Source: Eggerthella lenta DSM 2243 (GTDB lineage Bacteria > Actinomycetota > Coriobacteriia > Coriobacteriales > Eggerthellaceae). From it: a stretch of 64,000 nt of DNA. Below, one piece after another: positions 1 to 64,000 of this stretch. The notes below the pieces were generated by a model, which was not told where the DNA came from, ran no database searches, and saw only the letters and a list, made by a program, of their open reading frames with translations. Position numbers and translations under genes: made by a program. The stretch lies in contig NC_013204.1 of assembly GCF_000024265.1 (NCBI RefSeq), positions 2,422,501-2,486,500 on the forward strand, read 5' to 3'. The first letter of the stretch is position 1, and every line of letters starts with the position of its first letter.

Positions 1-563
1 CGCTGTTCCACGACATGGGCAAGCCCGCGGCGTTCTTCACCGACGAAGACGGGACGGGGCACTTCTACGGGCACGCCGCCATAAGCGTGATGCTGGCGCG
101 CGGCATCATGGACCGACTCGCGCTGTCGTCGGCGTTCGCCGCACAGGTGCTGACGCTGGTCGAACGCCACGACGACGTGATCGATCGCACGCCGAAAGCC
201 GTGAAGCGCGCGCTTTCGCGCCTGGGCGGCAACGTCGAGCTGTTCGCCGCCCTGTGCGACCTTAAACGCGGGGACGCGCGCGGCCAGGCGCCTCGCTGCA
301 TCGACCGCGTGTCCGATGCCGACGAGCTGGAGCGCATCCTGTCCGAGATCCTCGCCGCCGACGAGGCGTTCTCGCTGAAGAAGCTAGCCATCGACGGTCG
401 CGACGTCATCGAGCTCGGCGTGCCGCAGGGTCCCCTCGTCGGCCTCGCCTTGTCGGATGCGCTCGACGCCGTCATGGACGAGCGCATCGACAACGAGGCG
501 TGCGCTTTGCGCGCTTTCATAGAGGGATGGCGTGCCGAGCATGAAGATCGAGGCCCTCTATAA
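1..563 (+). CDS. HD-domain tRNA nucleotidyltransferase (CCA-adding enzyme)-like protein, 5'-truncated by window edge
   Basis: The reading frame is open from base 3 and stops at 563, giving about 186 visible residues of the C-terminal part. The first visible residues, LFHDMGKP, are the HD metal-binding signature, followed by GHFYGHAAIS, which supplies a further His. This spacing is typical of the HD domain that follows the nucleotidyltransferase head in bacterial CCA-adding enzymes and related poly(A) polymerase-family proteins. The rest is an Ala/Asp/Leu-rich helical tail. The catalytic head, which would settle the assignment, lies outside the window. Other HD phosphohydrolases remain possible. 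Confidence 0.6.
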   Translation, partial: LFHDMGKPAAFFTDEDGTGHFYGHAAISVMLARGIMDRLALSSAFAAQVLTLVERHDDVIDRTPKAVKRALSRLGGNVELFAALCDLKRGDARGQAPRCIDRVSDADELERILSEILAADEAFSLKKLAIDGRDVIELGVPQGPLVGLALSDALDAVMDERIDNEACALRAFIEGWRAEHEDRGPL

Positions 564-673
564 CGGCCGAGCCACCGCCCGGTGACGGCTTCCCGCATGC
601 CGATCGCTGCACGCGTTCGCTTTCTATACTGACATACGCGCATCACGATCATCCCTGGAAAGCGAGGCACCTC

Positions 674-1414
674 ATGACCACACCCTCCGCAACCGCCCAG
701 TCGCAGCCGGAAGCCGCCGTCGACGCCCCCGTCGATCGCATGAGCATCACGATATCCCTCAACGGACCGTATCTCGTAAACGGAGGGGTGCCCTTGACCC
801 AGGAGGTCATCACCCCCGTCGGCGGCCATCGCGAGTACCGCACGGCGCGCGCCTTTCCCCACCAGGAAACCTACGCGCTGTGCCGCTGCGGGCAGACGAG
901 CACACCGCCGTTCTGCGACGGCTCGCACGTTGCCGCCGGCTTCCACGGCGCGGAAACCGCGTCGCGCGCGTCGTTCGAGGAGCGCGCCGACATCTACCCT
1001 GGCCCCGGGGTGACGCTGTACGATGACAACCGTTGCGCGTTCGCCCGCTTCTGCCACCGCGAGGACGGCGACGTATGGACGCTCACCGAGCTGTCCGGCG
1101 ACGAGCGCCTGAAGCGCGAGGCTGTCCAGGAGTCCACCGACTGCCCAGCCGGAAGGCTCGTGCACGTCGATTCGGAGACCGGAGCGATGTACGAGCCGGA
1201 GCTCGGCCCCTCCATCGCCCTGCTCGAAGACCCCGAGGAAGGCGTGAGCGGCCCTTTGTACGTGCGCGGCGGCATCCCGCTCGTCGGCGCGGACGGCACC
1301 GAGTACGAGCTGCGCAACCGCTATGCGCTGTGCCGCTGCGGCGCGTCGCGCAACAAGCCCTTCTGCGACGCCATGCACGTGACCGTGGGCTACGAAGACG
1401 GTTTGAACGGATAA
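674..1414 (+). CDS. Double CDGSH-type iron-sulfur protein with a central Fer4_19-like segment
   Basis: This 246-residue protein has two CDGSH (mitoNEET-type) [2Fe-2S] motifs. The first is CRC-x8-CDGSH (C70, C72, C81, H85). The second is CRC-x8-CDAMH (C220, C222, C231, H235), in which the DGS core is changed to DAM but all four ligands remain. Between them lies a Cys-containing segment (C121, C127, C157 in DCPAG) resembling the divergent mono-cluster Fer4_19 domain. No signal peptide is visible, so it is probably cytoplasmic. The start has GGAAAGCGAGG upstream; a later Met at residue 23 is possible because the first 22 residues look like a low-complexity extension. Family members are linked to redox sensing or Fe-S transfer; the substrate is unknown. 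Confidence 0.8.
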   Translation: MTTPSATAQSQPEAAVDAPVDRMSITISLNGPYLVNGGVPLTQEVITPVGGHREYRTARAFPHQETYALCRCGQTSTPPFCDGSHVAAGFHGAETASRASFEERADIYPGPGVTLYDDNRCAFARFCHREDGDVWTLTELSGDERLKREAVQESTDCPAGRLVHVDSETGAMYEPELGPSIALLEDPEEGVSGPLYVRGGIPLVGADGTEYELRNRYALCRCGASRNKPFCDAMHVTVGYEDGLNG

Positions 1415-1503
1415 ACACCTGGTAAACGCCGGAAAATCGCACGCTTGCGTCCTGTCCGACCATCCAATTCGTCAACTTTTCCAAAATAATTTGCCGATAA
1501 GGC

Positions 1504-1532
1504 TTGACGAAGCGCCGCATACCCCGTAATAT
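1504..1532 (+). promoter_or_regulatory. Sigma-70 promoter of the tRNA-Gln/tRNA-Glu unit
   Basis: TTGACG at 1504-1509 and TAATAT at 1527-1532 are separated by exactly 17 bp, a near-consensus housekeeping promoter. It lies 57 bp upstream of the tRNA-Gln gene, and no coding gene intervenes. Confidence 0.75.
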
Positions 1533-1588
1533 ACCAACTCGCGCTTGCGACTGTTGTTTAAAACAACAGGAGCACATCGGTTAGCCGA

Positions 1589-1662
1589 TGGGGTGTCGTC
1601 TAATGGCAGGACAGCGGTTTCTGGTACCGTATGTGAGGGTTCGACTCCTTCCACCCCAGCCA
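1589..1662 (+). tRNA. tRNA-Gln (anticodon CUG)
   Basis: The acceptor stem TGGGGTG pairs with CACCCCA, followed by discriminator G and an encoded CCA. The anticodon stem GCGGT/ACCGT closes a seven-base loop TTCTGGT with CTG at the anticodon position. The T arm carries GGTTCGACTCC. It reads CAG codons. It is co-transcribed with the tRNA-Glu 31 bp downstream. Confidence 0.95.
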
Positions 1663-1693
1663 TTTTTACGGTATACTGCACAGCGCACTATGT

Positions 1694-1770
1694 GGCTCCG
1701 TCGTCTAGCGGTTTAGGACGCCGCCCTCTCAAGGCGGAGGTCGCCGGTTCGAATCCGGTCGGAGCTACCA
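1694..1770 (+). tRNA. tRNA-Glu (anticodon CUC)
   Basis: Acceptor GGCTCCG pairs with CGGAGCT (one G-U), and CCA is encoded at 1768-1770. The anticodon stem CCGCC/GGCGG closes loop CTCTCAA with CTC, reading GAG. The T arm is GCCGGTTCGAATCCGGT. A strong terminator follows at 1781. Confidence 0.95.
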
Positions 1771-1780
1771 ATAAATTGTA

Positions 1781-1813
1781 GGCCAGGAGCGCACAAGCTC
1801 CTGGCCTTTTTCT
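1781..1813 (+). terminator. Rho-independent terminator of the tRNA unit
   Basis: GGCCAGGAGC and GCTCCTGGCC form a perfect 10-bp stem with a 6-nt loop, followed directly by a T tract. Confidence 0.9.
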
Positions 1814-1951
1814 TTTCGATCGTCTTTCGTGTGCCAAAATGTGCCATCTTGCGGAATTACGGTGCCTTACGCCCTTCTCGCCTAAAGCCTTCTACCGCCG
1901 GCCGCGCATGCTGTCGTACAATGGCGGCGAACGAAGAGAAAAGGAAACCTC

Positions 1952-3004
1952 ATGGAGCAAGAACAGAACCGCGCACCCGAGACCCCGCCAGCTGGCGCCC
2001 CTGCGGAACTGCCGTTCGGCGAGCCCCTGCTGATCTGCCCCGGGCTCTACCGCGTGCGCGTGCCGCTTCCCCATAACCCCCTGCAGGCGCTGAACTCCTA
2101 CATCGTCCTTGGTGACGAGACGACTACGATCATCGACGTTGGCTTCAACCACCCGGCATGCGAGAAGGCGCTTGACAAGGCGTTGGAATCCCTCGGGCGA
2201 ACCTGGGACACCGTCGAGATCGTCCTGACGCATTCTCATCCCGACCATACGGGCAATCTCGATCGGATCTACCGCGACGGTATGCGCGTGTATGCGAACC
2301 TCCACTCGTTCAAAGAGGTGGAGAATCTCATGCAGATGCAAGCGAACGTGTTCGGCCCCCTGCTGCGCAAGGCGGCGACGCCGCAGCAAAGCGGACTCGT
2401 GTTCCGCAAGGGCAAGCATCGCCTGCACATATCGGCCGAGCTGCTGCCGCTGACGTGCAAGCCCGATCTCATCTACCTGCACGAGGGCGACGTGCTGCGC
2501 GCCGGAAGTTTCTCGTTCGAGGTGATCGAAACGCCAGGACACGATCCGTGGCATATCTGCCTGTACGAGCCCGACCGCAAGCTCATGATCATCGGCGACC
2601 ACGTGCTGGAGCGCATAACGCCGTCGGTTTCGTCGTGGTTCCCCGCGTACAACGCCCTCGAGGAGTTCTTGGAGAGCTTGGGGAAGATGTACTCGTACGA
2701 CGTCGATCTGGTGCTTCCGGCTCACGGAACGCCCTACACCGGACTGCGCGAACGCGTCATGTTCCTGATAGCGCATCATGGGGAGCGCCTCCAGGAACTG
2801 TACGACCTCGTGGCCGCCGGCCACGACGACATCGTATCGATATCGTCGCATGCCAAGTGGCGCTACGAGAATTGGAACGAATGGCCGCTCGACCAGAAGT
2901 TCTTCTCGATGGGCGAGACGATGGCCCACCTCGTGCACCTCGTGTGCGAAGGCAAGATCAAGCAAACCATCTGCGGCGACGAGTACCGTTTCGAGCTGCC
3001 GTAG
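1952..3004 (+). CDS. MBL-fold metallo-hydrolase (glyoxalase II-like)
   Basis: This 350-residue protein has the metallo-beta-lactamase signature THSHPDH (H94, H96, D98, H99). It also has the later metal ligands in TPGHDPWH (H197), GDH (D216) and LPAHGTP (about H268). The extended C-terminal helical region and the VLERITPSVS segment resemble the larger MBL hydrolases often annotated as glyoxalase II-like or ribonuclease Z-like. The substrate cannot be read from the sequence. There is no signal peptide. It starts after GAAGAGAAAAGGAAA and is followed after 30 bp by an amidohydrolase on the same strand, so the two probably form a transcription unit. Confidence 0.8.
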   Translation: MEQEQNRAPETPPAGAPAELPFGEPLLICPGLYRVRVPLPHNPLQALNSYIVLGDETTTIIDVGFNHPACEKALDKALESLGRTWDTVEIVLTHSHPDHTGNLDRIYRDGMRVYANLHSFKEVENLMQMQANVFGPLLRKAATPQQSGLVFRKGKHRLHISAELLPLTCKPDLIYLHEGDVLRAGSFSFEVIETPGHDPWHICLYEPDRKLMIIGDHVLERITPSVSSWFPAYNALEEFLESLGKMYSYDVDLVLPAHGTPYTGLRERVMFLIAHHGERLQELYDLVAAGHDDIVSISSHAKWRYENWNEWPLDQKFFSMGETMAHLVHLVCEGKIKQTICGDEYRFELP

Positions 3005-3034
3005 CGCCGCAGCCGCGTTAGAAGGGAGCATCAC

Positions 3035-4678
3035 ATGCGCATCGATCTGATCATCGAGAGCCGAAACGTGTTCACAGGAGTCGGCGACGTCGCCCGACCT
3101 GCGGCCATCGCCGTCGCGGGCGATCGTATCGTCGCCGTCGGATCGCGCGAGGACGTGCGCGCCTTCGCGCTCGAGGCGAACGCAGGCGGGGGCGCGCCCG
3201 AGGTGCGCGACTTCGGGGACGCGCTCGTGGTTCCGGGATTTCACGACTCGCACCTGCACTTCTTCCATTCGGCCGTGTATTCCTCGCCCTTGGCGACCAT
3301 GTTTCTGGGCGAAAGCGAGACCGACTGCGTGGCGCGCATGCAAGCGTTCGCGAAAGACCGGCCGAACGGCTGGCTTCTAGCACAAGGATGGCGCGAATAC
3401 CGCTGGAACCCGCCAGTGCTGCCGTCGAAGCGCTCGCTGGACGAAGCGTTCCCCACGCGTCCCGTGGCGCTGTACTCGGGAGACGCGCACACGCTGTGGC
3501 TGAACTCGGCCGCGCTCGACGAGCTGGGGCTCACGCGCGACAGCGTGCCGCCGGCAGGCGGCTCCTACGACCGCGACGAGACAGGCGAGCTGACCGGCAT
3601 CGTGCGCGAGGCGGCCGCCATGGAGTTGATGCCGCAGATCATGGGGTCGTTCACCGACGAGGAGGTGGCCGACGCTTACCGCGGCTTCTTCGCGCGGCTG
3701 GCCGAGAACGGCGTGACCAGCGTATGCGACATGTCGCTCATGGCCCATCCGGGGCTCGACTTCATCCGGGACGACGTGCACGCATCCCTGCTGGAGCGCG
3801 GCGAGCTGACCGCGCGCGTGCACCTCTTCCCCACCTTGCTCGACGACATGAGCCGCTTCGAGGACATGCGTGCGCGCTACACGGGTCCGTGCCTGCAGGC
3901 ACCCGGTTTCAAGCAGTTCTTCGACGGCGTGTCGAGCCAGCATACCGCCTGGGTGACCGAACCGTACGCGAACGCGCACGTCGAAGGCGATTGCGGCCGA
4001 CCCACGGTGGATCCCGAGATCATGCGACGCTACGTGCTTGCCGCAGCCGAGCAGGGCTTCCCCGTGCGCATCCACGCCATCGGCGATGCGGCCATCCATG
4101 CGGCGCTCGACATCTTCGAAGAGGCGCGCGCGAAATTCGGACCGCTGCCGGAGGGGCGGCGAAACTGCCTGGAGCACCTGGAGAACTTCCTGCCCGGGGA
4201 TATGAAGCGGCTGGCCGATCTGCAGGTGGTGGCCGCCGTGCAGCCTCCTCACATGACGCTGGATCCCGGCGGCCCCGAGCGCGACCTGGGGCCCGAACGC
4301 GTTCCGTACATGTGGCCCTTCCGCACGCTGCTGGACGACAACACGGTGCTGGCGTTCGGCACGGACTCGCCCGTGGTAGGTGTGAACTCGATGGACGTGC
4401 TGTACAGCGCGGTAACGCGGCAGGACCCGGGCACCCACGAGCCGACAGGCGGATGGCTGCACGACGAGCGCATCGGCATGGCTGAAGCCCTGCGCGCCTA
4501 TACGCAGGGCAGCGCCGCGTCGGCAGGACGTCGCAGCGAGCTGGGCACGCTGGAAGCGGGCAAGCTGGCCGACATCGCCGTGCTCGACCGCAATCTGCTG
4601 GCCTGCGACGCCGACGACATCCAGAAGACGAAGGTGCTGGCCACCTTCATGGGCGGGACGTGCGTGTTCGAGCGGTGA
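3035..4678 (+). CDS. YtcJ-like amidohydrolase (amidohydrolase 3 family)
   Basis: The protein has 547 residues, the usual size for YtcJ/exoenzyme-regulatory AepA-like metal-dependent hydrolases. An N-terminal beta-sandwich part (about 1-65) is followed by VVPGFHDSHLH, whose HLH pair (H73, H75) is the binuclear metal signature. Later metal ligands appear in RIHAIGDAA and CLEHLENF, and the catalytic Asp is in AFGTDSP. The C-terminus has the typical GKLADIAVLD return to the sandwich domain. It would hydrolyse an amide or ester; the natural substrate is not predictable. It starts after GAAGGGAG, 30 bp from the MBL gene. Downstream it converges on thiD across a structured repeat. Confidence 0.8.
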   Translation: MRIDLIIESRNVFTGVGDVARPAAIAVAGDRIVAVGSREDVRAFALEANAGGGAPEVRDFGDALVVPGFHDSHLHFFHSAVYSSPLATMFLGESETDCVARMQAFAKDRPNGWLLAQGWREYRWNPPVLPSKRSLDEAFPTRPVALYSGDAHTLWLNSAALDELGLTRDSVPPAGGSYDRDETGELTGIVREAAAMELMPQIMGSFTDEEVADAYRGFFARLAENGVTSVCDMSLMAHPGLDFIRDDVHASLLERGELTARVHLFPTLLDDMSRFEDMRARYTGPCLQAPGFKQFFDGVSSQHTAWVTEPYANAHVEGDCGRPTVDPEIMRRYVLAAAEQGFPVRIHAIGDAAIHAALDIFEEARAKFGPLPEGRRNCLEHLENFLPGDMKRLADLQVVAAVQPPHMTLDPGGPERDLGPERVPYMWPFRTLLDDNTVLAFGTDSPVVGVNSMDVLYSAVTRQDPGTHEPTGGWLHDERIGMAEALRAYTQGSAASAGRRSELGTLEAGKLADIAVLDRNLLACDADDIQKTKVLATFMGGTCVFER

Positions 4679-4730
4679 CGGATCGGAGCTTCGCGCTAAG
4701 CGCGAAACGGGCGCGCAGGTCGGCGTAGTA

Positions 4731-4881
4731 AGTCAGCGAGGGCGGCCATGGTGCCCGAGATCGTGGGGATGGCGAGGGTGAAGCGTACCTCGGTACGCGA
4801 GCCCTCGGCATCGCCGCGAGATCGGGTGCCATGGGCGGCCGCAGCATCGGCATGTTCCGGCGGCCGGAAGGCCGCCGGAAC
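4731..4881 (-). repeat. Structured intergenic repeat, family A, copy 1
   Basis: This 151-nt element recurs at 24372-24522 at roughly 80-85% identity by eye. It holds a long imperfect hairpin (about 4750-4830, loop near GTACCTCGGTAC) and a perfect 12-bp hairpin, GTTCCGGCGGCC (4854-4865) with loop GGAA and its complement at 4870-4881. Differences between the two copies are largely compensatory. On the minus strand it directly follows the thiD stop codon at 4882-4884, so it may act as a 3' end or terminator structure between the convergent genes. Confidence 0.8.
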
Positions 4882-5664
4882 CTAATACTCCCACATGTGG
4901 TCGAGGGGGCCGCTTCCCTTTCCCAGGTTGAGGCCGGCGGAAAGAGCTCCGTGGACGTAGCCTTTCGCAGAGCGCACCGCCTCCTCCACCGAGCGGCCTT
5001 GCGCAAGCCCGCAGGCGATGGCGGACGAGAGCGTGCAGCCCGTGCCGTGGGCGTTCTCGGTGTCGACGCGCGGCGCGCGCAGCCACACGACATCGCCCTC
5101 CGCCGTGACCAGCACGTCGTCGGCGCGATCATGGCGATGACCGCCCTTCACGAGGGCAGCGCCCGTCCCCGCCTCGGCAAGGCGCAGCGCGGCGCGTTCC
5201 ATCGACGTCTCGTCTACAACCTCGAACCCGGCCAGCACCGCAGCCTCCGGCATGTTCGGCGTGACCACGTCCGCGAGCGGCAGCAGGCGCGCCTTCAAAG
5301 CTTCGATCGCATCGTCGCCGATGAGGCGGGCGCCGCTCGTGGCCACCATGACGGGATCGACCACGATATTGGCGGCTGCGTGGCGCTCGAGCGCGTCGGC
5401 GACGGCTTCTATGATGGCGGCCGACGACACCATGCCCACCTTCACGGCGGCAGGCCGGATATCCTCGAACACGGCGTCGATCTGCTTCGCGACGAACGCC
5501 GGATCGACGTCGAGCACGCCCGTCACGCCCAGCGTGTTCTGCGCGGTGAGCGCCGTGATCGCCGTCTCGGCGAACAGGCGGTGCGCGGCGATGGTCTTGA
5601 TATCGGCCTGGATTCCCGCGCCGCCGCTGGAATCCGAACCCGCGATGCTGAGCACTGCTTCCAT
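4882..5664 (-). CDS. thiD: Hydroxymethylpyrimidine/phosphomethylpyrimidine kinase
   Basis: ThiD phosphorylates HMP and HMP-phosphate to HMP-PP for thiamine synthesis in the cytoplasm. The 260-residue protein begins with AGSDSSGGAGIQAD, the substrate-binding motif of the family. It has TALTAQNTLGV and the C-terminal ribokinase-type anion hole HGTGCTLSSAIA. It is the last gene of the thiC-thiM-thiE-thiD operon, 30 bp downstream of thiE. Its stop codon abuts the family A structured repeat. Length and motifs are normal. Confidence 0.92.
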   Translation of the reverse strand: MEAVLSIAGSDSSGGAGIQADIKTIAAHRLFAETAITALTAQNTLGVTGVLDVDPAFVAKQIDAVFEDIRPAAVKVGMVSSAAIIEAVADALERHAAANIVVDPVMVATSGARLIGDDAIEALKARLLPLADVVTPNMPEAAVLAGFEVVDETSMERAALRLAEAGTGAALVKGGHRHDRADDVLVTAEGDVVWLRAPRVDTENAHGTGCTLSSAIACGLAQGRSVEEAVRSAKGYVHGALSAGLNLGKGSGPLDHMWEY

Positions 5665-5694
5665 AGCGCTTTTCTTTCTATCGGCGAGCGTCGG

Positions 5695-6345
5695 CTATGC
5701 GCCGAGCGCCGCTTGCACCGCCGCCCGCAAACGACGCGTCTCTTCCTCGATATCCTCAGCCGCGAAGATGGCCGACACCACCGCCGCGCCGTCGGCTCCC
5801 GTCCCCGCGAGCTCGGGGATCGTACGCTCGTTCAGGCCGCCGATGGCCACCACGGGAATATCGACGGCGGCGCAGATGGCGGCAAGGCCGTCCGTCCCCA
5901 CGTCGGCGGCATCGGGCTTCGTGGGCGTGCCGAACACGGCTCCTACGCCCAAGTAGTCTGCGCCGTCGGCCTGGGCGACCAACGCCTGCTCCACCGTCTG
6001 CACCGACACGCCCACGATGGCGTCGGGCCCCAGCTTCTCGCGCGCCTCGACGCATGCGGCGTCATCCTGCCCCACGTGCACGCCGTCGGCGCCCGCGATG
6101 CGAGCCGCCTCCACGTCGTCGTTCACCACGAACGGCACGCCCGCCTCGCGGCAGAGCGGCGCGAGCGCCCGGGCGCGCAGCACCACCTCGGCCCGGGGAG
6201 CGTCCTTCTCGCGCAGCTGCACGAACGTCGCACCGCCCGCAAGCGCCTCTTCGACGCACGCGGAAAGCGTGCGCTCGCCCAGCCACGCGCGATCGGTGAC
6301 CGCGTACAGCGCCATCGCCCGGCGCAGGTTCTCCCTCGGGTACAT
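5695..6345 (-). CDS. thiE: Thiamine-phosphate synthase
   Basis: ThiE joins HMP-PP and thiazole phosphate to give thiamine phosphate. The 216-residue TIM-barrel protein shows YAVTDRAWLG at the start, VQLREKDA (substrate-binding region), FVVNDDVEAA, DGVHVGQDD, YLGVGAVFGTPTK and the phosphate-binding VVAIGGL. All are family landmarks in the expected order. It sits 10 bp downstream of thiM, pointing to co-transcription under the thiC riboswitch. Confidence 0.92.
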   Translation of the reverse strand: MYPRENLRRAMALYAVTDRAWLGERTLSACVEEALAGGATFVQLREKDAPRAEVVLRARALAPLCREAGVPFVVNDDVEAARIAGADGVHVGQDDAACVEAREKLGPDAIVGVSVQTVEQALVAQADGADYLGVGAVFGTPTKPDAADVGTDGLAAICAAVDIPVVAIGGLNERTIPELAGTGADGAAVVSAIFAAEDIEEETRRLRAAVQAALGA

Positions 6346-6355
6346 GCGCTCCTCC

Positions 6356-7192
6356 TTATGCTAGCTCTTCGACCCGCGCGCCCGCTTCCAGGGCATCGCC
6401 GTCGAGGTTGTACAGGGCGTCCAGCAGGTACGTGCGGAACGACCCGTTGCCGTCGTAGCCGCCCATGCGGCCTTGGGCGATCTGGCCTGCCAGCCCCATG
6501 CCGACGACGGCGGCCACCGTGGCGTCGAGCAGCGCATCGGGGTTCGCCGTCGCGAACGCCGCGCACACGCACGACAGCATGCAGCCCGCGCCCGTGATGC
6601 GGCCCATGAGGGGACTGCCGTTGCGAACGGCGTAGGCGCGCTCGGCGTCGGCCACGATGTCGATGGCGCCCGTGACGGCCACGACGGCGCCCGTCTTCGC
6701 GGCGAAGTCGCGCGCGAACGCCGCGCCGGCCGCCAGGTTGTCCTCAGTGACCGCATCGCCGGGGCACACGTCCACGCCGCGCGTGGCCGCCGCGCCGCCT
6801 GCGAGCGCCTTCGCCTCCGACATGTTTCCGCGCACGACGGACACGGCCAGCTTGTCCAGCAGGTCGGAAGCCGTGCGCGTGCGCAGAGCCGACGCCCCGG
6901 CGCCCACCGGGTCGAGCACGATGGGATGGCCCAGCTCGCTCGCACGCTCGCCGGCCGCGAACATGCCCTGGATGGAGCGCTCGTTGAGCGTGCCGATGTT
7001 CAGCGTGAGGCCGCCGCAGATGGACGTGATGTCGAACACGTCGGCGGGCTCGTCGCTCATGATGGGGCTTGCGCCGATGGCCAGCAGCGCGTTCGCGCAG
7101 TCGTTCACCGTCACGTAGTTTGTGATGTTATGCACGAGCGGCGTCGTCGCCCGCACGTTGTCCAAGGCCCTCTTCAAAGCGAACGGTTCCAT
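6356..7192 (-). CDS. thiM: Hydroxyethylthiazole kinase
   Basis: ThiM phosphorylates hydroxyethylthiazole, the salvage route to the thiazole half of thiamine. The 278-residue sequence has PLVHNITNYVTVNDCAN near the N-terminus, DPVGAGAS in the middle and GAGCMLS near the catalytic anion hole, as in the family. It starts 3 bp after the thiC stop codon. No thiazole synthase (thiG/thiS/thiH) is visible in this operon, so the thiazole may be salvaged or its synthesis genes may lie elsewhere. Confidence 0.92.
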   Translation of the reverse strand: MEPFALKRALDNVRATTPLVHNITNYVTVNDCANALLAIGASPIMSDEPADVFDITSICGGLTLNIGTLNERSIQGMFAAGERASELGHPIVLDPVGAGASALRTRTASDLLDKLAVSVVRGNMSEAKALAGGAAATRGVDVCPGDAVTEDNLAAGAAFARDFAAKTGAVVAVTGAIDIVADAERAYAVRNGSPLMGRITGAGCMLSCVCAAFATANPDALLDATVAAVVGMGLAGQIAQGRMGGYDGNGSFRTYLLDALYNLDGDALEAGARVEELA

Positions 7193-7195
7193 AGG

Positions 7196-8494
7196 CTACT
7201 CCTTCCCGAGATCGACCGTCAGGCCGTCCATGATGGTGTTCACGGTTCGCATGGCGCACATCTCGCCGCACATGGTGCAGGTGCCGTCGGTCGAGGGCGG
7301 AGCGCTCTCGAAGTAGCGGCGCGCCTTGACCGGATCGAGCGCCTCGGCGAACATGCCCTCCCAGTCCACGCGGCGCCGAGCGTCGCTCATGCGGTTGTCG
7401 CGGTCGCGCGCTCCGGGCACCCCGCGCGCGATGTCGGCCGCATGCGCGGCGATCTTCGTGGCCACGAGGCCCTCGCGCACGTCGGCGGCGTCGGGCAGGC
7501 GCAGATGCTCGGCCGGCGTGACGTAGCAGAGGAAGTCGGCGCCCGAAGCCGCGGCAACCGCGCCCCCGATGGCGGCCGTGATATGGTCGTAGCCCGGCGC
7601 GATGTCGGTGACCAGCGGCCCCAGCACGTAGAAGGGCGCGTCGTGGCACAGCCGCTTTTCCAGCTTCATGTTGGCGGCGATCTCATCGAGCGCCATATGC
7701 CCGGGGCCTTCCACCATCACCTGCACGCCCGCGTCCCATGCGCGCTTCGTGAGCTTGCCGATCTCGATGAGCTCGGCGATCTGCCCCGCGTCGGTGGCGT
7801 CGTACGAGGAGCCGGGCCGCATGGCATCGCCCAGGCTGATGGTCACGTCGTGCTCGTGCAGGATGGCCAGCACCTCGTCGTAGAACTCGTAGAAGGGGTT
7901 CTCGTTGCCGGTGGCCTCCATCCACGCGAAGATGAGCGACCCGCCGCGGCTCACGATGTTCGTGAGGCGGCCCGTCTCGCGAAACGACTCGATGGTGCGC
8001 CGATTCATGCCCGCGTGGATGGTGACGAAGTCCACGCCGTCCTCTGCATGCGCGCGGACCACGTCGAGGAAGTCCTCCACCGTGATGGTGATCAGCGGCT
8101 TCTCCAGATAGCCGATGGCGTCGTACATGGGCACGGTGCCGATCATGGCCGGCGACTTCTCGATGAGCGCGCTGCGGAACGCGTGCGTCTTGCCGGTGTT
8201 CGACAAGTCCATGATGGCCTCGGCGCCCAGCTCCAGCGCCACGTCCACCTTCTTCCATTCCTCGGCCTCGTCGGCGACGTCGCCCGAAATGCCCAGGTTC
8301 ACGTTCACCTTCGTGCGCAGGCCGCCGCCCACGCCTTCGGGCGACAAGCTGGTATGGTGGATGTTGGCGGGGATGGCGATGCGCCCGGCCGCAACCCCCT
8401 CGCGGATGAACTCGGGGTCGCGCCCCTCCTTCTCGGCCACGATGGCCATTTCGCGGGTGATGGTGCCGGCGCGTGCCGCGTCGATCTGCGTCAT
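7196..8494 (-). CDS. thiC: Phosphomethylpyrimidine synthase ThiC
   Basis: ThiC is a radical SAM enzyme that converts aminoimidazole ribotide to HMP-phosphate. The start chosen is the ATG at 8494, just after the GGGAG Shine-Dalgarno sequence that closes the TPP riboswitch; longer open frames run into the riboswitch and are unlikely. The 432-residue length matches the short ThiC class lacking the N-terminal extension of proteobacterial enzymes. Visible landmarks are [25 protein letters not shown] and a C-terminal cluster motif [11 protein letters not shown] (CX2CX3C). That is one residue shorter than the CX2CX4C of the E. coli enzyme. It is first gene of the thi operon. Confidence 0.95.
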
Positions 8495-8497
8495 AGA

Positions 8498-8606
8498 ACT
8501 CCCTTCGTTGGCATTACCCATGTCAGGTTCCTCGGGTCGAAGCGTGAATCGGCGCTTCCTCTCAGCCTGTCCGGCCGCGATGCGGCTGCAAGCTCCCCGG
8601 TATGAA
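8498..8606 (-). promoter_or_regulatory. TPP riboswitch (THI element) upstream of thiC
   Basis: Read on the minus strand, the region has GGGGAGC, then GGCTGAGAGGA, then GACCC followed by GAACCTGACATGGGTAATGC and CGAAGGGAG. These are the conserved P3/J and pyrophosphate-helix blocks of the thiamine pyrophosphate riboswitch in correct order. The final GGGAG is also the thiC Shine-Dalgarno sequence, five bases before the ATG, so translational occlusion on TPP binding is the likely mechanism. A TATACT -10-like hexamer lies just upstream at 8620-8625. Confidence 0.95.
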
Positions 8607-8710
8607 AAGGTACGCGACCAGTATAGCCTTCCGTGCGCATAAGCGGCGCGGACGACGCGTAGACGACGGTTTTTCCACGGCAACGGCGGTACGCGGCGAA
8701 GTGCGCATGC

Positions 8711-8735
8711 GAAAGCCCCGGGCGCGTTGCCCGGG
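8711..8735 (-). terminator. Terminator-like hairpin after tRNA-Glu
   Basis: On the minus strand CCCGGGC and GCCCGGG form a 7-bp GC stem with loop AACGC, followed by GCTTTC. It lies 12 bp past the tRNA-Glu CCA end. The U tract is short, so termination strength is uncertain. Confidence 0.6.
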
Positions 8736-8747
8736 ACGGTGCGAGGC

Positions 8748-8823
8748 TGGTGCCCCCAGGAGGATTCGAATCTCCGTTTCCGGCTTGAAGAGCCGGCGTC
8801 CTTGGCCGCTAGACGATGGGGGC
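8748..8823 (-). tRNA. tRNA-Glu (anticodon UUC)
   Basis: On the minus strand acceptor GCCCCCA pairs with TGGGGGC, discriminator A and encoded CCA follow. Anticodon stem CCGGC/GCCGG closes loop TCTTCAA with TTC, reading GAA. The T arm carries GATTCGAATCC. The gene lies 51 bp downstream of hemL in the same orientation. Glutamyl-tRNA is the substrate of HemA, encoded in the upstream operon. A weak hairpin with a T run at about 8832-8865 may separate them. Confidence 0.95.
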
Positions 8824-8874
8824 GTATCGCGAAAAAGGCCGGATCCGCACGCGGCGGGCGACCTTCCGGGATGG

Positions 8875-10191
8875 TCAGGAGCCGGGCGTCCCGTACAGTT
8901 CGGACAGCACGTCACCGGCCGCGCAGACGAACGCGTCGATCTCGTCGTCGGTGTGGGCGAGCGAGAGGAACAGCCCTTCGAACTGGCTCGGCGCGATAAG
9001 GAATCCCCGCTCGAGCATGCCGGCGAAATAGCGGGCGAACGCCTCGGTATCGCACGCCTTCGCCCCCGCGTAGTCGCGCACGGGATCCGGCGAGAAGAAC
9101 AGCGTGGCCAGCGACCCTGCGCGGTTCACCGTGCACGGCGCCTGCGCGTTCGCGACCGCGCGCTCGAGGCCCGCCTGAAGCCGCGCGCCCCCGGCTTCGA
9201 GCCGCTCGTACACGCCCGGCCATTCGAGCTGGGAAAGCGTGGCAAGGCCAGCCTCCATGGCCACGGGGTTGCCCGAAAGCGTGCCCGCCTGGTACACCGG
9301 CCCCAGCGGAGCGAGCGCGCTCATCACCTCCGCGCGCCCGGCCAAGCAGCCCACGGGAAAACCGCCGCCGACGATCTTGCCGAGCGTGCACACATCGGGC
9401 ATCACGCCGTAACGCTCCTGCGCGCCGCCGAGCGCCGCGCGGAACCCGCTGATGACCTCGTCGAAGATAAGGAGCGCGCCCGCCTGGTCGCACTGCGCGC
9501 GCAACCCCTCCAAGAAGCCGGGGGCGGGCGGCACGACGCCCATGTTGCCCGCGACGGGCTCCACGATGACGGCGGCCACGCGGCCCTCGTGCGCGGAGAG
9601 GATGCGCTCGAGAGCTTCGAGGTCGTTGTAGGGCGCGACGAGCGTGTCGCGCGCGGCCCCCTCGGTCACCCCCGGCGTACCCGGGATGCCGAGCGTGGCC
9701 ACACCGCTGCCCGCGTTCGCCAGAAGCGCGTCGGAGTGGCCATGGTAGCACCCGTCGAACTTGACGACGAGCGAGCGTCCCGTGAAACCGCGCGCAAGAC
9801 GCACCGCGCTCATCGTGGCCTCGGTGCCCGACGACACCATGCGCGCCATCTCGGCGCACGGCACGAGCGCGCATATGCGCTCGGCCAGGCGCACCTCGGC
9901 TTCGCAGGGCGCGCCGAACGACAGCCCGCGCTCCATCTGGGCGCGCACCGCCTCGAGAACCGCGGGCGGGCGATGCCCGAGGATCATCGGCCCCCATGAG
10001 CCGATGAAGTCGACGTACTCGTTGCCGTCCACGTCGACGACGCGGCTGCCCTCGGCGCGCTCGTAGAACACCGGGTCGCACCCGACGTTCGCGCACGCGC
10101 GCACCGGCGAGTTCACCCCGCCGGGGATGCGCAGCCGCGCCTCGGCGAACAGCGCGGCCGAACGCTCGCGCCGCATGATGGTCTTCGTCAT
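8875..10191 (-). CDS. hemL: Glutamate-1-semialdehyde 2,1-aminomutase
   Basis: HemL converts glutamate-1-semialdehyde to 5-aminolevulinate, the second step of the C5 tetrapyrrole pathway. The start at 10191 follows GAGGAACG and overlaps the preceding ahbA-ahbB stop by 4 nt; longer open frames are discarded. The 438 residues match the family. Landmarks are [52 protein letters not shown] and the PLP-lysine region [12 protein letters not shown]. It is the last protein gene of the operon. Confidence 0.95.
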
Positions 10192-11267
10192 CGTTCCTCC
10201 TCGAAGTAGCGCATGGACGTCTTCTTGAACTCCCGAGTGGACAGCAGCAGGCGCGCGGGCAGCACGTCGATGCCGGCCCTCGACAAGTCGTCGTGGAGCC
10301 GGGCGGCCGTCCGCTCGCAGGCGTCGCGGTCGCGGCCGTGGATCATCGTGTACAAGTTGTAGGGCCACGTCTGCGAACGCGGCCGCTCATAGCAATGGCT
10401 CACCTCGGCCGGGGCCGCCAAAACGGTGCCCGCGGCCAGCACTTGCTCGTCCGGCACGTTCCACACCCCCATGGCGTTGCTCGAGAACCCCATGCGGCGG
10501 TGCCGGACCATCGCGCCGAAGCGCCGGACAGCCCCGGCTTCCAGCAACGCGCGCGTGCGATCGGAGGCCCATCGCTCGTTCAACGCAGTGCCCGCATACG
10601 AGGAAGCGACCTCGGCCGCGCGCGCGAAGGGGCGCAGCGTGCCGCCCAGATCGCCTTGCAGCGCGCGCACGAGCGCCCGATCGGCATCGTCGAGCGGCTC
10701 TGCGACGACGCGCGCCGGCTCGAGGGGAGCGCGAAGCGACGAAGGAGCAGCGGCGGACGCCTCGTCGGTTCCAGCTCCTTCGCGCACGTCGAAGGCGACC
10801 TTTATCTTGAACAGGCGGATGGCCGGCAGCGCCAGCACGTCGTCGCATCCCGTCTGCGCCACGATGCGCGCAAGCTCCGCGTCGCGCGCCTCCGCGCCCC
10901 GCGCGATGAGCGTGAACCACAGGTTGTAGCGGTCGTCGCGCTCGTAGTTGTGCGTGATGCCCGGATGCGCGCCCACGAGCGCGGCCACCCGGTCGAGGTC
11001 GCCGGGTTCCACGGCAAGCGCGACGAGCGTGGATGCGTAGCCGATGCGCGACGATTCGAAGCTGGCGCCGATGCGTCGGACGATGTCGGCCGTGCGCGCA
11101 GCCTCCACCGCGGCGAACGCCTGCTCCTCCGACGTGCCGCACGCATCCCCCAGCGCCGCGTAGGGGCGCTCGCACACGGGAAGCTCCTGCTGCACGCGCG
11201 TGAGCACGCGGCGGGCGACGGGCGAATCGAGGTGGACGCCCAGCGTGCCGCGCGCCTCAGCGGCCAT
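10188..11267 (-). CDS. ahbAB: Siroheme decarboxylase, AhbA-AhbB fusion (NirDL-like, Lrp/AsnC fold)
   Basis: AhbA and AhbB together decarboxylate the C12 and C18 acetates of siroheme to give 12,18-didecarboxysiroheme. This 359-residue protein holds two Lrp/AsnC-like repeats. The first contains [19 protein letters not shown] (about 100-120) and the second [20 protein letters not shown] (about 300-320). Both match the HNYxR-type active-site region of the family. The two enzymes are usually separate in sulfate reducers; here they are fused in one chain. The ATG at 11267 has GGAGG five bases upstream and overlaps the hemB stop by 11 nt. A longer start at 11306 is less likely. Confidence 0.85.
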
Positions 11268-12249
11268 GACGGCCTCCGATGATCCAGCGCGCAGCGTCCT
11301 TCGCATGGTAGGTGATGATTGCGTCGGCGCCGGCGCGCTTCATGGAAAGCAGCGTCTCCAGCACCACGCGGCGCTCGTCGATCCACCCTTGCGCGGCGGC
11401 GGCCTTCACCATGGCGTACTCGCCCGACACGTTGTAGGCCACGGTGGGAAACGCGAAGGCGTCCTTCACGCGCCGCACCACGTCCAGATAGGATAGCGCC
11501 GGCTTCACGATGACAAGGTCGGCCCCCTCCTCGATGTCGAGGCGCACCTCGCGCAGCGCCTCGACGCTGTTCGCGGGATCCATCTGGTACGCCGAGCGGT
11601 CGCCGAACGCCGGCGCCGAATCGGCCGCATCGCGGAACGGCCCGTAGTAGCCCGACGCGTACTTCGCCGCATACGCCATGATGGGCACGTGCGAAAAGCC
11701 CGCCTCGTCGAGCGCCGAGCGCAGCGCGCCCACGCGCCCGTCCATCATGTCGGACGGGGCCACCATGTCGGCTCCGGCGCGCGCATGGCTCACCGCCTCG
11801 GCCGCCAGGAGCCCGAGCGTCTCGTCGTTGTCCACGCCCCCGCGCTCGTCGAGCACGCCGCAATGGCCGTGGCTCGTGTACTCGCACAAGCACACGTCGG
11901 TGATCACGTGGAAGTCGGGCGCGTGTTCCTTGATGGCGCGCACGGCCTGCTGCACCACGCCGCGGTCGTCGTAAGCTTCGCTGCCCCGCTCGTCCTTGCG
12001 CGCAGGAAGGCCGAACAGCATGAGCGAGTTCACGCGGCAGCTTCGAAGCTCGTCCACCTCGGCCGCCAGCTGGTCGATCGAAAGCTGGAACACGCCCGGC
12101 ATGGACGCCACCTCGTCGCGCACGCCGGCCCCCGGCTTCACGAACACCGGGTATACCAGATCGCCCGGTTCCACGCGCGTCTCGCGCACGAACGCGCGCA
12201 CCGCGGGGTTCGCACGCATGCGGCGCGGACGGTAAGCGGGAAATCCCAT
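11257..12249 (-). CDS. hemB: Porphobilinogen synthase (5-aminolevulinate dehydratase)
   Basis: HemB condenses two aminolevulinates into porphobilinogen. The 330-residue sequence has the Zn-type cysteine cluster [14 protein letters not shown] at about residue 120. It also has the [12 protein letters not shown] loop and the Schiff-base lysine region [11 protein letters not shown]. It starts after GAGAGGAG, 24 bp behind ahbC, and overlaps ahbA-ahbB. The order ahbC-hemB-ahbAB-hemL interleaves early C5 enzymes with the late siroheme branch, which argues for a dedicated heme operon. Confidence 0.95.
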
Positions 12250-12273
12250 GGTCGTCGCTCCTCTCCGGCGCGC

Positions 12274-13473
12274 TTACGCGACGCCGATCTCCTCGTCGGT
12301 CAGGTAGCATGCCGGGTCGGGGCCCCACAGATCGCCCGTGGCGGCCTCGCTGCGCACGCGGAAGTTGCCGTTGCAGATGTCGAGCCAGCGACACTGCTGG
12401 CAGCGCCCCTTCACGAAGGGCCGCTTGTCCTTCAGGCGGAACATGAGCTCGCTTTGCTCGGTGGCGCGGCTCGTGTCGCCCCATATCTCCGAGAACGTCC
12501 GCTCGCGCACGTTGCCCAGCGGGAAATGGCGCCAGAACTGGTCGGCGTACACCTCCCCGTCCCAGCTCACGCACCCGATGCCCGCGCCCGTGGAGTTGCC
12601 GCGGTTCCATTGGAGCAGCTGCAGCACCTCTTCGGCGCGTGCCGGGTTCTCGCGCAGAAGCTCCAGGTAGACGAAGGGCCCGTCGGCGTGGTTGTCCACC
12701 GTGAGGATCTCGGGCGACCCGCCCCGGTCGAACCAGTCGCGCGTCCGGTCCATGATGAGGCGCACAGCCGCACGCGTCTCGGCATGGTCGAGGTCCTCAT
12801 CCATGAGCGCGCTCCCCCGCCCCGTGTACACGAGGTGGTAGAAGCAGGCGCGCTTCACGCCTTCCGCCTCCATGATGTCGAACACGTCGCCTATCTCGCG
12901 CCAGTTGCGCTTGTTGACGGTCATGCGCAGGCCCACCTTGATGCCCGCCGCCTTCGCGTTGCGCATGCCCTCGATGGCGCGGTCGAAGCTGCCGGGCAGG
13001 CCGCGGAACTCGTCGTGCGTCTCGCGCGCGCCATCGAGCGACACGCCCACGTACGAAAGCCCCACGTCGGCGAAGCGCGCCGCCAGCTCAGGCGTGATGA
13101 GCGTGCCGTTCGTCGACAGGACCACGCGCATGCCGCGATCTTTCGCGTGCTGCATGAGCTCGACCACGTCCTCGCGCATGCACGGCTCCCCTCCCGAGAA
13201 CAGCAGCACGGGCGCGCCGAACGCGGACAGGTCGTCGATCATGGCCTTCGCCTCGCCGGAAGACATCTCGCCCTCGTAGCTCTTGCACTCGGATCCCGCG
13301 TAGCAGTGCACGCAGCGCAGGTTGCACGTCTGCGTGCAGTTCCACACCACGACGGGTTTCTTGTCGCGCGAGAACTGCAGCAGCTCGCTGGGGAGCTTGC
13401 CCGACTCGCGGTTGTAGCGCAGCACGTCGGCAGGCTCGACCGCCCCGCAGTACAGCTTGGATATTCCGATCAT
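12274..13473 (-). CDS. ahbC: Radical SAM Fe-coproporphyrin III synthase AhbC (NirJ1-like)
   Basis: AhbC removes the two acetate groups of didecarboxysiroheme to give Fe-coproporphyrin III in the siroheme-dependent heme pathway. The N-terminus MIGISKLYCG is characteristic of the AhbC/NirJ1 family. The radical SAM motif is CNLRCVHC (CX3CX2C) at about residue 53. SGGEPCMR and STNGTLIT follow, and a C-terminal SPASM-like Cys cluster (CQQCRWLDIC) would bind an auxiliary cluster. The start at 13473 has AAGGAG upstream; 399 residues is normal. It lies 10 bp after cobA-hemD. Neighbouring ahbA-ahbB and hemB support this over other radical SAM functions. Confidence 0.87.
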   Translation of the reverse strand: MIGISKLYCGAVEPADVLRYNRESGKLPSELLQFSRDKKPVVVWNCTQTCNLRCVHCYAGSECKSYEGEMSSGEAKAMIDDLSAFGAPVLLFSGGEPCMREDVVELMQHAKDRGMRVVLSTNGTLITPELAARFADVGLSYVGVSLDGARETHDEFRGLPGSFDRAIEGMRNAKAAGIKVGLRMTVNKRNWREIGDVFDIMEAEGVKRACFYHLVYTGRGSALMDEDLDHAETRAAVRLIMDRTRDWFDRGGSPEILTVDNHADGPFVYLELLRENPARAEEVLQLLQWNRGNSTGAGIGCVSWDGEVYADQFWRHFPLGNVRERTFSEIWGDTSRATEQSELMFRLKDKRPFVKGRCQQCRWLDICNGNFRVRSEAATGDLWGPDPACYLTDEEIGVA

Positions 13474-13483
13474 ATACGCTCCT

Positions 13484-15052
13484 TCACGTTTCGTTGACGC
13501 ACGAGGCGCGGTGCTTGACGATGGCCTCGACCAGGCCGTCGATCGTGTACGCTTCGGCCTGGGCCGCGATGCGCAGCGACTCGTCGCGAGCGGTGGTGGT
13601 GGTGATGGGCCCGATGGAATAGAAGTCGAGGCGCTCGAGCACCTCGACCGGGTTCGGCGCAACGTCGCGCACGAGGCCGACGAAGTTGCGCACCGTGGAC
13701 GACGAGGTGAACGTCACGGCGTCCGCTTCCCCGGCTATCAAGCTCGCCAAGGCGGGTTCTGCCGAAGCGCGCGACGGAGGCACGGTGCGGTACACGGGGA
13801 CGACGTCCACGCGCGCTCCGCAGGCGCGCAGCATCCGAGGCAGCACGTCGCGCGCCTCGAGGGCTCGCGGCACGAGCACCCAGTCGCCGTCCGTCAAGCC
13901 CGCCTCGATGAGCAGGTCCGCCACCGCTTCGGCCCGGAACTCGCCGGGCACGAGGTCGGCGACGATCCCGCGCTCGGCCAGCTCAGCCGCCGTGGCGGGC
14001 CCGATGGCGGCGATGCGCGCGCAGGCGAGCGCGCGGGCGTCCAGCCCTGCGAGCACGAGGCGTTCGAAAAACGCCTTCACTCCGTTCGCGCTCGTGAACA
14101 CGACGAACCGGTAGCCGGCGAGGCGTTCGATGCACGAGTCGACGCCGCTGAACGAGGACGGCGCTGCGATGGAGATGACGGGCAGCTCGATGACCGAAGC
14201 GCCGAGCGCACGCAGCCGCTCCGTCAGCCCGCTCGCCTGGGCGCGCGTGCGCGTGACGGCGACGGTCGTGCCCGCAAGCGGGCCGGGCTCGTACCAAGCC
14301 AACCGCTCGCGCAGGGCGGCCACGGCGCCCACGACGATGATGGCCGGCGCCTTGAACCCGACGGCCGCCGCACGTTCGGCAATGGTGGCCAACGTTCCCG
14401 CAAGCACCTCCTGCATGGGCGTCGTGCCCCAGCGGACGAGGGAGACCGGCGTGTCGGCCGAGCGCCCCGCCTCCATCAGCCGCCGCGCGATGACGGGCAG
14501 GTTGCGCACGCCCATGTAGAAGCACAGCGTGTCGGCGCCGTGGGCGATGCCGCTCCAGTCGACGGCCGTCTCGGCCTTCGTCGGATCCTCGCTTCCCGTG
14601 ACGAACGTCACCGACGAGGCCAACCCGCGGTGCGTGACGGGGATGCCCGCGAAGGCGGGTGCGGCCACGCCGCTCGTCACGCCCGGCACGATCGGGCAAG
14701 GGAACCCCGCCTCGGCGAGCGCGAGCGCCTCTTCGCCGCCGCGCCCGAACACGAACGGGTCGCCGCCCTTGAGACGCACGAGCACCCCGCCTCCGCGCGC
14801 GGCCAGATCGCGCGCACGCTGCACCAGCAGCTCGTTGATCTGACGTTGGGTCACATGCTCCGAAAAGCCCTTTTTGCCCACGTACACGCGCTCGGCGTCC
14901 TGCGGCGCGTGCGCCAACAGAGCCGGATTCGCCAAGTAGTCGTACACCACGACGTCGGCTCGCGAAAGCGCGGCCGCTCCCGCGAGCGTGAGCAGGTTCG
15001 GATCGCCCGGCCCCGCTCCCACGAGCAGAGCCTCCACCCCCTGCGCCGTCAT
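13484..15052 (-). CDS. cobA-hemD: Uroporphyrinogen-III C-methyltransferase / uroporphyrinogen-III synthase fusion
   Basis: This 522-residue bifunctional protein has an N-terminal SUMT domain (about 1-250). Its motifs are LVGAGPGDPNLLTL, VYVGKKG, RLKGGDPFVFGRGGEE and TFVTG. A C-terminal HemD domain (about 255-515) shows VAVTRTRAQASGL, VFTSANGV, AIGPATA and TFTSSSTV. It closes hydroxymethylbilane to uroporphyrinogen III and methylates that to precorrin-2, directing flux into siroheme. The start overlaps the hemC stop by 4 nt (ATGA), implying translational coupling. The fusion is common in Clostridia and Actinobacteria. Confidence 0.95.
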   Translation of the reverse strand: MTAQGVEALLVGAGPGDPNLLTLAGAAALSRADVVVYDYLANPALLAHAPQDAERVYVGKKGFSEHVTQRQINELLVQRARDLAARGGGVLVRLKGGDPFVFGRGGEEALALAEAGFPCPIVPGVTSGVAAPAFAGIPVTHRGLASSVTFVTGSEDPTKAETAVDWSGIAHGADTLCFYMGVRNLPVIARRLMEAGRSADTPVSLVRWGTTPMQEVLAGTLATIAERAAAVGFKAPAIIVVGAVAALRERLAWYEPGPLAGTTVAVTRTRAQASGLTERLRALGASVIELPVISIAAPSSFSGVDSCIERLAGYRFVVFTSANGVKAFFERLVLAGLDARALACARIAAIGPATAAELAERGIVADLVPGEFRAEAVADLLIEAGLTDGDWVLVPRALEARDVLPRMLRACGARVDVVPVYRTVPPSRASAEPALASLIAGEADAVTFTSSSTVRNFVGLVRDVAPNPVEVLERLDFYSIGPITTTTARDESLRIAAQAEAYTIDGLVEAIVKHRASCVNET

Positions 15053-16023
15053 GCGAGCGGCCTTTCGTCGCCCGCGGCCCGCACCGCGTCGAGCACGGCA
15101 CGCGCGCCCTGGGCCTCAAACTCCTCCACCGCCCGCTGCGCGAGCGCGCGGGCTTCTCGGACGGCCGCCTCGACCGCGTCCGTGTCGTTGGGCGGCTGCG
15201 ACGCTGCGGACAGACGGCTTCTCAGCACGTGCGAGCCGTCGAGCGAGCCCACGAACGCGTCCAGCACGAGCAGCCCCTCCTCATAGCGCGCATAGGCTCC
15301 GATGGGAACCTGGCAGCCGCCGTCCAAAGCGCGCATGACGTGGCGTTCCGCAGCCACGCATGCATCGGTGGCGGCGCAGCGCACCTGCGCGCAGGCCCGC
15401 GCCGTCCGCTCGTCGTCCGCACGGACCTCGAGCCCGATCGCGCCCTGCCCTACCGCCGGCACGACGGTATCGACGGAGAATGCCTCGGCGACCTCGGCGC
15501 TCCATCCCATGCGCTCGATGCCGGCAGCCGCCAACACGACGGCGTCGAGCGCGCCGTCGCGCACCTTGGCGATGCGAGTGTCCAGGTTGCCGCGAACCTC
15601 GACGTAGTCGAGGTCGTCGCGCACCGCCCGCAGCTGGGACAGGCGCCTGAGCGCGCCCGTGCCCACCCGGGAGCCTGCCGGCAGGCCCGCGAACGTCGTG
15701 CCCGACGCCGCCACCAGCACGTCGCGCGCATCGGCACGAATAAGGCAGCCCGCCAGCGCGAGCCCTTCCGGCAGCGCCGTGGGCACGTCCTTCATCGAAT
15801 GCACGCACACGTCCACGCGGCCGTCGAACAGCGCCTGTTCGAGCTCCTTCGTGAACAGCCCTTTGTCGCCGATCTTCGACAGCGCGACGCCGAGGATCCT
15901 ATCGCCTTTCGTCTTGACGACCTCGACGCTCACGTCCATGCCGGGGCTGGCGGCGCGCAGAAGATCGGCCACGTGATGCGCCTGCCAGAGCGCGAGCTTG
16001 CTGCCGCGCGTTCCGATTCTCAT
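15049..16023 (-). CDS. hemC: Hydroxymethylbilane synthase (porphobilinogen deaminase)
   Basis: HemC polymerises four porphobilinogens into hydroxymethylbilane. The ATG at 16023 gives MRIGTRGSKLALWQ, the canonical N-terminus, and overlaps the hemA stop as ATGA, so longer frames are rejected. The 324-residue sequence has DVCVHSMKDVPT, VGTGALRR, RGNLDTR and the dipyrromethane-cofactor cysteine in LDGGCQVPIGAYA. It is coupled both to hemA and to cobA-hemD by 4-nt overlaps. Confidence 0.95.
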   Translation of the reverse strand: MRIGTRGSKLALWQAHHVADLLRAASPGMDVSVEVVKTKGDRILGVALSKIGDKGLFTKELEQALFDGRVDVCVHSMKDVPTALPEGLALAGCLIRADARDVLVAASGTTFAGLPAGSRVGTGALRRLSQLRAVRDDLDYVEVRGNLDTRIAKVRDGALDAVVLAAAGIERMGWSAEVAEAFSVDTVVPAVGQGAIGLEVRADDERTARACAQVRCAATDACVAAERHVMRALDGGCQVPIGAYARYEEGLLVLDAFVGSLDGSHVLRSRLSAASQPPNDTDAVEAAVREARALAQRAVEEFEAQGARAVLDAVRAAGDERPLA

Positions 16024-17441
16024 ACGATGCACGAACGCTCCTCTCGATGGTGGGGGCACGCGTCGCCGCCATGGCGGGCGCATGCCGATCCGGAAACGAG
16101 GCGGCACGTGCGCCCCTCGTCGCTTCGGCACGAGAACCCCTGCGGATACGCGTCGAGGCCGAACAGGTAGCGCGCCGCCTCGGTGTAGCGGTACGCATCC
16201 GGATCGCCCGCTTGTTTTCGAAGGCGAGCGGCAGGGCCGTGGAGCAGCTTCTTGGCCACCGCGCTTGCCAGCGCCTCAAGCACGGCCCGCTCCTCCTCGG
16301 ACGTCTCGACGCCGTGCAGGGCGGCAAGCACTTTCGCCGCGCGGGCCGCCTCGGATGCGCACACGCCGCGCGCCTTGCCATGCATCTGCTTCACCGTGGG
16401 AATGACATCGCGCTCTTGCATCCACGCGAGGAACGCGTCTGTCTGCCGGGCGACCAGCGCCTCGGCGCGCACCGACTCGGCAGCGCGCGAGCGTGCGTTC
16501 TCGGCCATGGCGGCATCAAGGTCGTCGAGGTCGAAGCAGACGGCGCCCGCCACGTCGGCGCAGGCCGGATCCACCGTGCGCGGCAGTCCCACATCGACCA
16601 CCACGATCGGCGACGCATCGGCACCGCGCGCCTCGACGGCGCGCGCCAGCGCGTCGCGTGCGATCAGGACGTCCTCGCCGCCCGCGCACGCCACCACGAG
16701 ATCGGCTTGCGCGAGCCGCTCTCCCAGCTCGTCGAGCATCGCCGGCGTGCCGCCGACGCGTGCCGCCGCCTCCTCGGCGCGCTCGAACGTGCGGTTCGCC
16801 ACCACGATGTCGCTCACGCCGCGCTCTTCGAGGTACGAAAGCGCGAGCAGTCCCATCTCGCCAGTCCCCACCACGAGGGCGCGCCTGCCGCGGAGCTCTC
16901 CCAGCGCGCGTTCCGCAAGCTGCACGGCCGCCGTGGAAACCGACACCGGCCGCTCGCCGATCGCCGTTTCCTCTCGCACGCGCTTGCCCACCTCGAGCGC
17001 GCTGCGGAACAGCCGGCGCGTCGTCTCGCCCACAGCCCCCGCGTCTTCGGCGGCGGCGAACGCGCGGCGCACCTGCCCGATGATCTGCGCTTCGCCGAGC
17101 ACGAGCGAGTCGAGGGAGGAAACGACCCGGAACAGATGCTCCACCGCGCCCGGCCCCTGCTTCACGACGAGTGCCCGGTCGAGCTCCCGCACCCCATCCG
17201 CATCCAGGCCCGCGTTGCGACGGAGGGTCTCGACGATGGCGCGGACGCCCTTGGGAGCGGCCAGCACGACGGCGTACGCCTCGGTCCGATTGCACGTCGA
17301 GAGGACGACGGCCTCGGACACCTCGTCGTTCGCCAGCAGGCGCGAGAGGTCCGCGCGAAGGCGATCGGCGGGAACGGCCAGCTTGCCGCGCAGCTCGACG
17401 CCGGCGGTCTTATGGCTAACGCCCACGACCACGAGCGTCAT
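16020..17441 (-). CDS. hemA: Glutamyl-tRNA reductase with a Cys/His-rich C-terminal tail
   Basis: HemA reduces glutamyl-tRNA to glutamate-1-semialdehyde with NADPH, the committed step of the C5 pathway. The 473-residue protein begins MTLVVVGVSHKTAG and has the catalytic-cysteine motif LSTCNRTE. It also has GEAQIIGQVR, the NADP loop VVGTGEMG and the C-terminal dimerisation region. After about residue 425 it carries an unusual roughly 45-residue tail with five cysteines and several histidines (SCR...TCR...ACARHGG..CPHH...SCIV). That tail is beyond the normal family end and may bind metal or heme. The gene overlaps the upstream siroheme synthase gene and hemC by 4 nt each. Confidence 0.93.
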   Translation of the reverse strand: MTLVVVGVSHKTAGVELRGKLAVPADRLRADLSRLLANDEVSEAVVLSTCNRTEAYAVVLAAPKGVRAIVETLRRNAGLDADGVRELDRALVVKQGPGAVEHLFRVVSSLDSLVLGEAQIIGQVRRAFAAAEDAGAVGETTRRLFRSALEVGKRVREETAIGERPVSVSTAAVQLAERALGELRGRRALVVGTGEMGLLALSYLEERGVSDIVVANRTFERAEEAAARVGGTPAMLDELGERLAQADLVVACAGGEDVLIARDALARAVEARGADASPIVVVDVGLPRTVDPACADVAGAVCFDLDDLDAAMAENARSRAAESVRAEALVARQTDAFLAWMQERDVIPTVKQMHGKARGVCASEAARAAKVLAALHGVETSEEERAVLEALASAVAKKLLHGPAARLRKQAGDPDAYRYTEAARYLFGLDAYPQGFSCRSDEGRTCRLVSGSACARHGGDACPHHREERSCIV

Positions 17442-18145
17442 CGCCCGTCACCCGCCCCGGCGCGGGCCGCTCGAAGCGCTTCCGCGTACACGGCCTCGGC
17501 ATCGAGCCGCTCGCCTGCGCGCAGGCGCTCGAGCACTCCCAGGTCGCAAGCGGCCTCGAGCACCGGGGCGCGCTCGGCTTCGCCGCCGGCCATGCGCGAA
17601 CGCACGAGGGCGCGCACCTCGGCCAGCAGGTCCACGTAGACCGCCCAATCCTCGGGAAAGCGCCCTTCCAGCTCCCGCCGCAGCCGCTTCGCAAGCACAG
17701 GCGCGGCGCCCGACGTGGACACGGCCAACTGCAACGGCCCGCGCCGCACCACCGACGGCACGATGAAGCTGCAATGCGCAGGATCGTCCACGACGTTCGC
17801 CGGCACGCCGCGCGCCTCGGCTTCGGCGTACACCGCCTCGTTCACCGCCGCGTCGTCGGTGGCAGCGTACACGAGAAACACGCCCTCGACGTCGTTTTCG
17901 CGAAATGCGCGGCGCCTCAGATCGACGAGGCCGTCGCGCGCCTGCGCCTCCAAGCCCGCCGTGACCGTCGGCGCCACGACTCGAACGCACGCGCCCGCCC
18001 GGGCAAGGCCTGCGGCCTTCCGCTCGGCGACGGCCCCGCCGCCCACCACGAGCGCCGTCCTTCCCCGCACGTCGAGGAACACCGGATAGTACGATGCTCC
18101 CTCTTCCGCGCCGTCGGGAATTCGCTCGCGAACCGTCTCGACCAT
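17438..18145 (-). CDS. Precorrin-2 dehydrogenase / sirohydrochlorin ferrochelatase (Met8p/CysG-N-like)
   Basis: This enzyme oxidises precorrin-2 to sirohydrochlorin with NAD and, in Met8p-type proteins, inserts iron to give siroheme. The 235 residues show YYPVFLDVRGRTALVVGGGAVAERKA, the Rossmann dinucleotide loop. VYAATDD, NVVDDPAHCSFIVPS and LAVSTSGAAPVLAKRLR follow, all typical. It is the first gene of the tetrapyrrole operon, starting at 18145 behind a strong AGGAGGT. Whether it alone supplies the chelatase activity is inferred; no separate CbiK/CbiX-type chelatase is seen in the window. Confidence 0.88.
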   Translation of the reverse strand: MVETVRERIPDGAEEGASYYPVFLDVRGRTALVVGGGAVAERKAAGLARAGACVRVVAPTVTAGLEAQARDGLVDLRRRAFRENDVEGVFLVYAATDDAAVNEAVYAEAEARGVPANVVDDPAHCSFIVPSVVRRGPLQLAVSTSGAAPVLAKRLRRELEGRFPEDWAVYVDLLAEVRALVRSRMAGGEAERAPVLEAACDLGVLERLRAGERLDAEAVYAEALRAARAGAGDGR

Positions 18146-18173
18146 GCGACCTCCTCTCCGCGTTATGTCGGAT

Positions 18174-18236
18174 TCTCGTCTTGCCCGCGCATCGATGCGC
18201 GGGCGCTTCGCCTGCAGCCGGACTTCGACCGGCTGC
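18174..18236 (-). promoter_or_regulatory. Structured 5' leader of the hem operon
   Basis: Downstream of the promoter, the minus-strand leader folds into two hairpins. One is GCAGCCGG...CCGGCTGC (8 bp). The other is a 22-nt perfect palindrome at 18183-18204 (GCCCGCGCATC with its complement). The second is followed at once by AAGACGAGA. The same GCAAGACGAGA, also directly after a GC hairpin, occurs in the merR leader at 26480-26490. Confidence 0.6.
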
Positions 18237-18241
18237 GTTCG

Positions 18242-18272
18242 AGCATAGGTTATGACGTAGCGTCGCCGTCAA
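18242..18272 (-). promoter_or_regulatory. MerR-type promoter and operator of the hem operon
   Basis: On the minus strand TTGACG (18272-18267) and TATGCT (18247-18242) are separated by 19 bp. Within the spacer lies the dyad GACG-N3-CGTC (18254-18264). A 19-bp spacer with a dyad between -35 and -10 is the hallmark of promoters activated by MerR-family proteins. The same three parts in the same arrangement precede the merR gene at 26522-26552. The predicted transcript start is about 90 nt upstream of the first gene. Confidence 0.8.
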
Positions 18273-18362
18273 CGGCGTTTCTCGAGATAGGTCGATATAA
18301 GAGGGGAAAACCCTTGGGTGGCGCCGGTGGTTCCGACCGGCCGAGACCGGCCTGCGTTCGTT

Positions 18363-18992
18363 TTACGCCAGCGGGTAGAACACGTACAGCGTGCCCTCCT
18401 CGACGGCTACCGTGGCCTCCTCGCCGGTCAGTTCGTTCGACAGCCCGCGCGAGGTGCGGTTCGACAGCGGCTCGTCGTCGATGGAGTACTCCATGCCGCG
18501 CTCGATGACGCCGCGCGCCATGTCGTTGGCCGAGAACACCGACACGGTTCCCCCGCCAAGCGCCGGCAGCTCGAACACGTCGGGACCGGTGAGCAGCCGC
18601 ACGGCGTACGTGTCGGCGACGGCGGTCACGTACACGTCGCGCTCGGAGAACTTCGCGAACAGCTGCAGGTTCGCCAGCGTGTGGTCGAGCCGCGCTCCCA
18701 GCGCGCCGTAGACGATCAGCTCGTCGTGGCCCCAGGACAACGCCTTCTCCATGGCCAGCTCCATGTCGCTCTTGTCCTTCTTGACCGGGTGGCGCGACAC
18801 GCGGCGGCACTTCGGCACATAGCCGAGCGAGTCGAAGTCGCCCACAGCCATGTCGGGCACCGCACCAATGGCCTCGAGGTGCGCGAAGCCCGCGTCCACC
18901 GCGATGACATAGTCGAACTCCCCGGCCGCCTGGCGGGCCTTGAAGTCCTCCGCGTTGAAATCGACCGCCCCCACGAGCGCGCACGTAGCCAT
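18363..18992 (-). CDS. thiN: Thiamine pyrophosphokinase
   Basis: The enzyme transfers pyrophosphate from ATP to thiamine to give TPP. The ATG at 18992 follows AAGGAAAG; longer frames would run into the rnpB gene and are rejected. The 209 residues show VIAVDAGFAHLEAIG, VPDMAVGDFDSLG, HPVKKDKSDMELAM and GALGARLDHTLANL, the metal and nucleotide motifs in order. It is separate from the thi operon, and no riboswitch is seen in front of it. Together with ThiM it completes salvage of thiamine parts. Confidence 0.9.
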   Translation of the reverse strand: MATCALVGAVDFNAEDFKARQAAGEFDYVIAVDAGFAHLEAIGAVPDMAVGDFDSLGYVPKCRRVSRHPVKKDKSDMELAMEKALSWGHDELIVYGALGARLDHTLANLQLFAKFSERDVYVTAVADTYAVRLLTGPDVFELPALGGGTVSVFSANDMARGVIERGMEYSIDDEPLSNRTSRGLSNELTGEEATVAVEEGTLYVFYPLA

Positions 18993-19047
18993 GTTCCACA
19001 CTTTCCTTACCTTCGAGCCGTACCGATCGTGATAGAATACCATACGC

Positions 19048-19401
19048 GAGCGGGCCAGACGATCGCGCGCTTCGGCGTGAGGAAAGTCCGGGCTCCATAG
19101 GGCAAGATGCCAGCTAACGGCTGGGCGGGGCGACCCGACGGAAAGTGCCACAGAAAAGAAGACTCCCCCGCGAACACGCGCTTCGGCGCGCAGAAACGGG
19201 AGAAAAGCTGAAACGGTGCGGTAAGAGCGCACCAGCGCGCCGGCAACGGCGCGGCTTGGAAAACCCCATCTGGAGCAAGCGCAAATAGGAACGCGACACG
19301 GTTGCCCGCCGTACGTTCGGGTTGCGTGCTAGAGGCGTCTGGCGACAGGCGTTCGAGATAAATGGTCGTCCAACGACAGAACCCGGCTTACCGGCCCGCT
19401 C
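19048..19401 (+). ncRNA. rnpB: RNase P RNA
   Basis: Terminal P1 strands GAGCGGGCC and GGCCCGCTC enclose the universally conserved blocks. These include GAGGAAAGTCCGGGCTCC near the 5' end, ACAGAAAAGAAGACTCCC, AGAGCGCACCAGC and the 3' ACAGAACCCGGCTTA. The layout is bacterial type A. A T tract (19407-19414) follows the 3' end as a likely terminator. A TAGAAT -10-like hexamer lies at 19033-19038. ORFs overlapping this region are spurious. Confidence 0.96.
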
Positions 19402-19548
19402 GCATTCTTTTTTTCCACGTTTTCCGTCACACTTCCGACATTCGACCGTCTAACCTATCGAAGGAAGGCATCGGGCGCATCGCAGAGCGCCCGGCCGACG
19501 ACGAGACGAGCGGAAGCGCCCGGCGGGCCTTTCGCGGAAGGCGGCACC

Positions 19549-20424
19549 ATGCATCGCGAAGAATTATCGAAAGAAGCGCAGCTCGACCTGGTGGACAAGG
19601 CCATCGTAGGCGACGGCCAGGCGTTGGAGGAACTGCTGCGGTCCACGAGCGGGCTCGTGTTCAACCTTGCGCTCAGGTTCCTGGGCACCGTCCACGACGC
19701 CGAGGACGCGAGCCAGGAGATCGCGGTCAAGATCATGACCCGGCTCTCGACGTTTCGCAAGGAGAGCGCGTTCTCCACATGGGTGTACCGCATCGCCGTG
19801 AACCACCTCAAGGACTGCCGCACGCATCAGTTCGCGAACGCCCCGTTCAGCTTCGAGATGTACGGGGCCGACATCGTCGACGAGCGCGCGAAGGACGTCC
19901 CCGACCTGTCCGAAGGGGTCGACCGCGGCATGCTGGCGCGTGAGCTGAAGCTGTCGTGCACGAACGTGATGCTGCAATGCCTCGACGCCGACAGCCGCTG
20001 CGCCTACGTGCTGGGCACCATGTTCAAGGTGGACAGCTCCACCGCGGCCGACGTGCTGGGCATCACGCCCGAGGCGTACCGCCAGCGCCTGTCGCGCGCC
20101 CGCAAGACGGTCGCCGAGTTTTTGGGCGCGTACTGCCAGCACGGCGGCGCGGAGACGTGCTCGTGCGAGCGGCGCGTGAACTTCGCCATCGCCACGCATC
20201 GGCTGGCCCCGCACAACCTGGAGTACCTCGAGCTCACCGAGGAGGAGCGCGCGCAGGACGCCTTCGTCGACGCCATGGACGAGATGGACGGCTACGCCAG
20301 CCTGTTCGACCGGCTTCCCTCCTACCGCCCCACGCCGCGCGCCAAGGAGCTGCTGGAAGCGTGCATGGGCACCGCCAGCTTCGACGCCGTGGTGAACGCC
20401 GGCAAGGAGGCCTCCCATGCCTAA
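19549..20424 (+). CDS. ECF-type sigma-70 family RNA polymerase sigma factor
   Basis: The 291-residue protein has a sigma region 2 (about residues 20-95, with VHDAEDASQEIAVKIMTRL and FSTWVYRIAVNHLKD). A region 4 helix-turn-helix follows (about 135-185, DSRCAYVLGTMFKVDSSTAADVLGI with YRQRLSRARK). It is followed by an approximately 100-residue extension containing CQHGGAETCSCERR, a possible metal-binding Cys cluster, and an acidic C-terminal tail. No anti-sigma factor is adjacent. The last 8 nt overlap the start of a DUF2461 gene. Target promoters are unknown. Confidence 0.85.
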   Translation: MHREELSKEAQLDLVDKAIVGDGQALEELLRSTSGLVFNLALRFLGTVHDAEDASQEIAVKIMTRLSTFRKESAFSTWVYRIAVNHLKDCRTHQFANAPFSFEMYGADIVDERAKDVPDLSEGVDRGMLARELKLSCTNVMLQCLDADSRCAYVLGTMFKVDSSTAADVLGITPEAYRQRLSRARKTVAEFLGAYCQHGGAETCSCERRVNFAIATHRLAPHNLEYLELTEEERAQDAFVDAMDEMDGYASLFDRLPSYRPTPRAKELLEACMGTASFDAVVNAGKEASHA

Positions 20425-21097
20425 CGTCCTCATGCTGGATTTCCTGGCCGACCTGCGCGAGAACAATTCCCTCGACTGGATGCACGCCCACGAGAAGCGG
20501 AAGAAGGAGGCGCAGAACGCGTTTCTGGAGCTCGTGCAGGGCTGCATAGCCGACCTCGCGGAAACGGAGCCGTGCTTGGCGGCGCTCGATGCCAAGGACC
20601 TCGCGTTCCGCATCAACCGCGACACGCGGTTCAGCGACGACAAGTCGCCGTACAATCCGACGTTCCGTGCGCACATCTCCCCCGCCGGGCGCATGCCGGT
20701 GCCCGTGGGGTACTTCGTCAGCGTGACGCCGGGCGGGTCGTTCGCGGGAGGGGGCCTGTTCGCGCCGCACTTCAAGGACGCCACGCGCATGGTGCGCGAC
20801 CGCATCGCGGCCGACCCGCAAGCCTTCCTCGACATCGTCGAGGCGCCGGGGTTCGCCGAGCGCTTCCGGTTCGTCGGCATGCCGCTGAAGAACGTGCCGA
20901 AGGGCTACGACCCGCAGAGCCCGGCCGCCGAGTACCTGAAGTGCAAGTGCTGGGCGGTGGAAGAGCACTTCGACGATGCCGTCGTCGCCGACGACGAGGC
21001 CTGCCGCCGCGCGCTGCTGGACAGCTTCGCAGCCATGAAGACGTTCAACGAGTACCTGAACGAGGCGCTGGAAGGCTTCGCGATGCCGACGCGCTAG
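20417..21097 (+). CDS. DUF2461 family protein
   Basis: The 226-residue sequence matches the TIGR02453/DUF2461 family. It has an N-terminal FLADLRENNSLDWMHAHE region, FRINRDTRFSDDKSPYNPTF in the middle and GGGLFAPHFKDATRMVRDRIA after that. The family is widespread but has no established biochemical function. No membrane or signal segment is visible. It overlaps the sigma factor gene by 8 nt, so the two are translationally coupled. An AGGAGG Shine-Dalgarno-like sequence is inside the sigma coding end. Confidence 0.85.
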   Translation: MPNVLMLDFLADLRENNSLDWMHAHEKRKKEAQNAFLELVQGCIADLAETEPCLAALDAKDLAFRINRDTRFSDDKSPYNPTFRAHISPAGRMPVPVGYFVSVTPGGSFAGGGLFAPHFKDATRMVRDRIAADPQAFLDIVEAPGFAERFRFVGMPLKNVPKGYDPQSPAAEYLKCKCWAVEEHFDDAVVADDEACRRALLDSFAAMKTFNEYLNEALEGFAMPTR

Positions 21098-21213
21098 GGC
21101 GGTTTGCGGCCCGGCCCCGTCGCATCCCGTTCGATTGGGCGCAAAACGATAGCCATGGCAAAGGCAGTCGAGGCTTCGCGGATGGTTCGGTATTGCGCGG
21201 GCACATAAGGCCT

Positions 21214-21247
21214 GGTCGCAGATTCCGCATACGAGGAATCTGCGACC
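21214..21247. terminator. Bidirectional hairpin between convergent genes
   Basis: GGTCGCAGATTCC and GGAATCTGCGACC form a perfect 13-bp stem with an 8-nt loop. It lies between the DUF2461 gene (+) and the ABC ATPase gene (-). Neither side has a clear T tract, so a terminator role is inferred from position only. Confidence 0.5.
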
Positions 21248-21341
21248 AATGCCCCGCGTTTTCTGCCATAGGGTGCAATTCGCGCCCAACGTTTACCGGA
21301 CGGTTCGCGATGCCAGGCCTGCGGAGCCGCATCGCAGAACC

Positions 21342-22301
21342 CTACGCCGGGAACAGCGTGTAGGCCCGTCCCTCGGCGGCCTCGTGCGGACGGATGCTCA
21401 CGCCGAAGGCCCGCTCGATGGCGCCGGTTGCGAGCACCTCTTCCACCGTGCCGGCCGCCGCGGCGCGCCCGCGTTCCATGACCAGCAAACGGTCTGAGTA
21501 GCGCAGCGCCAGGTCGAGATCGTGGATGACCATGACGATGGTCTTGCCCGCCTCCTCGTTCAAGCGGCGGATCAGCTCCATCGTCTCGTGGCAGGCGCGG
21601 ATGTCGAGGTAGGTGGTGGGCTCGTCGAGCACGATGAGGTCGGTGTCCTGCGCCAACGTCATGGCGATGAACGCTCGCTGGCGCTCGCCGCCCGACAGCC
21701 GCCTCAGCTCCTGCGTCCGGAACCGCGCGATGCCCGCAAGCTCGAGGGCGCGCTCCACGTGCTCGCGATCCTCGCGCGAGAGCTTCCCCTGATGCGCCTG
21801 GTACGGATAGCGCCCGCATGCTACGAGCGCCTCCACCGTCATCGCCGGCGGGCGGCTGGCCTGGGCCAGCACGGCCACGCGACGGGCGCGCGCCTTCGCC
21901 TTGAGCGACAGCGTGGGCACCCCGCCGACGCGCACCTCCCCCGCCTGCGGCCGCAGCAAGCCGTCGACGAGTTTGACCATCGTGGACTTCCCGCAGCCGT
22001 TCGGGCCGACGATGCTGGTCACCGCCCCATGCGAAAACATCGCGGAAAGCCCCCCGATGAACGGTTCCTTGCCGTAGGAGAACGACACCTCGCGAAGCTC
22101 GATGGCAGGAACACAGGGCTGCGCGACCTCTGCGGTCGAGGAGCCGAGGGCCGAGAGGTCCGCCGCGAGTTTCCCCGAGGGGACTTGCTTCGCGGTGCCG
22201 CGACGAGCCGAACAGCCCAGCGGGCTGTTCGTGCGAGCAGGACTGTTTGAGCGCCGGACCTCTCGGCCCTCGGCCCCGCAGGATGCAGGCGCATTATTCA
22301 A
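21342..22301 (-). CDS. ABC transporter ATP-binding protein, iron/heme/cobalamin type, with repeat-derived N-terminal extension
   Basis: The 319-residue protein has a FecE/BtuD-like ATPase domain from about residue 65. Its Walker A is GPNGCGKST, the Q-loop region is AVLAQASRPPA, the signature is LSGGERQR and Walker B is LIVLDEPT followed by the H-loop VIHDLD. The first approximately 64 residues are not part of the fold. Residues 10-53 are encoded by a 132-nt palindromic repeat (22143-22274), exactly 44 codons. The ATG at 22301 has AGGAGGGG upstream and overlaps the permease stop by 8 nt; no alternative ATG or GTG lies just before the domain. It energises import with the adjacent permease and binding protein. 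Confidence 0.85.
   Translation of the reverse strand: MNNAPASCGAEGREVRRSNSPARTNSPLGCSARRGTAKQVPSGKLAADLSALGSSTAEVAQPCVPAIELREVSFSYGKEPFIGGLSAMFSHGAVTSIVGPNGCGKSTMVKLVDGLLRPQAGEVRVGGVPTLSLKAKARARRVAVLAQASRPPAMTVEALVACGRYPYQAHQGKLSREDREHVERALELAGIARFRTQELRRLSGGERQRAFIAMTLAQDTDLIVLDEPTTYLDIRACHETMELIRRLNEEAGKTIVMVIHDLDLALRYSDRLLVMERGRAAAAGTVEEVLATGAIERAFGVSIRPHEAAEGRAYTLFPA
22143..22274 (-). repeat. Palindromic structured repeat, family B, copy 1 (inside the ABC ATPase ORF)
   Basis: Arms of 20 nt (22143-22162 and 22255-22274, GCCGAGGG...GGTCCG) are perfectly complementary. The interior holds a second perfect 10-bp hairpin, CGAACAGCCC/GGGCTGTTCG (22209-22231). Core boundary sequences GCGAGTT and AGGACTGTTTGAGCG are shared with the copy at 37791-37897. 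The element length of 132 nt keeps the reading frame open. Confidence 0.75.
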
Positions 22302-23301
22302 GGCTTCCCCTCCTGTTCTTCAAGATGAGGTAGATGAAGAAGGGGCCGCCGAGGAACGCCATGAGGATGCCCACCGGCACCTCGTAGGGTGCGAACAGCA
22401 CGCGCGCCAGCAGGTCGCACACGACGACGAACGCCGCGCCCGACACGGCCGACAACGGCAGCACGATGCGGTTGTCGTGCCCGACGAAGAACCGCACGAG
22501 GTGCGGGATGATGAGCCCTACGAACCCCAGCAGGCCCGCGAAGCTGACGGCCGCGCCCGCCAGCACGGCGGCGAGGCCCAGCATGGCCAGCCGGCACGCG
22601 CCCACGTTCATGCCCAGCGCATGGGCCGTGTCGTCGCCGAGCGCCATGATGTTCAGCTTGCCCGCCGCAAGCAGAGCCGCGGCGAGGCCTGCCACGATGT
22701 AAACGGCGGGCCACCACAGGTCGTCCATGAGCACGCCGGCCAAACCGCCCACGAGGAACGCCGACGAGCCGATGTAGGCGTCGGGGTTCACGATGAGGAT
22801 GGTGTTCATGCCCGCACCGAACACCGACGTGATGGCGATGCCCGCCAGCACCACGGTGAGCCTCGACGTGCTGGCGCCCAGCGAGATGCCGAAGATGATG
22901 AGCGCCGTGGCCAACGCGCCCGCAAATGCCGCGAGCGGCGGCAGCCAGAGCGCGCTGGGAAACACGCTGGCGGCGATCAGCACGAACAGCCCGGCGCCCG
23001 AGTTGATGCCGATGATGTTGGGGCTTGCCAGCGGGTTGTCCAGCACGGCCTGGATGATGGCGCCCGCCACGGCCAGCGCGCCTCCTGCCAGAAGCGCCGC
23101 CAGCACGCGCGGCAGGCGCACGTTCACGAGGATGCTCTTCGCCGACGCGCTCACGTCGCCGCCCGTGGCCCAGGCGACAAGATCGCCCAGGCTCACCGAC
23201 GACGACCCCACGAGGAAGGCCGCCGCCGTCACCGCCGCCAGGACGGAGGCGGATACGGCGATTGCGAGCGGTGCGGCCTTTTCACGGTTGAACGAAGTCA
23301 C
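22294..23301 (-). CDS. FecCD/BtuC-family ABC transporter permease
   Basis: This 335-residue integral membrane protein has about ten hydrophobic segments and the family landmarks. These are RLPRVLAALLAGGALAVAGA, NPLASPNIIGINSGAGL, LGDDTAHALGMNV and VSFAGLLGFVGLIIPHLVRF. FecCD permeases move ferric siderophores, heme or cobalamin across the cytoplasmic membrane. It lies 15 bp behind the binding protein and overlaps the ATPase gene, forming a standard three-gene importer. The substrate is not determined; proximity to heme genes suggests iron or a tetrapyrrole. Confidence 0.9.
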   Translation of the reverse strand: MTSFNREKAAPLAIAVSASVLAAVTAAAFLVGSSSVSLGDLVAWATGGDVSASAKSILVNVRLPRVLAALLAGGALAVAGAIIQAVLDNPLASPNIIGINSGAGLFVLIAASVFPSALWLPPLAAFAGALATALIIFGISLGASTSRLTVVLAGIAITSVFGAGMNTILIVNPDAYIGSSAFLVGGLAGVLMDDLWWPAVYIVAGLAAALLAAGKLNIMALGDDTAHALGMNVGACRLAMLGLAAVLAGAAVSFAGLLGFVGLIIPHLVRFFVGHDNRIVLPLSAVSGAAFVVVCDLLARVLFAPYEVPVGILMAFLGGPFFIYLILKNRRGSLE

Positions 23302-23316
23302 CGGACGGCCTTCGCT

Positions 23317-24324
23317 TTACGCGTACAGAGCGTCGAACAGCACCTGGTAGCTCTGATCCCAGCGCTCGTTCGGCTTGTACTGGAACAGATGCGGGTCGAG
23401 CGTGACGTAACGGCCGTTCTGAACCGCATCGAGCGTCGACCAGGCGGGATTGGCAGCCGTTTGATCCTCGAGCGCCTTCATGGCGGCTGCGTCGTCATTG
23501 CCCATGGGCACCACGAAGATGTAGTCGGGGTTCATCTCGATGATCGATTCCAGGCTGAAATCCTTGAGCAGGCTGGGATTCTCGTCTGCCAGATTCTTGA
23601 CGCCCAGATCGGCCAGCATGGCACCCGTCATCGTCGAGGACGCCTGCACGCGGGTGCCGCCCGAGAATGTGGTCAGCACCAGCGCCGTGGGCGCCTCGCC
23701 CGCAGGCACCTTGGCCGTGATCGCCTTGATGCGCTCGGACACGGCCTGGGCGTTCTGTTCGTAGAGATCGTCGCGTCCCGTGATGTCGCAGCAGGTGCGC
23801 AGCATGCGCTCGTAATCTGCGAACGTCGTCACCTGAAAGCACGCCACCGGGATGTTCGACGCTGCGAGCGCCGCCTTGAGGTCGGCCTGGTTCGAGTCGC
23901 CTCCGCGGCCGCCCGAGCCGCTCGTCATGATCACGAAGTCGGGCTCCAGCGCGATGATGGACTCGAGGTTCGGGTTCGAGAAGTCGCCCACCTTCTGCAC
24001 GTTTTCGGACTTCAGATCGTAGTCGGACAACGTGAACGCATCATCGGATGCGCCCACGAGCGTGCCGCCCGCAAGCTCCCATATGCTGGCGAAACTGCCC
24101 ATGCAGGCGACCACGCGCTGCGGATTGTCGACGGTCACCTCGGCGCCCGTGTCATCGGTGAACGTGACCGCTCCGGCCTGAGAGGCGGCCGGGGCTTCTG
24201 TTTGCGGAGCGCTTGCGTCAGCATCGGCGTTCGGCTGAGCAGCCGAGCAGCCGGCAAGCATCATCGTCGCAGCAAGGGACGCGGCGACGGCGGTGGGAAC
24301 GATGCGTTTTGAGATGGTGGTCAT
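23317..24324 (-). CDS. ABC transporter substrate-binding lipoprotein, Fe-siderophore/heme/B12 type
   Basis: The 335-residue protein has a lipoprotein signal with lipobox LAGC (Cys26), then an Asp/Ala-rich linker. A periplasmic-binding (TroA/BtuF-like) domain follows, with VTVDNPQRVVACMGS, NLESIIALEPDFVIM in the N-lobe and SLESIIEMNPDYIFVV in the C-lobe. It would be anchored on the outer face of the membrane and hand ligand to the FecCD permease encoded next. It is preceded by the family A repeat copy 2 and the AhbD-like gene on the same strand. Confidence 0.88.
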   Translation of the reverse strand: MTTISKRIVPTAVAASLAATMMLAGCSAAQPNADADASAPQTEAPAASQAGAVTFTDDTGAEVTVDNPQRVVACMGSFASIWELAGGTLVGASDDAFTLSDYDLKSENVQKVGDFSNPNLESIIALEPDFVIMTSGSGGRGGDSNQADLKAALAASNIPVACFQVTTFADYERMLRTCCDITGRDDLYEQNAQAVSERIKAITAKVPAGEAPTALVLTTFSGGTRVQASSTMTGAMLADLGVKNLADENPSLLKDFSLESIIEMNPDYIFVVPMGNDDAAAMKALEDQTAANPAWSTLDAVQNGRYVTLDPHLFQYKPNERWDQSYQVLFDALYA

Positions 24325-24371
24325 GAACAGGGTCCTTTCGGGTTGGGTGCTGCAGCTTGCAGGTCTAGCGA

Positions 24372-24522
24372 AGTCAGCGAGGGGCGCCCTGGTGCCCGAG
24401 ATCGTGGGGAGGGCGAGGGCGAAGCGTACTTCGGTACGCGAGCCCTCGGCCTCCCCACGAGATCGGGTGCCAGGGAGCCCCGCAGCGTCGGCACGTTGCG
24501 TCGGCCGTCAGGCCGACGCAAC
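24372..24522 (-). repeat. Structured intergenic repeat, family A, copy 2
   Basis: This is the second copy of the 151-nt element at 4731-4881. The distal hairpin is GTTGCGTCGGCC (24495-24506), loop GTCA, complement 24511-24522. Relative to copy 1 two stem positions differ on both strands and remain paired. Further paired changes occur in the long hairpin (A-T to C-G near CCTGG, T-A to G-C near GGGGAG). The stop codon of the upstream radical SAM gene (24508-24510) lies in the hairpin loop, so the element supplies the last codons of that gene. Confidence 0.8.
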
Positions 24523-25509
24523 CAACGAGTTGCCGTGGGCGCAGTAGTCGTCTTGAGCGAGGATGTCGCCGTCGTGGTAGTAGGCGGCGCGGGCGCGACA
24601 GCCGCCACAGCCTTGCGCGTAGTCGCAGGTGCCGCACGAGCCGGAGTACGCCTGCGTGCGCAGCTTCTCGAACACGGGGCTCGACGCCCAGATTTCATCG
24701 AAGGGAGTCTCGCGCACGTCGCCCGCCTCCTCGGTCATGTAGGCGCAGGGACGCACGATGCCCTCGCTGCCGATGACGCAGTACGTGAGGCCCGCCAGGC
24801 AGCCGCGCTCGAAGCGCGTGTCCACGCCAAGCTGCTTCGCCACGCGCGTGAACTGGGGCGCGCACGTAGGCTTCACGTCGATCGGCACCTCGGCCGCCTT
24901 GCGCATGATATCGTTCAGCAGCTTCTCGTTCTCCAGCACCTCGAGCGACGTCTCCTGGATGAACTTGCCGCGGCCCACGGGGATGAGGAAGAACACGTAG
25001 TGGGCCATCGCGCCGATCTCGACGGCGAAGTCGGTGATGGCGCACACCTCGTCGCGGTTCCAATCCACCACGGTGGTGTGCAGCTGGAACGGCAGGCCGG
25101 CCTGCTTGCAGGCCTCGATGCCCGCCATCGTGAGATCGTAGGCGCGCTCGAGCCCGCGGAAGCGGTCGTGCTTGGCCGCGTCGAGGCTGTCCACCGAGAT
25201 GCCCATGGCGCAGGCCCCGGCCTCTTTCAGACGCAGCGCGACTTCAGGCGTGATGAGCGTTCCGTTCGAGCCGAACACGGGACGCAGCCCGGCGCGCGCG
25301 GCATGCGCCACGAGCTCGTAGATATCGGGGCGCATGAGCGGCTCGCCCCCCGAGAAGATCATCACCTTGAAGCCGGCGCGGGCGATCTCGTCGATCATCT
25401 TCTTGCCCTCGTCGGTCGAGAGCTCCCGGTCGGTGGCCTCCTCGGCGTCCTGGTAGCAATGGACGCATTTGAGGTTGCACTTGTTCGTCGTCATCCACGA
25501 CACGAGCAT
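24508..25509 (-). CDS. ahbD: Radical SAM protein, probable heme synthase AhbD (NirJ2-like)
   Basis: The 333-residue protein begins MLVSWMTTNKCNLKCVHCYQDA, with the CX3CX2C radical SAM motif at the very N-terminus as in the NirJ2/AhbD family. FSGGEPLMRPDIY and GSNGTLITPEV follow. A C-terminal SPASM-like set (CGTCDYAQGCGGC...DYC) would hold a second cluster. AhbD decarboxylates two propionates of Fe-coproporphyrin III to the vinyls of heme b. The hem operon in this window lacks only that step, and this gene follows merR, whose promoter matches the hem promoter. Another radical SAM role cannot be excluded. It starts after AAAGGATACGCCC; the final codons are supplied by a repeat. Confidence 0.7.
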   Translation of the reverse strand: MLVSWMTTNKCNLKCVHCYQDAEEATDRELSTDEGKKMIDEIARAGFKVMIFSGGEPLMRPDIYELVAHAARAGLRPVFGSNGTLITPEVALRLKEAGACAMGISVDSLDAAKHDRFRGLERAYDLTMAGIEACKQAGLPFQLHTTVVDWNRDEVCAITDFAVEIGAMAHYVFFLIPVGRGKFIQETSLEVLENEKLLNDIMRKAAEVPIDVKPTCAPQFTRVAKQLGVDTRFERGCLAGLTYCVIGSEGIVRPCAYMTEEAGDVRETPFDEIWASSPVFEKLRTQAYSGSCGTCDYAQGCGGCRARAAYYHDGDILAQDDYCAHGNSLVASA

Positions 25510-25661
25510 GGGCGTATCCTTTCTTCGGTGCGGCAGGCCTTGGTCGGCGGCGCTGCCGTGGTTGCTGGAGCCGAACGAGGGTATGACGTGCCGTGCGGGA
25601 GCCGCAAAGGGAGGGAGGAGAGATGAGGTTTGCGGCGCCCGCACGGCGCCGAGATCGCGGC

Positions 25662-26432
25662 TTAGTCGGCCGGATCGGGGTGGGAACGGTACGAGGCGAC
25701 GATGGCCTCCAGGTGGTCGAACACCGCTTGGCGCAGCTCGTCGAACGATCCGTCGCCGCCTGCGTGCGGGGCGATGTTCTCCATGAGGATGAAGTTCTGC
25801 TCGGTGCGCGCCGTGTCCTGCTCCATGTCCAAGTCGAGGTAGCGTTTGGCCAGCTCGCGGTTGCGCTCGCTGTCCACGGGCTCGCCGGCGGGCATGAGGC
25901 GGATGGTGTCGGCGATCAGCTCGTGCCACTTCGACACGGACTCGCCGCGCGCCACCTGCTCCTCGACGGCCTCCTCGGCGGCCGGCGCGTCGTCGCGGAT
26001 GCAGGTGAGGCGCCAGAAGAACTGGCTCTCGCCCTGGCAGCGCTCGATAGTGTCGGCCATGGCTTCCCAGTTCACGGACGACTCGGCAAGCGATTCGTCG
26101 TGCAGGGAGCGCAGCGTGGTCATACGCTTGAACAGCGATTGGAACTGCTCCTCGATGGCGTCCATCTGCTCGTCGGCCAGCTCCTGCAACGCGGCCGACT
26201 CCCGGTAAAGAGCTGCATCGGATTTGATCTGGGCCAGCGACAGCCCGAGGTACTTCAAGGTCAGAATGCGATACAGGTCTTTCACGTTGTCGTCGGTGTA
26301 CAGACGCTGGTTCTGCGGGCCCTTCGCCGACGGCGACAGCAGGCCCTGCTGGTCGTAGTACTGGATGGTGCGCACCGTCACGCCGGCGCGCCGCGCCAAC
26401 TCGCCGATAGTCAGGTAGTTCCGATCGGTCAT
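25662..26432 (-). CDS. MerR-family transcriptional regulator (candidate heme-pathway regulator)
   Basis: The 256-residue protein has an N-terminal winged HTH, LTIGELARRAGVTVRTIQYYDQQGLLSP, then RLYTDDNVKDLYRI and the long dimerisation helix (about 75-115). A roughly 140-residue C-terminal ligand domain follows, with WRLTC, HELIADTIRL and several His and Met residues; it resembles the effector domains of TipA-like members in size only. The gene is preceded by a 19-bp-spacer promoter with an internal dyad, identical in plan to the hem operon promoter, implying autoregulation and control of heme synthesis. The ligand is unknown; heme, a tetrapyrrole or iron status are guesses. The next gene is ahbD-like. 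Confidence 0.85.
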   Translation of the reverse strand: MTDRNYLTIGELARRAGVTVRTIQYYDQQGLLSPSAKGPQNQRLYTDDNVKDLYRILTLKYLGLSLAQIKSDAALYRESAALQELADEQMDAIEEQFQSLFKRMTTLRSLHDESLAESSVNWEAMADTIERCQGESQFFWRLTCIRDDAPAAEEAVEEQVARGESVSKWHELIADTIRLMPAGEPVDSERNRELAKRYLDLDMEQDTARTEQNFILMENIAPHAGGDGSFDELRQAVFDHLEAIVASYRSHPDPAD

Positions 26433-26479
26433 GGATGCTCCTCTGCGACCTCCGCGAACACGGCCGCCGCACGCTCGTC

Positions 26480-26516
26480 TCTCGTCTTGCCGCGCGCCCC
26501 CGCGCGCTCGAACTGC
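26480..26516 (-). promoter_or_regulatory. Structured 5' leader of merR
   Basis: On the minus strand CGCGCG-GGGG-CGCGCG (26506-26491) forms a 6-bp hairpin followed directly by GCAAGACGAGA (26490-26480). That motif also follows the palindrome in the hem leader. Downstream both leaders contain CGCGGAG near the ribosome-binding site. Confidence 0.55.
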
Positions 26517-26521
26517 AACCG

Positions 26522-26552
26522 AGCATACGCGATGACGCTACGTCACCGTCAA
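26522..26552 (-). promoter_or_regulatory. MerR-type promoter and operator of merR
   Basis: On the minus strand TTGACG (26552-26547), a 19-bp spacer and TATGCT (26527-26522). The spacer contains the perfect dyad TGACG-N3-CGTCA (26533-26545). It starts transcription about 80 nt before merR and matches the hem operon promoter. Confidence 0.8.
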
Positions 26553-26638
26553 CGGTCTACAGAAGATAGCGACAAAAATCGGGGAAATCCCTACGCGCGG
26601 GAGGGCAATCGCGCGCGCCGGCACCCCTTCCTACGCGC

Positions 26639-26669
26639 AAAAAAACGCGCCCCCGGGAGGGGGCGCGTT
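26639..26669 (-). terminator. Rho-independent terminator after divIVA
   Basis: On the minus strand AACGCGCCCCC pairs perfectly with GGGGGCGCGTT (11 bp, loop TCCC), followed by a run of seven T. It ends the division-gene unit 41 bp after the divIVA stop. Confidence 0.9.
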
Positions 26670-26709
26670 CGTCGTTGCCGAGCACGCGACGCTCGAGCCT
26701 GCGGCTGCG

Positions 26710-27516
26710 TTAGTCGATTTCCTCGAACTCGAAGGCATCGTCGGCATCGCCGAAGCCGGACAGGTCCTTCTCGACGCCCGAGGGCATCGGCGTGGCCGGG
26801 GCGGCCACCACGGCGCCCGTCGCCTGGGGCACGGAGTACGCGCCGGCGCCGTCGCGGTTGATGGGAGCCTGGGCCGGAGCCGTCACACGGCCCGTAGCGG
26901 TGGTCTCGACCACGTCGATCGTGCGCGCATGGGCGCTGACCGGCAGGGAAGCGGGCATCTCGCCGCCGATCTCGGCCAGCTTGCGCGTAGCGTCACCGAT
27001 GAAGTCGGTGAGCAGGTCCCGGTAGTCCTCGCGCACGTCCTCGCGGTCGTCCTCGAGCTTCTTGATGGCGTCGAGCACCTTCTGACGCTCGGCTTCCGCC
27101 TTGTCCACGATGCGCGTGCCCTCGTCCTCGGCATCTTTGATGGTGGCCGCTGCCTGGGCATTCGCGTTCGCGATGATCTCGTCTGCAGAACGCTGCGCGA
27201 TGATGAGAGCCTGCGCGATGGCGTTGTCGTCGGCCTTTTTGGCCTCGAGCTGGCGCTCCAAATCGGCGATGCGCGCGTCCTTCTCGGCCAGCGCGGCATC
27301 GTCCGTCACGACGACGGGAGCTTCGACGCGAGCCGGCGTGTCGAAGCCTTCGAACTTACGATCGTCCAGCTGGTTCTCGAGTTGGGCGATCTGGGCGTTC
27401 ATGCCGTCGATCTCGTCGGCGACATGCTCGAGGAACACATCGACTTCGTCGACGTCGTAGCCTTTGCGATCGATCGAGAAGCTCTGGTTGTGTATCTCAG
27501 CCGAGGTGATAGCCAT
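26710..27516 (-). CDS. DivIVA-domain protein
   Basis: The 268-residue protein begins MAITSAEIHNQSFSIDRKGYDVDEVDVFLEHVADEID, the DivIVA N-terminal membrane-curvature-binding motif. A long coiled coil follows (about 35-180, rich in Ala, Glu, Lys and Asp). The C-terminal tail is Ala/Pro/Val-rich and ends in an acidic DADDAFEFEEID. DivIVA proteins in Actinobacteria mark poles and septa and organise peptidoglycan synthesis. It is 45 bp downstream of yggT at the end of the ftsZ-sepF group, with a strong terminator after it. Confidence 0.88.
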   Translation of the reverse strand: MAITSAEIHNQSFSIDRKGYDVDEVDVFLEHVADEIDGMNAQIAQLENQLDDRKFEGFDTPARVEAPVVVTDDAALAEKDARIADLERQLEAKKADDNAIAQALIIAQRSADEIIANANAQAAATIKDAEDEGTRIVDKAEAERQKVLDAIKKLEDDREDVREDYRDLLTDFIGDATRKLAEIGGEMPASLPVSAHARTIDVVETTATGRVTAPAQAPINRDGAGAYSVPQATGAVVAAPATPMPSGVEKDLSGFGDADDAFEFEEID

Positions 27517-27561
27517 CTGTAGTCCCTTCGTCTTGTTCGCACGCGAACACGATTCTACGCA

Positions 27562-27822
27562 TTAAAACAAGTTTATCAGTAAACGTACTCCAAATTGTAA
27601 TACAAGCAGGGCGATGATGGGCGTAACGTCCACCATACCTCCAAGCGGGGGTATCAGCTTCCTGAAGAGGTTGAGATACGGGTCGCACACTTTGGCCAGT
27701 ACCCGGTTGATGTCCGCCAAGATGCCACGGTCGGTGGGAAACCACGACATGAGCACGTAGACGAACAGCACCATACTGTACGCATCGGCAAGCGACACGA
27801 TGAGGTATTTGATGCTCAACAT
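27562..27822 (-). CDS. YggT-family membrane protein
   Basis: This 86-residue protein has two hydrophobic segments (about 5-25 and 65-85) flanking SWFPTDRGILADINRVLAKVCDPYLNLFRKLIPP, the YggT family signature. YggT homologues regularly sit between sepF and divIVA and are thought to act at the division site, though the mechanism is not settled. It lies 62 bp after sepF. Confidence 0.88.
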   Translation of the reverse strand: MLSIKYLIVSLADAYSMVLFVYVLMSWFPTDRGILADINRVLAKVCDPYLNLFRKLIPPLGGMVDVTPIIALLVLQFGVRLLINLF

Positions 27823-27884
27823 GCGTTCTACTCCTTAGAACGTCGGGCGGCGGCAGCCGCGCCGGCGAAGAATCGAATACGGGA

Positions 27885-28832
27885 TCACAGCACGCCCTGC
27901 CCGCGCAGGCTCATGCGCTCGGCATCGGTGAGCGCAGCACCGCGCGAGATGACGAACACCTTGTCGGCCACGCAGTCCACGCTGGCGTCGAGAGCGCTCG
28001 ACACGCCGAACGAGAAGTCGAGGATGCGCTTCGACAGATTGTCGGGCGTGTTGCGCAGCGCGAGCACCACCACATCCCCCGCCTTGAGAGCCTTCGCGAT
28101 GCGCTCGACCTCGGCGTAGCTGGCCGGCTTGAGCACGGTGACCGAGCGGGAGGGGTTGTGCTTGACCGCCCCGGCGCCCGCGTAGGCGTCGAACGGATCG
28201 AACGCCGCAGTCGTCGCCGTGGCGGTTGCCACGGTAGCGCCCGAAGCGGTGGTTGCCGTTTGCACCGCGACGCCCGAGCCAGAAGGCCCAGAAACGCTCG
28301 GCGCATCGTCGGACGTGGAGGTGAACAGCGAGTTCAGGCTCTCGGAGCGCTCGCGGTTCGCTGCGGCGGCCGCACGCGCGATAGGCGTGTTCGCCGGGGC
28401 GGGCTGCGCCGCTTCCACCATGGTGCGATCGCCGCGGTAGGAGCCGCTTGAAGGCGACGTCACGCGGCGAGGCGGCAACGGATCGCGGTTGAGGCTCTCG
28501 GGCACCTGGGTGTGCGCGCGCACGTCGTCGATGGACACGAGCTTCGCGGATCCCACGGACGAGCTGCGCGCCGAGGAGCGCGCGTGCGAGGCGCGCGCAG
28601 GACGCGAAGTCACGGGCGCATAGGGCTCATAACGCGAACCGGGAGCATCGTCGGCGGGGAAATCGTCCTCGTTGTAGTCGGGACCGTACTCGCCGTACTC
28701 CTCGCTGTAGTCGTCGAACCCCTCGTCGTAGTAGCCGTCGTCGTAATGCGGGTTGGCGTCTGCGAAACCCAGTTTCGATTTGATTCCCTCGAGCATTCCG
28801 TGCTCCGATTTCTTGATCTTTGGCAGCTCCAT
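27885..28832 (-). CDS. sepF: Cell division protein SepF
   Basis: SepF binds FtsZ and tethers it to the membrane, replacing FtsA in many Gram-positives. This 315-residue protein is about twice the usual length. A short N-terminal amphipathic part (LEGIKSKLGF) is followed by a Tyr/Asp/Glu-rich stretch and a Ser/Ala/Thr-rich low-complexity linker (about 60-220). The C-terminal SepF domain has SVTVLKPASYAEVERIAKALKAGDVVVLALRN and RILDFSFGVSSALDASVDCVADKVFVISR. The ATG at 28832 is preferred to an upstream GTG at 28841 because of Shine-Dalgarno spacing. Absence of ftsA in the cluster fits a SepF-based anchor. Confidence 0.9.
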   Translation of the reverse strand: MELPKIKKSEHGMLEGIKSKLGFADANPHYDDGYYDEGFDDYSEEYGEYGPDYNEDDFPADDAPGSRYEPYAPVTSRPARASHARSSARSSSVGSAKLVSIDDVRAHTQVPESLNRDPLPPRRVTSPSSGSYRGDRTMVEAAQPAPANTPIARAAAAANRERSESLNSLFTSTSDDAPSVSGPSGSGVAVQTATTASGATVATATATTAAFDPFDAYAGAGAVKHNPSRSVTVLKPASYAEVERIAKALKAGDVVVLALRNTPDNLSKRILDFSFGVSSALDASVDCVADKVFVISRGAALTDAERMSLRGQGVL

Positions 28833-28906
28833 ACCGTTCACCTGCTTCGTTTCTTATCCGGCGGTCCAGCCGCCGCTGCGTTCAGCGTCATGGCCGCGCC
28901 GCGCTC

Positions 28907-29611
28907 TCACGCGTGCGCGGGGCTCTCGAAAGCGTCGTCGAACAGGGCTCGCCCGATGCGCACTATGGTAGCGCCCTCGGCTATCGCCTCATGCCAGTCT
29001 TCGCTCATGCCCATAGAAAGCTCATCGAATACGGCGGCCTGTTCCCCGTCGAGCCCAAGCCGCACTTCGTCGCGCAAACGCGCCAGATCGGCGAAGCATG
29101 CGCGAGCCCGTTGCGCATCGCCCTGCGGCGCCATCGTCATAAGCCCGCGCACGCGCACGTGCGGAAAGCCCGCGCAGTACTCCAGCATGCCGGCCACCTC
29201 GCTCGGCGCGAGACCGCTCTTGCTCGCCTCCCCCGACACGTTCACCTCGAGCAGCACGTCTTGCACCTTGCCCGACGCCGCAGCTGCGGCGTCGAACTTC
29301 GGCACGTGACGCTGTTGGTACAGCGAGTGCACGAGCGCGGCATCCCGCACGATGTCGGGAATGCGGCGCGATTGGATGTTGCCGATGAAGTGCCAGGTCT
29401 GCTGCGGAAAGCGAGCGCGCTTCCCCTCGAGGGAGTCCGGGCGGTTCTCGCCGAAGTCGTGCGCGCCGGCCTCGATGGCCTCGGCCACTTCGTCGGCACC
29501 CACCGTCTTCGACACCGCCACTACGACCACGCTCTTCGGATCGCGCCCGCACGCCTCGCAACAGGCGGCCGCCTCTGCGACCGTGCGCTCGTAGCGCTCT
29601 TTGAATCCCAT
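28907..29611 (-). CDS. yggS: YggS/PipY-family PLP-binding protein
   Basis: The 234-residue protein has the alanine-racemase-like fold of the YggS family. Landmarks are the PLP lysine in VVAVSKTVGADEV, FGENRPDSLEGK, WHFIGNIQSRR, VNVSGEASKSGL, RGLMTMAP and SMGMSEDWHEAI. These proteins act in PLP and amino-acid homeostasis and are conserved next to sepF. The ATG at 29611 lies 6 bp into the end of the pgeF gene region; the two genes overlap or nearly touch. Length is normal. Confidence 0.9.
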   Translation of the reverse strand: MGFKERYERTVAEAAACCEACGRDPKSVVVVAVSKTVGADEVAEAIEAGAHDFGENRPDSLEGKRARFPQQTWHFIGNIQSRRIPDIVRDAALVHSLYQQRHVPKFDAAAAASGKVQDVLLEVNVSGEASKSGLAPSEVAGMLEYCAGFPHVRVRGLMTMAPQGDAQRARACFADLARLRDEVRLGLDGEQAAVFDELSMGMSEDWHEAIAEGATIVRIGRALFDDAFESPAHA

Positions 29612-29616
29612 GCCGC

Positions 29617-30465
29617 TCACCCAGCCTTTCGAAACGCCACCGCGCCATGGCGCCCGCAGATGCCGCCCGCGGCGCGGTACGAGAAGAATTCGTCGCACGA
29701 GCATACCGTGCACACGCCCGCATCAGCCACGCGCGCGCGATCGATGCCTGCCTCTTCGAGCCCGACCGTCAACGCCTCCAGCAGGTCGACATGGCGTTCG
29801 TCGGGAATGCAGGAGGAACCGAAGCGGTCTTCGAAGCGCTTGCGCACGTCGGCGCCCGTCTCGAAGCAGGACGCGTGGATGTGCGGCCCCACGTACACGT
29901 TGTAGCCGCTCGCCGCATCCTCCCCCAGCTCGGCGGCATCGGCCCGCGCGAGCGCGCGGACGGCCTTCGCGGCCACGCCGTTCTCCACGCCGCGCCATCC
30001 GGCGTGCGCCACCGCGAATCGGCCCGTCGGCGACACGACGATCACGGGGACGCAGTCGGCGAAGCACAGCAGCGCCGCGATCCCGGGAACGGTGGCGACA
30101 AGAGCGTCGGCGCCCGCGAGCGCCGCTTCGCGCGCGGCATCGAGCGCCTCGGGCGACGCGTCGTCGAGCTCCACCACGACTTCCCCGTGCACCTGGCTGG
30201 GCACCACGAGCGGAACGTCGGCCGCATCGAGCGCTTCCAGCACGAGCGCTCGGTTGCGCTCGACCGACGCAGGGTCGTCGCCCACGTGATTACCCAAGTT
30301 GAGCGAGGAATACGGGCCTTCGCTCACCCCGCCCGCGCGTCCGGTGAACGCGACGCGCACGCCCGTGCGCTCGTACAGGGCATCGTCGGTAAGCGCAGGA
30401 AGACAACGCGCGCCAAATCGGCGCGCGGTTATCTGAGGGATGGGCAGTTGTCCGGTCGCGACCAT
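29617..30465 (-). CDS. pgeF: Peptidoglycan editing factor PgeF (YfiH/laccase-domain)
   Basis: PgeF hydrolyses mis-incorporated residues in peptidoglycan precursors. The 282-residue sequence has SSLNLGNHVGDDPASVERNR, VPSQVHGEVVV, ADALVATVPGIAALLCFADCVPV, AVAHAGWRGVENGV and GPHIHASCFE. The metal-ligating Cys and His residues are those of the family. A TTG codon directly precedes the chosen ATG at 30465. It is 12 bp downstream of ftsZ, the usual actinobacterial and firmicute context. Confidence 0.9.
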   Translation of the reverse strand: MVATGQLPIPQITARRFGARCLPALTDDALYERTGVRVAFTGRAGGVSEGPYSSLNLGNHVGDDPASVERNRALVLEALDAADVPLVVPSQVHGEVVVELDDASPEALDAAREAALAGADALVATVPGIAALLCFADCVPVIVVSPTGRFAVAHAGWRGVENGVAAKAVRALARADAAELGEDAASGYNVYVGPHIHASCFETGADVRKRFEDRFGSSCIPDERHVDLLEALTVGLEEAGIDRARVADAGVCTVCSCDEFFSYRAAGGICGRHGAVAFRKAG

Positions 30466-30479
30466 CAAGCGACCGCTCC

Positions 30480-31601
30480 TTACCGCTGGCGCTTCAGGAA
30501 GTCGGGGATGTAGTCCTCGTCGGCGAAACGGCCGTCGCGCGACGTCGTGGAGAACGTCACAGGAGGAGCGGACGGCATCGGGTCGGGCGCCGTCGTGGAG
30601 GCGAACAGGTCCTTGCGCGAGAAGTCCATGGAGGACTGCTGCGAAGAACCCATCTTAAAACCCGTGGCGATCACCGTGATGCGCACCTGATCCTGCATGC
30701 CTTCGTCGATGATCTGGCCGTAGATGATGTTGGCGCTCTCGTCGGCGCAAGCTTCCACCGTGCGCGCCGCCGCGTCGACCTCGGTGAGCGTGAGGTCGGG
30801 GCCGCCGGCGATGGAGAACAGCACGCGCGACGCGCCCGCGATGGAGGCTTCCAGCAGGTTGGAGTTCGTGGCCTGCTGCGCCGCGTCGAGGGCGCGGTTC
30901 TCGCCGGAGGCGAGGCCGATGCCCATCATGGCCGTGCCGGCGTCTTTCATGACCGTGCGGATGTCCGCGAAGTCGAGGTTGATGAGGCCCGGGATGGTGA
31001 TGAGGTCCGTGACGCCCTGGATACCCTGGCGCAGCGTGTCGTCGGCGATGCGGAACGCGTCGAGCATGCTCGTCTTCTTGTCCACGATCTCCAGCAGGCG
31101 GTCGTTCGGGATGACGATGAGCGTGTCGACTTTCTGGGACAGGAGGTCGATGCCCTGATCGGCCTGGTTGCGGCGGGTGCGACCCTCGAACGAGAACGGC
31201 TTGGTGACGATGCCCACCGTCAGCGCGCCGATCTCCTCGCGGGCGATCTCGGCGATGATGGGCGCCGCGCCCGTTCCGGTTCCGCCGCCCTCGCCGGCCG
31301 TGACGAACACCATGTCCGCCTCGGCGAGCGCCTCGCGGATCTCCGCGCGGCTTTCCTCGGCCGCCTGGCAGCCCACTTCGGGGTTCGCGCCGGCGCCCAG
31401 GCCGCGCGTGAGCTCTTCGCCGATGTGGATCGTCTTGTCGGCGTCCGACATGAGCAGAGCCTGTCGATCCGTGTTCACGGCGATGAACTCGACTCCTCGC
31501 ACGCCCGCTTCGACCATGCGGTTCACGGCATTCGTGCCGCCGCCACCGACGCCGACGACCTTGATGACCGCCAAATGCTCGGAACCTATCTTGTTTGGCA
31601 T
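30480..31601 (-). CDS. ftsZ: Cell division protein FtsZ
   Basis: FtsZ is the tubulin-like GTPase that forms the division ring. The ATG at 31601 follows GGAGG and gives 373 residues. It shows [15 protein letters not shown], the tubulin signature [15 protein letters not shown], the T7 loop region [11 protein letters not shown] and the C-terminal peptide [11 protein letters not shown] that binds SepF and other partners. It heads the ftsZ-pgeF-yggS-sepF-yggT group. Upstream, where ftsQ would normally be adjacent, an oppositely oriented oxidoreductase operon intervenes. Confidence 0.97.
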
Positions 31602-31669
31602 TGTATCCTCCACACCTGCTGCGTTTTCAAATGCTGCGTTTCCCGTCAGGGCACAGTTCACGTGCGGTT

Positions 31670-31697
31670 ATTGTACACGATGCTCAACCATTTGCAA
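31670..31697 (-). promoter_or_regulatory. Putative ftsZ promoter
   Basis: On the minus strand TTGCAA (31697-31692) and TACAAT (31675-31670) are separated by 16 bp. The site lies about 70 bp upstream of the ftsZ ATG. Confidence 0.55.
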
Positions 31698-31982
31698 ATT
31701 ACGCTGCGGTAATGAAATGCGCACGTCCACAGATATAGCGGATGAGCCGGGTAAGCGGAAACGATGGATGCCGCCGTGGCGCGCCGGCGCGGCCATCGAC
31801 GTCGCCGCTCATGGTCGACAGGCAACCGCTGGCGAAAGGACTCGCCCGTTCGCAAAACCGCGCAGCGCCGCTCGCAAGGCGGCTGCTGGCCGAACATGCA
31901 GGCGAGGCTATATCGTATAAGAGCAGCATCGCGTCGACCGGCTGACCGAAAACGAACGTCCGCGACCGGAAGGGAGTCCCCC

Positions 31983-32018
31983 ATGGCTCCGCTCGTACTC
32001 ACCGCCTTCAAAGTATAG
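31983..32018 (+). CDS. Possible 11-residue leader peptide
   Basis: An ATG with GAAGGGAG seven bases upstream opens MAPLVLTAFKV and a TAG stop. It lies 111 bp before the cytochrome b gene and is followed by a GC-rich inverted repeat. No regulatory residue run is seen, so a leader role is only a possibility. Confidence 0.25.
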   Translation: MAPLVLTAFKV

Positions 32019-32129
32019 AAAGCTCGCGCGTCGATTCGGCGCGCGAACATCCCCCTCCTCAAACCAATACGCTTATCGTCGCGTCCTCTTGCGAGGTCGG
32101 GCGAAGCTTGTACCGAAAGGAAGACCCCC

Positions 32130-32987
32130 ATGCCCTGGTTCGATCAAGCGCCCTGGCTCGTCGCCCTGGCGCCGTTTTTCGGTCTGTTCCTTTCCGCATT
32201 CGCGAAACGAACAGACCCCTTTATCGCAGGCGACCGGGTGTACCGCCACGACGCCCCCGCGCGCCTGTCCCACTGGACCCATGGCATCGGCACCGCCGTG
32301 TGCCTCGCGTCGGGCATCGTGCTGGGACTGAGGTTCACCCCGGCGTTCGTGGAGGACGGCCCGGCCGCCATCCTATGGCAGAACGTCCATTTCGCGGCCG
32401 CGATCGTGTTCCTGTTCGGGACGTTCTACTACCTGGGCAACACGATCATCTCGAAATGGCGCTTGCGCGAGCACCTTCCCACGAAGAACGTGGTCGCCTA
32501 CACGGTGCGCCACTACGGCCTGCTCGTGGGCATCAAGAAGTTCACGATGCCGCCCGAGGACAAGTACTTCGAAAGCGAGAAGGCCGCCTACGTGATGGCC
32601 GTGGTCACGGCCGCGTTGCTGGTGGTGACAGGCCTGGTCAAGGCATTGGCCCACGTGGTGCTCACGCTGCCCGACGGCCTCATGAACGTCATGTTCTGGG
32701 TGCACGACATCGCGGCCGTGCTCATGCTGCTGTTCTTGGCGGCGCACGTGTTCTTCGCCGTGATCGCGCCGTTCTCGTGGAAGACCTTCCCGTCCATGCT
32801 GATCGGATGGATGCCGCGCGGCGAGGCCGAAAAGGAACATGCAGGTTGGATGGAGCGGCTGGAGCGCGAGCAGCCCGAGCGCGGCATGGACGAGTCCGCA
32901 CTCGGCGCCGGAGAGCGCGCGGCCGCGCAAGAGACGACGGGAGCCGCCGCGCGCGCAGCAGCCGCCGACGGCACGCAAGGGAGATGA
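32130..32987 (+). CDS. Membrane cytochrome b subunit (formate dehydrogenase gamma / YdhU-like)
   Basis: The 285-residue protein has an N-terminal hydrophobic segment followed by four more (about 50-75, 90-110, 150-180, 190-220). Histidines in RLSHWTHG, NVHFAAAIV and VHDIAAVLML...AAHVFF are placed as heme b ligands of FdhI-type cytochromes. The C-terminal 55 residues are a charged, Ala-rich cytoplasmic tail. It would exchange electrons between the quinone pool and the ferredoxin subunit encoded next, with which it overlaps or nearly overlaps. The start follows GAAAGGAAG. Confidence 0.83.
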   Translation: MPWFDQAPWLVALAPFFGLFLSAFAKRTDPFIAGDRVYRHDAPARLSHWTHGIGTAVCLASGIVLGLRFTPAFVEDGPAAILWQNVHFAAAIVFLFGTFYYLGNTIISKWRLREHLPTKNVVAYTVRHYGLLVGIKKFTMPPEDKYFESEKAAYVMAVVTAALLVVTGLVKALAHVVLTLPDGLMNVMFWVHDIAAVLMLLFLAAHVFFAVIAPFSWKTFPSMLIGWMPRGEAEKEHAGWMERLEREQPERGMDESALGAGERAAAQETTGAAARAAAADGTQGR

Positions 32988-32992
32988 GCGAT

Positions 32993-33778
32993 ATGACCGA
33001 GACGAATCAGCGCGCGACCGACGCGCAGCATAAAGGCGGCCTCTCCAGGCGCCAGTTCATCGCCGGGATCGGCGGATTGGGAATCGGCGCCGTGCTGGGA
33101 AGCGGCATCACGGCGCTGCTGTTGCCCGACGACGTGTACGCCATCGAGGCGAGCCAAGGCTACCTGCTGGTGGATGCGAAGAAGTGCGCCGGCTGCGAGA
33201 CGTGCGTCATCTCGTGCTCGCTCGCGCATCTGGGCCGTATCAACACCTCGCTTTCGCGCATCCAGGTGATGAAGAACGCGCTGGGAAGCTTCCCCTCCGA
33301 CGACGTCATGCAGAACCAGTGCCGCCAATGCCCCTACCCTTCCTGCGTGGAAGCCTGCCCCGTGGGCGCCATGCACGCCGACCCCGAGACGGGCGTGCGC
33401 CTCGTGGACGAGGGCAAGTGCATCGGCTGCGAGCGCTGCGTGGAGGCGTGCCCCTTCACGCCGTCGCGCGTGCAGTGGAACTTCGAGGACAAGCACGCCC
33501 AGAAGTGCGACCTGTGCAAGAACACGCCCTTCTGGGATGAAGAGGGCGGCCCGTCCGGCAAGCAGCTGTGCGTCGAGATCTGCCCCATGAAGGCCATCGC
33601 GTTCACCAACGTGCTGCCCGTCCAAACCGACGAAGGCTACACGGCGAACCTGCGCAACGACCACTATCTGGAAATCGGCCTGCCCAGCGACGACGAGGCG
33701 CGCATCCCTCCCGCGCGGCTCGGATACGGCGCAGGCGGCACGGCAGCCCAGGCGGCAGCCGGCTCGAACGACAAATAA
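32993..33778 (+). CDS. Tat-exported 4x[4Fe-4S] ferredoxin subunit (DmsB/YdhX-like)
   Basis: The 261-residue protein has a twin-arginine signal (SRRQFIAGIGGLGIG, then a hydrophobic stretch). Four cysteine groups follow: CAGCETCVISC, CRQCPYPSCVEACP, CIGCERCVEACP and CDLCKNTPFW...LCVEICP, enough for four [4Fe-4S] clusters as in DmsB or HybA. The start at 32993 has GGGAG nine bases upstream; the ATG at 32984, which overlaps the cytochrome b stop, is an alternative. It would relay electrons between the AOR-family protein and the cytochrome b, although that enzyme itself lacks a Tat signal. Confidence 0.87.
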   Translation: MTETNQRATDAQHKGGLSRRQFIAGIGGLGIGAVLGSGITALLLPDDVYAIEASQGYLLVDAKKCAGCETCVISCSLAHLGRINTSLSRIQVMKNALGSFPSDDVMQNQCRQCPYPSCVEACPVGAMHADPETGVRLVDEGKCIGCERCVEACPFTPSRVQWNFEDKHAQKCDLCKNTPFWDEEGGPSGKQLCVEICPMKAIAFTNVLPVQTDEGYTANLRNDHYLEIGLPSDDEARIPPARLGYGAGGTAAQAAAGSNDK

Positions 33779-33790
33779 TAGGAGGACCTC

Positions 33791-35833
33791 ATGACCGAAC
33801 ATTACGGCTACGCCGGCAAGATACTCATCGTGAACCTGACCGACCGCACCTCCCAGACCATCGACACCGAACCTTACATCGAATGGGTGGGCGGCCACGG
33901 GATGGCCTCGAAGCTGTTCTGGGACTACTGCGAGGACAAGACCGTGGAGGCGGTCGATCCGGGAAACGTGCTGGTGTTCGCCGCCACGCCGTTCTCGGGC
34001 GCCGTGGTGCCGGCCGCCTCGGCGCGCTGCGAGTTCACGGGCATCAGCCCGTTCTCGCTGCCCGAATGGTACAACCGCTCCAGCATGGGCGGCCGTTTGG
34101 CCGGCATGATGAAGGAAGCGGGCTACGACGCCTGCGTGGTGCGCGGGAAAGCGGAAGCGCCCGTGTGGATCAGCGTGGTGAACGACCAAGTGACGTTCAA
34201 CGACGCGACCGACCTTTGGGGACTCGATACCTTCGAGTGCCAGGAGAGGATCTGGGACGAGGTGACGCACGGCACCGCCCCCGGCTCGTGGTACGAGCTG
34301 ACGAAGGGGCGCGACGGAGGCCGCACCACGCAGCGACCGTCCGTCATCTGCATCGGACCTGCCGGCGAGAACCTGGCGCGCGTGTCGTGCATCGTGCACG
34401 ATGCCGGCCACGTGACGGGACAGAGCGGCTTCGGCGCGGTGTTCGGCGCCAAGAACCTCAAGGCGATGAGCTTCATCGGCTCGAAGAGCATACCCATCGC
34501 CGACCCCGCCGCGCTCGTGAGGCTGCGGTTGGAAGTGCAGGAGAAGTTCGGCTACGACATCGACGCCGGCAAGGTTCCGGGCGCGCCGGGCAGCCCGGGC
34601 GCCGCATCCACCGTGCTGGACACGAGCCCCACGGTGTCGCGCGCAGAAGGATGCCGCGGCTGCTTCAAGAACTGCCGTAACCTGTACCCCGGCGGCGTGG
34701 GCAACGAGCTGACCTGCTCGGCCGGCCTGTACTTCACCGACTCGGGCAAGATCGACGAGCAGCTGGCCGCCTACAGCCTGCTGTCGAAGCTGGGGCTGAA
34801 CGGCTACGAGATCGACATGCCCGTGTACCTGCACAACCTCTACAAGAGGGGCGTCATGGGCAAGGGCAAGGACATCGACACCGATCTGCCCTTCGAGCAG
34901 TACGGCACCTACGCGTTCATCGAGGAGCTGCTGATGCGCATCGCCTACCGCCGCGAGATCGGCGACGACCTGGCCGAGGGCATCGCGCGCGCGGCGCAGA
35001 AGTGGGGGCGTTGGGACGAGGACACGTCGTCGGGCCTGCTGGCGCGCCCGAACTGGGGCTACTGCGAGCACAACGAGCCGCGCGCCGAGGTGGAATGGAG
35101 CTACGGAAGCATCTTCAGCGAGCGAGACATCAACGAGCACGGCGTACACAACGCGGTGTACAACACCTCCATCATGGCGGTGCTCACCGGCGCCGAGCCG
35201 CCCGTCTCGGCCGAGAACATGGCCAAGCAGCTGGCCGATCAGTCCGGGCTGGGCGACCCGCTGTGCTTCGACTGGAGCGAGGAGGGCATCTATTCCGATG
35301 CGCGCGTGCGCGAGATCCACTGGAACCGCGCCTACGGGCGCTTCTGGCTGCAGTCGCTGGGCATGTGCGACTGGGTGTGGCCGAACTTCATCAGCCGCAA
35401 GCACACCGCCGAGACGGGCTCGACGTACGGGGCCACGCCCGAGTACGAGGTGAAGTTCTTCCAGGCCGTCACCGGGCGCGACCTCTCCTACGAGGAAAGC
35501 ATCGAGCTGGGGCACAAGTTCTGGGTGCTCGACCGCGCCATCTGGGCGCTGGAGGGACGCCATCGCGACCAGGAGGTGTTCACGAACTACGTGTACGACG
35601 TGAAGACCACCAAGCCCTTCCCCCTCGTGGTGTTCGAGGACGGGAAGTGGAGCTACTCGCTGTGCCAGGGCCGCACGCTCGACCGCGACAAGTTCGAGGA
35701 CTTCAAGACGCGCTTCTACGCCCACGAAGGGTTCGAGGAGTCCACGGGTCGCCCGACGCGCTCCGGGCTCGAGGCGCTTGACCTCGGCTTCGCCGCCGAC
35801 AAGCTGGAAGCGGCCGGAAAGCTGGGAGCGTGA
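33791..35833 (+). CDS. Aldehyde ferredoxin oxidoreductase family protein (W/Mo-bis-pterin)
   Basis: The 680-residue protein has the AOR N-terminal pterin domain. It shows GGHGMASKLFWDY, TPFSGAVVPAASARCEFTGISP and NRSSMGGRLAGMMKEAGYDACVVRGKA. The [4Fe-4S] cysteines are in CRGCFKNC (CX2CX3C, about 294-301) and a later Cys in SLGMCDW, with GKNLKA-like GAKNLKAMSF between. There is no signal peptide. Grouping with a Tat ferredoxin and cytochrome b resembles the E. coli ydhV-ydhX-ydhU arrangement more than a soluble ferredoxin-dependent AOR. The substrate is unknown. The stop codon overlaps the next start (TGATG). Confidence 0.88.
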   Translation: MTEHYGYAGKILIVNLTDRTSQTIDTEPYIEWVGGHGMASKLFWDYCEDKTVEAVDPGNVLVFAATPFSGAVVPAASARCEFTGISPFSLPEWYNRSSMGGRLAGMMKEAGYDACVVRGKAEAPVWISVVNDQVTFNDATDLWGLDTFECQERIWDEVTHGTAPGSWYELTKGRDGGRTTQRPSVICIGPAGENLARVSCIVHDAGHVTGQSGFGAVFGAKNLKAMSFIGSKSIPIADPAALVRLRLEVQEKFGYDIDAGKVPGAPGSPGAASTVLDTSPTVSRAEGCRGCFKNCRNLYPGGVGNELTCSAGLYFTDSGKIDEQLAAYSLLSKLGLNGYEIDMPVYLHNLYKRGVMGKGKDIDTDLPFEQYGTYAFIEELLMRIAYRREIGDDLAEGIARAAQKWGRWDEDTSSGLLARPNWGYCEHNEPRAEVEWSYGSIFSERDINEHGVHNAVYNTSIMAVLTGAEPPVSAENMAKQLADQSGLGDPLCFDWSEEGIYSDARVREIHWNRAYGRFWLQSLGMCDWVWPNFISRKHTAETGSTYGATPEYEVKFFQAVTGRDLSYEESIELGHKFWVLDRAIWALEGRHRDQEVFTNYVYDVKTTKPFPLVVFEDGKWSYSLCQGRTLDRDKFEDFKTRFYAHEGFEESTGRPTRSGLEALDLGFAADKLEAAGKLGA

Positions 35834-36384
35834 TGGACATGGCAGCTCTCGACGAGACGGCCGCCGCCACATCCCGGGAGGCCGCTGCGTGCGGCGGCCT
35901 CACCTCCCCTGCATGGGGCGAGGAGGCGGGGAGCGGATCCGAAGGCATACCCGGCATGGCCGAGGCGTGCCGGCGCTTCCCCTTGCCCTCGCCCGACGAG
36001 GCGGCCCATGCGCTGCGCGAGCTCTCCTGGGGCGAGCACTTCGTTGCCGGGCGCATGGTGCCCTCCAAGGGCGGGTCGGACCTGTACCTGTACAACCTGC
36101 ACAGCGCAGCCGTGTTCCTGCTCGACCGAGACGAAGCGCGCGTGGGCAAGGGCGCCGACCAGATCATCAAGCTCATCGACGTAGACGCCTTCGTCGCCTG
36201 GCTGCGCGACACGGTGGGCGACGCGGCGCTGGCGGACGCGATCGCGCGGGAATGTCCGGCCGACGACCCCTACCGCGACCGCCTGGAGAACGTGCAGCGG
36301 CTGCTCGCGCTGCGCATGGTCCAGTACGGTGCCGCGAGCGACGCGATGAACGCGGCCGACGCCGAGCAGGACGAGGGAGCTTGA
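35833..36384 (+). CDS. Uncharacterised protein of the AOR operon
   Basis: This 183-residue protein matches no family I recognise. The first 45 residues are Ala/Gly/Glu-rich and probably disordered. The remainder looks globular and helical, with LSWGEHFVAGRMVPSKGGSDLYLYNLHSAAVFLLDRDEARVGKGAD split by a short loop. No metal-binding Cys motif, signal or membrane segment is visible. It starts within the AOR stop codon and ends 2 bp before a cysteine desulfurase, so it is firmly in the operon. Position suggests a chaperone or maturation role, or an analogue of E. coli YdhW; this is inference. Confidence 0.7.
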   Translation: MDMAALDETAAATSREAAACGGLTSPAWGEEAGSGSEGIPGMAEACRRFPLPSPDEAAHALRELSWGEHFVAGRMVPSKGGSDLYLYNLHSAAVFLLDRDEARVGKGADQIIKLIDVDAFVAWLRDTVGDAALADAIARECPADDPYRDRLENVQRLLALRMVQYGAASDAMNAADAEQDEGA

Positions 36385-36386
36385 CG

Positions 36387-37646
36387 ATGGCGGACGGACG
36401 GGCGTGCGCGCCGCTGGAGGACTTCCCCCTCCTCGCCGCGCACGCCGCGGGCGGCCCTCCGCTCGCCTACCTCGACAACGCGGCAACCACGCAGAAGCCG
36501 TCGTGCGTCCTCGACGCCATGGATGATTTCTACCGCACGGCATGCGGAAACCCGCACCGTTCCGCGCACGCGCTGGCCGCTGCGGCCACCCGGACCTACG
36601 AGGACGCGCGCTCGACGGTCGCGCGCTTCATCGGCGCGTCGCCGGAGGAGACGGCGTTCACGAGCGGGGCCACGCACGCCCTGAACACCGTGGCGCTCTG
36701 TTATTGCGCCGAGCGGCTGGAGCCGGGCGACGAGATCGCGCTCACGCTGCTGGAGCATCACAGCAACCTCGTGCCGTGGCAGACCGCGGCGCGGCTTTCC
36801 GGGGCGAGGCTCTCCTTCATCGTGCCCGACCGCGACGGGGTCGTCTCAGACGACGAGATCGACCGGGCAATCGGCACGCGCACCCGCGTGGTGGCGTTCA
36901 CCGGCATGTCGAACGTGCTGGGAACCGTGCCGCCCGTCAAGCGCATCATCGAAGCGGCGCACGCCTGCGGCGCCGTCGCCGTGCTCGACTGCGCGCAGAG
37001 CATCGCGCACGAGCCCCTCGACGTGCACGACCTCGACGTCGACTTCGCCGCGTTCTCGGGCCACAAGCTGTACGGCCCTATGGGCATCGGCGTGCTGTAC
37101 GGCAAGCGGCGCCTCCTCGAGGAAACGCCGCCCTTGCTGCGAGGCGGGGGCATGGTGGAGGCGGTGTTCGAGCGCGCGTCCTCGTTCGACGGAACGCCGG
37201 GGCGCTTCGAAGCGGGCACGCAGAACGTGGCAGGAGCCGTGGGGCTGGCAGAAGCCGTGCGCTATCTCGACCGCATCGGCTTCGACGCCGTGCGCGCGCA
37301 CGAGCGCGAGCTGACCCGCGCCCTGGTGAGCGGCCTGGACTCCATCCCCTCCGTCAGGCTCTACGGCCCCGGGCCGAACGCCGAGACGCCGCGCGGCGGC
37401 ATCGTCTCGTTCAACGTGAAGGGCGTGGGCGCAGCCGAGGTCGCCCACGTGCTGGACCGCCGCGGAGTGGCAGTGCGCGCCGGCGCCCACTGCGCCCAGC
37501 CCCTCCTGCGCCACATCGGCGCGGAAGCCGTCTGCCGCGCCAGCATAGCCGCCTACACCACCATGCACGACATCGACCGCCTCCTAGAAGCCGTGGAGTC
37601 GTCCCGCAACGAAGCCGTAGCCCTGGCAACATCGCGCATGCTGTGA
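36387..37646 (+). CDS. Cysteine desulfurase (SufS/CsdA family)
   Basis: The 419-residue PLP enzyme has YLDNAATTQKP, GNPHRSAHALAA, FTSGATHALN, LEHHSNLVPWQ, the PLP lysine in FSGHKLYGPMGIGVL and the catalytic cysteine in RAGAHCAQP. It removes sulfur from cysteine as a persulfide. It is the last gene of the AOR operon and has no sufBCD or iscU beside it, so its sulfur may go to the tungsto- or molybdopterin cofactor or the clusters of the operon's enzymes. The start follows GGGAGC. Confidence 0.9.
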   Translation: MADGRACAPLEDFPLLAAHAAGGPPLAYLDNAATTQKPSCVLDAMDDFYRTACGNPHRSAHALAAAATRTYEDARSTVARFIGASPEETAFTSGATHALNTVALCYCAERLEPGDEIALTLLEHHSNLVPWQTAARLSGARLSFIVPDRDGVVSDDEIDRAIGTRTRVVAFTGMSNVLGTVPPVKRIIEAAHACGAVAVLDCAQSIAHEPLDVHDLDVDFAAFSGHKLYGPMGIGVLYGKRRLLEETPPLLRGGGMVEAVFERASSFDGTPGRFEAGTQNVAGAVGLAEAVRYLDRIGFDAVRAHERELTRALVSGLDSIPSVRLYGPGPNAETPRGGIVSFNVKGVGAAEVAHVLDRRGVAVRAGAHCAQPLLRHIGAEAVCRASIAAYTTMHDIDRLLEAVESSRNEAVALATSRML

Positions 37647-37653
37647 AACAGAC

Positions 37654-37690
37654 GGTTCGGGGGTTCCCGCCTGCCGGAAACCCCCGAACC
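37654..37690 (+). terminator. Hairpin after the cysteine desulfurase gene
   Basis: GGTTCGGGGGTT and AACCCCCGAACC form a 12-bp stem with a few extra pairs near the loop, eight bases past the stop codon. No T tract follows, so it may act as a 3' stability or factor-assisted termination structure. Confidence 0.55.
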
Positions 37691-37698
37691 GCCGCACG

Positions 37699-37735
37699 GG
37701 ATCCTTCGACTCGCTACGCTCGCTCAGGATGACAA
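37699..37735. repeat. Short dispersed palindromic sequence (CCTTCGACTCGC type)
   Basis: The stretch from 37701 reads ATCCTTCGACTCGC then TACGCTCGCTCAGGATGAC. The two ends, TCCTTCGACTCGC and GCTCGCTCAGGA, are quasi-complementary and fold into an imperfect hairpin. I recognise this sequence type as an intergenic repeat seen in many unrelated bacterial genomes. Confidence 0.5.
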
Positions 37736-37790
37736 ACGAGCACAAAACTTCCAGGTCGAACCCTTCCAGCGAACGGGAAGCTGAGGACGA

Positions 37791-37897
37791 GTGCCGAGGG
37801 GGCGAAGGCGGCGGGGCGTCTCACCAAGCGAGTTCCGCAGCAAAGCGAGGACTGTCTGAGCGACTGAGATGCCCCGCCGCCTTCGCCCCCTCGGCAC
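37791..37897. repeat. Palindromic structured repeat, family B, copy 2
   Basis: Two 33-nt arms (37791-37823 and 37865-37897) are complementary with a single mismatch. They enclose a 41-nt core that contains GCGAGTTCCGC and GAGGACTGTCTGAGCG. The core edges match the copy at 22143-22274 (AGGACTGTTTGAGCG), whereas the arms differ in sequence and length but remain self-complementary. It lies 15 bp past the ftsQ stop between convergent genes. Confidence 0.8.
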
Positions 37898-37912
37898 CGC
37901 CCGCGCAGATCC

Positions 37913-38983
37913 CTAGAGAGCCCTCCAGGTGGGCCGATCCACCACCCGCACGTTGATGTACGCCAGCCCGTCGGGATGCTCCTTCATGATCTCGAGGCAG
38001 ACGCGCTCTTTGTCGCGGATGTTCTCGGCCGTGCCGAACACGATCTCCACGCCGCTTTCCAGCGTCAGCGTGGTGGACTCGGTCTCGGTGGCCGCCACCT
38101 TCTTCACCTGCCCTGCCAGCTCGGTGGTCATGCCGTCCACGATGGCCAGCGCGTTGTTCACGTTGGCGTCCGAGCAGTAGGCGCCCACCTCGGGGCGCGT
38201 GCCGTAGGGCACGTCGGTGATGTGCAGCACCTTGGCCGCGTCCTCGTACACCTTCGGGCTGGTCCTCTTGCCGGCCTCGGAATTCTGGTCGGGGATGGGC
38301 ATGAGCCACATGCCGTCCGAGGCGATGGCCCACGGCTGCACCGACTCGGCGTTCTCAGTGGGCACGTCCACCACCGCCGTGATGGTGCGCTCGGTGACGG
38401 CCAGCTCCAGGGTGTTCGGGAACACGCGGTTCACCGACACGTCGTCCACCCATGCGTCTTTGAGCAGGCGCTCGCGGATGCCAGCGGCGTCGACGCGCAG
38501 AAGCGTGGTTCCGGCGGGCACGCTGGCAAGCTCGGACATGTCGGTGGCCGTGAGATGCTCCACGCCGGTGACCGAGACGTTCTCGATGGTGAACAGGTTG
38601 GAGTAGTACACGGCCAGGCCGCCGCCTACGAGCGCCAGCACGAGCGCGGCCACGATGCCGATGCGCACCAGGTAGCGACGGTAGGTTTTCTGCGCACGAG
38701 AAGAGCGCTCGGCGCGGTCGAGATCCCCCACGCGCACCGACGACAACGGCGGGCGAACCTGGTTCGCACGACGCTGCGGCAGCTGGCCGCCGGGAATGGC
38801 GCGATAGGTTCCAGGCGTCGAAGCACGCGACGAAGTTCGCGGCATGCCGCCGCGCGCGGATTGGCGCGGCGCGCCGCCGGCGGGACGCACGCCCCTGCCG
38901 GCCTGCCCGGAAGCGCGGCTGTTGCGCGGGCTCGCCTTACGCGAACCCGAGGAAACGGACTTCCGGTTGTAATTCGATGCCAT
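37913..38983 (-). CDS. ftsQ: Cell division protein FtsQ/DivIB
   Basis: The 356-residue protein has a basic, Ser/Arg/Gly-rich cytoplasmic N-terminus of about 105 residues, one membrane segment (IGIVAALVLALVGGGLAVYY) and a POTRA-like region (FTIENVSVTGVEHLT). A beta domain ending NVRVVDRPTWRAL completes it. FtsQ bridges the divisome through FtsB/FtsL. It begins inside the 3' end of murB (47-nt overlap) with a weak ribosome-binding site, implying coupling. It is the last gene of this part of the dcw cluster; ftsZ is displaced by about 6 kb. Confidence 0.88.
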   Translation of the reverse strand: MASNYNRKSVSSGSRKASPRNSRASGQAGRGVRPAGGAPRQSARGGMPRTSSRASTPGTYRAIPGGQLPQRRANQVRPPLSSVRVGDLDRAERSSRAQKTYRRYLVRIGIVAALVLALVGGGLAVYYSNLFTIENVSVTGVEHLTATDMSELASVPAGTTLLRVDAAGIRERLLKDAWVDDVSVNRVFPNTLELAVTERTITAVVDVPTENAESVQPWAIASDGMWLMPIPDQNSEAGKRTSPKVYEDAAKVLHITDVPYGTRPEVGAYCSDANVNNALAIVDGMTTELAGQVKKVAATETESTTLTLESGVEIVFGTAENIRDKERVCLEIMKEHPDGLAYINVRVVDRPTWRAL

Positions 38984-39863
38984 ACGTCTCGTACACCTTC
39001 GTCTTGACCAGGTTGATCAGTTCCAGCACGTCGCGCGCCGTGGCGTCGCCCGTGTTCACGATGAAGTTCGCGTGCACCTCCGACACCTGCGCCCCGCCGA
39101 TGCGCAGGCCCTTGAGCCCGGCTTCCTCGATGAGCGCGCCCACCGGAGCGCCTTCGGGGTTGCGGAACACGCTTCCGCACGACGGCAACGACAGCGGCTG
39201 CGTCTTCTTGCGCCGCGCGTGCGACGCTTCCATCTTACCGCGGATGAAGAACGGGTCGGCAGGCTCTACGGAAAGTTCGCATTCCACGATCACTTCGTCT
39301 GAAGCGAACGAGCTGGAACGGTAGCCCCACGCGATCTGGTCGCCGTCGCGCCGAACCAGTCCCTTCCCGGGCGACAGCGTGGTCACCGACACCACGCGCG
39401 AGCCGATCCACTCGTCGCGCGAGCCCGCGTTCATGCGCAGCGCGCCGCCCACGGTGCCCGGCGTTCCCACGGCGAACTCGAATCCCGCCAGCGATCGACG
39501 GAACGCCTCCTGCACCACCGACGACAGCGGCACGCCCGCGCCCACGCAGAAGCTGTGCGCGTCCTCGTCGTAGCGGCAGATGCGGAAGTCGCGGCCGAGC
39601 GTGATCACCACGCCGGGATACCCCTCGTCGGCGACGAGCAGGTTGCTGCCCCGGCCGATGGCCACCCACGGCACCCGGCTCTCCTCGCATACCGTGACCA
39701 GGCGCTTGAGCGCTCCGACGGAGGCCACCTGCACGTAGAAACGCGCGGGTCCGCCGATGCGGTACATGGTATGCCGAGCCATGGGCTCCGAAGGGTACAC
39801 GTCGCCGTCGAACGCGTCGTCGACGAGCAGCGCCTCGAGCGGCGAGGTATGGCGGGCGGTCAT
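38937..39863 (-). CDS. murB: UDP-N-acetylmuramate dehydrogenase
   Basis: MurB reduces UDP-GlcNAc-enolpyruvate to UDP-MurNAc with FAD and NADPH. The 308 residues show RHTMYRIGGPARFYV, the FAD motif AIGRGSNLLVADEGYPGVVI, GTPGTVGGALRMNAG and the catalytic region SCGSVFRNPEGAPVGALIEEAGLKG. It follows murC by 7 bp. Its placement between murC and ftsQ is the common Gram-positive dcw order. Confidence 0.95.
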   Translation of the reverse strand: MTARHTSPLEALLVDDAFDGDVYPSEPMARHTMYRIGGPARFYVQVASVGALKRLVTVCEESRVPWVAIGRGSNLLVADEGYPGVVITLGRDFRICRYDEDAHSFCVGAGVPLSSVVQEAFRRSLAGFEFAVGTPGTVGGALRMNAGSRDEWIGSRVVSVTTLSPGKGLVRRDGDQIAWGYRSSSFASDEVIVECELSVEPADPFFIRGKMEASHARRKKTQPLSLPSCGSVFRNPEGAPVGALIEEAGLKGLRIGGAQVSEVHANFIVNTGDATARDVLELINLVKTKVYETYGIELQPEVRFLGFA

Positions 39864-39870
39864 CGCCGCA

Positions 39871-41298
39871 TCACGCCTGCCGTCGCGCGGCGGCGCCGTC
39901 CGCCTGCGAAAGCGCGTCGACGAGCTGCGGGCCGATGGCGGTCACGTCTCCCGCGCCCATGGTGATCAACAGGTCGCCCTCGCCCAGCTTGCCGGCGAGA
40001 TAGGGCACCACCTCGATACGGCGCGGCACGTAGGCGGCCTCGGGATGGCCCGCATGATCGAGCACCACGTTCAGGAACGTCTTGCCCGACACGCCGGGGA
40101 CGGGCGCTTCGCCCGCCGGGTACACGTCCATGAACGTGACGGCGTCGGCCGCGTCGAACGCCCGGCCGAAATCGTCCTTCAGCACCTCGGTGAACAGCGG
40201 CGCGCGCGAGTAGCGGTGCGGCTGGAACAGCACGTGCACATGCGCGAAGCCCAGATGGGACGCGGCCTCGATGGTGGCGGCGATCTCGGTGGGATGATGC
40301 GCGTAGTCGTCGACCACGGTGACCCCGCCCGCTTCGCCCACAAGGTCGAAGCGGCGCTTCACGCCGGCGAAGTCGGCCAGCGCTTCGGCCGCTTGCGCAG
40401 GGTCGTATCCGAGCGCCCACAGAAGGCCGACGACGCCGGCGGCGTTCAACACGTTGTGACGGCCCGGATTCTGCTTGACGTGCGCGCTCACGACGCTTCC
40501 GTCGGGCAGTTCGAGCGTGAAGTCGCTGCCCACGCCGTTCGGCTCGTACGAGGCGATGCGCACGTCGCACGCATCAGAGAAGCCGTAGGTGAACAGGCGC
40601 TTTCCGGAGGCGCGAGCCACGCGCACGAGCGCCTCGTCCTCGCCGCAGGCCACCACCACGCCGCCGTCGTCGGGCACCGACCCGATGAACGAGGCGAACT
40701 TCTCGTAGATCTCGTCGAGGTCGCGGTAGTGGTCGAGGTGGTCGGCCTCGATGTTCGTCACCAGCACGGCGCGCGGCGACAGATGCATGAACGACTTGTC
40801 GCTCTCGTCTGCCTCCACCACGTAATGGGCGCCCGTTCCCGAGTGCGCGTTCGTGCCGTAGGCGCGCACGATGCCGCCTATGAGGAACGTCGGATCCTCC
40901 CCCATGCCGTCCAGTACGCTGGCCAGCATGGACGACGTGGTGGTTTTGCCGTGCGTGCCGGCCACCGCGAGCGTCTGGAGCGCGCGTCCCAGATAGGCGA
41001 GCATCTGGGCGCGATGCCAGATGGTCAGGCCGCGCGCCTTGGCGGCGGCGAGTTCGGGGTTGTTGTCGAGGATGGCGGTGGACACGACGATCACGGGGTT
41101 TCCCTCGGGGATGTTCGCCGGATCGTGGCCGATGTGCACCTCGATGCCCGCCTCGCGCAGCTGCTTGGTGTAGCGGCTCTCCTTGAGGTCGGTGCCGCTC
41201 ACGCGCATGCCCTGGTCGAACGCGACGCGAGCGATGCCGCTCATGCCGACGCCTCCAACGCCGATGAAATGTACCTGGTCGATGTGCATGGTGTCCAT
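39871..41298 (-). CDS. murC: UDP-N-acetylmuramate--L-alanine ligase
   Basis: MurC adds L-Ala to UDP-MurNAc with ATP. The 475-residue protein has the N-terminal Rossmann motif HFIGVGGVGMSGIARV, the ATP loop GTHGKTTTSSM, EADESDKSF and the C-terminal DDYAHHPTEI. The start has GAGGACG upstream; an internal Met at residue 4 is an alternative. It is 62 bp from murG. Confidence 0.95.
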   Translation of the reverse strand: MDTMHIDQVHFIGVGGVGMSGIARVAFDQGMRVSGTDLKESRYTKQLREAGIEVHIGHDPANIPEGNPVIVVSTAILDNNPELAAAKARGLTIWHRAQMLAYLGRALQTLAVAGTHGKTTTSSMLASVLDGMGEDPTFLIGGIVRAYGTNAHSGTGAHYVVEADESDKSFMHLSPRAVLVTNIEADHLDHYRDLDEIYEKFASFIGSVPDDGGVVVACGEDEALVRVARASGKRLFTYGFSDACDVRIASYEPNGVGSDFTLELPDGSVVSAHVKQNPGRHNVLNAAGVVGLLWALGYDPAQAAEALADFAGVKRRFDLVGEAGGVTVVDDYAHHPTEIAATIEAASHLGFAHVHVLFQPHRYSRAPLFTEVLKDDFGRAFDAADAVTFMDVYPAGEAPVPGVSGKTFLNVVLDHAGHPEAAYVPRRIEVVPYLAGKLGEGDLLITMGAGDVTAIGPQLVDALSQADGAAARRQA

Positions 41299-41359
41299 AG
41301 TGCGTCCTCGGTCTCTCTGATGTACTGCAAACCGCTATTGTACCCTATCGCGCGACCGC

Positions 41360-42463
41360 TCAACGCTGTGCGCGAGCCGCTTCCATGACCGCGTCGGCCA
41401 GCAGGCCCGCGGCGTCGCGCGTCTTCTGCGCGCGGGCCGCGGCGGCCATGCGGGCGCGCACGTCCTCGTCCTCGATGAGCTCGCGCAGCTTGCGGGCGAA
41501 CTCGGGCCCCTCCACGTCGGCGTCGGCCACGAGGTAGGCGGCGCCCGCCTCCACGCATGCCTGCGCGTTCATGGTCTGATGGTCCTCTGTGGCGAACGGG
41601 AACGGCACGAGCAGTGCCGGAAGCGCGCGGGCCGATATCTCGGCGAGCGACGTGGCGCCGGCGCGCGAGACGACGATGTCGGCCGCGGCCATGGCGTCGC
41701 CCATATGGTCGGTATAGCCCAGCAGCTGCCAACGAGCCTGCTGCTCGGGCGAAAGCGCCAGCTGCTCGCGCACGGCGTCGAGCTCCTTGGGGCCGGTCAC
41801 CTGCACGATATGCAGGTCGCCGTAGGCCAGAAGCCCGTCTTTGAGCGCGGCGACGGCCTGGTTGAGGTGCCGCGCGCCCAGGCTGCCGCCCGTCACCAGC
41901 AGCATGCGCGCGCCCTCCGGCACGCCGAAGCGCGCGCGGCCCTGCTCGCGCGTGGCCGAGAACACGCTTTCGCGCACGGGGTTGCCGGTCACCCGGACGC
42001 GGCTCTTGTCGGCCAGCGCCTCGGCCGCGTGCTCGTAGGTGAGGCACACGGCGGCGGCGCGCTTGGCGAGGTACTTGTTGGCCATGCCCATGACCGAGTT
42101 CTGCTCGTGCACCACCACGGGGATGCCGCGCTGCTCGGCGGCGCGCGCCACGGGGATGCACACGTAGCCGCCGAAGCCCACCACCGCGTCGGGCTGTATC
42201 TCGTCGAACCACCGGCGCGCGAGCGTCGTGCTCTTCTGAATGGTGAGCACGGCCTTCGGCAGCGTGAGCGGGTGGTTGCGGTTGAAACCCTGGGCCTCGA
42301 ACGGCGTGAACGGGATGCCCGCCTCCCGCACGAGCCGCGCCTCCACGCCCGTGGGCGTGCCGGCGAAGCGTACCTCGCAGCCGCGCTGCTTCAGCACGTC
42401 CGCCAAGGCGAGCGCCGGGTTGATGTGGCCGGCGGTTCCGCCGCCGGAAAGAACGATCAGCAT
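41360..42463 (-). CDS. murG: Undecaprenyldiphospho-muramoylpentapeptide beta-N-acetylglucosaminyltransferase
   Basis: MurG converts lipid I to lipid II at the inner membrane face. The ATG at 42463 follows AGGAGGT and gives 367 residues. These include the glycosyltransferase start VLSGGGTAGHINPALALA, GFGGYVCIPVARAA, HEQNSVMGMANKYLA, VTGNPVRESVF, VTGGSLGARHLN and SRAGATSLAEISA. Longer open frames extend into ftsW and are rejected. The start lies 6 bp after the ftsW stop. Confidence 0.95.
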   Translation of the reverse strand: MLIVLSGGGTAGHINPALALADVLKQRGCEVRFAGTPTGVEARLVREAGIPFTPFEAQGFNRNHPLTLPKAVLTIQKSTTLARRWFDEIQPDAVVGFGGYVCIPVARAAEQRGIPVVVHEQNSVMGMANKYLAKRAAAVCLTYEHAAEALADKSRVRVTGNPVRESVFSATREQGRARFGVPEGARMLLVTGGSLGARHLNQAVAALKDGLLAYGDLHIVQVTGPKELDAVREQLALSPEQQARWQLLGYTDHMGDAMAAADIVVSRAGATSLAEISARALPALLVPFPFATEDHQTMNAQACVEAGAAYLVADADVEGPEFARKLRELIEDEDVRARMAAAARAQKTRDAAGLLADAVMEAARAQR

Positions 42464-42468
42464 GTTCG

Positions 42469-43737
42469 CTACCTCCTGCCCCTGCTCGACGACGAGCGCC
42501 CGCCGCGTGAGGGCGGCGGCGCACCGTTCGTCGCGCGCACGACGCGCAGATCGGCGCGTCGGCGATCGTAGATGGTCGGCGCCTCGGCGCCTCGCGATAC
42601 CGATAGGATGATGCCCACCATGATGAGCATGGCCACCAGCGACGATCCGCCCGACGATATGAACGGCAAGGGCTTGCCCACCACAGGGAACCACCCGATG
42701 ACCATGGCGATGTTGAGGAACGCCTGGAACGCGATCATGATGGTGCAGCCGCCCGCCACCATGGTGCCGAAGTTATCGGGCGACGACTGCGCGATGCGGG
42801 TGCCCGCGTACAGGAACAGCAAGAACAGCGCGATGACCACCGCGGCGCCCACCAAACCCAGCTCCTCGCCGATGATGGCGAAGATGAAGTCGGTGTCCGC
42901 TTGGGTGAGGTACAGGTACTTCTCGTGCGAGTTTCCCAGCCCCACCCCGAACAGGCCGCCGCCGGACAGCGCGTACAGCGAGTGGATGAGCTGGAAGCCC
43001 GTGCCGAAGCCGCCTTCGCCGTCGTTCCACGGGTTCATGAACACCATGAGCCGGTCGCGGCGGTATGACGAGCCGAAGATGCCCACGAGGCCGAGGGCGA
43101 CCACGACGCCGATCACGATGAGCATCGTGCGCAGCGGCACCTCGCCCAGCCACATGACCGCGAGGATGCCCACGACGCAGATCATGGCCGTGCCCAGGTC
43201 GGACTGGGGGCCCAGGATGATGAGCACCGGAGCCAGGACGAGCAGGCCCACGAGCGCGAAGAACACCAACACGGTGTACTGCCCCTCGCGGAAGTCCGTG
43301 AACAGACGCGCCGCCACCAGCACGAGCGCGATCTTCGCGAACTCCGAAGCCTGCAGGCTGGCCGAACCGATCATGAGCCATCGGCGGGCGCCCCATTCCT
43401 CATCGCCCACGCCCGCCACCGCCGTGATCACGAGCAGCGCGAACGCCACGGCCCAGATAACCCATACCGCATTGCTGCGCCAGAGCGAGACGGGAACGAA
43501 CTTCCAGATGATCAAAGCAAGGATCACGCCCGCGACGGCGAACTTGATCTGGTTGAGCGTCTCGGCCATCGGATCGACCGCAACCTCGGTGCCGGCTTTC
43601 GCCAAAGTGATGACCGCCGAGGTCGAGTAGATCATCACGAAGCCGATGAGCATGAGGGCGAGCACCGACAGCAGGAGGATGATCCGAGGTCCCATGATAT
43701 GCGCAGGCGCGCCTCGCTTGTCACGTTGAATAGCCAT
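42469..43737 (-). CDS. ftsW: FtsW/RodA-family lipid II polymerase
   Basis: The 422-residue multi-pass membrane protein has about ten hydrophobic segments and SEDS landmarks. These are GARRWLMIGSASLQASEFAKIALVL, GPQSDLGTAMI, QLIHSLYALSGGGLFGVGLGNS, QADTDFIFAIIGEELGLVGA and PFISSGGSSLVAMLIMVGI. FtsW polymerises glycan with the transpeptidase FtsI, encoded upstream in the same cluster. A Ser/Arg-rich cytoplasmic tail ends the protein. It follows murD by 7 bp. Confidence 0.93.
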   Translation of the reverse strand: MAIQRDKRGAPAHIMGPRIILLLSVLALMLIGFVMIYSTSAVITLAKAGTEVAVDPMAETLNQIKFAVAGVILALIIWKFVPVSLWRSNAVWVIWAVAFALLVITAVAGVGDEEWGARRWLMIGSASLQASEFAKIALVLVAARLFTDFREGQYTVLVFFALVGLLVLAPVLIILGPQSDLGTAMICVVGILAVMWLGEVPLRTMLIVIGVVVALGLVGIFGSSYRRDRLMVFMNPWNDGEGGFGTGFQLIHSLYALSGGGLFGVGLGNSHEKYLYLTQADTDFIFAIIGEELGLVGAAVVIALFLLFLYAGTRIAQSSPDNFGTMVAGGCTIMIAFQAFLNIAMVIGWFPVVGKPLPFISSGGSSLVAMLIMVGIILSVSRGAEAPTIYDRRRADLRVVRATNGAPPPSRGGRSSSSRGRR

Positions 43738-43744
43738 GGCGGGC

Positions 43745-45262
43745 CTAGGCGCCCAACGCGGAAGCCGCGTCGGCTACGAGCGTTTTGAATGCGGCTCCCC
43801 GCTCCTCGAACGAGCAGAACTCGTCGAAGGAGGCGCAAGCCGGGGACAGCAGCACGACATCTCCCGCCGAAGCTAGCGCGAGAGCCGCGTCGAACGCGTC
43901 GGCGAGGTGCGCAGCACGCGCCGCGGCGAAACCGGCAGGAGCCTGCGCGTCCGCCGCCTCGAACGCGGCAGCGAATCGCTCGCCCGCATCGCCGAAGCAC
44001 ACGACCGCGCCCGCATGGGCGTGGGCGGCCTCCACGAGCGGCGCAAGGTCGGTGCCCTTGTCGTCGCCTCCCAACAGCACGACGGGGCGCGCCTCGGGAA
44101 ACGCGGCGAGGGCCTTGAGCGTGGCGTCGACGTTCGTCGCCTTGGAGTCGTTGTAGCAGCGCACGCCGGCCACCGAGCCGCACGGCTCGATGCGGTGCTC
44201 GAGCGGCGCGAACGTGCGCAACCCCTCGGCCACGTCGCTCTCGTGCACGCCCAGCGCGAGCGCGGCTGCCGCCACGGCCAGCGCGTTCGAGGCGTTGTGC
44301 TCGCCTTTGATCTGCAGTTCTTCGACGCGCGCCGCAGCGTGCTCCGCACCGTTCAGCGCCACGCGCAGCGTGCCGTCGGCGTCCAGGAACGCGGCGTTGT
44401 CGCTGCCGCACGCGGCGCGCATGTCACCGGTTAGCCCCGCGGCCGTGCCCAGCGGCACGTACGAGAAGCCCCGCTCGCCCGCGTCCAGCGCGCGCAGGCG
44501 GCGCACCTCGGCGCGCACCACGTCGTTCGTCGCGTCGAGCACCGCCACGGCGCCCGGCACGCCGGGCAGGTTCGCCAGCAGCTTGAGCTTCGCGTCGCGG
44601 TACGCCTCGAAGCTGCGGTGCCAATGCAGGTGGTCGGGCGTGATGTTCAGCAGCACGGCCACGTTCGGCGCGAAGCGCGCCGTGGAAGCCAGCTGATACG
44701 ACGACACCTCGGCCACGTACACGTCCGTACGCCCCGCGGCCACGGCCTCGATGCACGGATCGCCGATGTTGCCCACGGCGGCCGCGGCAAGGCCCGCCCC
44801 CGCCAGCACGTGCGCGGCCAGCGCGCAGGCCGTGGTCTTGCCGTTCGTGCCCGTCACCGCCACCCAGCGGCTGTCCGCGGCGCTCTCGCGCCAGGCGAAC
44901 TCCACCTCGCTGATCACCTCGGCCGATACGGCCGCGGCTGCCTCGTAGAAGGCCGAGAACTGCGAGATGCCGGGGCTCGCGATGCACAGGTCGAACGACC
45001 CGCCCGCCTCGGCCGCCAGCACGCCCACCGCCTCGTCCTCGAACGCGACGAGCGCGCCAGCCGCGCGTGCCTCGGCCGCGAATTCCTCGGAGGCCGCGCT
45101 GCGCGCCCCGGCCGCCACGGCCAGCGCTTCCACGCGACCGTCCAGAAGCGGCAGCAGGTACGCGACCGCCGCGCGGCCGCTCTTGCCCAGACCCAAAACG
45201 AGCACGCGCCCCAGATGGTGCGGCGCGTGCTTGCGATTCGCTATGAGCTCCCGCGAAGCCAT
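43745..45262 (-). CDS. murD: UDP-N-acetylmuramoyl-L-alanine--D-glutamate ligase
   Basis: MurD adds D-Glu to UDP-MurNAc-L-Ala. The 505 residues show LVLGLGKSGRAAVAYL at the N-terminal uridine site, SPGISQFS, the ATP loop VTGTNGKTTACALAAHVL, VGNIGDPCIEA, NITPDHLHWHRSFEAY and the C-terminal NDSKATNVDATLKAL. The protein is slightly longer than usual (about 450), with Ala-rich insertions. It follows mraY by 3 bp. Confidence 0.94.
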   Translation of the reverse strand: MASRELIANRKHAPHHLGRVLVLGLGKSGRAAVAYLLPLLDGRVEALAVAAGARSAASEEFAAEARAAGALVAFEDEAVGVLAAEAGGSFDLCIASPGISQFSAFYEAAAAVSAEVISEVEFAWRESAADSRWVAVTGTNGKTTACALAAHVLAGAGLAAAAVGNIGDPCIEAVAAGRTDVYVAEVSSYQLASTARFAPNVAVLLNITPDHLHWHRSFEAYRDAKLKLLANLPGVPGAVAVLDATNDVVRAEVRRLRALDAGERGFSYVPLGTAAGLTGDMRAACGSDNAAFLDADGTLRVALNGAEHAAARVEELQIKGEHNASNALAVAAAALALGVHESDVAEGLRTFAPLEHRIEPCGSVAGVRCYNDSKATNVDATLKALAAFPEARPVVLLGGDDKGTDLAPLVEAAHAHAGAVVCFGDAGERFAAAFEAADAQAPAGFAAARAAHLADAFDAALALASAGDVVLLSPACASFDEFCSFEERGAAFKTLVADAASALGA

Positions 45263-45265
45263 GGA

Positions 45266-46312
45266 CTACGCCACCGCCATGAGGGTCTCGGCGAAGTACA
45301 GCGAGAAGCCCGTCGCGGCCAGCACGCCGGAGATGATCCAGAAGCGCACGACCACCTTCGTCTCGCTCCAGCCCTTCTTCTCGAAGTGGTGGTGCAACGG
45401 CGCCATGAGGAAGATGCGCTTCTTCGTCTTCTTGTAGTAGAACACCTGGATCATGACGGACAGGGCCTCGGCCACGAACAGGCCTCCGATGATGAGCGAC
45501 ACGAACTCGGTCTTCGTGAGCACGGCCAGGCAGCCCAGCGCCATGCCCAGCGCGAGCGATCCGGTGTCGCCCATGAAGATGTCGGCCGGAAACGAGTTGA
45601 ACCAGAGGAACCCGATGCACGCGCCCGCGAGCGCGGCGGCGAAGATGGCGGGTTCCAACAGATCGGAACGGTACGCGATGGCCGCCATCACGATCATCAC
45701 GATCATGACCGTGCCCGCCGCCAAACCATCCAGGCCGTCGGTGAGGTTCACGGCGTTGCACATGCCCACCAGCAGGATGTTCATGAACAGCAGGTACAGC
45801 CAGGGGATGGCGATGCCGTCGCCGACGGGAACCACCGTGGTCAGGATGCCGAAATCGAGCGTCACGACGAAGGGAATCTCCACGGTGGGCTGTATGCCCA
45901 GCCAGTTCACGGCCACGAGCACGAACGCCGTGGCAATGGCCACCTGCCCCACGATCTTCGCCTTCGGGGTGAGACCGAGCGAGCGCTCCTTCACCACTTT
46001 CGACGCGTCGTCGACGAGACCCAGCAGACCCGTGAGCACGGTAGCCGCCAGCAGCACGAACGTCTCGGGCGTGGGCATGCCGACGAACAGCGCCACCGCG
46101 ATGACCGCGATCAGCATGATGACGCCGCCCATGGTGGGCGTGCCCTGCTTCACGAGGTGGCTCTCGGGGCCGTCGGCGCGCACCTGCTGGCCGATATGGC
46201 TCGACTTGAGGAACTTGATCCACAGCGGCGTGAGCACCATGGTCACCACCATGGCGAACACGACGGCAAGGAACACGAGAAACGTCGGATATTGGTTGAA
46301 TACCGTAAACAT
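45266..46312 (-). CDS. mraY: Phospho-N-acetylmuramoyl-pentapeptide transferase
   Basis: MraY attaches the Park nucleotide sugar to undecaprenyl phosphate to form lipid I. The 348-residue membrane protein has about ten hydrophobic segments. It carries the Mg-binding and catalytic motifs GLVDDASKV, NAVNLTDGLDGLAAG and FMGDTGSLALGMALG, and the C-terminal APLHHHFEKKGWSETKVV. It is 2 bp from murF. Confidence 0.95.
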   Translation of the reverse strand: MFTVFNQYPTFLVFLAVVFAMVVTMVLTPLWIKFLKSSHIGQQVRADGPESHLVKQGTPTMGGVIMLIAVIAVALFVGMPTPETFVLLAATVLTGLLGLVDDASKVVKERSLGLTPKAKIVGQVAIATAFVLVAVNWLGIQPTVEIPFVVTLDFGILTTVVPVGDGIAIPWLYLLFMNILLVGMCNAVNLTDGLDGLAAGTVMIVMIVMAAIAYRSDLLEPAIFAAALAGACIGFLWFNSFPADIFMGDTGSLALGMALGCLAVLTKTEFVSLIIGGLFVAEALSVMIQVFYYKKTKKRIFLMAPLHHHFEKKGWSETKVVVRFWIISGVLAATGFSLYFAETLMAVA

Positions 46313-46314
46313 AG

Positions 46315-47799
46315 CTAATTGACCAGTCCTTCGACTACGCGAGTCAGACCCATGAAATGAGACGCCTTCACCAGCACGGCGTCTCCGGGCTCGACGCAGG
46401 CGTCCAAATCTCCGAACACTTCAGAAAGAGAGCCCGCGCGCACGATGCGCTGGGGATCCATGCCGGCGCGCTCAGCGGCGTCGGCTATGTGCAGGGACAG
46501 CTCGCCCACGCACACGAGCCGGTCGAGCGGCAGCGTGGCGGCGAACTCCCCGATGCCCGCATGGCAGGCCGGGGCGTAGCTTCCCAGCTCGCCCATGTCG
46601 CCGAGCACGGCCACGTGCTTGCCCGGCACGTCCAGCGCGCAGAACGTCGCAAGCGAGGCGCGCATGGAGTCGGGGTTGGCGTTGTAGGCGTCGTTCACCA
46701 CGGTGAACCCGCCGCGCGCACGGAGCACTTCCTGGCGGCCGGCTTCCGGCTCGGCATGCGCGAGGGCATCGGCGCAGACGGCCAGCGGGATGCCGCAGGC
46801 GCGGCCGACCGCGGTCGCGGCGCATGCGTTCGACACGTTGTGCAGGCCGCGCAGCGTGAGCGCGCAGCGCGCCGTCTCCTCCTCAGGGGCGTCCGCGAAG
46901 CCGACGGCGTGCAGCCGAAAGCGCGGGCGACCCTGCTCGTCGAGCTCCACCTGCTCGGCCCACACGGCGGGACGCGCCGCTTCGGCGGCATCGGCCTGGG
47001 CGCGGCGCTCGGCTGCGGCGGCGGAGCCGTCGAACAGCACGGTCTCCACGCGGCGCGCGTCGAGGCGCGCATGCTCGCGCACGAAATCGGCGTAGTCGTC
47101 GTCGGCGTTCACGAACGCCCGGCCCGTGCCCTCCGGCAGCGCGCACAGAAGCTCGGCCTTGGCGCGCGCGATGTTCTCGCGGCTGCCCAGAAGCTCGATA
47201 TGGCTCTCGCCCACGTTCACCACGAGGCCCCAATCGGGGCGCACGTAGTCGCATAGGTCGGCCAGCTGGCCCGCGCCGCGCATGCCCATCTCCACCACCA
47301 CCGCCTGCGTGTCCTGCTCGGCGGCGAGCAGCGTCTTGGGAACGCCCAGCTCGTTGTTCTGGTTGCCGGCCGTCGCCACCGTGGACAGCGTGCTTGCCAG
47401 CACGTCGCGCACAAGGTTCTTCGTGGTGGTCTTGCCGGTGGAACCCGTCAGCGCGATCACGCGACCGTGCAGGTGAGAGCGCCATTCGCGCGCGATGTCC
47501 GCCACGGCGTGGGCCGTGTCGGGCACCTCGATAACGCTTGCGCCCAGCTCGGCGGCCAACATGCGCACGGCCTCGTCCAGCGGCTGCATCACAAGCGCAC
47601 ACACGGCACCGCCCGAGAGGGCCGCACCGACGAAGTCGTGGCCGTCCACGCGCTCGCCCGGCAGCGCGACGTACACGTCGCCCGGCTTCGCGTCGCGCGA
47701 GTCCCAGGTGAGCCCCGTGGCCAGCGCGCGCGGATCAAGCGGCTCCACCATGAACGAGCCTCCCGTGCATGCGGCGATCTGCTTGTGGTTCAAACGCAT
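46315..47799 (-). CDS. murF: UDP-N-acetylmuramoyl-tripeptide--D-alanyl-D-alanine ligase
   Basis: MurF adds D-Ala-D-Ala to the tripeptide. The ATG at 47799 follows GAGGATCG, 1 bp after the murE stop; the longer frame overlapping murE is rejected. The 494 residues show TWDSRDAKPGDVYVALPGERVDGHDF, the ATP loop LTGSTGKTTTKNLVRDVL, VVEMGMRGAGQLADL, NVGESHIELLGSRENIARAK and VVNDAYNANPDSMRASL. Confidence 0.95.
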   Translation of the reverse strand: MRLNHKQIAACTGGSFMVEPLDPRALATGLTWDSRDAKPGDVYVALPGERVDGHDFVGAALSGGAVCALVMQPLDEAVRMLAAELGASVIEVPDTAHAVADIAREWRSHLHGRVIALTGSTGKTTTKNLVRDVLASTLSTVATAGNQNNELGVPKTLLAAEQDTQAVVVEMGMRGAGQLADLCDYVRPDWGLVVNVGESHIELLGSRENIARAKAELLCALPEGTGRAFVNADDDYADFVREHARLDARRVETVLFDGSAAAAERRAQADAAEAARPAVWAEQVELDEQGRPRFRLHAVGFADAPEEETARCALTLRGLHNVSNACAATAVGRACGIPLAVCADALAHAEPEAGRQEVLRARGGFTVVNDAYNANPDSMRASLATFCALDVPGKHVAVLGDMGELGSYAPACHAGIGEFAATLPLDRLVCVGELSLHIADAAERAGMDPQRIVRAGSLSEVFGDLDACVEPGDAVLVKASHFMGLTRVVEGLVN

Positions 47800-47800
47800 G

Positions 47801-49303
47801 CTATCGATCCTCGCCTGCGGGTTCGTCGCCGAACGCACGCGCGAGCTCCTCGGCGGCCACGATGCGATCGTCGAACGAGAGCACTTGGTCGCCCACGAGC
47901 TGATAGTCCTCGTGGCCCTTGCCCGCGATGAGAATCGAGTCGCCCGGCTTCGCCTGTGCGATGGCGCGCGCGATGGCGGCGCGACGGTCGGCCTCCACTT
48001 CGAAGCGGCCGGCTCCCGAGCTCATTCCGCTCACGATGTCCTCGATGATGGCCTGCGGATCTTCGGTGCGCGGGTTGTCCGACGTCACCACCGCATGGTC
48101 GGCCGCCAGGGCGGCCTTGCCCATGATGGGACGCTTGCTGGCATCGCGGTCGCCGCCGCAGCCGAACACGCAGACGGTGCGGCCGGGCGTGAGCGCCATG
48201 ATGGACGCGAGCGCCTTCTCCAGCGCGTCGGGCGTGTGGGCGTAGTCCACGAACACCGACACGCCGCCCGTGTTCGGCGCGCTCACGCGCTCCAAACGAC
48301 CCGGGATCTGCGGCGCCTCCTCGAGCGCTTCGACGATGGTCTCGGCCGGGAAGCCCAGCTGCAGCCCGATGCCGAAGGCGCACATGACGTTCTCCACGTT
48401 GAACTTGCCCACGAGCGGGTAGTCGAATGTATGCAAGCTGCCGCGCACGTCGAGCGTGACGGTGGTGTGGGTAGGAGCATACTGCACGTCCACGGGATGT
48501 ATCTGCGCGGAAGGATCGAAGCCCGTCGTGACCACGCTGTCTTCGGCAACCGAGCAACGCCGCAGCAGCTCTTTGCCCCACTTGTCGTCGATGCAGATCA
48601 CGCGCTTGGCCGGATAATCTTTCGAGAACAGGCGCGCCTTCGCCTCGAAGTAGGCCTCGAACGTGTGATGGTAGTCCAGGTGATCCTGCGTCAAGTTGGA
48701 GAACGCCGTAACGGCGAATGCGGCGTCCCACGTGCGATCGAGGTCGAGCGCATGAGAGCTCACCTCCATGGCCACGACGTCGCAGCGCGCATCGCGCATG
48801 CGGGCGAACAGCTGCTGCAAATCGGGCGATTCCGGCGTGGTATGAGCCGATTTCTCGGCCTCGTCGCCGATGCGGATGCCCACGGTTCCGATGACGCCCG
48901 TGCGCTTCCCCGCTACCCGCGCGATGTGCTCTACCAGGTAGGTCGTGGTGGTCTTGCCGTTGGTGCCGGTGATGCCCACCAGCGCAATGTCCTTGGAAGG
49001 ATGGTCGTAGAAGTTCGCCGCCGCGGCCGCCATGGCCTTGCGCGTATCCTTCACCACGATCTCCGTGACGTCCGTAGCGTCGGCCAGGTACACCTTGCGC
49101 TCGACCACGAGCACTTTCGCGCCCCGATCGATGGCGTCCTGGGCGAACGAGTGCCCATCCGTCGTCATGCCTACCACGCAGAAGAACGCGTCGCCGGGTT
49201 GCACCCGGTCGCTGCGGTAGGCGATACCGTTCACCTCGTCGTCGGCGTTGCCGAGGATGGTGCAGTCGATACCTGCGAACAGTTCGGTACAGGTCTTGCC
49301 CAT
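47801..49303 (-). CDS. murE: UDP-N-acetylmuramoyl-L-alanyl-D-glutamate--2,6-diaminopimelate ligase
   Basis: MurE adds the third amino acid. The substrate-recognition motif DNPRTEDP indicates meso-diaminopimelate rather than lysine. The 500-residue protein also has YRSDRVQPGDAFFCVVG, the ATP loop GITGTNGKTTTTYLVEH, VSSHALDLDRTW, NLTQDHLDYHHTFEAYFEAK and VDYAHTPDALEKAL. It lies 7 bp after ftsI. The cell wall is therefore predicted to be of meso-DAP type. Confidence 0.95.
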   Translation of the reverse strand: MGKTCTELFAGIDCTILGNADDEVNGIAYRSDRVQPGDAFFCVVGMTTDGHSFAQDAIDRGAKVLVVERKVYLADATDVTEIVVKDTRKAMAAAAANFYDHPSKDIALVGITGTNGKTTTTYLVEHIARVAGKRTGVIGTVGIRIGDEAEKSAHTTPESPDLQQLFARMRDARCDVVAMEVSSHALDLDRTWDAAFAVTAFSNLTQDHLDYHHTFEAYFEAKARLFSKDYPAKRVICIDDKWGKELLRRCSVAEDSVVTTGFDPSAQIHPVDVQYAPTHTTVTLDVRGSLHTFDYPLVGKFNVENVMCAFGIGLQLGFPAETIVEALEEAPQIPGRLERVSAPNTGGVSVFVDYAHTPDALEKALASIMALTPGRTVCVFGCGGDRDASKRPIMGKAALAADHAVVTSDNPRTEDPQAIIEDIVSGMSSGAGRFEVEADRRAAIARAIAQAKPGDSILIAGKGHEDYQLVGDQVLSFDDRIVAAEELARAFGDEPAGEDR

Positions 49304-49310
49304 GGCTTCC

Positions 49311-51212
49311 TCACTCCGGATAAATGTTGAATCGGTCGATGGCTGTTGTCATTATATCCTTAAAAATCGGCGTGACCACACCGTCGGTGGGAACCTCGTT
49401 GGCACCCACAAAACAAACCAATTGGCTGGAAGAATCGGCCAGGAAACCGGTGAAGGCCAGGTTGTACACCCCTTTTCGGTAGCCGCCGTTCTTCTCGTCG
49501 TAGATCTCCGCCGTGGACGTCTTGCCCGCCACGTTGAAGCCGTCGATGGCGGCGGCCTTGCCCGTGCCCTCGGTGACGACGGTCTTCAGCATGCTGGTCA
49601 GATCGTCGATGGCTTTCTTGTCCTTGATGACGGTGTCACTTCCGTACTCGGCCGTCTCGCCGCTTTGGGGCTTCGACAGGAGGAAGTGCGGCGTGCACTC
49701 CACGCCGTCGTTCACGAGCGCTCCGTAGAAGCGGGTGATCTGCAACGGCGTGAGCGACAGGCCCTGCCCGAAGCTGACGTTGTAGGCGGTGACCTTACTC
49801 CAATCGTCGAAGGGAAGCAGGTTCCCCAGGTACTCGGTGCCGGCTTCGCCCTCGCCCGGATAGTCCACGCCCGTTTTCGTGTGCAGGTTGTACTCGTTGA
49901 TCTTGTTGTAGAGGTTCCGGAACCCCGACACGTCGCCCACCGTCGCGTTCTCGGTGGCCAGCGAGATGCCGACGTTCGACGACTGGTCCATGATCTGCCG
50001 CAGCGTGTACGTGGCATCGCCGCGCTCGTGCGCATCCCTAATGACGTAGCCGTCGGCCTCGATGGAAGACGGGCAGAACAGCTCGGTGTCGGGCGTCATG
50101 GTGCCAGCTTCCAGGATGGCCATGGCCGACACCGATTTGAAGATGGAGCCTGGCTCGAACAGGTCGGTCACGCATTTGAGCTTCGGCGCATCCGCTTCCA
50201 TATTCGTCCGGTCGGCCGGATTGAGCAGCGGCAGTGACGCCGCGGCGTAGATCTCTCCCGTGCCGCCGTCCATCACGATGGCGCTGCCGCCGTTGGCCGT
50301 GATGCCCTTGGCATCGGCCGTCAGGCGCTCCTCGACGGATTGCTGCAGCTCTATGTCGATGGATATGATGATGTCCTCGCCGTCCACGGCCGCCTTGGAG
50401 TCGCGCGTGCCGCCGGGAATGGGCGTGCCGTCGGGGCTGCGCTCCTCGCGCGTGTAGCCCGCCTCGCCTGACAGCACGTCGTCGTAGTACAGCTCGAGGC
50501 CCGATACCCCCTTGTAGTACTCGCGGTTGTTCTCGGCATCGGTTTCCAGCGTGCATGCGCCGATGACCTGGCCTCCCACCTGAGCGTTCGGATACTCGCG
50601 CTTCCACAGCGTCTTATAGCGGATGCCGAAGTCCATGCCTTCGCGCGACCCACCCGAAGCCGAGAGCTCGCGCACGCGCTCCTTGAGAGCGTCCCCCACC
50701 GCCACGTCGGCCTTCTCCTTCACCACCGCGTACCGCGTGTTCGGAGCGGTGATGGCTTCCAGGTAGTCGGACTTCTGGCCGCCCAGCACGTCGACGAGCA
50801 CCTGAGCCGTCGCGTCCGCGTCGTCGACTTCCACCGGGTCGATGTAGATGGTGGTCGACTCCACGGAGGTGGCCAGCACCACGCCGTTGCGATCGTAGAT
50901 GGTGCCGCGGCGCGGCTCGATCCAGTCGTAGCTCATACGCGCGTTCTCGGCTTCCGAAGCCATGGCAGGGGCGGCTATCACCTGCAGGTACGCCAAGCGC
51001 AGCACGAACAGCGACGCGATGACGGCGAAGGCGAGAATGGGAAGGAACACCCGGTTCGAATTCGAGTTGAAGTCGACCGCCGCAGCCGGGCGGCCGGAGG
51101 CGCGCACCGGACGCGCCGCGCGCGGCGGACGCGAGGGGCGTGCGGACGAGCGGGAGCTTCCGCGACCGCGAGCAGGGCGCTCGCCTCGCGGCGTGTGCGG
51201 TCTATCGGACAT
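49311..51212 (-). CDS. ftsI: Peptidoglycan D,D-transpeptidase FtsI (class B PBP)
   Basis: The 633-residue protein has a disordered Arg/Pro-rich cytoplasmic N-terminus, one membrane segment (about 55-75, FLPILAFAVIASLFVLRLA), a dimerisation domain and a penicillin-binding domain. The catalytic motifs are SIFK (FEPGSIFKSVS), SSN (DQSSNVG) and KTS (VAGKTSTAE). It cross-links septal peptidoglycan with FtsW. It is 5 bp behind the ftsL-like gene. No PASTA domains are visible. Confidence 0.95.
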   Translation of the reverse strand: MSDRPHTPRGERPARGRGSSRSSARPSRPPRAARPVRASGRPAAAVDFNSNSNRVFLPILAFAVIASLFVLRLAYLQVIAAPAMASEAENARMSYDWIEPRRGTIYDRNGVVLATSVESTTIYIDPVEVDDADATAQVLVDVLGGQKSDYLEAITAPNTRYAVVKEKADVAVGDALKERVRELSASGGSREGMDFGIRYKTLWKREYPNAQVGGQVIGACTLETDAENNREYYKGVSGLELYYDDVLSGEAGYTREERSPDGTPIPGGTRDSKAAVDGEDIIISIDIELQQSVEERLTADAKGITANGGSAIVMDGGTGEIYAAASLPLLNPADRTNMEADAPKLKCVTDLFEPGSIFKSVSAMAILEAGTMTPDTELFCPSSIEADGYVIRDAHERGDATYTLRQIMDQSSNVGISLATENATVGDVSGFRNLYNKINEYNLHTKTGVDYPGEGEAGTEYLGNLLPFDDWSKVTAYNVSFGQGLSLTPLQITRFYGALVNDGVECTPHFLLSKPQSGETAEYGSDTVIKDKKAIDDLTSMLKTVVTEGTGKAAAIDGFNVAGKTSTAEIYDEKNGGYRKGVYNLAFTGFLADSSSQLVCFVGANEVPTDGVVTPIFKDIMTTAIDRFNIYPE

Positions 51213-51217
51213 CGGCT

Positions 51218-51682
51218 TTACGCCTCGGAGCCAGCCGCTATGGCAACGCTCTTCGAAAGGGACAGGGCGCCGGACTCGTCGGTTGCGACGACGTCCTTAT
51301 CCAGAGTGATGACCCCCGTGGTCTCGGGAGCGGCCATGCCCAGCTTGCCCGCCTGCTGCTTCACCTTCGTCGGATTGGACAGCGTGCTCTGGGACACTTC
51401 CAGCGCGGCACCCGAAGAGCGGGCGTCGCTGATCTGGCTGGTCAGCTGGCTCGACTGCATCGTCGTGGAGATCGTCGCGGACATGAGCCCGATGCGCGCG
51501 AATCCCACAAGCGACACCACCAGCAACACGACCGCCGCCGCCTTCGCCAAGAACACGACGTTCGACGGAAGCGTGGGGGTCTGCGTGCGGGTGCCGCGGC
51601 CCGGAACGACGCTGATGCGCTCGCGCGGGCTGCGTTCGGGTGCGCGCTCGGGATAGTACGAATACGCTGGTGCTGCGCCCAT
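51218..51682 (-). CDS. ftsL: FtsL-like cell division membrane protein
   Basis: This 154-residue bitopic protein has a proline-rich cytoplasmic N-terminus and one membrane segment (about 45-65, FLAKAAAVVLLVVSLVGFARIG). An extracytoplasmic coiled-coil-like helix follows (about 68-110), then a short tail with GMAAPE. Primary sequence conservation in FtsL is low; the assignment rests on topology, length and position between rsmH and ftsI. It would act in the FtsQ-FtsB-FtsL complex. Confidence 0.75.
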   Translation of the reverse strand: MGAAPAYSYYPERAPERSPRERISVVPGRGTRTQTPTLPSNVVFLAKAAAVVLLVVSLVGFARIGLMSATISTTMQSSQLTSQISDARSSGAALEVSQSTLSNPTKVKQQAGKLGMAAPETTGVITLDKDVVATDESGALSLSKSVAIAAGSEA

Positions 51683-51769
51683 GTCCGACCCCCTTTCTGT
51701 GTTTCGACTGCATGTAAAGGTCGCGTGCGGTGCATATGGCTCCCGCTTGCGTCAGCGGGACGTTTTTGC

Positions 51770-52735
51770 TTATCGTTTCTGCGCTACGCGAAGCTTGGCG
51801 CTGCGTGCGCGAGCGTTGCGCTCGATTTCTTCGGCCGTCGGCAGAACCGGCTTCCTGGTGACGATGTCGAGTATCGGCTGCTTCCCGCACATGCACACCG
51901 GCAGATCCGGAGGGCACGTGCATCGGTTCGCGAACTTGGCGAACGTTTCCTTGACGATGCGGTCCTCAAGCGAGTGGTAGCTGATGACCACCAGGCGGCC
52001 GCCGGGGTTGAGCCAGCGGATGGCCGCATCGAGGCCGCTTCTCAGCACATCGAGCTCGCCGTTCACCTCGATGCGCAGCGCTTGGAACGTGCGCTTCGCC
52101 GGGTGCCCCCCGGCACGGCGCGCCGAGGCGGGGATGGCGGCTTTGATGATGTCGACCAGCTGCTCGCTCGTCTCGATGGGAGCAGTTTGCCGCGCCCGCA
52201 CCGCGAAGTCCGCGATACGGCTGGCCCACTTCTCGTCCGAGTAGGTACGGATGATCCGAGTGAGATCTGCTGCGGTGTAGGTGTTGATGATCTCTGCTGC
52301 GGTAAGGGTTTGTTTACCCGGATCCATCCGCATATCAAGAGGGCCGTTCTCCTTGAAGGAGAAGCCTCGAGACGGCGTGTCGATCTGCACCGAAGACACT
52401 CCGAGGTCGAACAGAACCGCATCGACGCCGGGCACCTCCGTGCTGAGGAGCGCTTCATCCATATTTCCGAAGTTGCCGCGCACGAGTTCCAGGCGCGGGC
52501 GCACGTCGTCAGGCAACGTCCCGAGTTTGCGACGGGCAGCGGCCAGCGCCACCTCGTCTTGATCGATGCCGATGAGCGTGCCCCCGCTCCCGATGAGCTT
52601 GGCCGCTTCGAAGGAATGCCCTGCACCGCCGAGTGTTGCGTCCACGAATGTATGCTGTGGTTTGAGGTTCGAGTATTCGAGGCACTCGGCGAGCAGAACG
52701 GGTGTATGCCGATATTCGCTTGTCATATCGCTCAC
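51770..52735 (-). CDS. rsmH: 16S rRNA (cytosine(1402)-N(4))-methyltransferase
   Basis: RsmH methylates C1402 in the decoding centre. The 321 residues show HTPVLLAECLEY, the SAM motif FVDATLGGAGHS, GIDQDEVALAAARRKL, LFDLGVSSVQIDTPSRGFSF, DMRMDP and FQALRIEVNGEL. The C-terminal VVISYHSLEDRIVK is also present. It lies 9 bp after mraZ, as in nearly all dcw clusters. Confidence 0.95.
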   Translation of the reverse strand: MSDMTSEYRHTPVLLAECLEYSNLKPQHTFVDATLGGAGHSFEAAKLIGSGGTLIGIDQDEVALAAARRKLGTLPDDVRPRLELVRGNFGNMDEALLSTEVPGVDAVLFDLGVSSVQIDTPSRGFSFKENGPLDMRMDPGKQTLTAAEIINTYTAADLTRIIRTYSDEKWASRIADFAVRARQTAPIETSEQLVDIIKAAIPASARRAGGHPAKRTFQALRIEVNGELDVLRSGLDAAIRWLNPGGRLVVISYHSLEDRIVKETFAKFANRCTCPPDLPVCMCGKQPILDIVTRKPVLPTAEEIERNARARSAKLRVAQKR

Positions 52736-52744
52736 GCCTTTCGA

Positions 52745-53194
52745 TCAGTCGAACAACAGACCGAGGTCGGTCTCGTCGTCCACCGCGTCGTAGCGCTTTG
52801 CGTCCCAGATCTCGAAGTAGCCCGTGTTGCCCACGACGACGACCTCCTTGTCGATTCCCACGGCTTCGCGCTGCTCGGCCGAGATCATGATGCGGCCGGC
52901 TGCGTCGATGGACACATCGGCTGCACGCGACTTCAGCTTGCGGCGCAGGCGAACATGGAGATCGTTGGTGCGGTCGAACTTCTCGAACTTGTCCTCGAAC
53001 ACGCCGGCCACCCATGCATTGAACGCATCGGGCTCGAACACGTAGAGGCACTCGTCCTTCGGGTTGCGGGTTACCACCAGATCCGTCGAGAGAACCTTGC
53101 GAAACGATGCGGGAAGCGACATGCGGCCTTTGGCGTCCACCTTATGGCGGTACGCGCTGTTGAGATCGACAACCTTGTTGCCCTCTTCCGCCAT
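52745..53194 (-). CDS. mraZ: Transcriptional regulator MraZ
   Basis: MraZ is an AbrB-fold DNA-binding protein that represses the dcw cluster by binding TGGGN repeats. The ATG at 53194 follows AAGGAAG and gives 149 residues with two repeats. The first is YRHKVDAKGRMSLPASFRKVL and the second is ADVSIDAAGRIMISAEQREAVGI. The longer frame starts upstream of the predicted promoter (53239-53267) and is excluded. MraZ boxes lie inside that promoter, so autorepression is expected. Confidence 0.94.
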   Translation of the reverse strand: MAEEGNKVVDLNSAYRHKVDAKGRMSLPASFRKVLSTDLVVTRNPKDECLYVFEPDAFNAWVAGVFEDKFEKFDRTNDLHVRLRRKLKSRAADVSIDAAGRIMISAEQREAVGIDKEVVVVGNTGYFEIWDAKRYDAVDDETDLGLLFD

Positions 53195-53238
53195 GCCTTC
53201 CTTTCCGCCGCCGTCCCACGGCTCTTTCGATGTATGGA

Positions 53239-53267
53239 ATTCTATCCCACTTCGCCCCACTTCGCAA
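53239..53267 (-). promoter_or_regulatory. mraZ promoter with MraZ boxes in the spacer
   Basis: On the minus strand TTGCGA (53267-53262), a 17-bp spacer and TAGAAT (53244-53239). The spacer consists almost wholly of TGGGG-CGAAG-TGGGA (53259-53245), two TGGGN boxes separated by 5 nt, the known MraZ operator pattern. Occupancy would directly block RNA polymerase. Confidence 0.8.
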
Positions 53268-53420
53268 CAAAATATGCGACTTGACCCCCTTTTTGCCCAT
53301 CCTGAAACCCACCGGACTCTTTCCCGTTAACCGCTCCCCTGCCAACCGAAAAACGACACGACCACATGTAGAACGGACACGCTTGGGCGGGCACAACATG
53401 TAGGCCGCCCGCCCCCGCGG

Positions 53421-53445
53421 TGGGACGAAGTGGGGAGTTATGCGG
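53421..53445 (+). promoter_or_regulatory. Distal MraZ box array in inverted orientation
   Basis: The plus strand reads TGGGA-CGAAG-TGGGG-AGTTA-TGCGG: two perfect boxes and one degenerate box at 5-nt spacing, using the same CGAAG spacer as the promoter-proximal pair. It lies 160-190 bp upstream of that pair in opposite orientation. No promoter or gene on the plus strand explains it. Confidence 0.6.
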
Positions 53446-53573
53446 AATCTGTGGCAGGATGGATCTTCAACCTGAATTTCAGTTCGCCGCCCCCTCCCAT
53501 CAGGCACAAAACAGCGAACGGATGTTTGAAATTGAGTTAGCAGGGGGCAAAGTGGGAGACGAAGAGCGCCTCC

Positions 53574-54467
53574 CTACTTCGCGCGGGGATGGGCGCTCAG
53601 ATACTCCTCGCGGATATGGGTGCGGTTCACATGGGTGTAGATCTGGGTGGTGGAGATGTCCGAATGCCCCAGGATCTCTTGGATGACGCGCAGATCGGCG
53701 CCGCCGGCGAGCATGTGGGTGGCGAAGGAATGGCGCAGCGTGTGCGGATGAAGGTTCGCCACGCCGATGAAGCGGCCGGCCTCGGCGACGAGGGAGTGCA
53801 CGCTCTGGCGCGTCAGCCGCCCGCCGCGCGCGTTGAGGAACACGGCCGAGGTGGATTTCGCGTACGAGCGGACGAGCTCGGGGCGTCCGCGCTCGAGGTA
53901 GTCGCGCAGCGCGCGCAGCGCGGCGCCCGAGATGGGGGCGATGCGTTCCTTATTCCCCTTGCCCAGGATATGAAGATAACCTTCCTCCAAGATGGCGTCG
54001 CCCAAATCGAGCCCCGTGCACTCGCTCACGCGCAGCCCGCAACCGTACAGGACCTCGAGGATGGCCCGGTTGCGAAGGGCCAGAGGGCCTTCGTCCAGCG
54101 GGCGCGACAGCATGGCGTCCACCTGCGCCACCGAAAGCACGTCGGGAAGACGGTCGGGCGCCTTGGGAAGCTGGATAGTGTCGGCCGGATTGCGGCGCGC
54201 GTAGCCTTCTCGCACGAGGAAGCGGTGGAACCCCTTGAGCACGGACACATGGCGGTCCACCGTCGAGGCCGCATACCCGCGGCCGAACAGATCCGACTCG
54301 TAAGCTACGATGACCTCGCGATCGACGTCGTCCAGCGACTCGACCCCGCGTTTCTCGAGAAACTGCGCGTAGTCCTTGAGGTCGGCGGCGTACGCGGACA
54401 CGGTCAACGGAGAGCTGCCTCGCTCGACGCGCAGATACGCCAGGTACTCTCGATACAGCTCGTCCAT
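53574..54467 (-). CDS. xerD: Site-specific tyrosine recombinase XerD
   Basis: The 297-residue protein has an N-terminal SAM-like DNA-binding domain (YREYLAYLRVERGSSPLTVSAYAADLKDY). A catalytic domain follows with Arg in GCGLRVSECTGL, Lys in LGKGNKERIAPI and the box HPHTLRHSFATHML, then LGHSDISTTQIYTHV with the nucleophilic Tyr. With XerC it resolves chromosome dimers at dif. The ATG at 54467 follows GAAGGTGG. Location next to pyrG and mraZ and the normal length favour the housekeeping enzyme over a phage integrase. Confidence 0.9.
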   Translation of the reverse strand: MDELYREYLAYLRVERGSSPLTVSAYAADLKDYAQFLEKRGVESLDDVDREVIVAYESDLFGRGYAASTVDRHVSVLKGFHRFLVREGYARRNPADTIQLPKAPDRLPDVLSVAQVDAMLSRPLDEGPLALRNRAILEVLYGCGLRVSECTGLDLGDAILEEGYLHILGKGNKERIAPISGAALRALRDYLERGRPELVRSYAKSTSAVFLNARGGRLTRQSVHSLVAEAGRFIGVANLHPHTLRHSFATHMLAGGADLRVIQEILGHSDISTTQIYTHVNRTHIREEYLSAHPRAK

Positions 54468-54508
54468 CCGCCACCTTCGTCGTCGCCGCGCCACCGCAAA
54501 ACTTCGAA

Positions 54509-54532
54509 CGGATGTTTCACGTGAAACATCCG
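54509..54532. promoter_or_regulatory. parS centromere site (ParB/Spo0J binding)
   Basis: The 16-mer TGTTTCACGTGAAACA (54513-54528) is an exact match to the bacterial parS consensus. Flanking bases extend it to a 24-nt perfect palindrome (CGGA on the left, TCCG on the right). It lies about 40 bp upstream of the xerD ATG in a 168-bp intergenic gap. Confidence 0.93.
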
Positions 54533-54635
54533 CGCTCCGCCCGTCGAACCGCCTGCATGATATAGTTCACAGGATAGCACGCCTTCGCGGCGATGAGGAC
54601 GCTGCGCGTCCGCAGGAAGCGCGCCACCGTCCTCC

Positions 54636-56237
54636 CTAGGCGCGACGCACGGCGGCGGCGCTCACGAAACCGCAGAACAGCGGATGGGGCCGCGTGGGGC
54701 GGCTCTTGAACTCGGGATGGCCCTGGCTGGCGACGAACCACGGATGGCCGGGCAGCTCCACCATCTCCACGAGCCGCCCGTCCGGCGACGCGCCCGACAC
54801 CGAAAGCCCCGCTTCGACCAAGCGCTCGCGGAAGGCGTTGTTCACCTCATAACGATGACGGTGACGCTCATATATAATAGATTCGCCGTAAGCCTCGAAC
54901 GCCTTCGTGCCCGGCTCCACCTTGCACGGATAAGCTCCCAGGCGCATGGTTCCGCCCTTGCCCTCCACATCCTCCTGCTCGGGCATGAGGTCCACCACGG
55001 GAAAGGCCGCCTCGGCATCGAACTCGGCCGACGTGGCCCCGGACATGCCGGCCGCGTCGCGCGCGAACATGCATACGGCAGCCTGCAGCCCCAGGCAGAT
55101 GCCCAAGTAGGGAATGCCCTGCTTGCGCGCGTAGCGAGCCGCGGCGATCTTGCCCTCGAAGGCGCGCTGGCCGAAACCGCCCGGCACGAGGATGCCGTCC
55201 ATGCCGCCCAGCACCGCCCCCGCGTTCGCGTCCGACAGCTCCTCGCCGTCCACGAGGTGCACGTTCACGCGGCATCCGCAGCGCACCCCCGCATGCCCGA
55301 GCGCCTCGATCACCGACAGATACGCGTCGGGCAGGCTCACGTACTTGCCCACCACGGCCACGTCCACCTCCTCATCGCAAGCGTCCGCCGCGGCCAAGAA
55401 CGAGCGCAGGGGCGCCAAGTCGGCCGAACGCCGCTCGAGGCACAACCGGTCGAGCACCATCTCGTCGAAGCGCTGCTCGTGCAAGCCCAGCGGCACCTCG
55501 TAGATGGACGGCGCGTCGGTGCAGACCAGCACCTCCTCGGGCCGCACGTCGCAGAACAGCGCGATCTTCTCGCGCACGCCGTCCTCGATCTCGTGGTCCG
55601 AGCGGCACACGATGAAGTCGGGCTGCACGCCGATGGAGCGCAGCTCCTTCACCGAATGCTGCGTGGGCTTCGTCTTCACCTCGTGCGCTGCGGCTATATA
55701 AGGCACCAGCGTCACGTGAACGAACAGCACGTCGCCGTACGGCAGCTCCTTCTTGAACTGGCGCGCGGCCTCGATGAACGGCAGCGACTCGATGTCGCCG
55801 ACGGTGCCGCCGATCTCGGATATGACGATGTCGGCGCCGGTTTGGTCGGCGATGCGCCGCAGGCGCGCCTTGATGGCCTCGGTGACGTGCGGAATCACCT
55901 GCACGGTGCCGCCCAGGTAGTCGCCGCGCCGCTCGCGCGCGATGAGGCTCTGGTAGATGGATCCCTGCGTGAAGTTGGACTCGCGCGTGAGGTTCTCGTC
56001 GATGAAGCGCTCGTAGTGCCCCAGGTCGAGATCGCCTTCGTGCCCGTCCTCGGTGACGAACACTTCGCCGTGCTGGAACGGCGACATGGTTCCCGGATCC
56101 ACGTTGAGGTACGGATCCATCTTCTGCATGGTCACTTGGTACCCGCGCGCCTTGAGCAAGTGCCCCAGCGACGCGGCCGTAATGCCCTTGCCCAGCGACG
56201 AGACGACGCCCCCGGTAACGAAGATGTGCTTGGCCAT
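54636..56237 (-). CDS. pyrG: CTP synthase
   Basis: PyrG aminates UTP to CTP with glutamine and ATP. The 533-residue protein has the synthase domain with FVTGGVVSSLGKGITAASLG, MDPYLNVDPGTMSPFQHGEVFVTEDG and SEIGGTVGDIES. The class I amidotransferase domain has VPGGFGQRAFEG, the nucleophile motif YLGICLGLQ and the C-terminal HPEFKSRP. Length and motifs are normal. It is transcribed towards xerD across the parS-containing gap. Confidence 0.96.
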   Translation of the reverse strand: MAKHIFVTGGVVSSLGKGITAASLGHLLKARGYQVTMQKMDPYLNVDPGTMSPFQHGEVFVTEDGHEGDLDLGHYERFIDENLTRESNFTQGSIYQSLIARERRGDYLGGTVQVIPHVTEAIKARLRRIADQTGADIVISEIGGTVGDIESLPFIEAARQFKKELPYGDVLFVHVTLVPYIAAAHEVKTKPTQHSVKELRSIGVQPDFIVCRSDHEIEDGVREKIALFCDVRPEEVLVCTDAPSIYEVPLGLHEQRFDEMVLDRLCLERRSADLAPLRSFLAAADACDEEVDVAVVGKYVSLPDAYLSVIEALGHAGVRCGCRVNVHLVDGEELSDANAGAVLGGMDGILVPGGFGQRAFEGKIAAARYARKQGIPYLGICLGLQAAVCMFARDAAGMSGATSAEFDAEAAFPVVDLMPEQEDVEGKGGTMRLGAYPCKVEPGTKAFEAYGESIIYERHRHRYEVNNAFRERLVEAGLSVSGASPDGRLVEMVELPGHPWFVASQGHPEFKSRPTRPHPLFCGFVSAAAVRRA

Positions 56238-56568
56238 GATTCTCCTATCATGCTATGCGTGCTTCATATGATTCGGAGACGGCGCCTGGCCGCGCACGAA
56301 ATACGCCCGAAGAGCACAGCGGATCCTGCCTCCAAACGTCTTTTCATTCTACGGCATGCACGAGGTCGGAGCCGCATTGCCCGGCGCAATTAACAAAGCC
56401 GTAACACCCACGGCACGGCAGCCGATGCGCGAGCCAGATGCAAGAGGCGCAGACAGCGCAAGGGCCGGGCGCCGCGCATCGAGAGCGCGTGCCCGGCCCT
56501 TGCACCGGAGAGGGAGGGGTGCGCACATCCGGCAAAGGACGGCACCGTCGAATGATCAGGTTAGTTGT
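56238..56568. other. Intergenic region between pyrG and the flavoprotein gene
   Basis: This 331-bp gap contains one clear structure: GCAAGGGCCGGGC (56459-56471) and its perfect complement (56492-56504) with a 20-nt loop. It lies about 65 bp past the flavoprotein stop on the minus strand and is probably its 3' end structure, though no T tract follows. A TAGAAT-like -10 for pyrG sits near 56345. No gene is supported here. Confidence 0.55.
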
Positions 56569-58323
56569 CTACAAACCGGCTGCGGCGTTCTCGCCGGCCA
56601 CCTTGCCGTAGAACATGGCCATCGCGTGGCTGTGGCCGCTCAGACGGAAGGGGTACTTGATAGCGAAGCGGCTGCCCTGGATGTTGCCGGACGCATACAA
56701 GCCGGGGATCACCTGGCGCTCGAGGTCGAGCACCTGGGCGTTCTGGTTGGATTCCAAGCCGCCCATCATGACCAGGCACAGGCCCACGCCCATGCGCTGC
56801 GCGTAGTACGGGCCGTCGTCGGTCACGGGCATCAGGTACTTCGCCTGCTTGGCGTAGTCCTCGTCGACGCCCTTCTCGCACAGCTCGTTGTAGCGCTCGA
56901 CCGTGGCCAGCGCTGCATCGACGTCCATGCCGTCGATGCTCTCGAACAACTCGCGCAGCGTCTGGCCCTTGAAGATGGTGCCGTCGCCCACCCGCTCGTC
57001 CCACTCGGCGAGCGTGGCCGCGAACGTGTTCACGCACTTCGCAGCATTCTCTTCGAAGTGGCTGTCGGTGATCATGAAGCACTTGTGCTTGGGCTGCAGC
57101 TCGATGGGATACTCGGCATCGGCGGCGCAGGTGTCCTCGTTCATGAACCGCTCGCCGTTGTAGTTGATGCGCAACAGCGGTCCGGTGAAGCCCATGGAAT
57201 CGTTCTGCGAATCGGTGTCGCCCGGACCCCCCATCACGTGCATCTGCGAGCACTGGTACTGCTGGATGGAAGCACCCGCCCAGTACCCCAGCTTGTAGCC
57301 GTCGCCCGTATTGGTGCGGTTGCCCTCGACGTCCATGTTCGGCCATGGGTTGCCGTTGCCGTTCCAGATGAGGTTCGGTGCGAAGTAGCGCACCATGTCC
57401 TCGTTGGATCGACAGCAGCCCGATGCCAGGCACACGCCGTTTTCAGCGTTGATCTTCTTGTACTTGCCGGTATCGGCGTTGCGCGCGTACACGCCCACCA
57501 CGCGACCTTCATCGTTTTGGATGAGCGCTTCGGCGAAATGGCCGAAATACGCTTCGGAGCCCGTGCCGGCATCGAGGCCCTTCTGGAAATTGTTGTCGAG
57601 CACGGCCTGATGGTCGGTGAAGTTCAGGCATTCGGGGAAAGCGGCCTGCGGCTCGCTCTCCCAGTCGATGGTCGGATCGCTCATGCAGCTGACGCCGTTG
57701 GGAACGTCCGCGCTGGGATCCATCGACATCTCGTAATTCTCGAGGATCTCGCAATCCGCGCCCTCGATCCACCAGTCCATAGCCTCCGCGTCGCCCAAGA
57801 CGAACTTGCGGACGATATTGTAATTCGTGATGCTGGCGCACTCCTGGAACTCTTCCTTGATGATGGCCTCAAGGTCGAGGTGGGGCAGGCCGAAGGTGTC
57901 GGTCAGCTTGCCGTTCAAGTAGCAGTACTGGCTGGAGCGCTGCTGCGGCATGGAACCCTTCTCGATGCCGACGACCTTGGCGCCGCCCTCGGACGCCGCA
58001 CGGAACGCCGCGACGCCCGAGACGCCCAGACCCACGACCGCCACGTCGCAGTCAAGCTCTTCCTCCACCATATCGTCGGTGATCTCAGGAGGATTGGCGG
58101 GCCAAGGATAATAGTCTCCCCACGGCGACGGGGCAAGTCCTTCGGCGGCGTCGGCCGCGCTCGCAGCCGTCGCAGCATCGCCCGCCGAGCTTGCCGAAGA
58201 CGCCTGCGGCGAACATCCCGCCAACGCTGCTCCCGCTCCCAGCGCCGCCACGCCTCCTAGCGTGAGGAACCCGCGACGCGTGAGGCCGTCGGCCAGCTCT
58301 TTCTTTTGCTTTTCGTTGTTCAT
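56569..58323 (-). CDS. Tat-exported, lipid-anchored FAD-dependent reductase (fumarate reductase flavoprotein family)
   Basis: The 584-residue protein has a twin-arginine signal (LTRRGFLTLGG) combined with a lipobox LAGC (Cys37). A Ser/Ala linker and an FAD-binding 2 domain follow. The dinucleotide motif is VAVVGLGVSGVAAFRAASEGGAKVVGIEKG. Later motifs include LASGCCRSNEDMV and the C-terminal LVMMGGLESNQNAQVLD with YASGNIQGSRFAIKYPFRLSGHSHAMA. No CXXCH heme sites or FMN-binding domain are present, so it needs a separate electron donor. Such paralogues in Eggerthella-type genomes reduce diverse dietary or drug enoates; this substrate is unknown. It is divergent from a LuxR regulator. Confidence 0.87.
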   Translation of the reverse strand: MNNEKQKKELADGLTRRGFLTLGGVAALGAGAALAGCSPQASSASSAGDAATAASAADAAEGLAPSPWGDYYPWPANPPEITDDMVEEELDCDVAVVGLGVSGVAAFRAASEGGAKVVGIEKGSMPQQRSSQYCYLNGKLTDTFGLPHLDLEAIIKEEFQECASITNYNIVRKFVLGDAEAMDWWIEGADCEILENYEMSMDPSADVPNGVSCMSDPTIDWESEPQAAFPECLNFTDHQAVLDNNFQKGLDAGTGSEAYFGHFAEALIQNDEGRVVGVYARNADTGKYKKINAENGVCLASGCCRSNEDMVRYFAPNLIWNGNGNPWPNMDVEGNRTNTGDGYKLGYWAGASIQQYQCSQMHVMGGPGDTDSQNDSMGFTGPLLRINYNGERFMNEDTCAADAEYPIELQPKHKCFMITDSHFEENAAKCVNTFAATLAEWDERVGDGTIFKGQTLRELFESIDGMDVDAALATVERYNELCEKGVDEDYAKQAKYLMPVTDDGPYYAQRMGVGLCLVMMGGLESNQNAQVLDLERQVIPGLYASGNIQGSRFAIKYPFRLSGHSHAMAMFYGKVAGENAAAGL

Positions 58324-58585
58324 GATCTCCCTCCTTCAGGGTGAATCGAGCAGCGCTCCATGCGCCGCCCTTGCAACGACGCAACCATAGGACGCACGTG
58401 GAACAGGGAGAATAACCGCAGTGCGTGAAGCGCATCACCGCGTTGCAGTATTTTTTCGTTTTACCAGATGATCGGACTGAAAAGACATCGAGGCGACCGG
58501 CTTTCGGAGAACGCGAGTCCGAAGGACGACTCGGCTGGAGTACAATGGGCAGGAAACATCGGAGAAGCCAAAGGGGGGCTTTCGC

Positions 58586-60136
58586 ATGGCAAACGGCACG
58601 TACTTGAACAGGCTAGCCGCCCAACCTCCCATCCGTTTCCGCCCCCGCCTTTTGCTGTTAGCGGCTTTCCTTGCCTCGGCGCCCCTCTATCCGCCCAACT
58701 CCTACCTTATGCTGCGTTTCGCACCGAACGTCTCGCCCGCTGGCGACTTTCTTTTCGCCATGCTGCTCTCTTGCTTTGCGACAGCCCTCGCCATCCTGCT
58801 CTTCTCGGCGCAACGCCCCAGCTGGCCTGGCTTCGAAACGCGCAAAGGGCGCCCGATCGCCACAGGCTGCGCTTGGACGTACGCCGCAGTCTTGGTGGCG
58901 ATCTGGATTCTGCTCGCAGCCGGATACCGTAACGTCGTCTTGTTCGCAGCGCTCGGCGTCACGGCCGGGGCATGCATGGCGCCGGTGATCATGCGGTGGG
59001 TGCGTCTGTATCTAATGGATTTTCGCAGCGTGATGTTCTACGGTGCCATCGCGTGCGCCAGCTCGTCGGCTGTCGCCTGGATCGTTTCGCTTTTGTCCGA
59101 CCCGTTCGCGGTAGCCGCGGAAGGCGTTCTCGCCATAACGGGATCGGTTCTCCCCCTGTTGTTCGGAATCGAGAAATGCACGCACGAGACGGATGAGGAC
59201 GCACAGAGCGTCTCCGGCATCGAAAACGGCGGGGGCGGCTTCACCGGCTCCCCTGACGCGGAAAGCCCGTCGAACACGCTGACAGGGCTTGCATCTTCTC
59301 TCAGGACATTCCTATCGATCATATGGGTGCCGCTGCTGGGCTTTCTCGTCTGCTCGTTCATGATGGCCGCTTATTCGTTCGACGCCGACGTGGGAGCGGG
59401 ACGAAGCGAGTACACGGGCGCCATCGTTGCATCGGCCGTCGTCGTGGCGCTTTGCGCAATGCGGTTGAAAAGCCCGTTCGTTATGCTGATCGACCGCTTG
59501 GCTGTTCCGGCGTGCGTCGCGGTGAGCATCGTGCTGGGCAGCTTCCCGACGGGGACGACGCTGTTCGTGGCGGGAGCGATGCTCGTATACGCGCCTCTCG
59601 CCCTGCTATCGCTCTTCGCGCTCTCATCGCTGGTCGCCATGGCCGAGGCGGGAGAATTCCCTCTGCCCTTCGTGTTCTCGGCGGCCTTCCTGCTCAGCTG
59701 TGCGGCATCGCTTTTGGGCATGACGGTGCAGGCGAACGTGCCGCCGGATGTGAATTTAGGGCCGTACCTGTGGGTCGTGCTTTCCTCATACTTCTGCATC
59801 GTGGTGGTGCACCTCGGCTTCGTCGCATGGCAGCAGGCTTGCTCGACGGACGATCCCGACGCTTTGCAGGATGCAGGCATGCGGAACGAAGGTGAAACCG
59901 ATACGCTGCATGCATTGCAGCACGAACGCATCGTGACGCTAGCGAACGGGTACGCCCTCACGAAGCGCGAACGCGAGATACTGCAGTACCTGAGCCTGGG
60001 ATACGGGTCGGTATACATCTCCAAAACGCTGTTCATCTCCGACAACACCGCGCGCACCCACATCCGCAATATTTACCGCAAACTGGACGTCAGCTCGCGA
60101 GAAGAGCTGCTGTCGCTGGTCAACGGCATGAAATGA
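58586..60136 (+). CDS. Membrane-spanning LuxR-family regulator
   Basis: The 516-residue protein has about twelve hydrophobic segments over residues 20-420. An intracellular LuxR/GerE helix-turn-helix follows at about 452-512 (LTKREREILQYLSLGYGSVYISKTLFISDNTARTHIRNIYRKL). This architecture, an MFS-like membrane sensor fused to a LuxR HTH, is typical of Coriobacteriia and usually sits beside flavoprotein reductase genes. It probably senses a substrate or membrane cue and activates the divergent reductase gene 262 bp away. The Shine-Dalgarno sequence is AAAGGGGGG. Confidence 0.88.
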   Translation: MANGTYLNRLAAQPPIRFRPRLLLLAAFLASAPLYPPNSYLMLRFAPNVSPAGDFLFAMLLSCFATALAILLFSAQRPSWPGFETRKGRPIATGCAWTYAAVLVAIWILLAAGYRNVVLFAALGVTAGACMAPVIMRWVRLYLMDFRSVMFYGAIACASSSAVAWIVSLLSDPFAVAAEGVLAITGSVLPLLFGIEKCTHETDEDAQSVSGIENGGGGFTGSPDAESPSNTLTGLASSLRTFLSIIWVPLLGFLVCSFMMAAYSFDADVGAGRSEYTGAIVASAVVVALCAMRLKSPFVMLIDRLAVPACVAVSIVLGSFPTGTTLFVAGAMLVYAPLALLSLFALSSLVAMAEAGEFPLPFVFSAAFLLSCAASLLGMTVQANVPPDVNLGPYLWVVLSSYFCIVVVHLGFVAWQQACSTDDPDALQDAGMRNEGETDTLHALQHERIVTLANGYALTKREREILQYLSLGYGSVYISKTLFISDNTARTHIRNIYRKLDVSSREELLSLVNGMK

Positions 60137-60262
60137 CAGCCCGCGCCTCGCACCCCTACGCGGCTCTGTACAGCTGATGGTTTGACGCGGGTTCGCCCGC
60201 TATCGTGGTATGCTGTTACATTAGTGCAAGAGCAGAACGGTTCGAAGAAGAAGAGGGATTCC

Positions 60263-61744
60263 ATGCGCATCGGGTTCGACAACGACAAGTACATCGCGCT
60301 TCAGGCCGAGCATATCCGCAACCGCATCAATCAGTTCGGCGGCAAGCTCTATCTGGAATTCGGCGGAAAGCTGTTCGACGACTACCATGCCGCGCGCGTG
60401 CTGCCCGGGTTCGAGCCCGACTCCAAGATCCGCATGCTCAAGAGCCTGGCCGACGAGGTGGAGATCATCATCGCCATCAACGCCAACGACATCGAGAAGA
60501 GCAAGGTCCGCGGAGACTTGGGCATCACCTACGACGAGGACGTGCTGCGCCTCATGGACATCTTCCGCTCCATGGGCTTCGCCACCAGCGGTGTGGTGAT
60601 CACCCACTACGCGAACCAACCCTCGGCCGGCGCGTTCCGCCGCCGCCTGGAAAGCCTGGGCATCAAAAGCTACCTGCACTACCCTATCGCCGGCTATCCG
60701 TACGACATCGACCGCATCGTCAGCGAAGAGGGCTACGGCAAGAACGAATACGTGGAAACGACGCGCCCCCTCGTGGTGGTGACGGCGCCCGGCCCCGGCT
60801 CGGGCAAGATGGCCACGTGCCTGTCGCAGCTGTACCACGAGCATGAGCGCGGCATCGCGGCCGGCTACGCCAAGTACGAGACGTTCCCCGTGTGGAACCT
60901 GCCGCTGAAGCACCCGGTGAACATCGCCTACGAGGCGGCCACGGTGGACCTCGACGACGCGAACACCATCGATCCCTTCCATCTGGAAGCCTACGGCATC
61001 ACCACGGTCAACTACAACCGCGACGTGGAGATATTCCCCGTGCTGAAGGCCATGATGGAGCGTATCTCGGGCACCAGCCCGTACCAGTCGCCCACCGACA
61101 TGGGCGTGAACATGGCCGGCAACGCCATCGTGGACGACGAGGCCGTGCGCGACGCCGCGAAGATGGAGATCGTGCGCCGCTACTTCCAAACCGCGGTGGA
61201 AGTGAAGCGCTCGGGCGTGGGCCAGGAGCGCATGGAACGCCTGGAGCTGCTGATGAACCAGGCAGGCGTGAACGCGAGCTTGTCTCCCGCGCGCTCGGCG
61301 GCGCTGCTGAAGGAGGAGACCACCGGCGGCCCGGCTGGAGCGATGGTACTGCCCGACGGCTCGGTGGTGACGGGCAAGACGTCGTCGCTGCTGGGCGCGG
61401 CATCGTCGCTGCTGATGAACGCGCTCAAGGGCCTGGCCGGCGTGGACGACGACATCGACGTGATCAGCGACGAGGCCATCACGCCCATCTGCCGCCTGAA
61501 AACCGAGCAGCTGAACAGCCGCAACCCCCGCCTACACTCCGATGAGACGCTCATCGCGCTGTCCATCAGCTCGGCCACCGATCCGCTGGCGAAGAAGCTG
61601 ATCGACCACGTGAACGACCTATACGGCTGCGACGCGTTCTTCAGCGTGATCCTGTCGGCCACCGACGAGAAGCTGTACCGCACCCTCGGCATCAACGTCT
61701 GCTGCGAGCCGAAGTACGAGCAGCATAGGTACTATCACAAATAG
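60263..61744 (+). CDS. DUF1846 family protein
   Basis: The 493-residue sequence matches the DUF1846 family. Landmarks are IGFDNDKYIALQAEHIRNRINQFGGKLYLEFGGKLFDDYHAARVLPGFEPD (in two overlapping parts), IAINANDIEKSKVRGDLGITYDEDVLRL and the P-loop-like VVTAPGPGSGKMATCLSQLYHE. IYGCDAFFS-like YGCDAFFSVIL occurs near the end. The family is conserved in Firmicutes and Actinobacteria and structurally known, but its function is unproven. The ATG at 60263 follows AAGAGGGA; the upstream in-frame extension is rejected. A short Hint-domain gene follows after 24 bp. Confidence 0.88.
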   Translation: MRIGFDNDKYIALQAEHIRNRINQFGGKLYLEFGGKLFDDYHAARVLPGFEPDSKIRMLKSLADEVEIIIAINANDIEKSKVRGDLGITYDEDVLRLMDIFRSMGFATSGVVITHYANQPSAGAFRRRLESLGIKSYLHYPIAGYPYDIDRIVSEEGYGKNEYVETTRPLVVVTAPGPGSGKMATCLSQLYHEHERGIAAGYAKYETFPVWNLPLKHPVNIAYEAATVDLDDANTIDPFHLEAYGITTVNYNRDVEIFPVLKAMMERISGTSPYQSPTDMGVNMAGNAIVDDEAVRDAAKMEIVRRYFQTAVEVKRSGVGQERMERLELLMNQAGVNASLSPARSAALLKEETTGGPAGAMVLPDGSVVTGKTSSLLGAASSLLMNALKGLAGVDDDIDVISDEAITPICRLKTEQLNSRNPRLHSDETLIALSISSATDPLAKKLIDHVNDLYGCDAFFSVILSATDEKLYRTLGINVCCEPKYEQHRYYHK

Positions 61745-61768
61745 TAATCACAAGTAAGGCGGTGCAAG

Positions 61769-62323
61769 ATGAACGGTTGTTGTTGCGTCGAAGCGTCAAC
61801 CCTCGTGCTCATGGCCGATGGCAGCCAGCGCCCCATTCGCGACCTGCGTATCGGCGATTTGGTAAGAACCGAAACAGGAACCGCGCATATACGCGACATC
61901 ATCAAAGGGCGCGAGCCCGAGCTGGTTCGCATCGGGCTCGCGCAAGGCGGCAACCTCGTCGCGACGGGGAACCACCCCCTGTTCACCGACAAGGGCGTCA
62001 AGCGATGCAGCGAGGTCGTCGTGGACGATCGGCTTCGCACGGAGGGCGGCTGCGTCGCCATCGAAAGCATCGAGCTCGCTCCGCACGAGCCCGCGACGAG
62101 CAATCTGACGCTCGGAAAAGCCATCGGGTGCGTTTCGCACGATTTCGAGGTATACAACCTGGTTCTGGATGGATCGAGCGTATTCTTCGCGAACGGGCTG
62201 CTTGTGGGCGACAACAACGAGCAAGGGCGCCTTATGCGCTCATCTGACGAGATTCGCAGCTCAGCCAGCGTTCCTGCCGAGCTGCTCGCAGAAGCGGAGC
62301 GCTTGCGCCGCGATTCGATGTAG
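61769..62323 (+). CDS. Orphan Hint (intein/hedgehog-like) domain protein
   Basis: This 184-residue protein is almost entirely a Hint fold with no N-extein. After MNGCC, block A reads CVEASTLVLMADGSQRPI, with Cys6 as the candidate nucleophile and Thr11 at +5, then RIGDLVRT. Block B is ATGNHPLFTDKG, with the conserved T-x-x-H. Block F is VYNLVLDGSSVFFANGLLVGDNN, where the usual penultimate His-Asn is replaced by Asp-Asn. About 30 polar residues follow. No homing endonuclease or toxin domain is attached. It is probably co-transcribed with the DUF1846 gene (24-bp gap, AAGGCGG). Autoprocessing activity is possible but unproven. Confidence 0.75.
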   Translation: MNGCCCVEASTLVLMADGSQRPIRDLRIGDLVRTETGTAHIRDIIKGREPELVRIGLAQGGNLVATGNHPLFTDKGVKRCSEVVVDDRLRTEGGCVAIESIELAPHEPATSNLTLGKAIGCVSHDFEVYNLVLDGSSVFFANGLLVGDNNEQGRLMRSSDEIRSSASVPAELLAEAERLRRDSM

Positions 62324-62350
62324 CCCGAGACGATTGCCCCCGCAGCGGCT

Positions 62351-62407
62351 CATCTTCGCCCGAAAAACACGCTCCAACGTCTGAGGCGTGTTTTTCGGGC
62401 GAAGATG
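62351..62407. terminator. Bidirectional terminator
   Basis: Two 22-nt arms (62351-62372 and 62386-62407) are perfectly complementary and contain a run of five A/T pairs in the stem, with a 13-nt loop. It separates the Hint gene (+) from the secreted protein gene (-). Confidence 0.8.
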
Positions 62408-62419
62408 CTCCCGTCGTCG

Positions 62420-63856
62420 TTACGCGGCGGCGACGATCCAGATCATCGAGCCGTAGGCGAAGCTGTTGCCGTCCGCGTCGATCGTGGCGTTGAGCAGCGT
62501 CTTCATACCGTAGTCGGTGAACGTTCCGTGCCACACGAGCATCGTGTTCTCATCGCCTGCAGCTAGCAGCACCGGCCGGTCGAACGTCGCTTCAAGTCCC
62601 AGCGGTGTGAAGCGCGCGTCCTGCACGAATGTCGTGGAGCCGCTTTCGGTGGTGAGCGACCACGAGCCCCCCGGCAAGTCCTGGTCGGCGCGCTTGAGAC
62701 GAACGCCCACGATGGCCACGTTGCGTTCCGAGCGGTTCGCCGCCGCAACGGGGATGAGAGCGGTGTTGTCGCCTTCGGCGTTCAGAACCATGGAAACCGA
62801 CGAAGGGACGGTGATGTTGACCTGGGCTTCCTCTTGGGGTGCGAGCGCAGGTTCGGATTCCGGCTCGGCAGGCGGTTCGGGGGCGGGCGCCTCTTCGGCG
62901 GGCGCGTTCGCGAGCTTGTCGGTAAGCTCGTCCGCCGGCTGCTCTACAGATTCGTCCGCGGAAGCATCGAGGTCCCTCGAATCGTCGGGATCCTCGACGC
63001 CCTCGGAGTCTTCGGGCGTTTCAGATTCGACGGGATCCTTGGGCTCCGCGGAATCATCCGGCTCTTCAACCGTCGGCGGCTCCGGCGCATCGGGATTCAC
63101 AAGCTCGCGCCCGTCGAGATTCCATGCGTACCCCAGCACGTTCTCGTCCGCGCCTCGATACACCGTGGCCAGCAGCGTTTCAGCCGGCTCCTCGAAGCCG
63201 AAGCATTCATCCGCGACCGCCTCGTCGGCGAATGCGAATTCGTCGGGAAGCTCGACGAGCTTCGGGCAATCGTAGAACGCGCGCGTCAGATCTTCGACGC
63301 TGGCGGGCACGTTCGCGATCTCGCTCAGGTTCGAGCATCCCTCGAACCAATGAGCCAAGCTCGTCGCTTCCACCTTGTCGGCGAAGATCACGCGCTTGAT
63401 GTCGCCGGCCTCGCCCGCAGCCAGCCAAGGGACGTCCTCGACCTTATCGAACGCGACTGTCTTCCCCGCCCCGTCGACCACGAACGTCCCGTCGGGCCAC
63501 AGCTCAGCCAACACCGCCGAGGCATCGTCCGCACCGATAGGCCATGCGCGCTCGTATTCGGGAACGATGGGAGTATCGGGGGCAATTGGCTCGGATTCGG
63601 GTTGCAACTGCGGCCCGCTCGGAGCAGGAGCCTCCGAGGGCGCTTCAACCATGACGTTGCCGACGTCGTCAACCGGTGCCTTCGGAGCCGCAGCGTCCGC
63701 GGCCGCTTCGGAGGCAGCCGCGTCCTTCTCAGCCGCAAACGAAACCGGCACCGGCCACAACAATCCGAGCACCAGTAGCGCACAAAGCGAGCAGGCCGCA
63801 CCAATCCTAGATGCGACCTGCCTCATACCTACGATACTCTCTCGCAGCTTTGCCAT
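62420..63856 (-). CDS. Secreted BspA/LRR-like surface protein
   Basis: The 478-residue protein has an N-terminal signal peptide (hydrophobic CSLCALLVLGLLWPVPVSFA, cleavage near SFA-A). An Ala/Pro/Glu linker and a short leucine-rich BspA-like region come next (LAHWFEGCSNLSEIANVP and LTRAFYDCPKLVELPDEF). A long Asp/Glu/Pro/Ser-rich spacer (about 260-345) precedes a beta-rich C-terminal domain from INITVPSSVSMV-like VNITVPSSVSMVLN to the end, GSMIWIVAAA. Such C-terminal domains occur in Coriobacteriia surface proteins. The ATG at 63856 is chosen; a TTG at 63910 is the alternative. Its role is probably adhesion or host contact. Confidence 0.7.
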   Translation of the reverse strand: MAKLRESIVGMRQVASRIGAACSLCALLVLGLLWPVPVSFAAEKDAAASEAAADAAAPKAPVDDVGNVMVEAPSEAPAPSGPQLQPESEPIAPDTPIVPEYERAWPIGADDASAVLAELWPDGTFVVDGAGKTVAFDKVEDVPWLAAGEAGDIKRVIFADKVEATSLAHWFEGCSNLSEIANVPASVEDLTRAFYDCPKLVELPDEFAFADEAVADECFGFEEPAETLLATVYRGADENVLGYAWNLDGRELVNPDAPEPPTVEEPDDSAEPKDPVESETPEDSEGVEDPDDSRDLDASADESVEQPADELTDKLANAPAEEAPAPEPPAEPESEPALAPQEEAQVNITVPSSVSMVLNAEGDNTALIPVAAANRSERNVAIVGVRLKRADQDLPGGSWSLTTESGSTTFVQDARFTPLGLEATFDRPVLLAAGDENTMLVWHGTFTDYGMKTLLNATIDADGNSFAYGSMIWIVAAA

Positions 63857-64000
63857 ACGAGAAACCGCGTCCTCTCGAGTAAGAGCTTGGAACTTTAAGC
63901 GATCGTCCAAACAACGTTCGCAAGCGATATCGCGTTAAGCGAGGAGAGTTTATTTACCTTTCCTCCAAAATGCACAGCCAGATCAGCACCGGGCTCAATC

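Follow-up and report, generated by a model that had tools for sequence, protein, structure and literature searches.

Why a palindrome of 132 nt lies in frame within the gene for a transporter ATPase, and what it does to the protein, is the question raised by a locus of Eggerthella lenta DSM 2243 within a stretch of 64,000 nucleotides (the window). The host gene (21342-22301, minus strand) is a 319-codon ORF with a TTG start that encodes a FecE-type ABC transporter ATPase, and the upstream gene for a FecCD permease (22294-23301, minus strand) overlaps this start. The palindromic element (22143-22274, minus strand), which consists of two arms and a core, occupies codons 10-53 of the 319. We interpret it as one copy of a family of short, apparently non-autonomous palindromic mobile elements of Coriobacteriia, a reading which, together with our best explanation as a whole, we hold with a probability of roughly 80%.

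Structure and translation of the ATPase insert

In the sense of the ATPase gene, the 5' arm (22255-22274, minus strand) is G-rich, locus-specific and perfect over 20 nt, and it pairs with the 3' arm (22143-22162, minus strand). The core between them (22163-22254, minus strand) contains the conserved half-sites, an inner 10-bp hairpin (CGAACAGCCC-AGC-GGGCTGTTCG; 22209-22231, no strand assigned, from sequence and fold) and an extra TCCCC/GGGGA hairpin like that of the long core variant. Followed beyond the perfect arms, the outer pairing covers 27 nt at 93% (22140-22166 with 22251-22277). The fold of the element strand had a z-score of -8.3, and none of 200 shuffled sequences was equally stable; a chance palindrome was ruled out by this score together with the family of copies described below. 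An earlier note on this DNA, made from the letters alone, had reported the perfect arms, the inner hairpin and the in-frame position, all of which the sequence bears out. The 132-nt element that it described is real, although it is not a single oddity, since it is one of a large family.

The same note had named an ATG above the element as the start codon. The ATG there belongs to an ORF in another frame (22019-22294), and the in-frame start is the TTG at 22299-22301, upstream of the element. The ATPase frame lacks any ATG, GTG or TTG between codons 1 and 72, and a CTG is found at codon 28, within the element. In a mechanical search, a TTG at the same permease/ATPase junction was the first ATG, GTG or TTG of the ATPase frame in 18 of 21 orthologues. 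An AlphaFold2 model predicted that residues 1-59 are disordered, that the first strand begins at residue 67 and that the fold is confident from about this residue, with codon 72, the next usual start codon, falling inside the first strand. The note had placed the start of the ATPase fold near residue 65; the ABC_tran domain begins at residue 85. According to the model, the insert occupies a permissive tail. Since there is no usual start until codon 72 and the TTG stands at the junction, the insert must be translated, barring bypass or an unusual start codon, and the ATPase is accordingly expected to be translated through the element.

Copies, anatomy and insertion into genes

Diverged copies were first found by a DNA search of the E. 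lenta genome itself (3.63 Mb, one contig) and then with a covariance model of the core, which gave 28 places at E<=0.01. Another place (L059, E 0.25) was accepted as a copy by its arms, so that 29 copies were inspected; a 30th place, at 2152517, lies outside this set. Among the genomes of the host's family, 74 of 119 (E. lenta included) had matches, with as many as 39 in a single genome; 28 of 48 genera were represented, and these family-wide counts are lower bounds because stricter filters apply above 40 genomes. An exact core pattern was also run against a genome collection, where the 80 matches listed included Collinsella, Enorma, Tractidigestivibacter, Gordonibacter, Adlercreutzia, Paraeggerthella, Ellagibacter, Slackia, Enterorhabdus and similar genera, a few actinobacterial MAGs, and one MAG labelled Corynebacterium, which we suspect to be mislabelled. 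The window itself holds a second copy (37791-37897, plus strand) with 33-nt arms and a 41-nt core; it lies between two convergent ORFs, which we take from their translations to be sufS-like and ftsQ-like. Among the titles and abstracts listed in searches of open-access literature, which leaves subscription papers mostly outside, none reported such an element in Eggerthellaceae or Collinsella, and passages of PMC7771070, which names Collinsella and palindromes, contain none either.

The core consists of two half-sites around optional inner hairpins, which account for the difference between variants of 41, about 68, 84 (the ATPase copy) and about 110 nt. The inner hairpin covaries in other copies. 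The outer arms, in contrast to the conserved core, are locus-specific and complementary within each copy: cores of 41 nt are identical in L052-L055 while the arm sequences differ. Arm statistics were taken from 105 copies, reduced to 87 after duplicate or low-scoring ones were dropped, and arm inspection covered all but the short loci L061, L079 and L080. The arms are mostly 15-40 bp long, with a mean of 24 bp and 91% Watson-Crick pairs in the 87 distinct copies; they reach 40 perfect base pairs in Collinsella (L319) and are short or weak in two relatives (L077, 11 nt; L087, 9 nt). G exceeded C in the 5' arm of 83 of the 87 copies, with the reverse in 2, and the same bias was seen, 58 to 4, among the 68 distinct copies in the matches listed from the collection scan, a set that partly overlaps the 87. 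A CAGGTTGAA-like motif lies directly outside one arm in many copies, and CAGGATGCA beside the ATPase copy (22279-22287, plus strand) is possibly a diverged form of it; both were noted without a statistical count.

Some loci were composite or carried other repeats. At L050 (about 2689790 of the E. lenta genome), one element apparently lies within the core of another, itself with possible remnants of a third on its sides. At the ATPase start of genome G104 (L261), an element of the E. lenta subtype with different arms seems to be split by a second element, which belongs to another subtype. From position 37698 of the window onward there is a different short repeat (GGGATCCTTCGACTC...GCTCAGGATGAC), which has more copies in the genus; in G041, G093, G095 and G111, the ATPase N-terminus consists in part of the peptide that this repeat encodes (like VILSGARSAESKDP).

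The earlier note had compared the insert with the protein-coding palindromic elements of Rickettsia, and the search for further in-frame copies that it suggested was successful. Nine of the 29 inspected copies lie in frame within Pfam-recognised genes, namely those for a HisH-type GATase, a DUF1385 protein, an M18 peptidase, the ATPase, dihydroorotate dehydrogenase (pyrD), a GNAT/TsaD fusion, an ABC permease, a GatA-like amidase (gatA) and a FabD-like acyltransferase (fabD). They occur in both orientations and in several phases. Across these nine copies, 47 of the 54 reading frames through the element are free of stops, and the host frame is open in all nine genes. Because the element is open in most frames, an insertion that keeps the frame and leaves the fold intact can persist, adding a segment to the host protein. 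For 13 of the remaining 20 copies, Pfam scans of at least one ORF spanning the element gave no match. Insertion takes place at many positions, mostly outside genes that could be identified, and within genes at permissive ones (N-terminus, C-terminus or loop).

Orthologues without the element were found for the ATPase and fabD genes, which supports the likeness to the Rickettsia elements. The alternative that all ATPase orthologues carry the same extension fails, as 24 of the 29 readable ones (L275, which has no Walker A, being excluded) lack the core motif, among them the congeners G070, G093 and G031; the five with the motif (E. lenta, G036, G104, G007 and G053) belong to four genera. At fabD, the sequence of G070 is contiguous where E. 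lenta carries 90 additional nt that include both arms; no target-site duplication was obvious there, and few sites offered a clean empty state for inspection. At hisH, the element motif was present in 14 of 29 readable loci, always in the same loop, 10 forward and 4 reverse; these loci are the best 30 of 97 matching genomes, a choice that favours carriers, and the count leaves L232 unread, although the copy L063 of the same genome does carry the element. The HisH loop of G104 contains two elements in tandem. As this loop is occupied in both orientations, insertion has recurred. At some sites, including hisH, several genera share an element with related arms, which would also fit a retained function.

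Covariation of the arms and its possible mechanism

The most unusual property of the family, which a reader of the letters alone could not see, is that the arms of orthologous copies covary. In one orthologous hisH insertion represented by seven sequences from five genera, 98.7% of 154 cells in the arms were paired and 2 were unpaired. Eleven of the 22 arm pairs were doubly changed, compared with 4.5 in shuffles, none of which (0/500) reached this number; the count of further pair types was less extreme (8/500 shuffles). Sliding the partner arm reduced the pairing to 35-50%. With the inner hairpin included, 15 of 31 pairs were doubly changed. The shuffles ignore the relatedness of the sequences, whereas the sliding control keeps it, and since the structure was read from the same, related sequences, both controls lean its way.

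The comparison between E. lenta and G070 gave a similar picture at eight shared sites. Arm identity was 62-82%, and the arms within each genome pair at 18-27 of 22-29 positions, whereas arms crossed between the two genomes (five sites, without gaps) pair at 9-17 of 22-24. Cores were compared at six of the eight sites and were 95-98% identical at L052, L053 and L056, versus 41-68% at L031, L034 and L038, partly because of length variants, so that replacement or re-insertion may explain some of the arm differences.

A Collinsella intergenic site provided a third case, in which 20 genomes (L411-L430) fall into the alternative whole-arm haplotypes T1 (8), T2 (5) and X (7). State X has a T1 hairpin followed by an unpaired remnant that retains most of the T2 3' arm; it matches the outermost 20 nt of that arm exactly in 5 of 7 cases, while L424 and L427 each differ by one change. 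Hairpins were perfect in 14 of the 19 measured and had one mismatch in the other 5 (L423, which was read separately, and L431 are outside this measurement). Trees of the upstream and downstream flanks disagree, which indicates that recombination is heavy and that haplotypes are also shuffled. Among ten more distant loci, the core was absent from the upstream region in all 7 where this region was readable.

These observations suggest an element whose arm sequence is free while complementarity is kept and the core is conserved. The arms may be kept matched by hairpin-templated copying from one arm to the other (a template switch during replication), by selection for pairing, or by both. PMC8794818 and PMC6649704 propose that template switching uses one arm to rewrite its partner, and the former describes how, in hairpin-templated mutation or quasipalindrome correction, block changes rewrite one arm and keep stems perfect. 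The coordinated block and indel changes are most simply explained by template switching at the hairpin. Pairing may also be under selection, and the mismatches of wobble type point partly to this: G-T outnumbers A-C by 34 to 9 on one strand in the 87 copies left after removal of duplicate or low-scoring ones, an excess that hints at selection on RNA. Orthologous copies whose arms have changed yet still match provide many natural replicates for the question of how long hairpins stay perfect, whether by compensatory selection or by the templating of one arm by the other.

Movement of the element would depend on some enzyme of the host or of a mobile element; no such enzyme was found, whether of the element itself or from elsewhere. 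No match to the Y1 transposase (PF01797) was found in the E. lenta genome. Over 119 genomes, the mean copy number was 7.2 with and 7.7 without Y1 (p = 0.60; duplicate or low-scoring copies dropped, to 91), and Y1 was absent from 11 of the 18 genomes with >=20 copies. The sole reverse-transcriptase match (PF00078) of the E. lenta genome is located at L180 (3065234). A larger autonomous element was also considered and rejected, because core halves in this genome fall in known copies, including a right half at 2152583 in the 30th copy, save for left halves with 1 mismatch at 1245833 and 2461661, for which a reversed control pattern gave 5 matches, and a right half with 2 mismatches at 1098331. 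We tentatively suggest, as a speculative extension, that only the core is recognised, that the arms have no fixed sequence and are rewritten as matched pairs to give a haplotype for each locus, and that the element may move via a single-stranded intermediate; a one-strand intermediate of RNA or ssDNA is hinted at by the 34:9 bias. If this is true, the family would be a palindromic transposon of a new kind, and it would offer a natural setting in which to study how arms are copied from each other within living genes.

Alternative explanations and comparison with known systems

The palindrome could instead be a functional RNA structure under selection (a REP-like mRNA stabiliser, processing site, attenuator or terminator) that would set the ratio of ATPase to permease, much as the earlier note had suggested that the structure might throttle translation. 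Such a function would account for the conservation of the core and for the compensatory changes, and the strong arm covariation, the one-strand mismatch bias and the sites shared by several genera with related arms are in its favour. However, it fits poorly with the 24 ATPase orthologues without the core motif and with the occurrence of both orientations in the same gene and of several frames in unrelated genes. Moreover, no Rfam family reached its cut-off on the element at ten loci, where two weak overlaps, MIR1151 (32.6 of 90 bits) and mir-H20 (29.5 of 99 bits), stayed far below it and the sole match above it was RNase P in the flank of L071. We therefore regard a functional RNA as an unlikely explanation, though one to be taken seriously. 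We consider it improbable that the segment is left untranslated, by ribosome bypass or by a start after the element: bypassed palindromes are known from Magnusiomyces mitochondrial genes (PMC6649704) and the protein would not need its predicted disordered residues, but the lack of an ATG, GTG or TTG from codon 2 until codon 72, the junction TTG of the orthologues and the open frame in all nine host genes argue against it.

Two further explanations concern the origin of the copies. That the arms were copied from the insertion target, as an inverted target duplication made each time, was our first idea, in keeping with the different arms around the identical cores of L052-L055. It was weakened by the empty fabD site of G070, a contiguous sequence from which both arms are missing, and by the covarying orthologues, since the arms are no longer the same among orthologues of a single hisH insertion, and it now seems improbable. 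Least of all do we expect a REP/REPIN-type repeat moved by a RAYT (a Y1 tyrosine transposase). Short palindromes with a CAGGTTGAA-like motif beside one arm are reminiscent of such repeats, and REPs are also found in genes according to PMC3733652, but the same paper gives REP stems of 5-13 bp, compared with about 24 bp here, the E. lenta genome has no Y1 match, and Y1 is not associated with copy number over the 119 genomes. A family of mobile palindromic elements is the reading that we prefer, and in comparison with REP/REPIN systems, which likewise consist of dispersed and sometimes intragenic palindromes (PMC3733652), it has longer stems and a core of its own.

The terminal repeats of MITEs are conserved between copies. 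The outer arms of the present family, by contrast, are locus-specific and differ between copies, and no target-site duplication was obvious at fabD. The resemblance to MITEs such as ERIC, RU and QMITE (PMC10969869) lies in small size, the lack of an own transposition gene, and an occasional intragenic position with in-frame fusions. With regard to template switching, PMC8794818 proposes it for RNA genes and calls the evidence for stem maintenance circumstantial, whereas the stems considered here belong to a dispersed mobile repeat.

The closest counterpart in behaviour is the Rickettsia palindromic elements, which are about 150 bp long and are likewise dispersed palindromes lying in frame in unrelated genes (PMC10969869; see also PMC6649704). 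The present family agrees with them in its dispersal (29 copies inspected) and in its in-frame position in unrelated genes (9 of 29) whose orthologues may lack it, as at the ATPase and fabD. Their host belongs to a different bacterial class, and the likeness is one of behaviour. Our best reading, by analogy, is that these elements form a new family of mobile, protein-coding palindromes which work like those of Rickettsia, from which protein-coding palindromes are best known; here the family extends across common human-gut Coriobacteriia (Eggerthella, Gordonibacter, Adlercreutzia and Collinsella), and its members sit in frame in enzyme and transporter genes.
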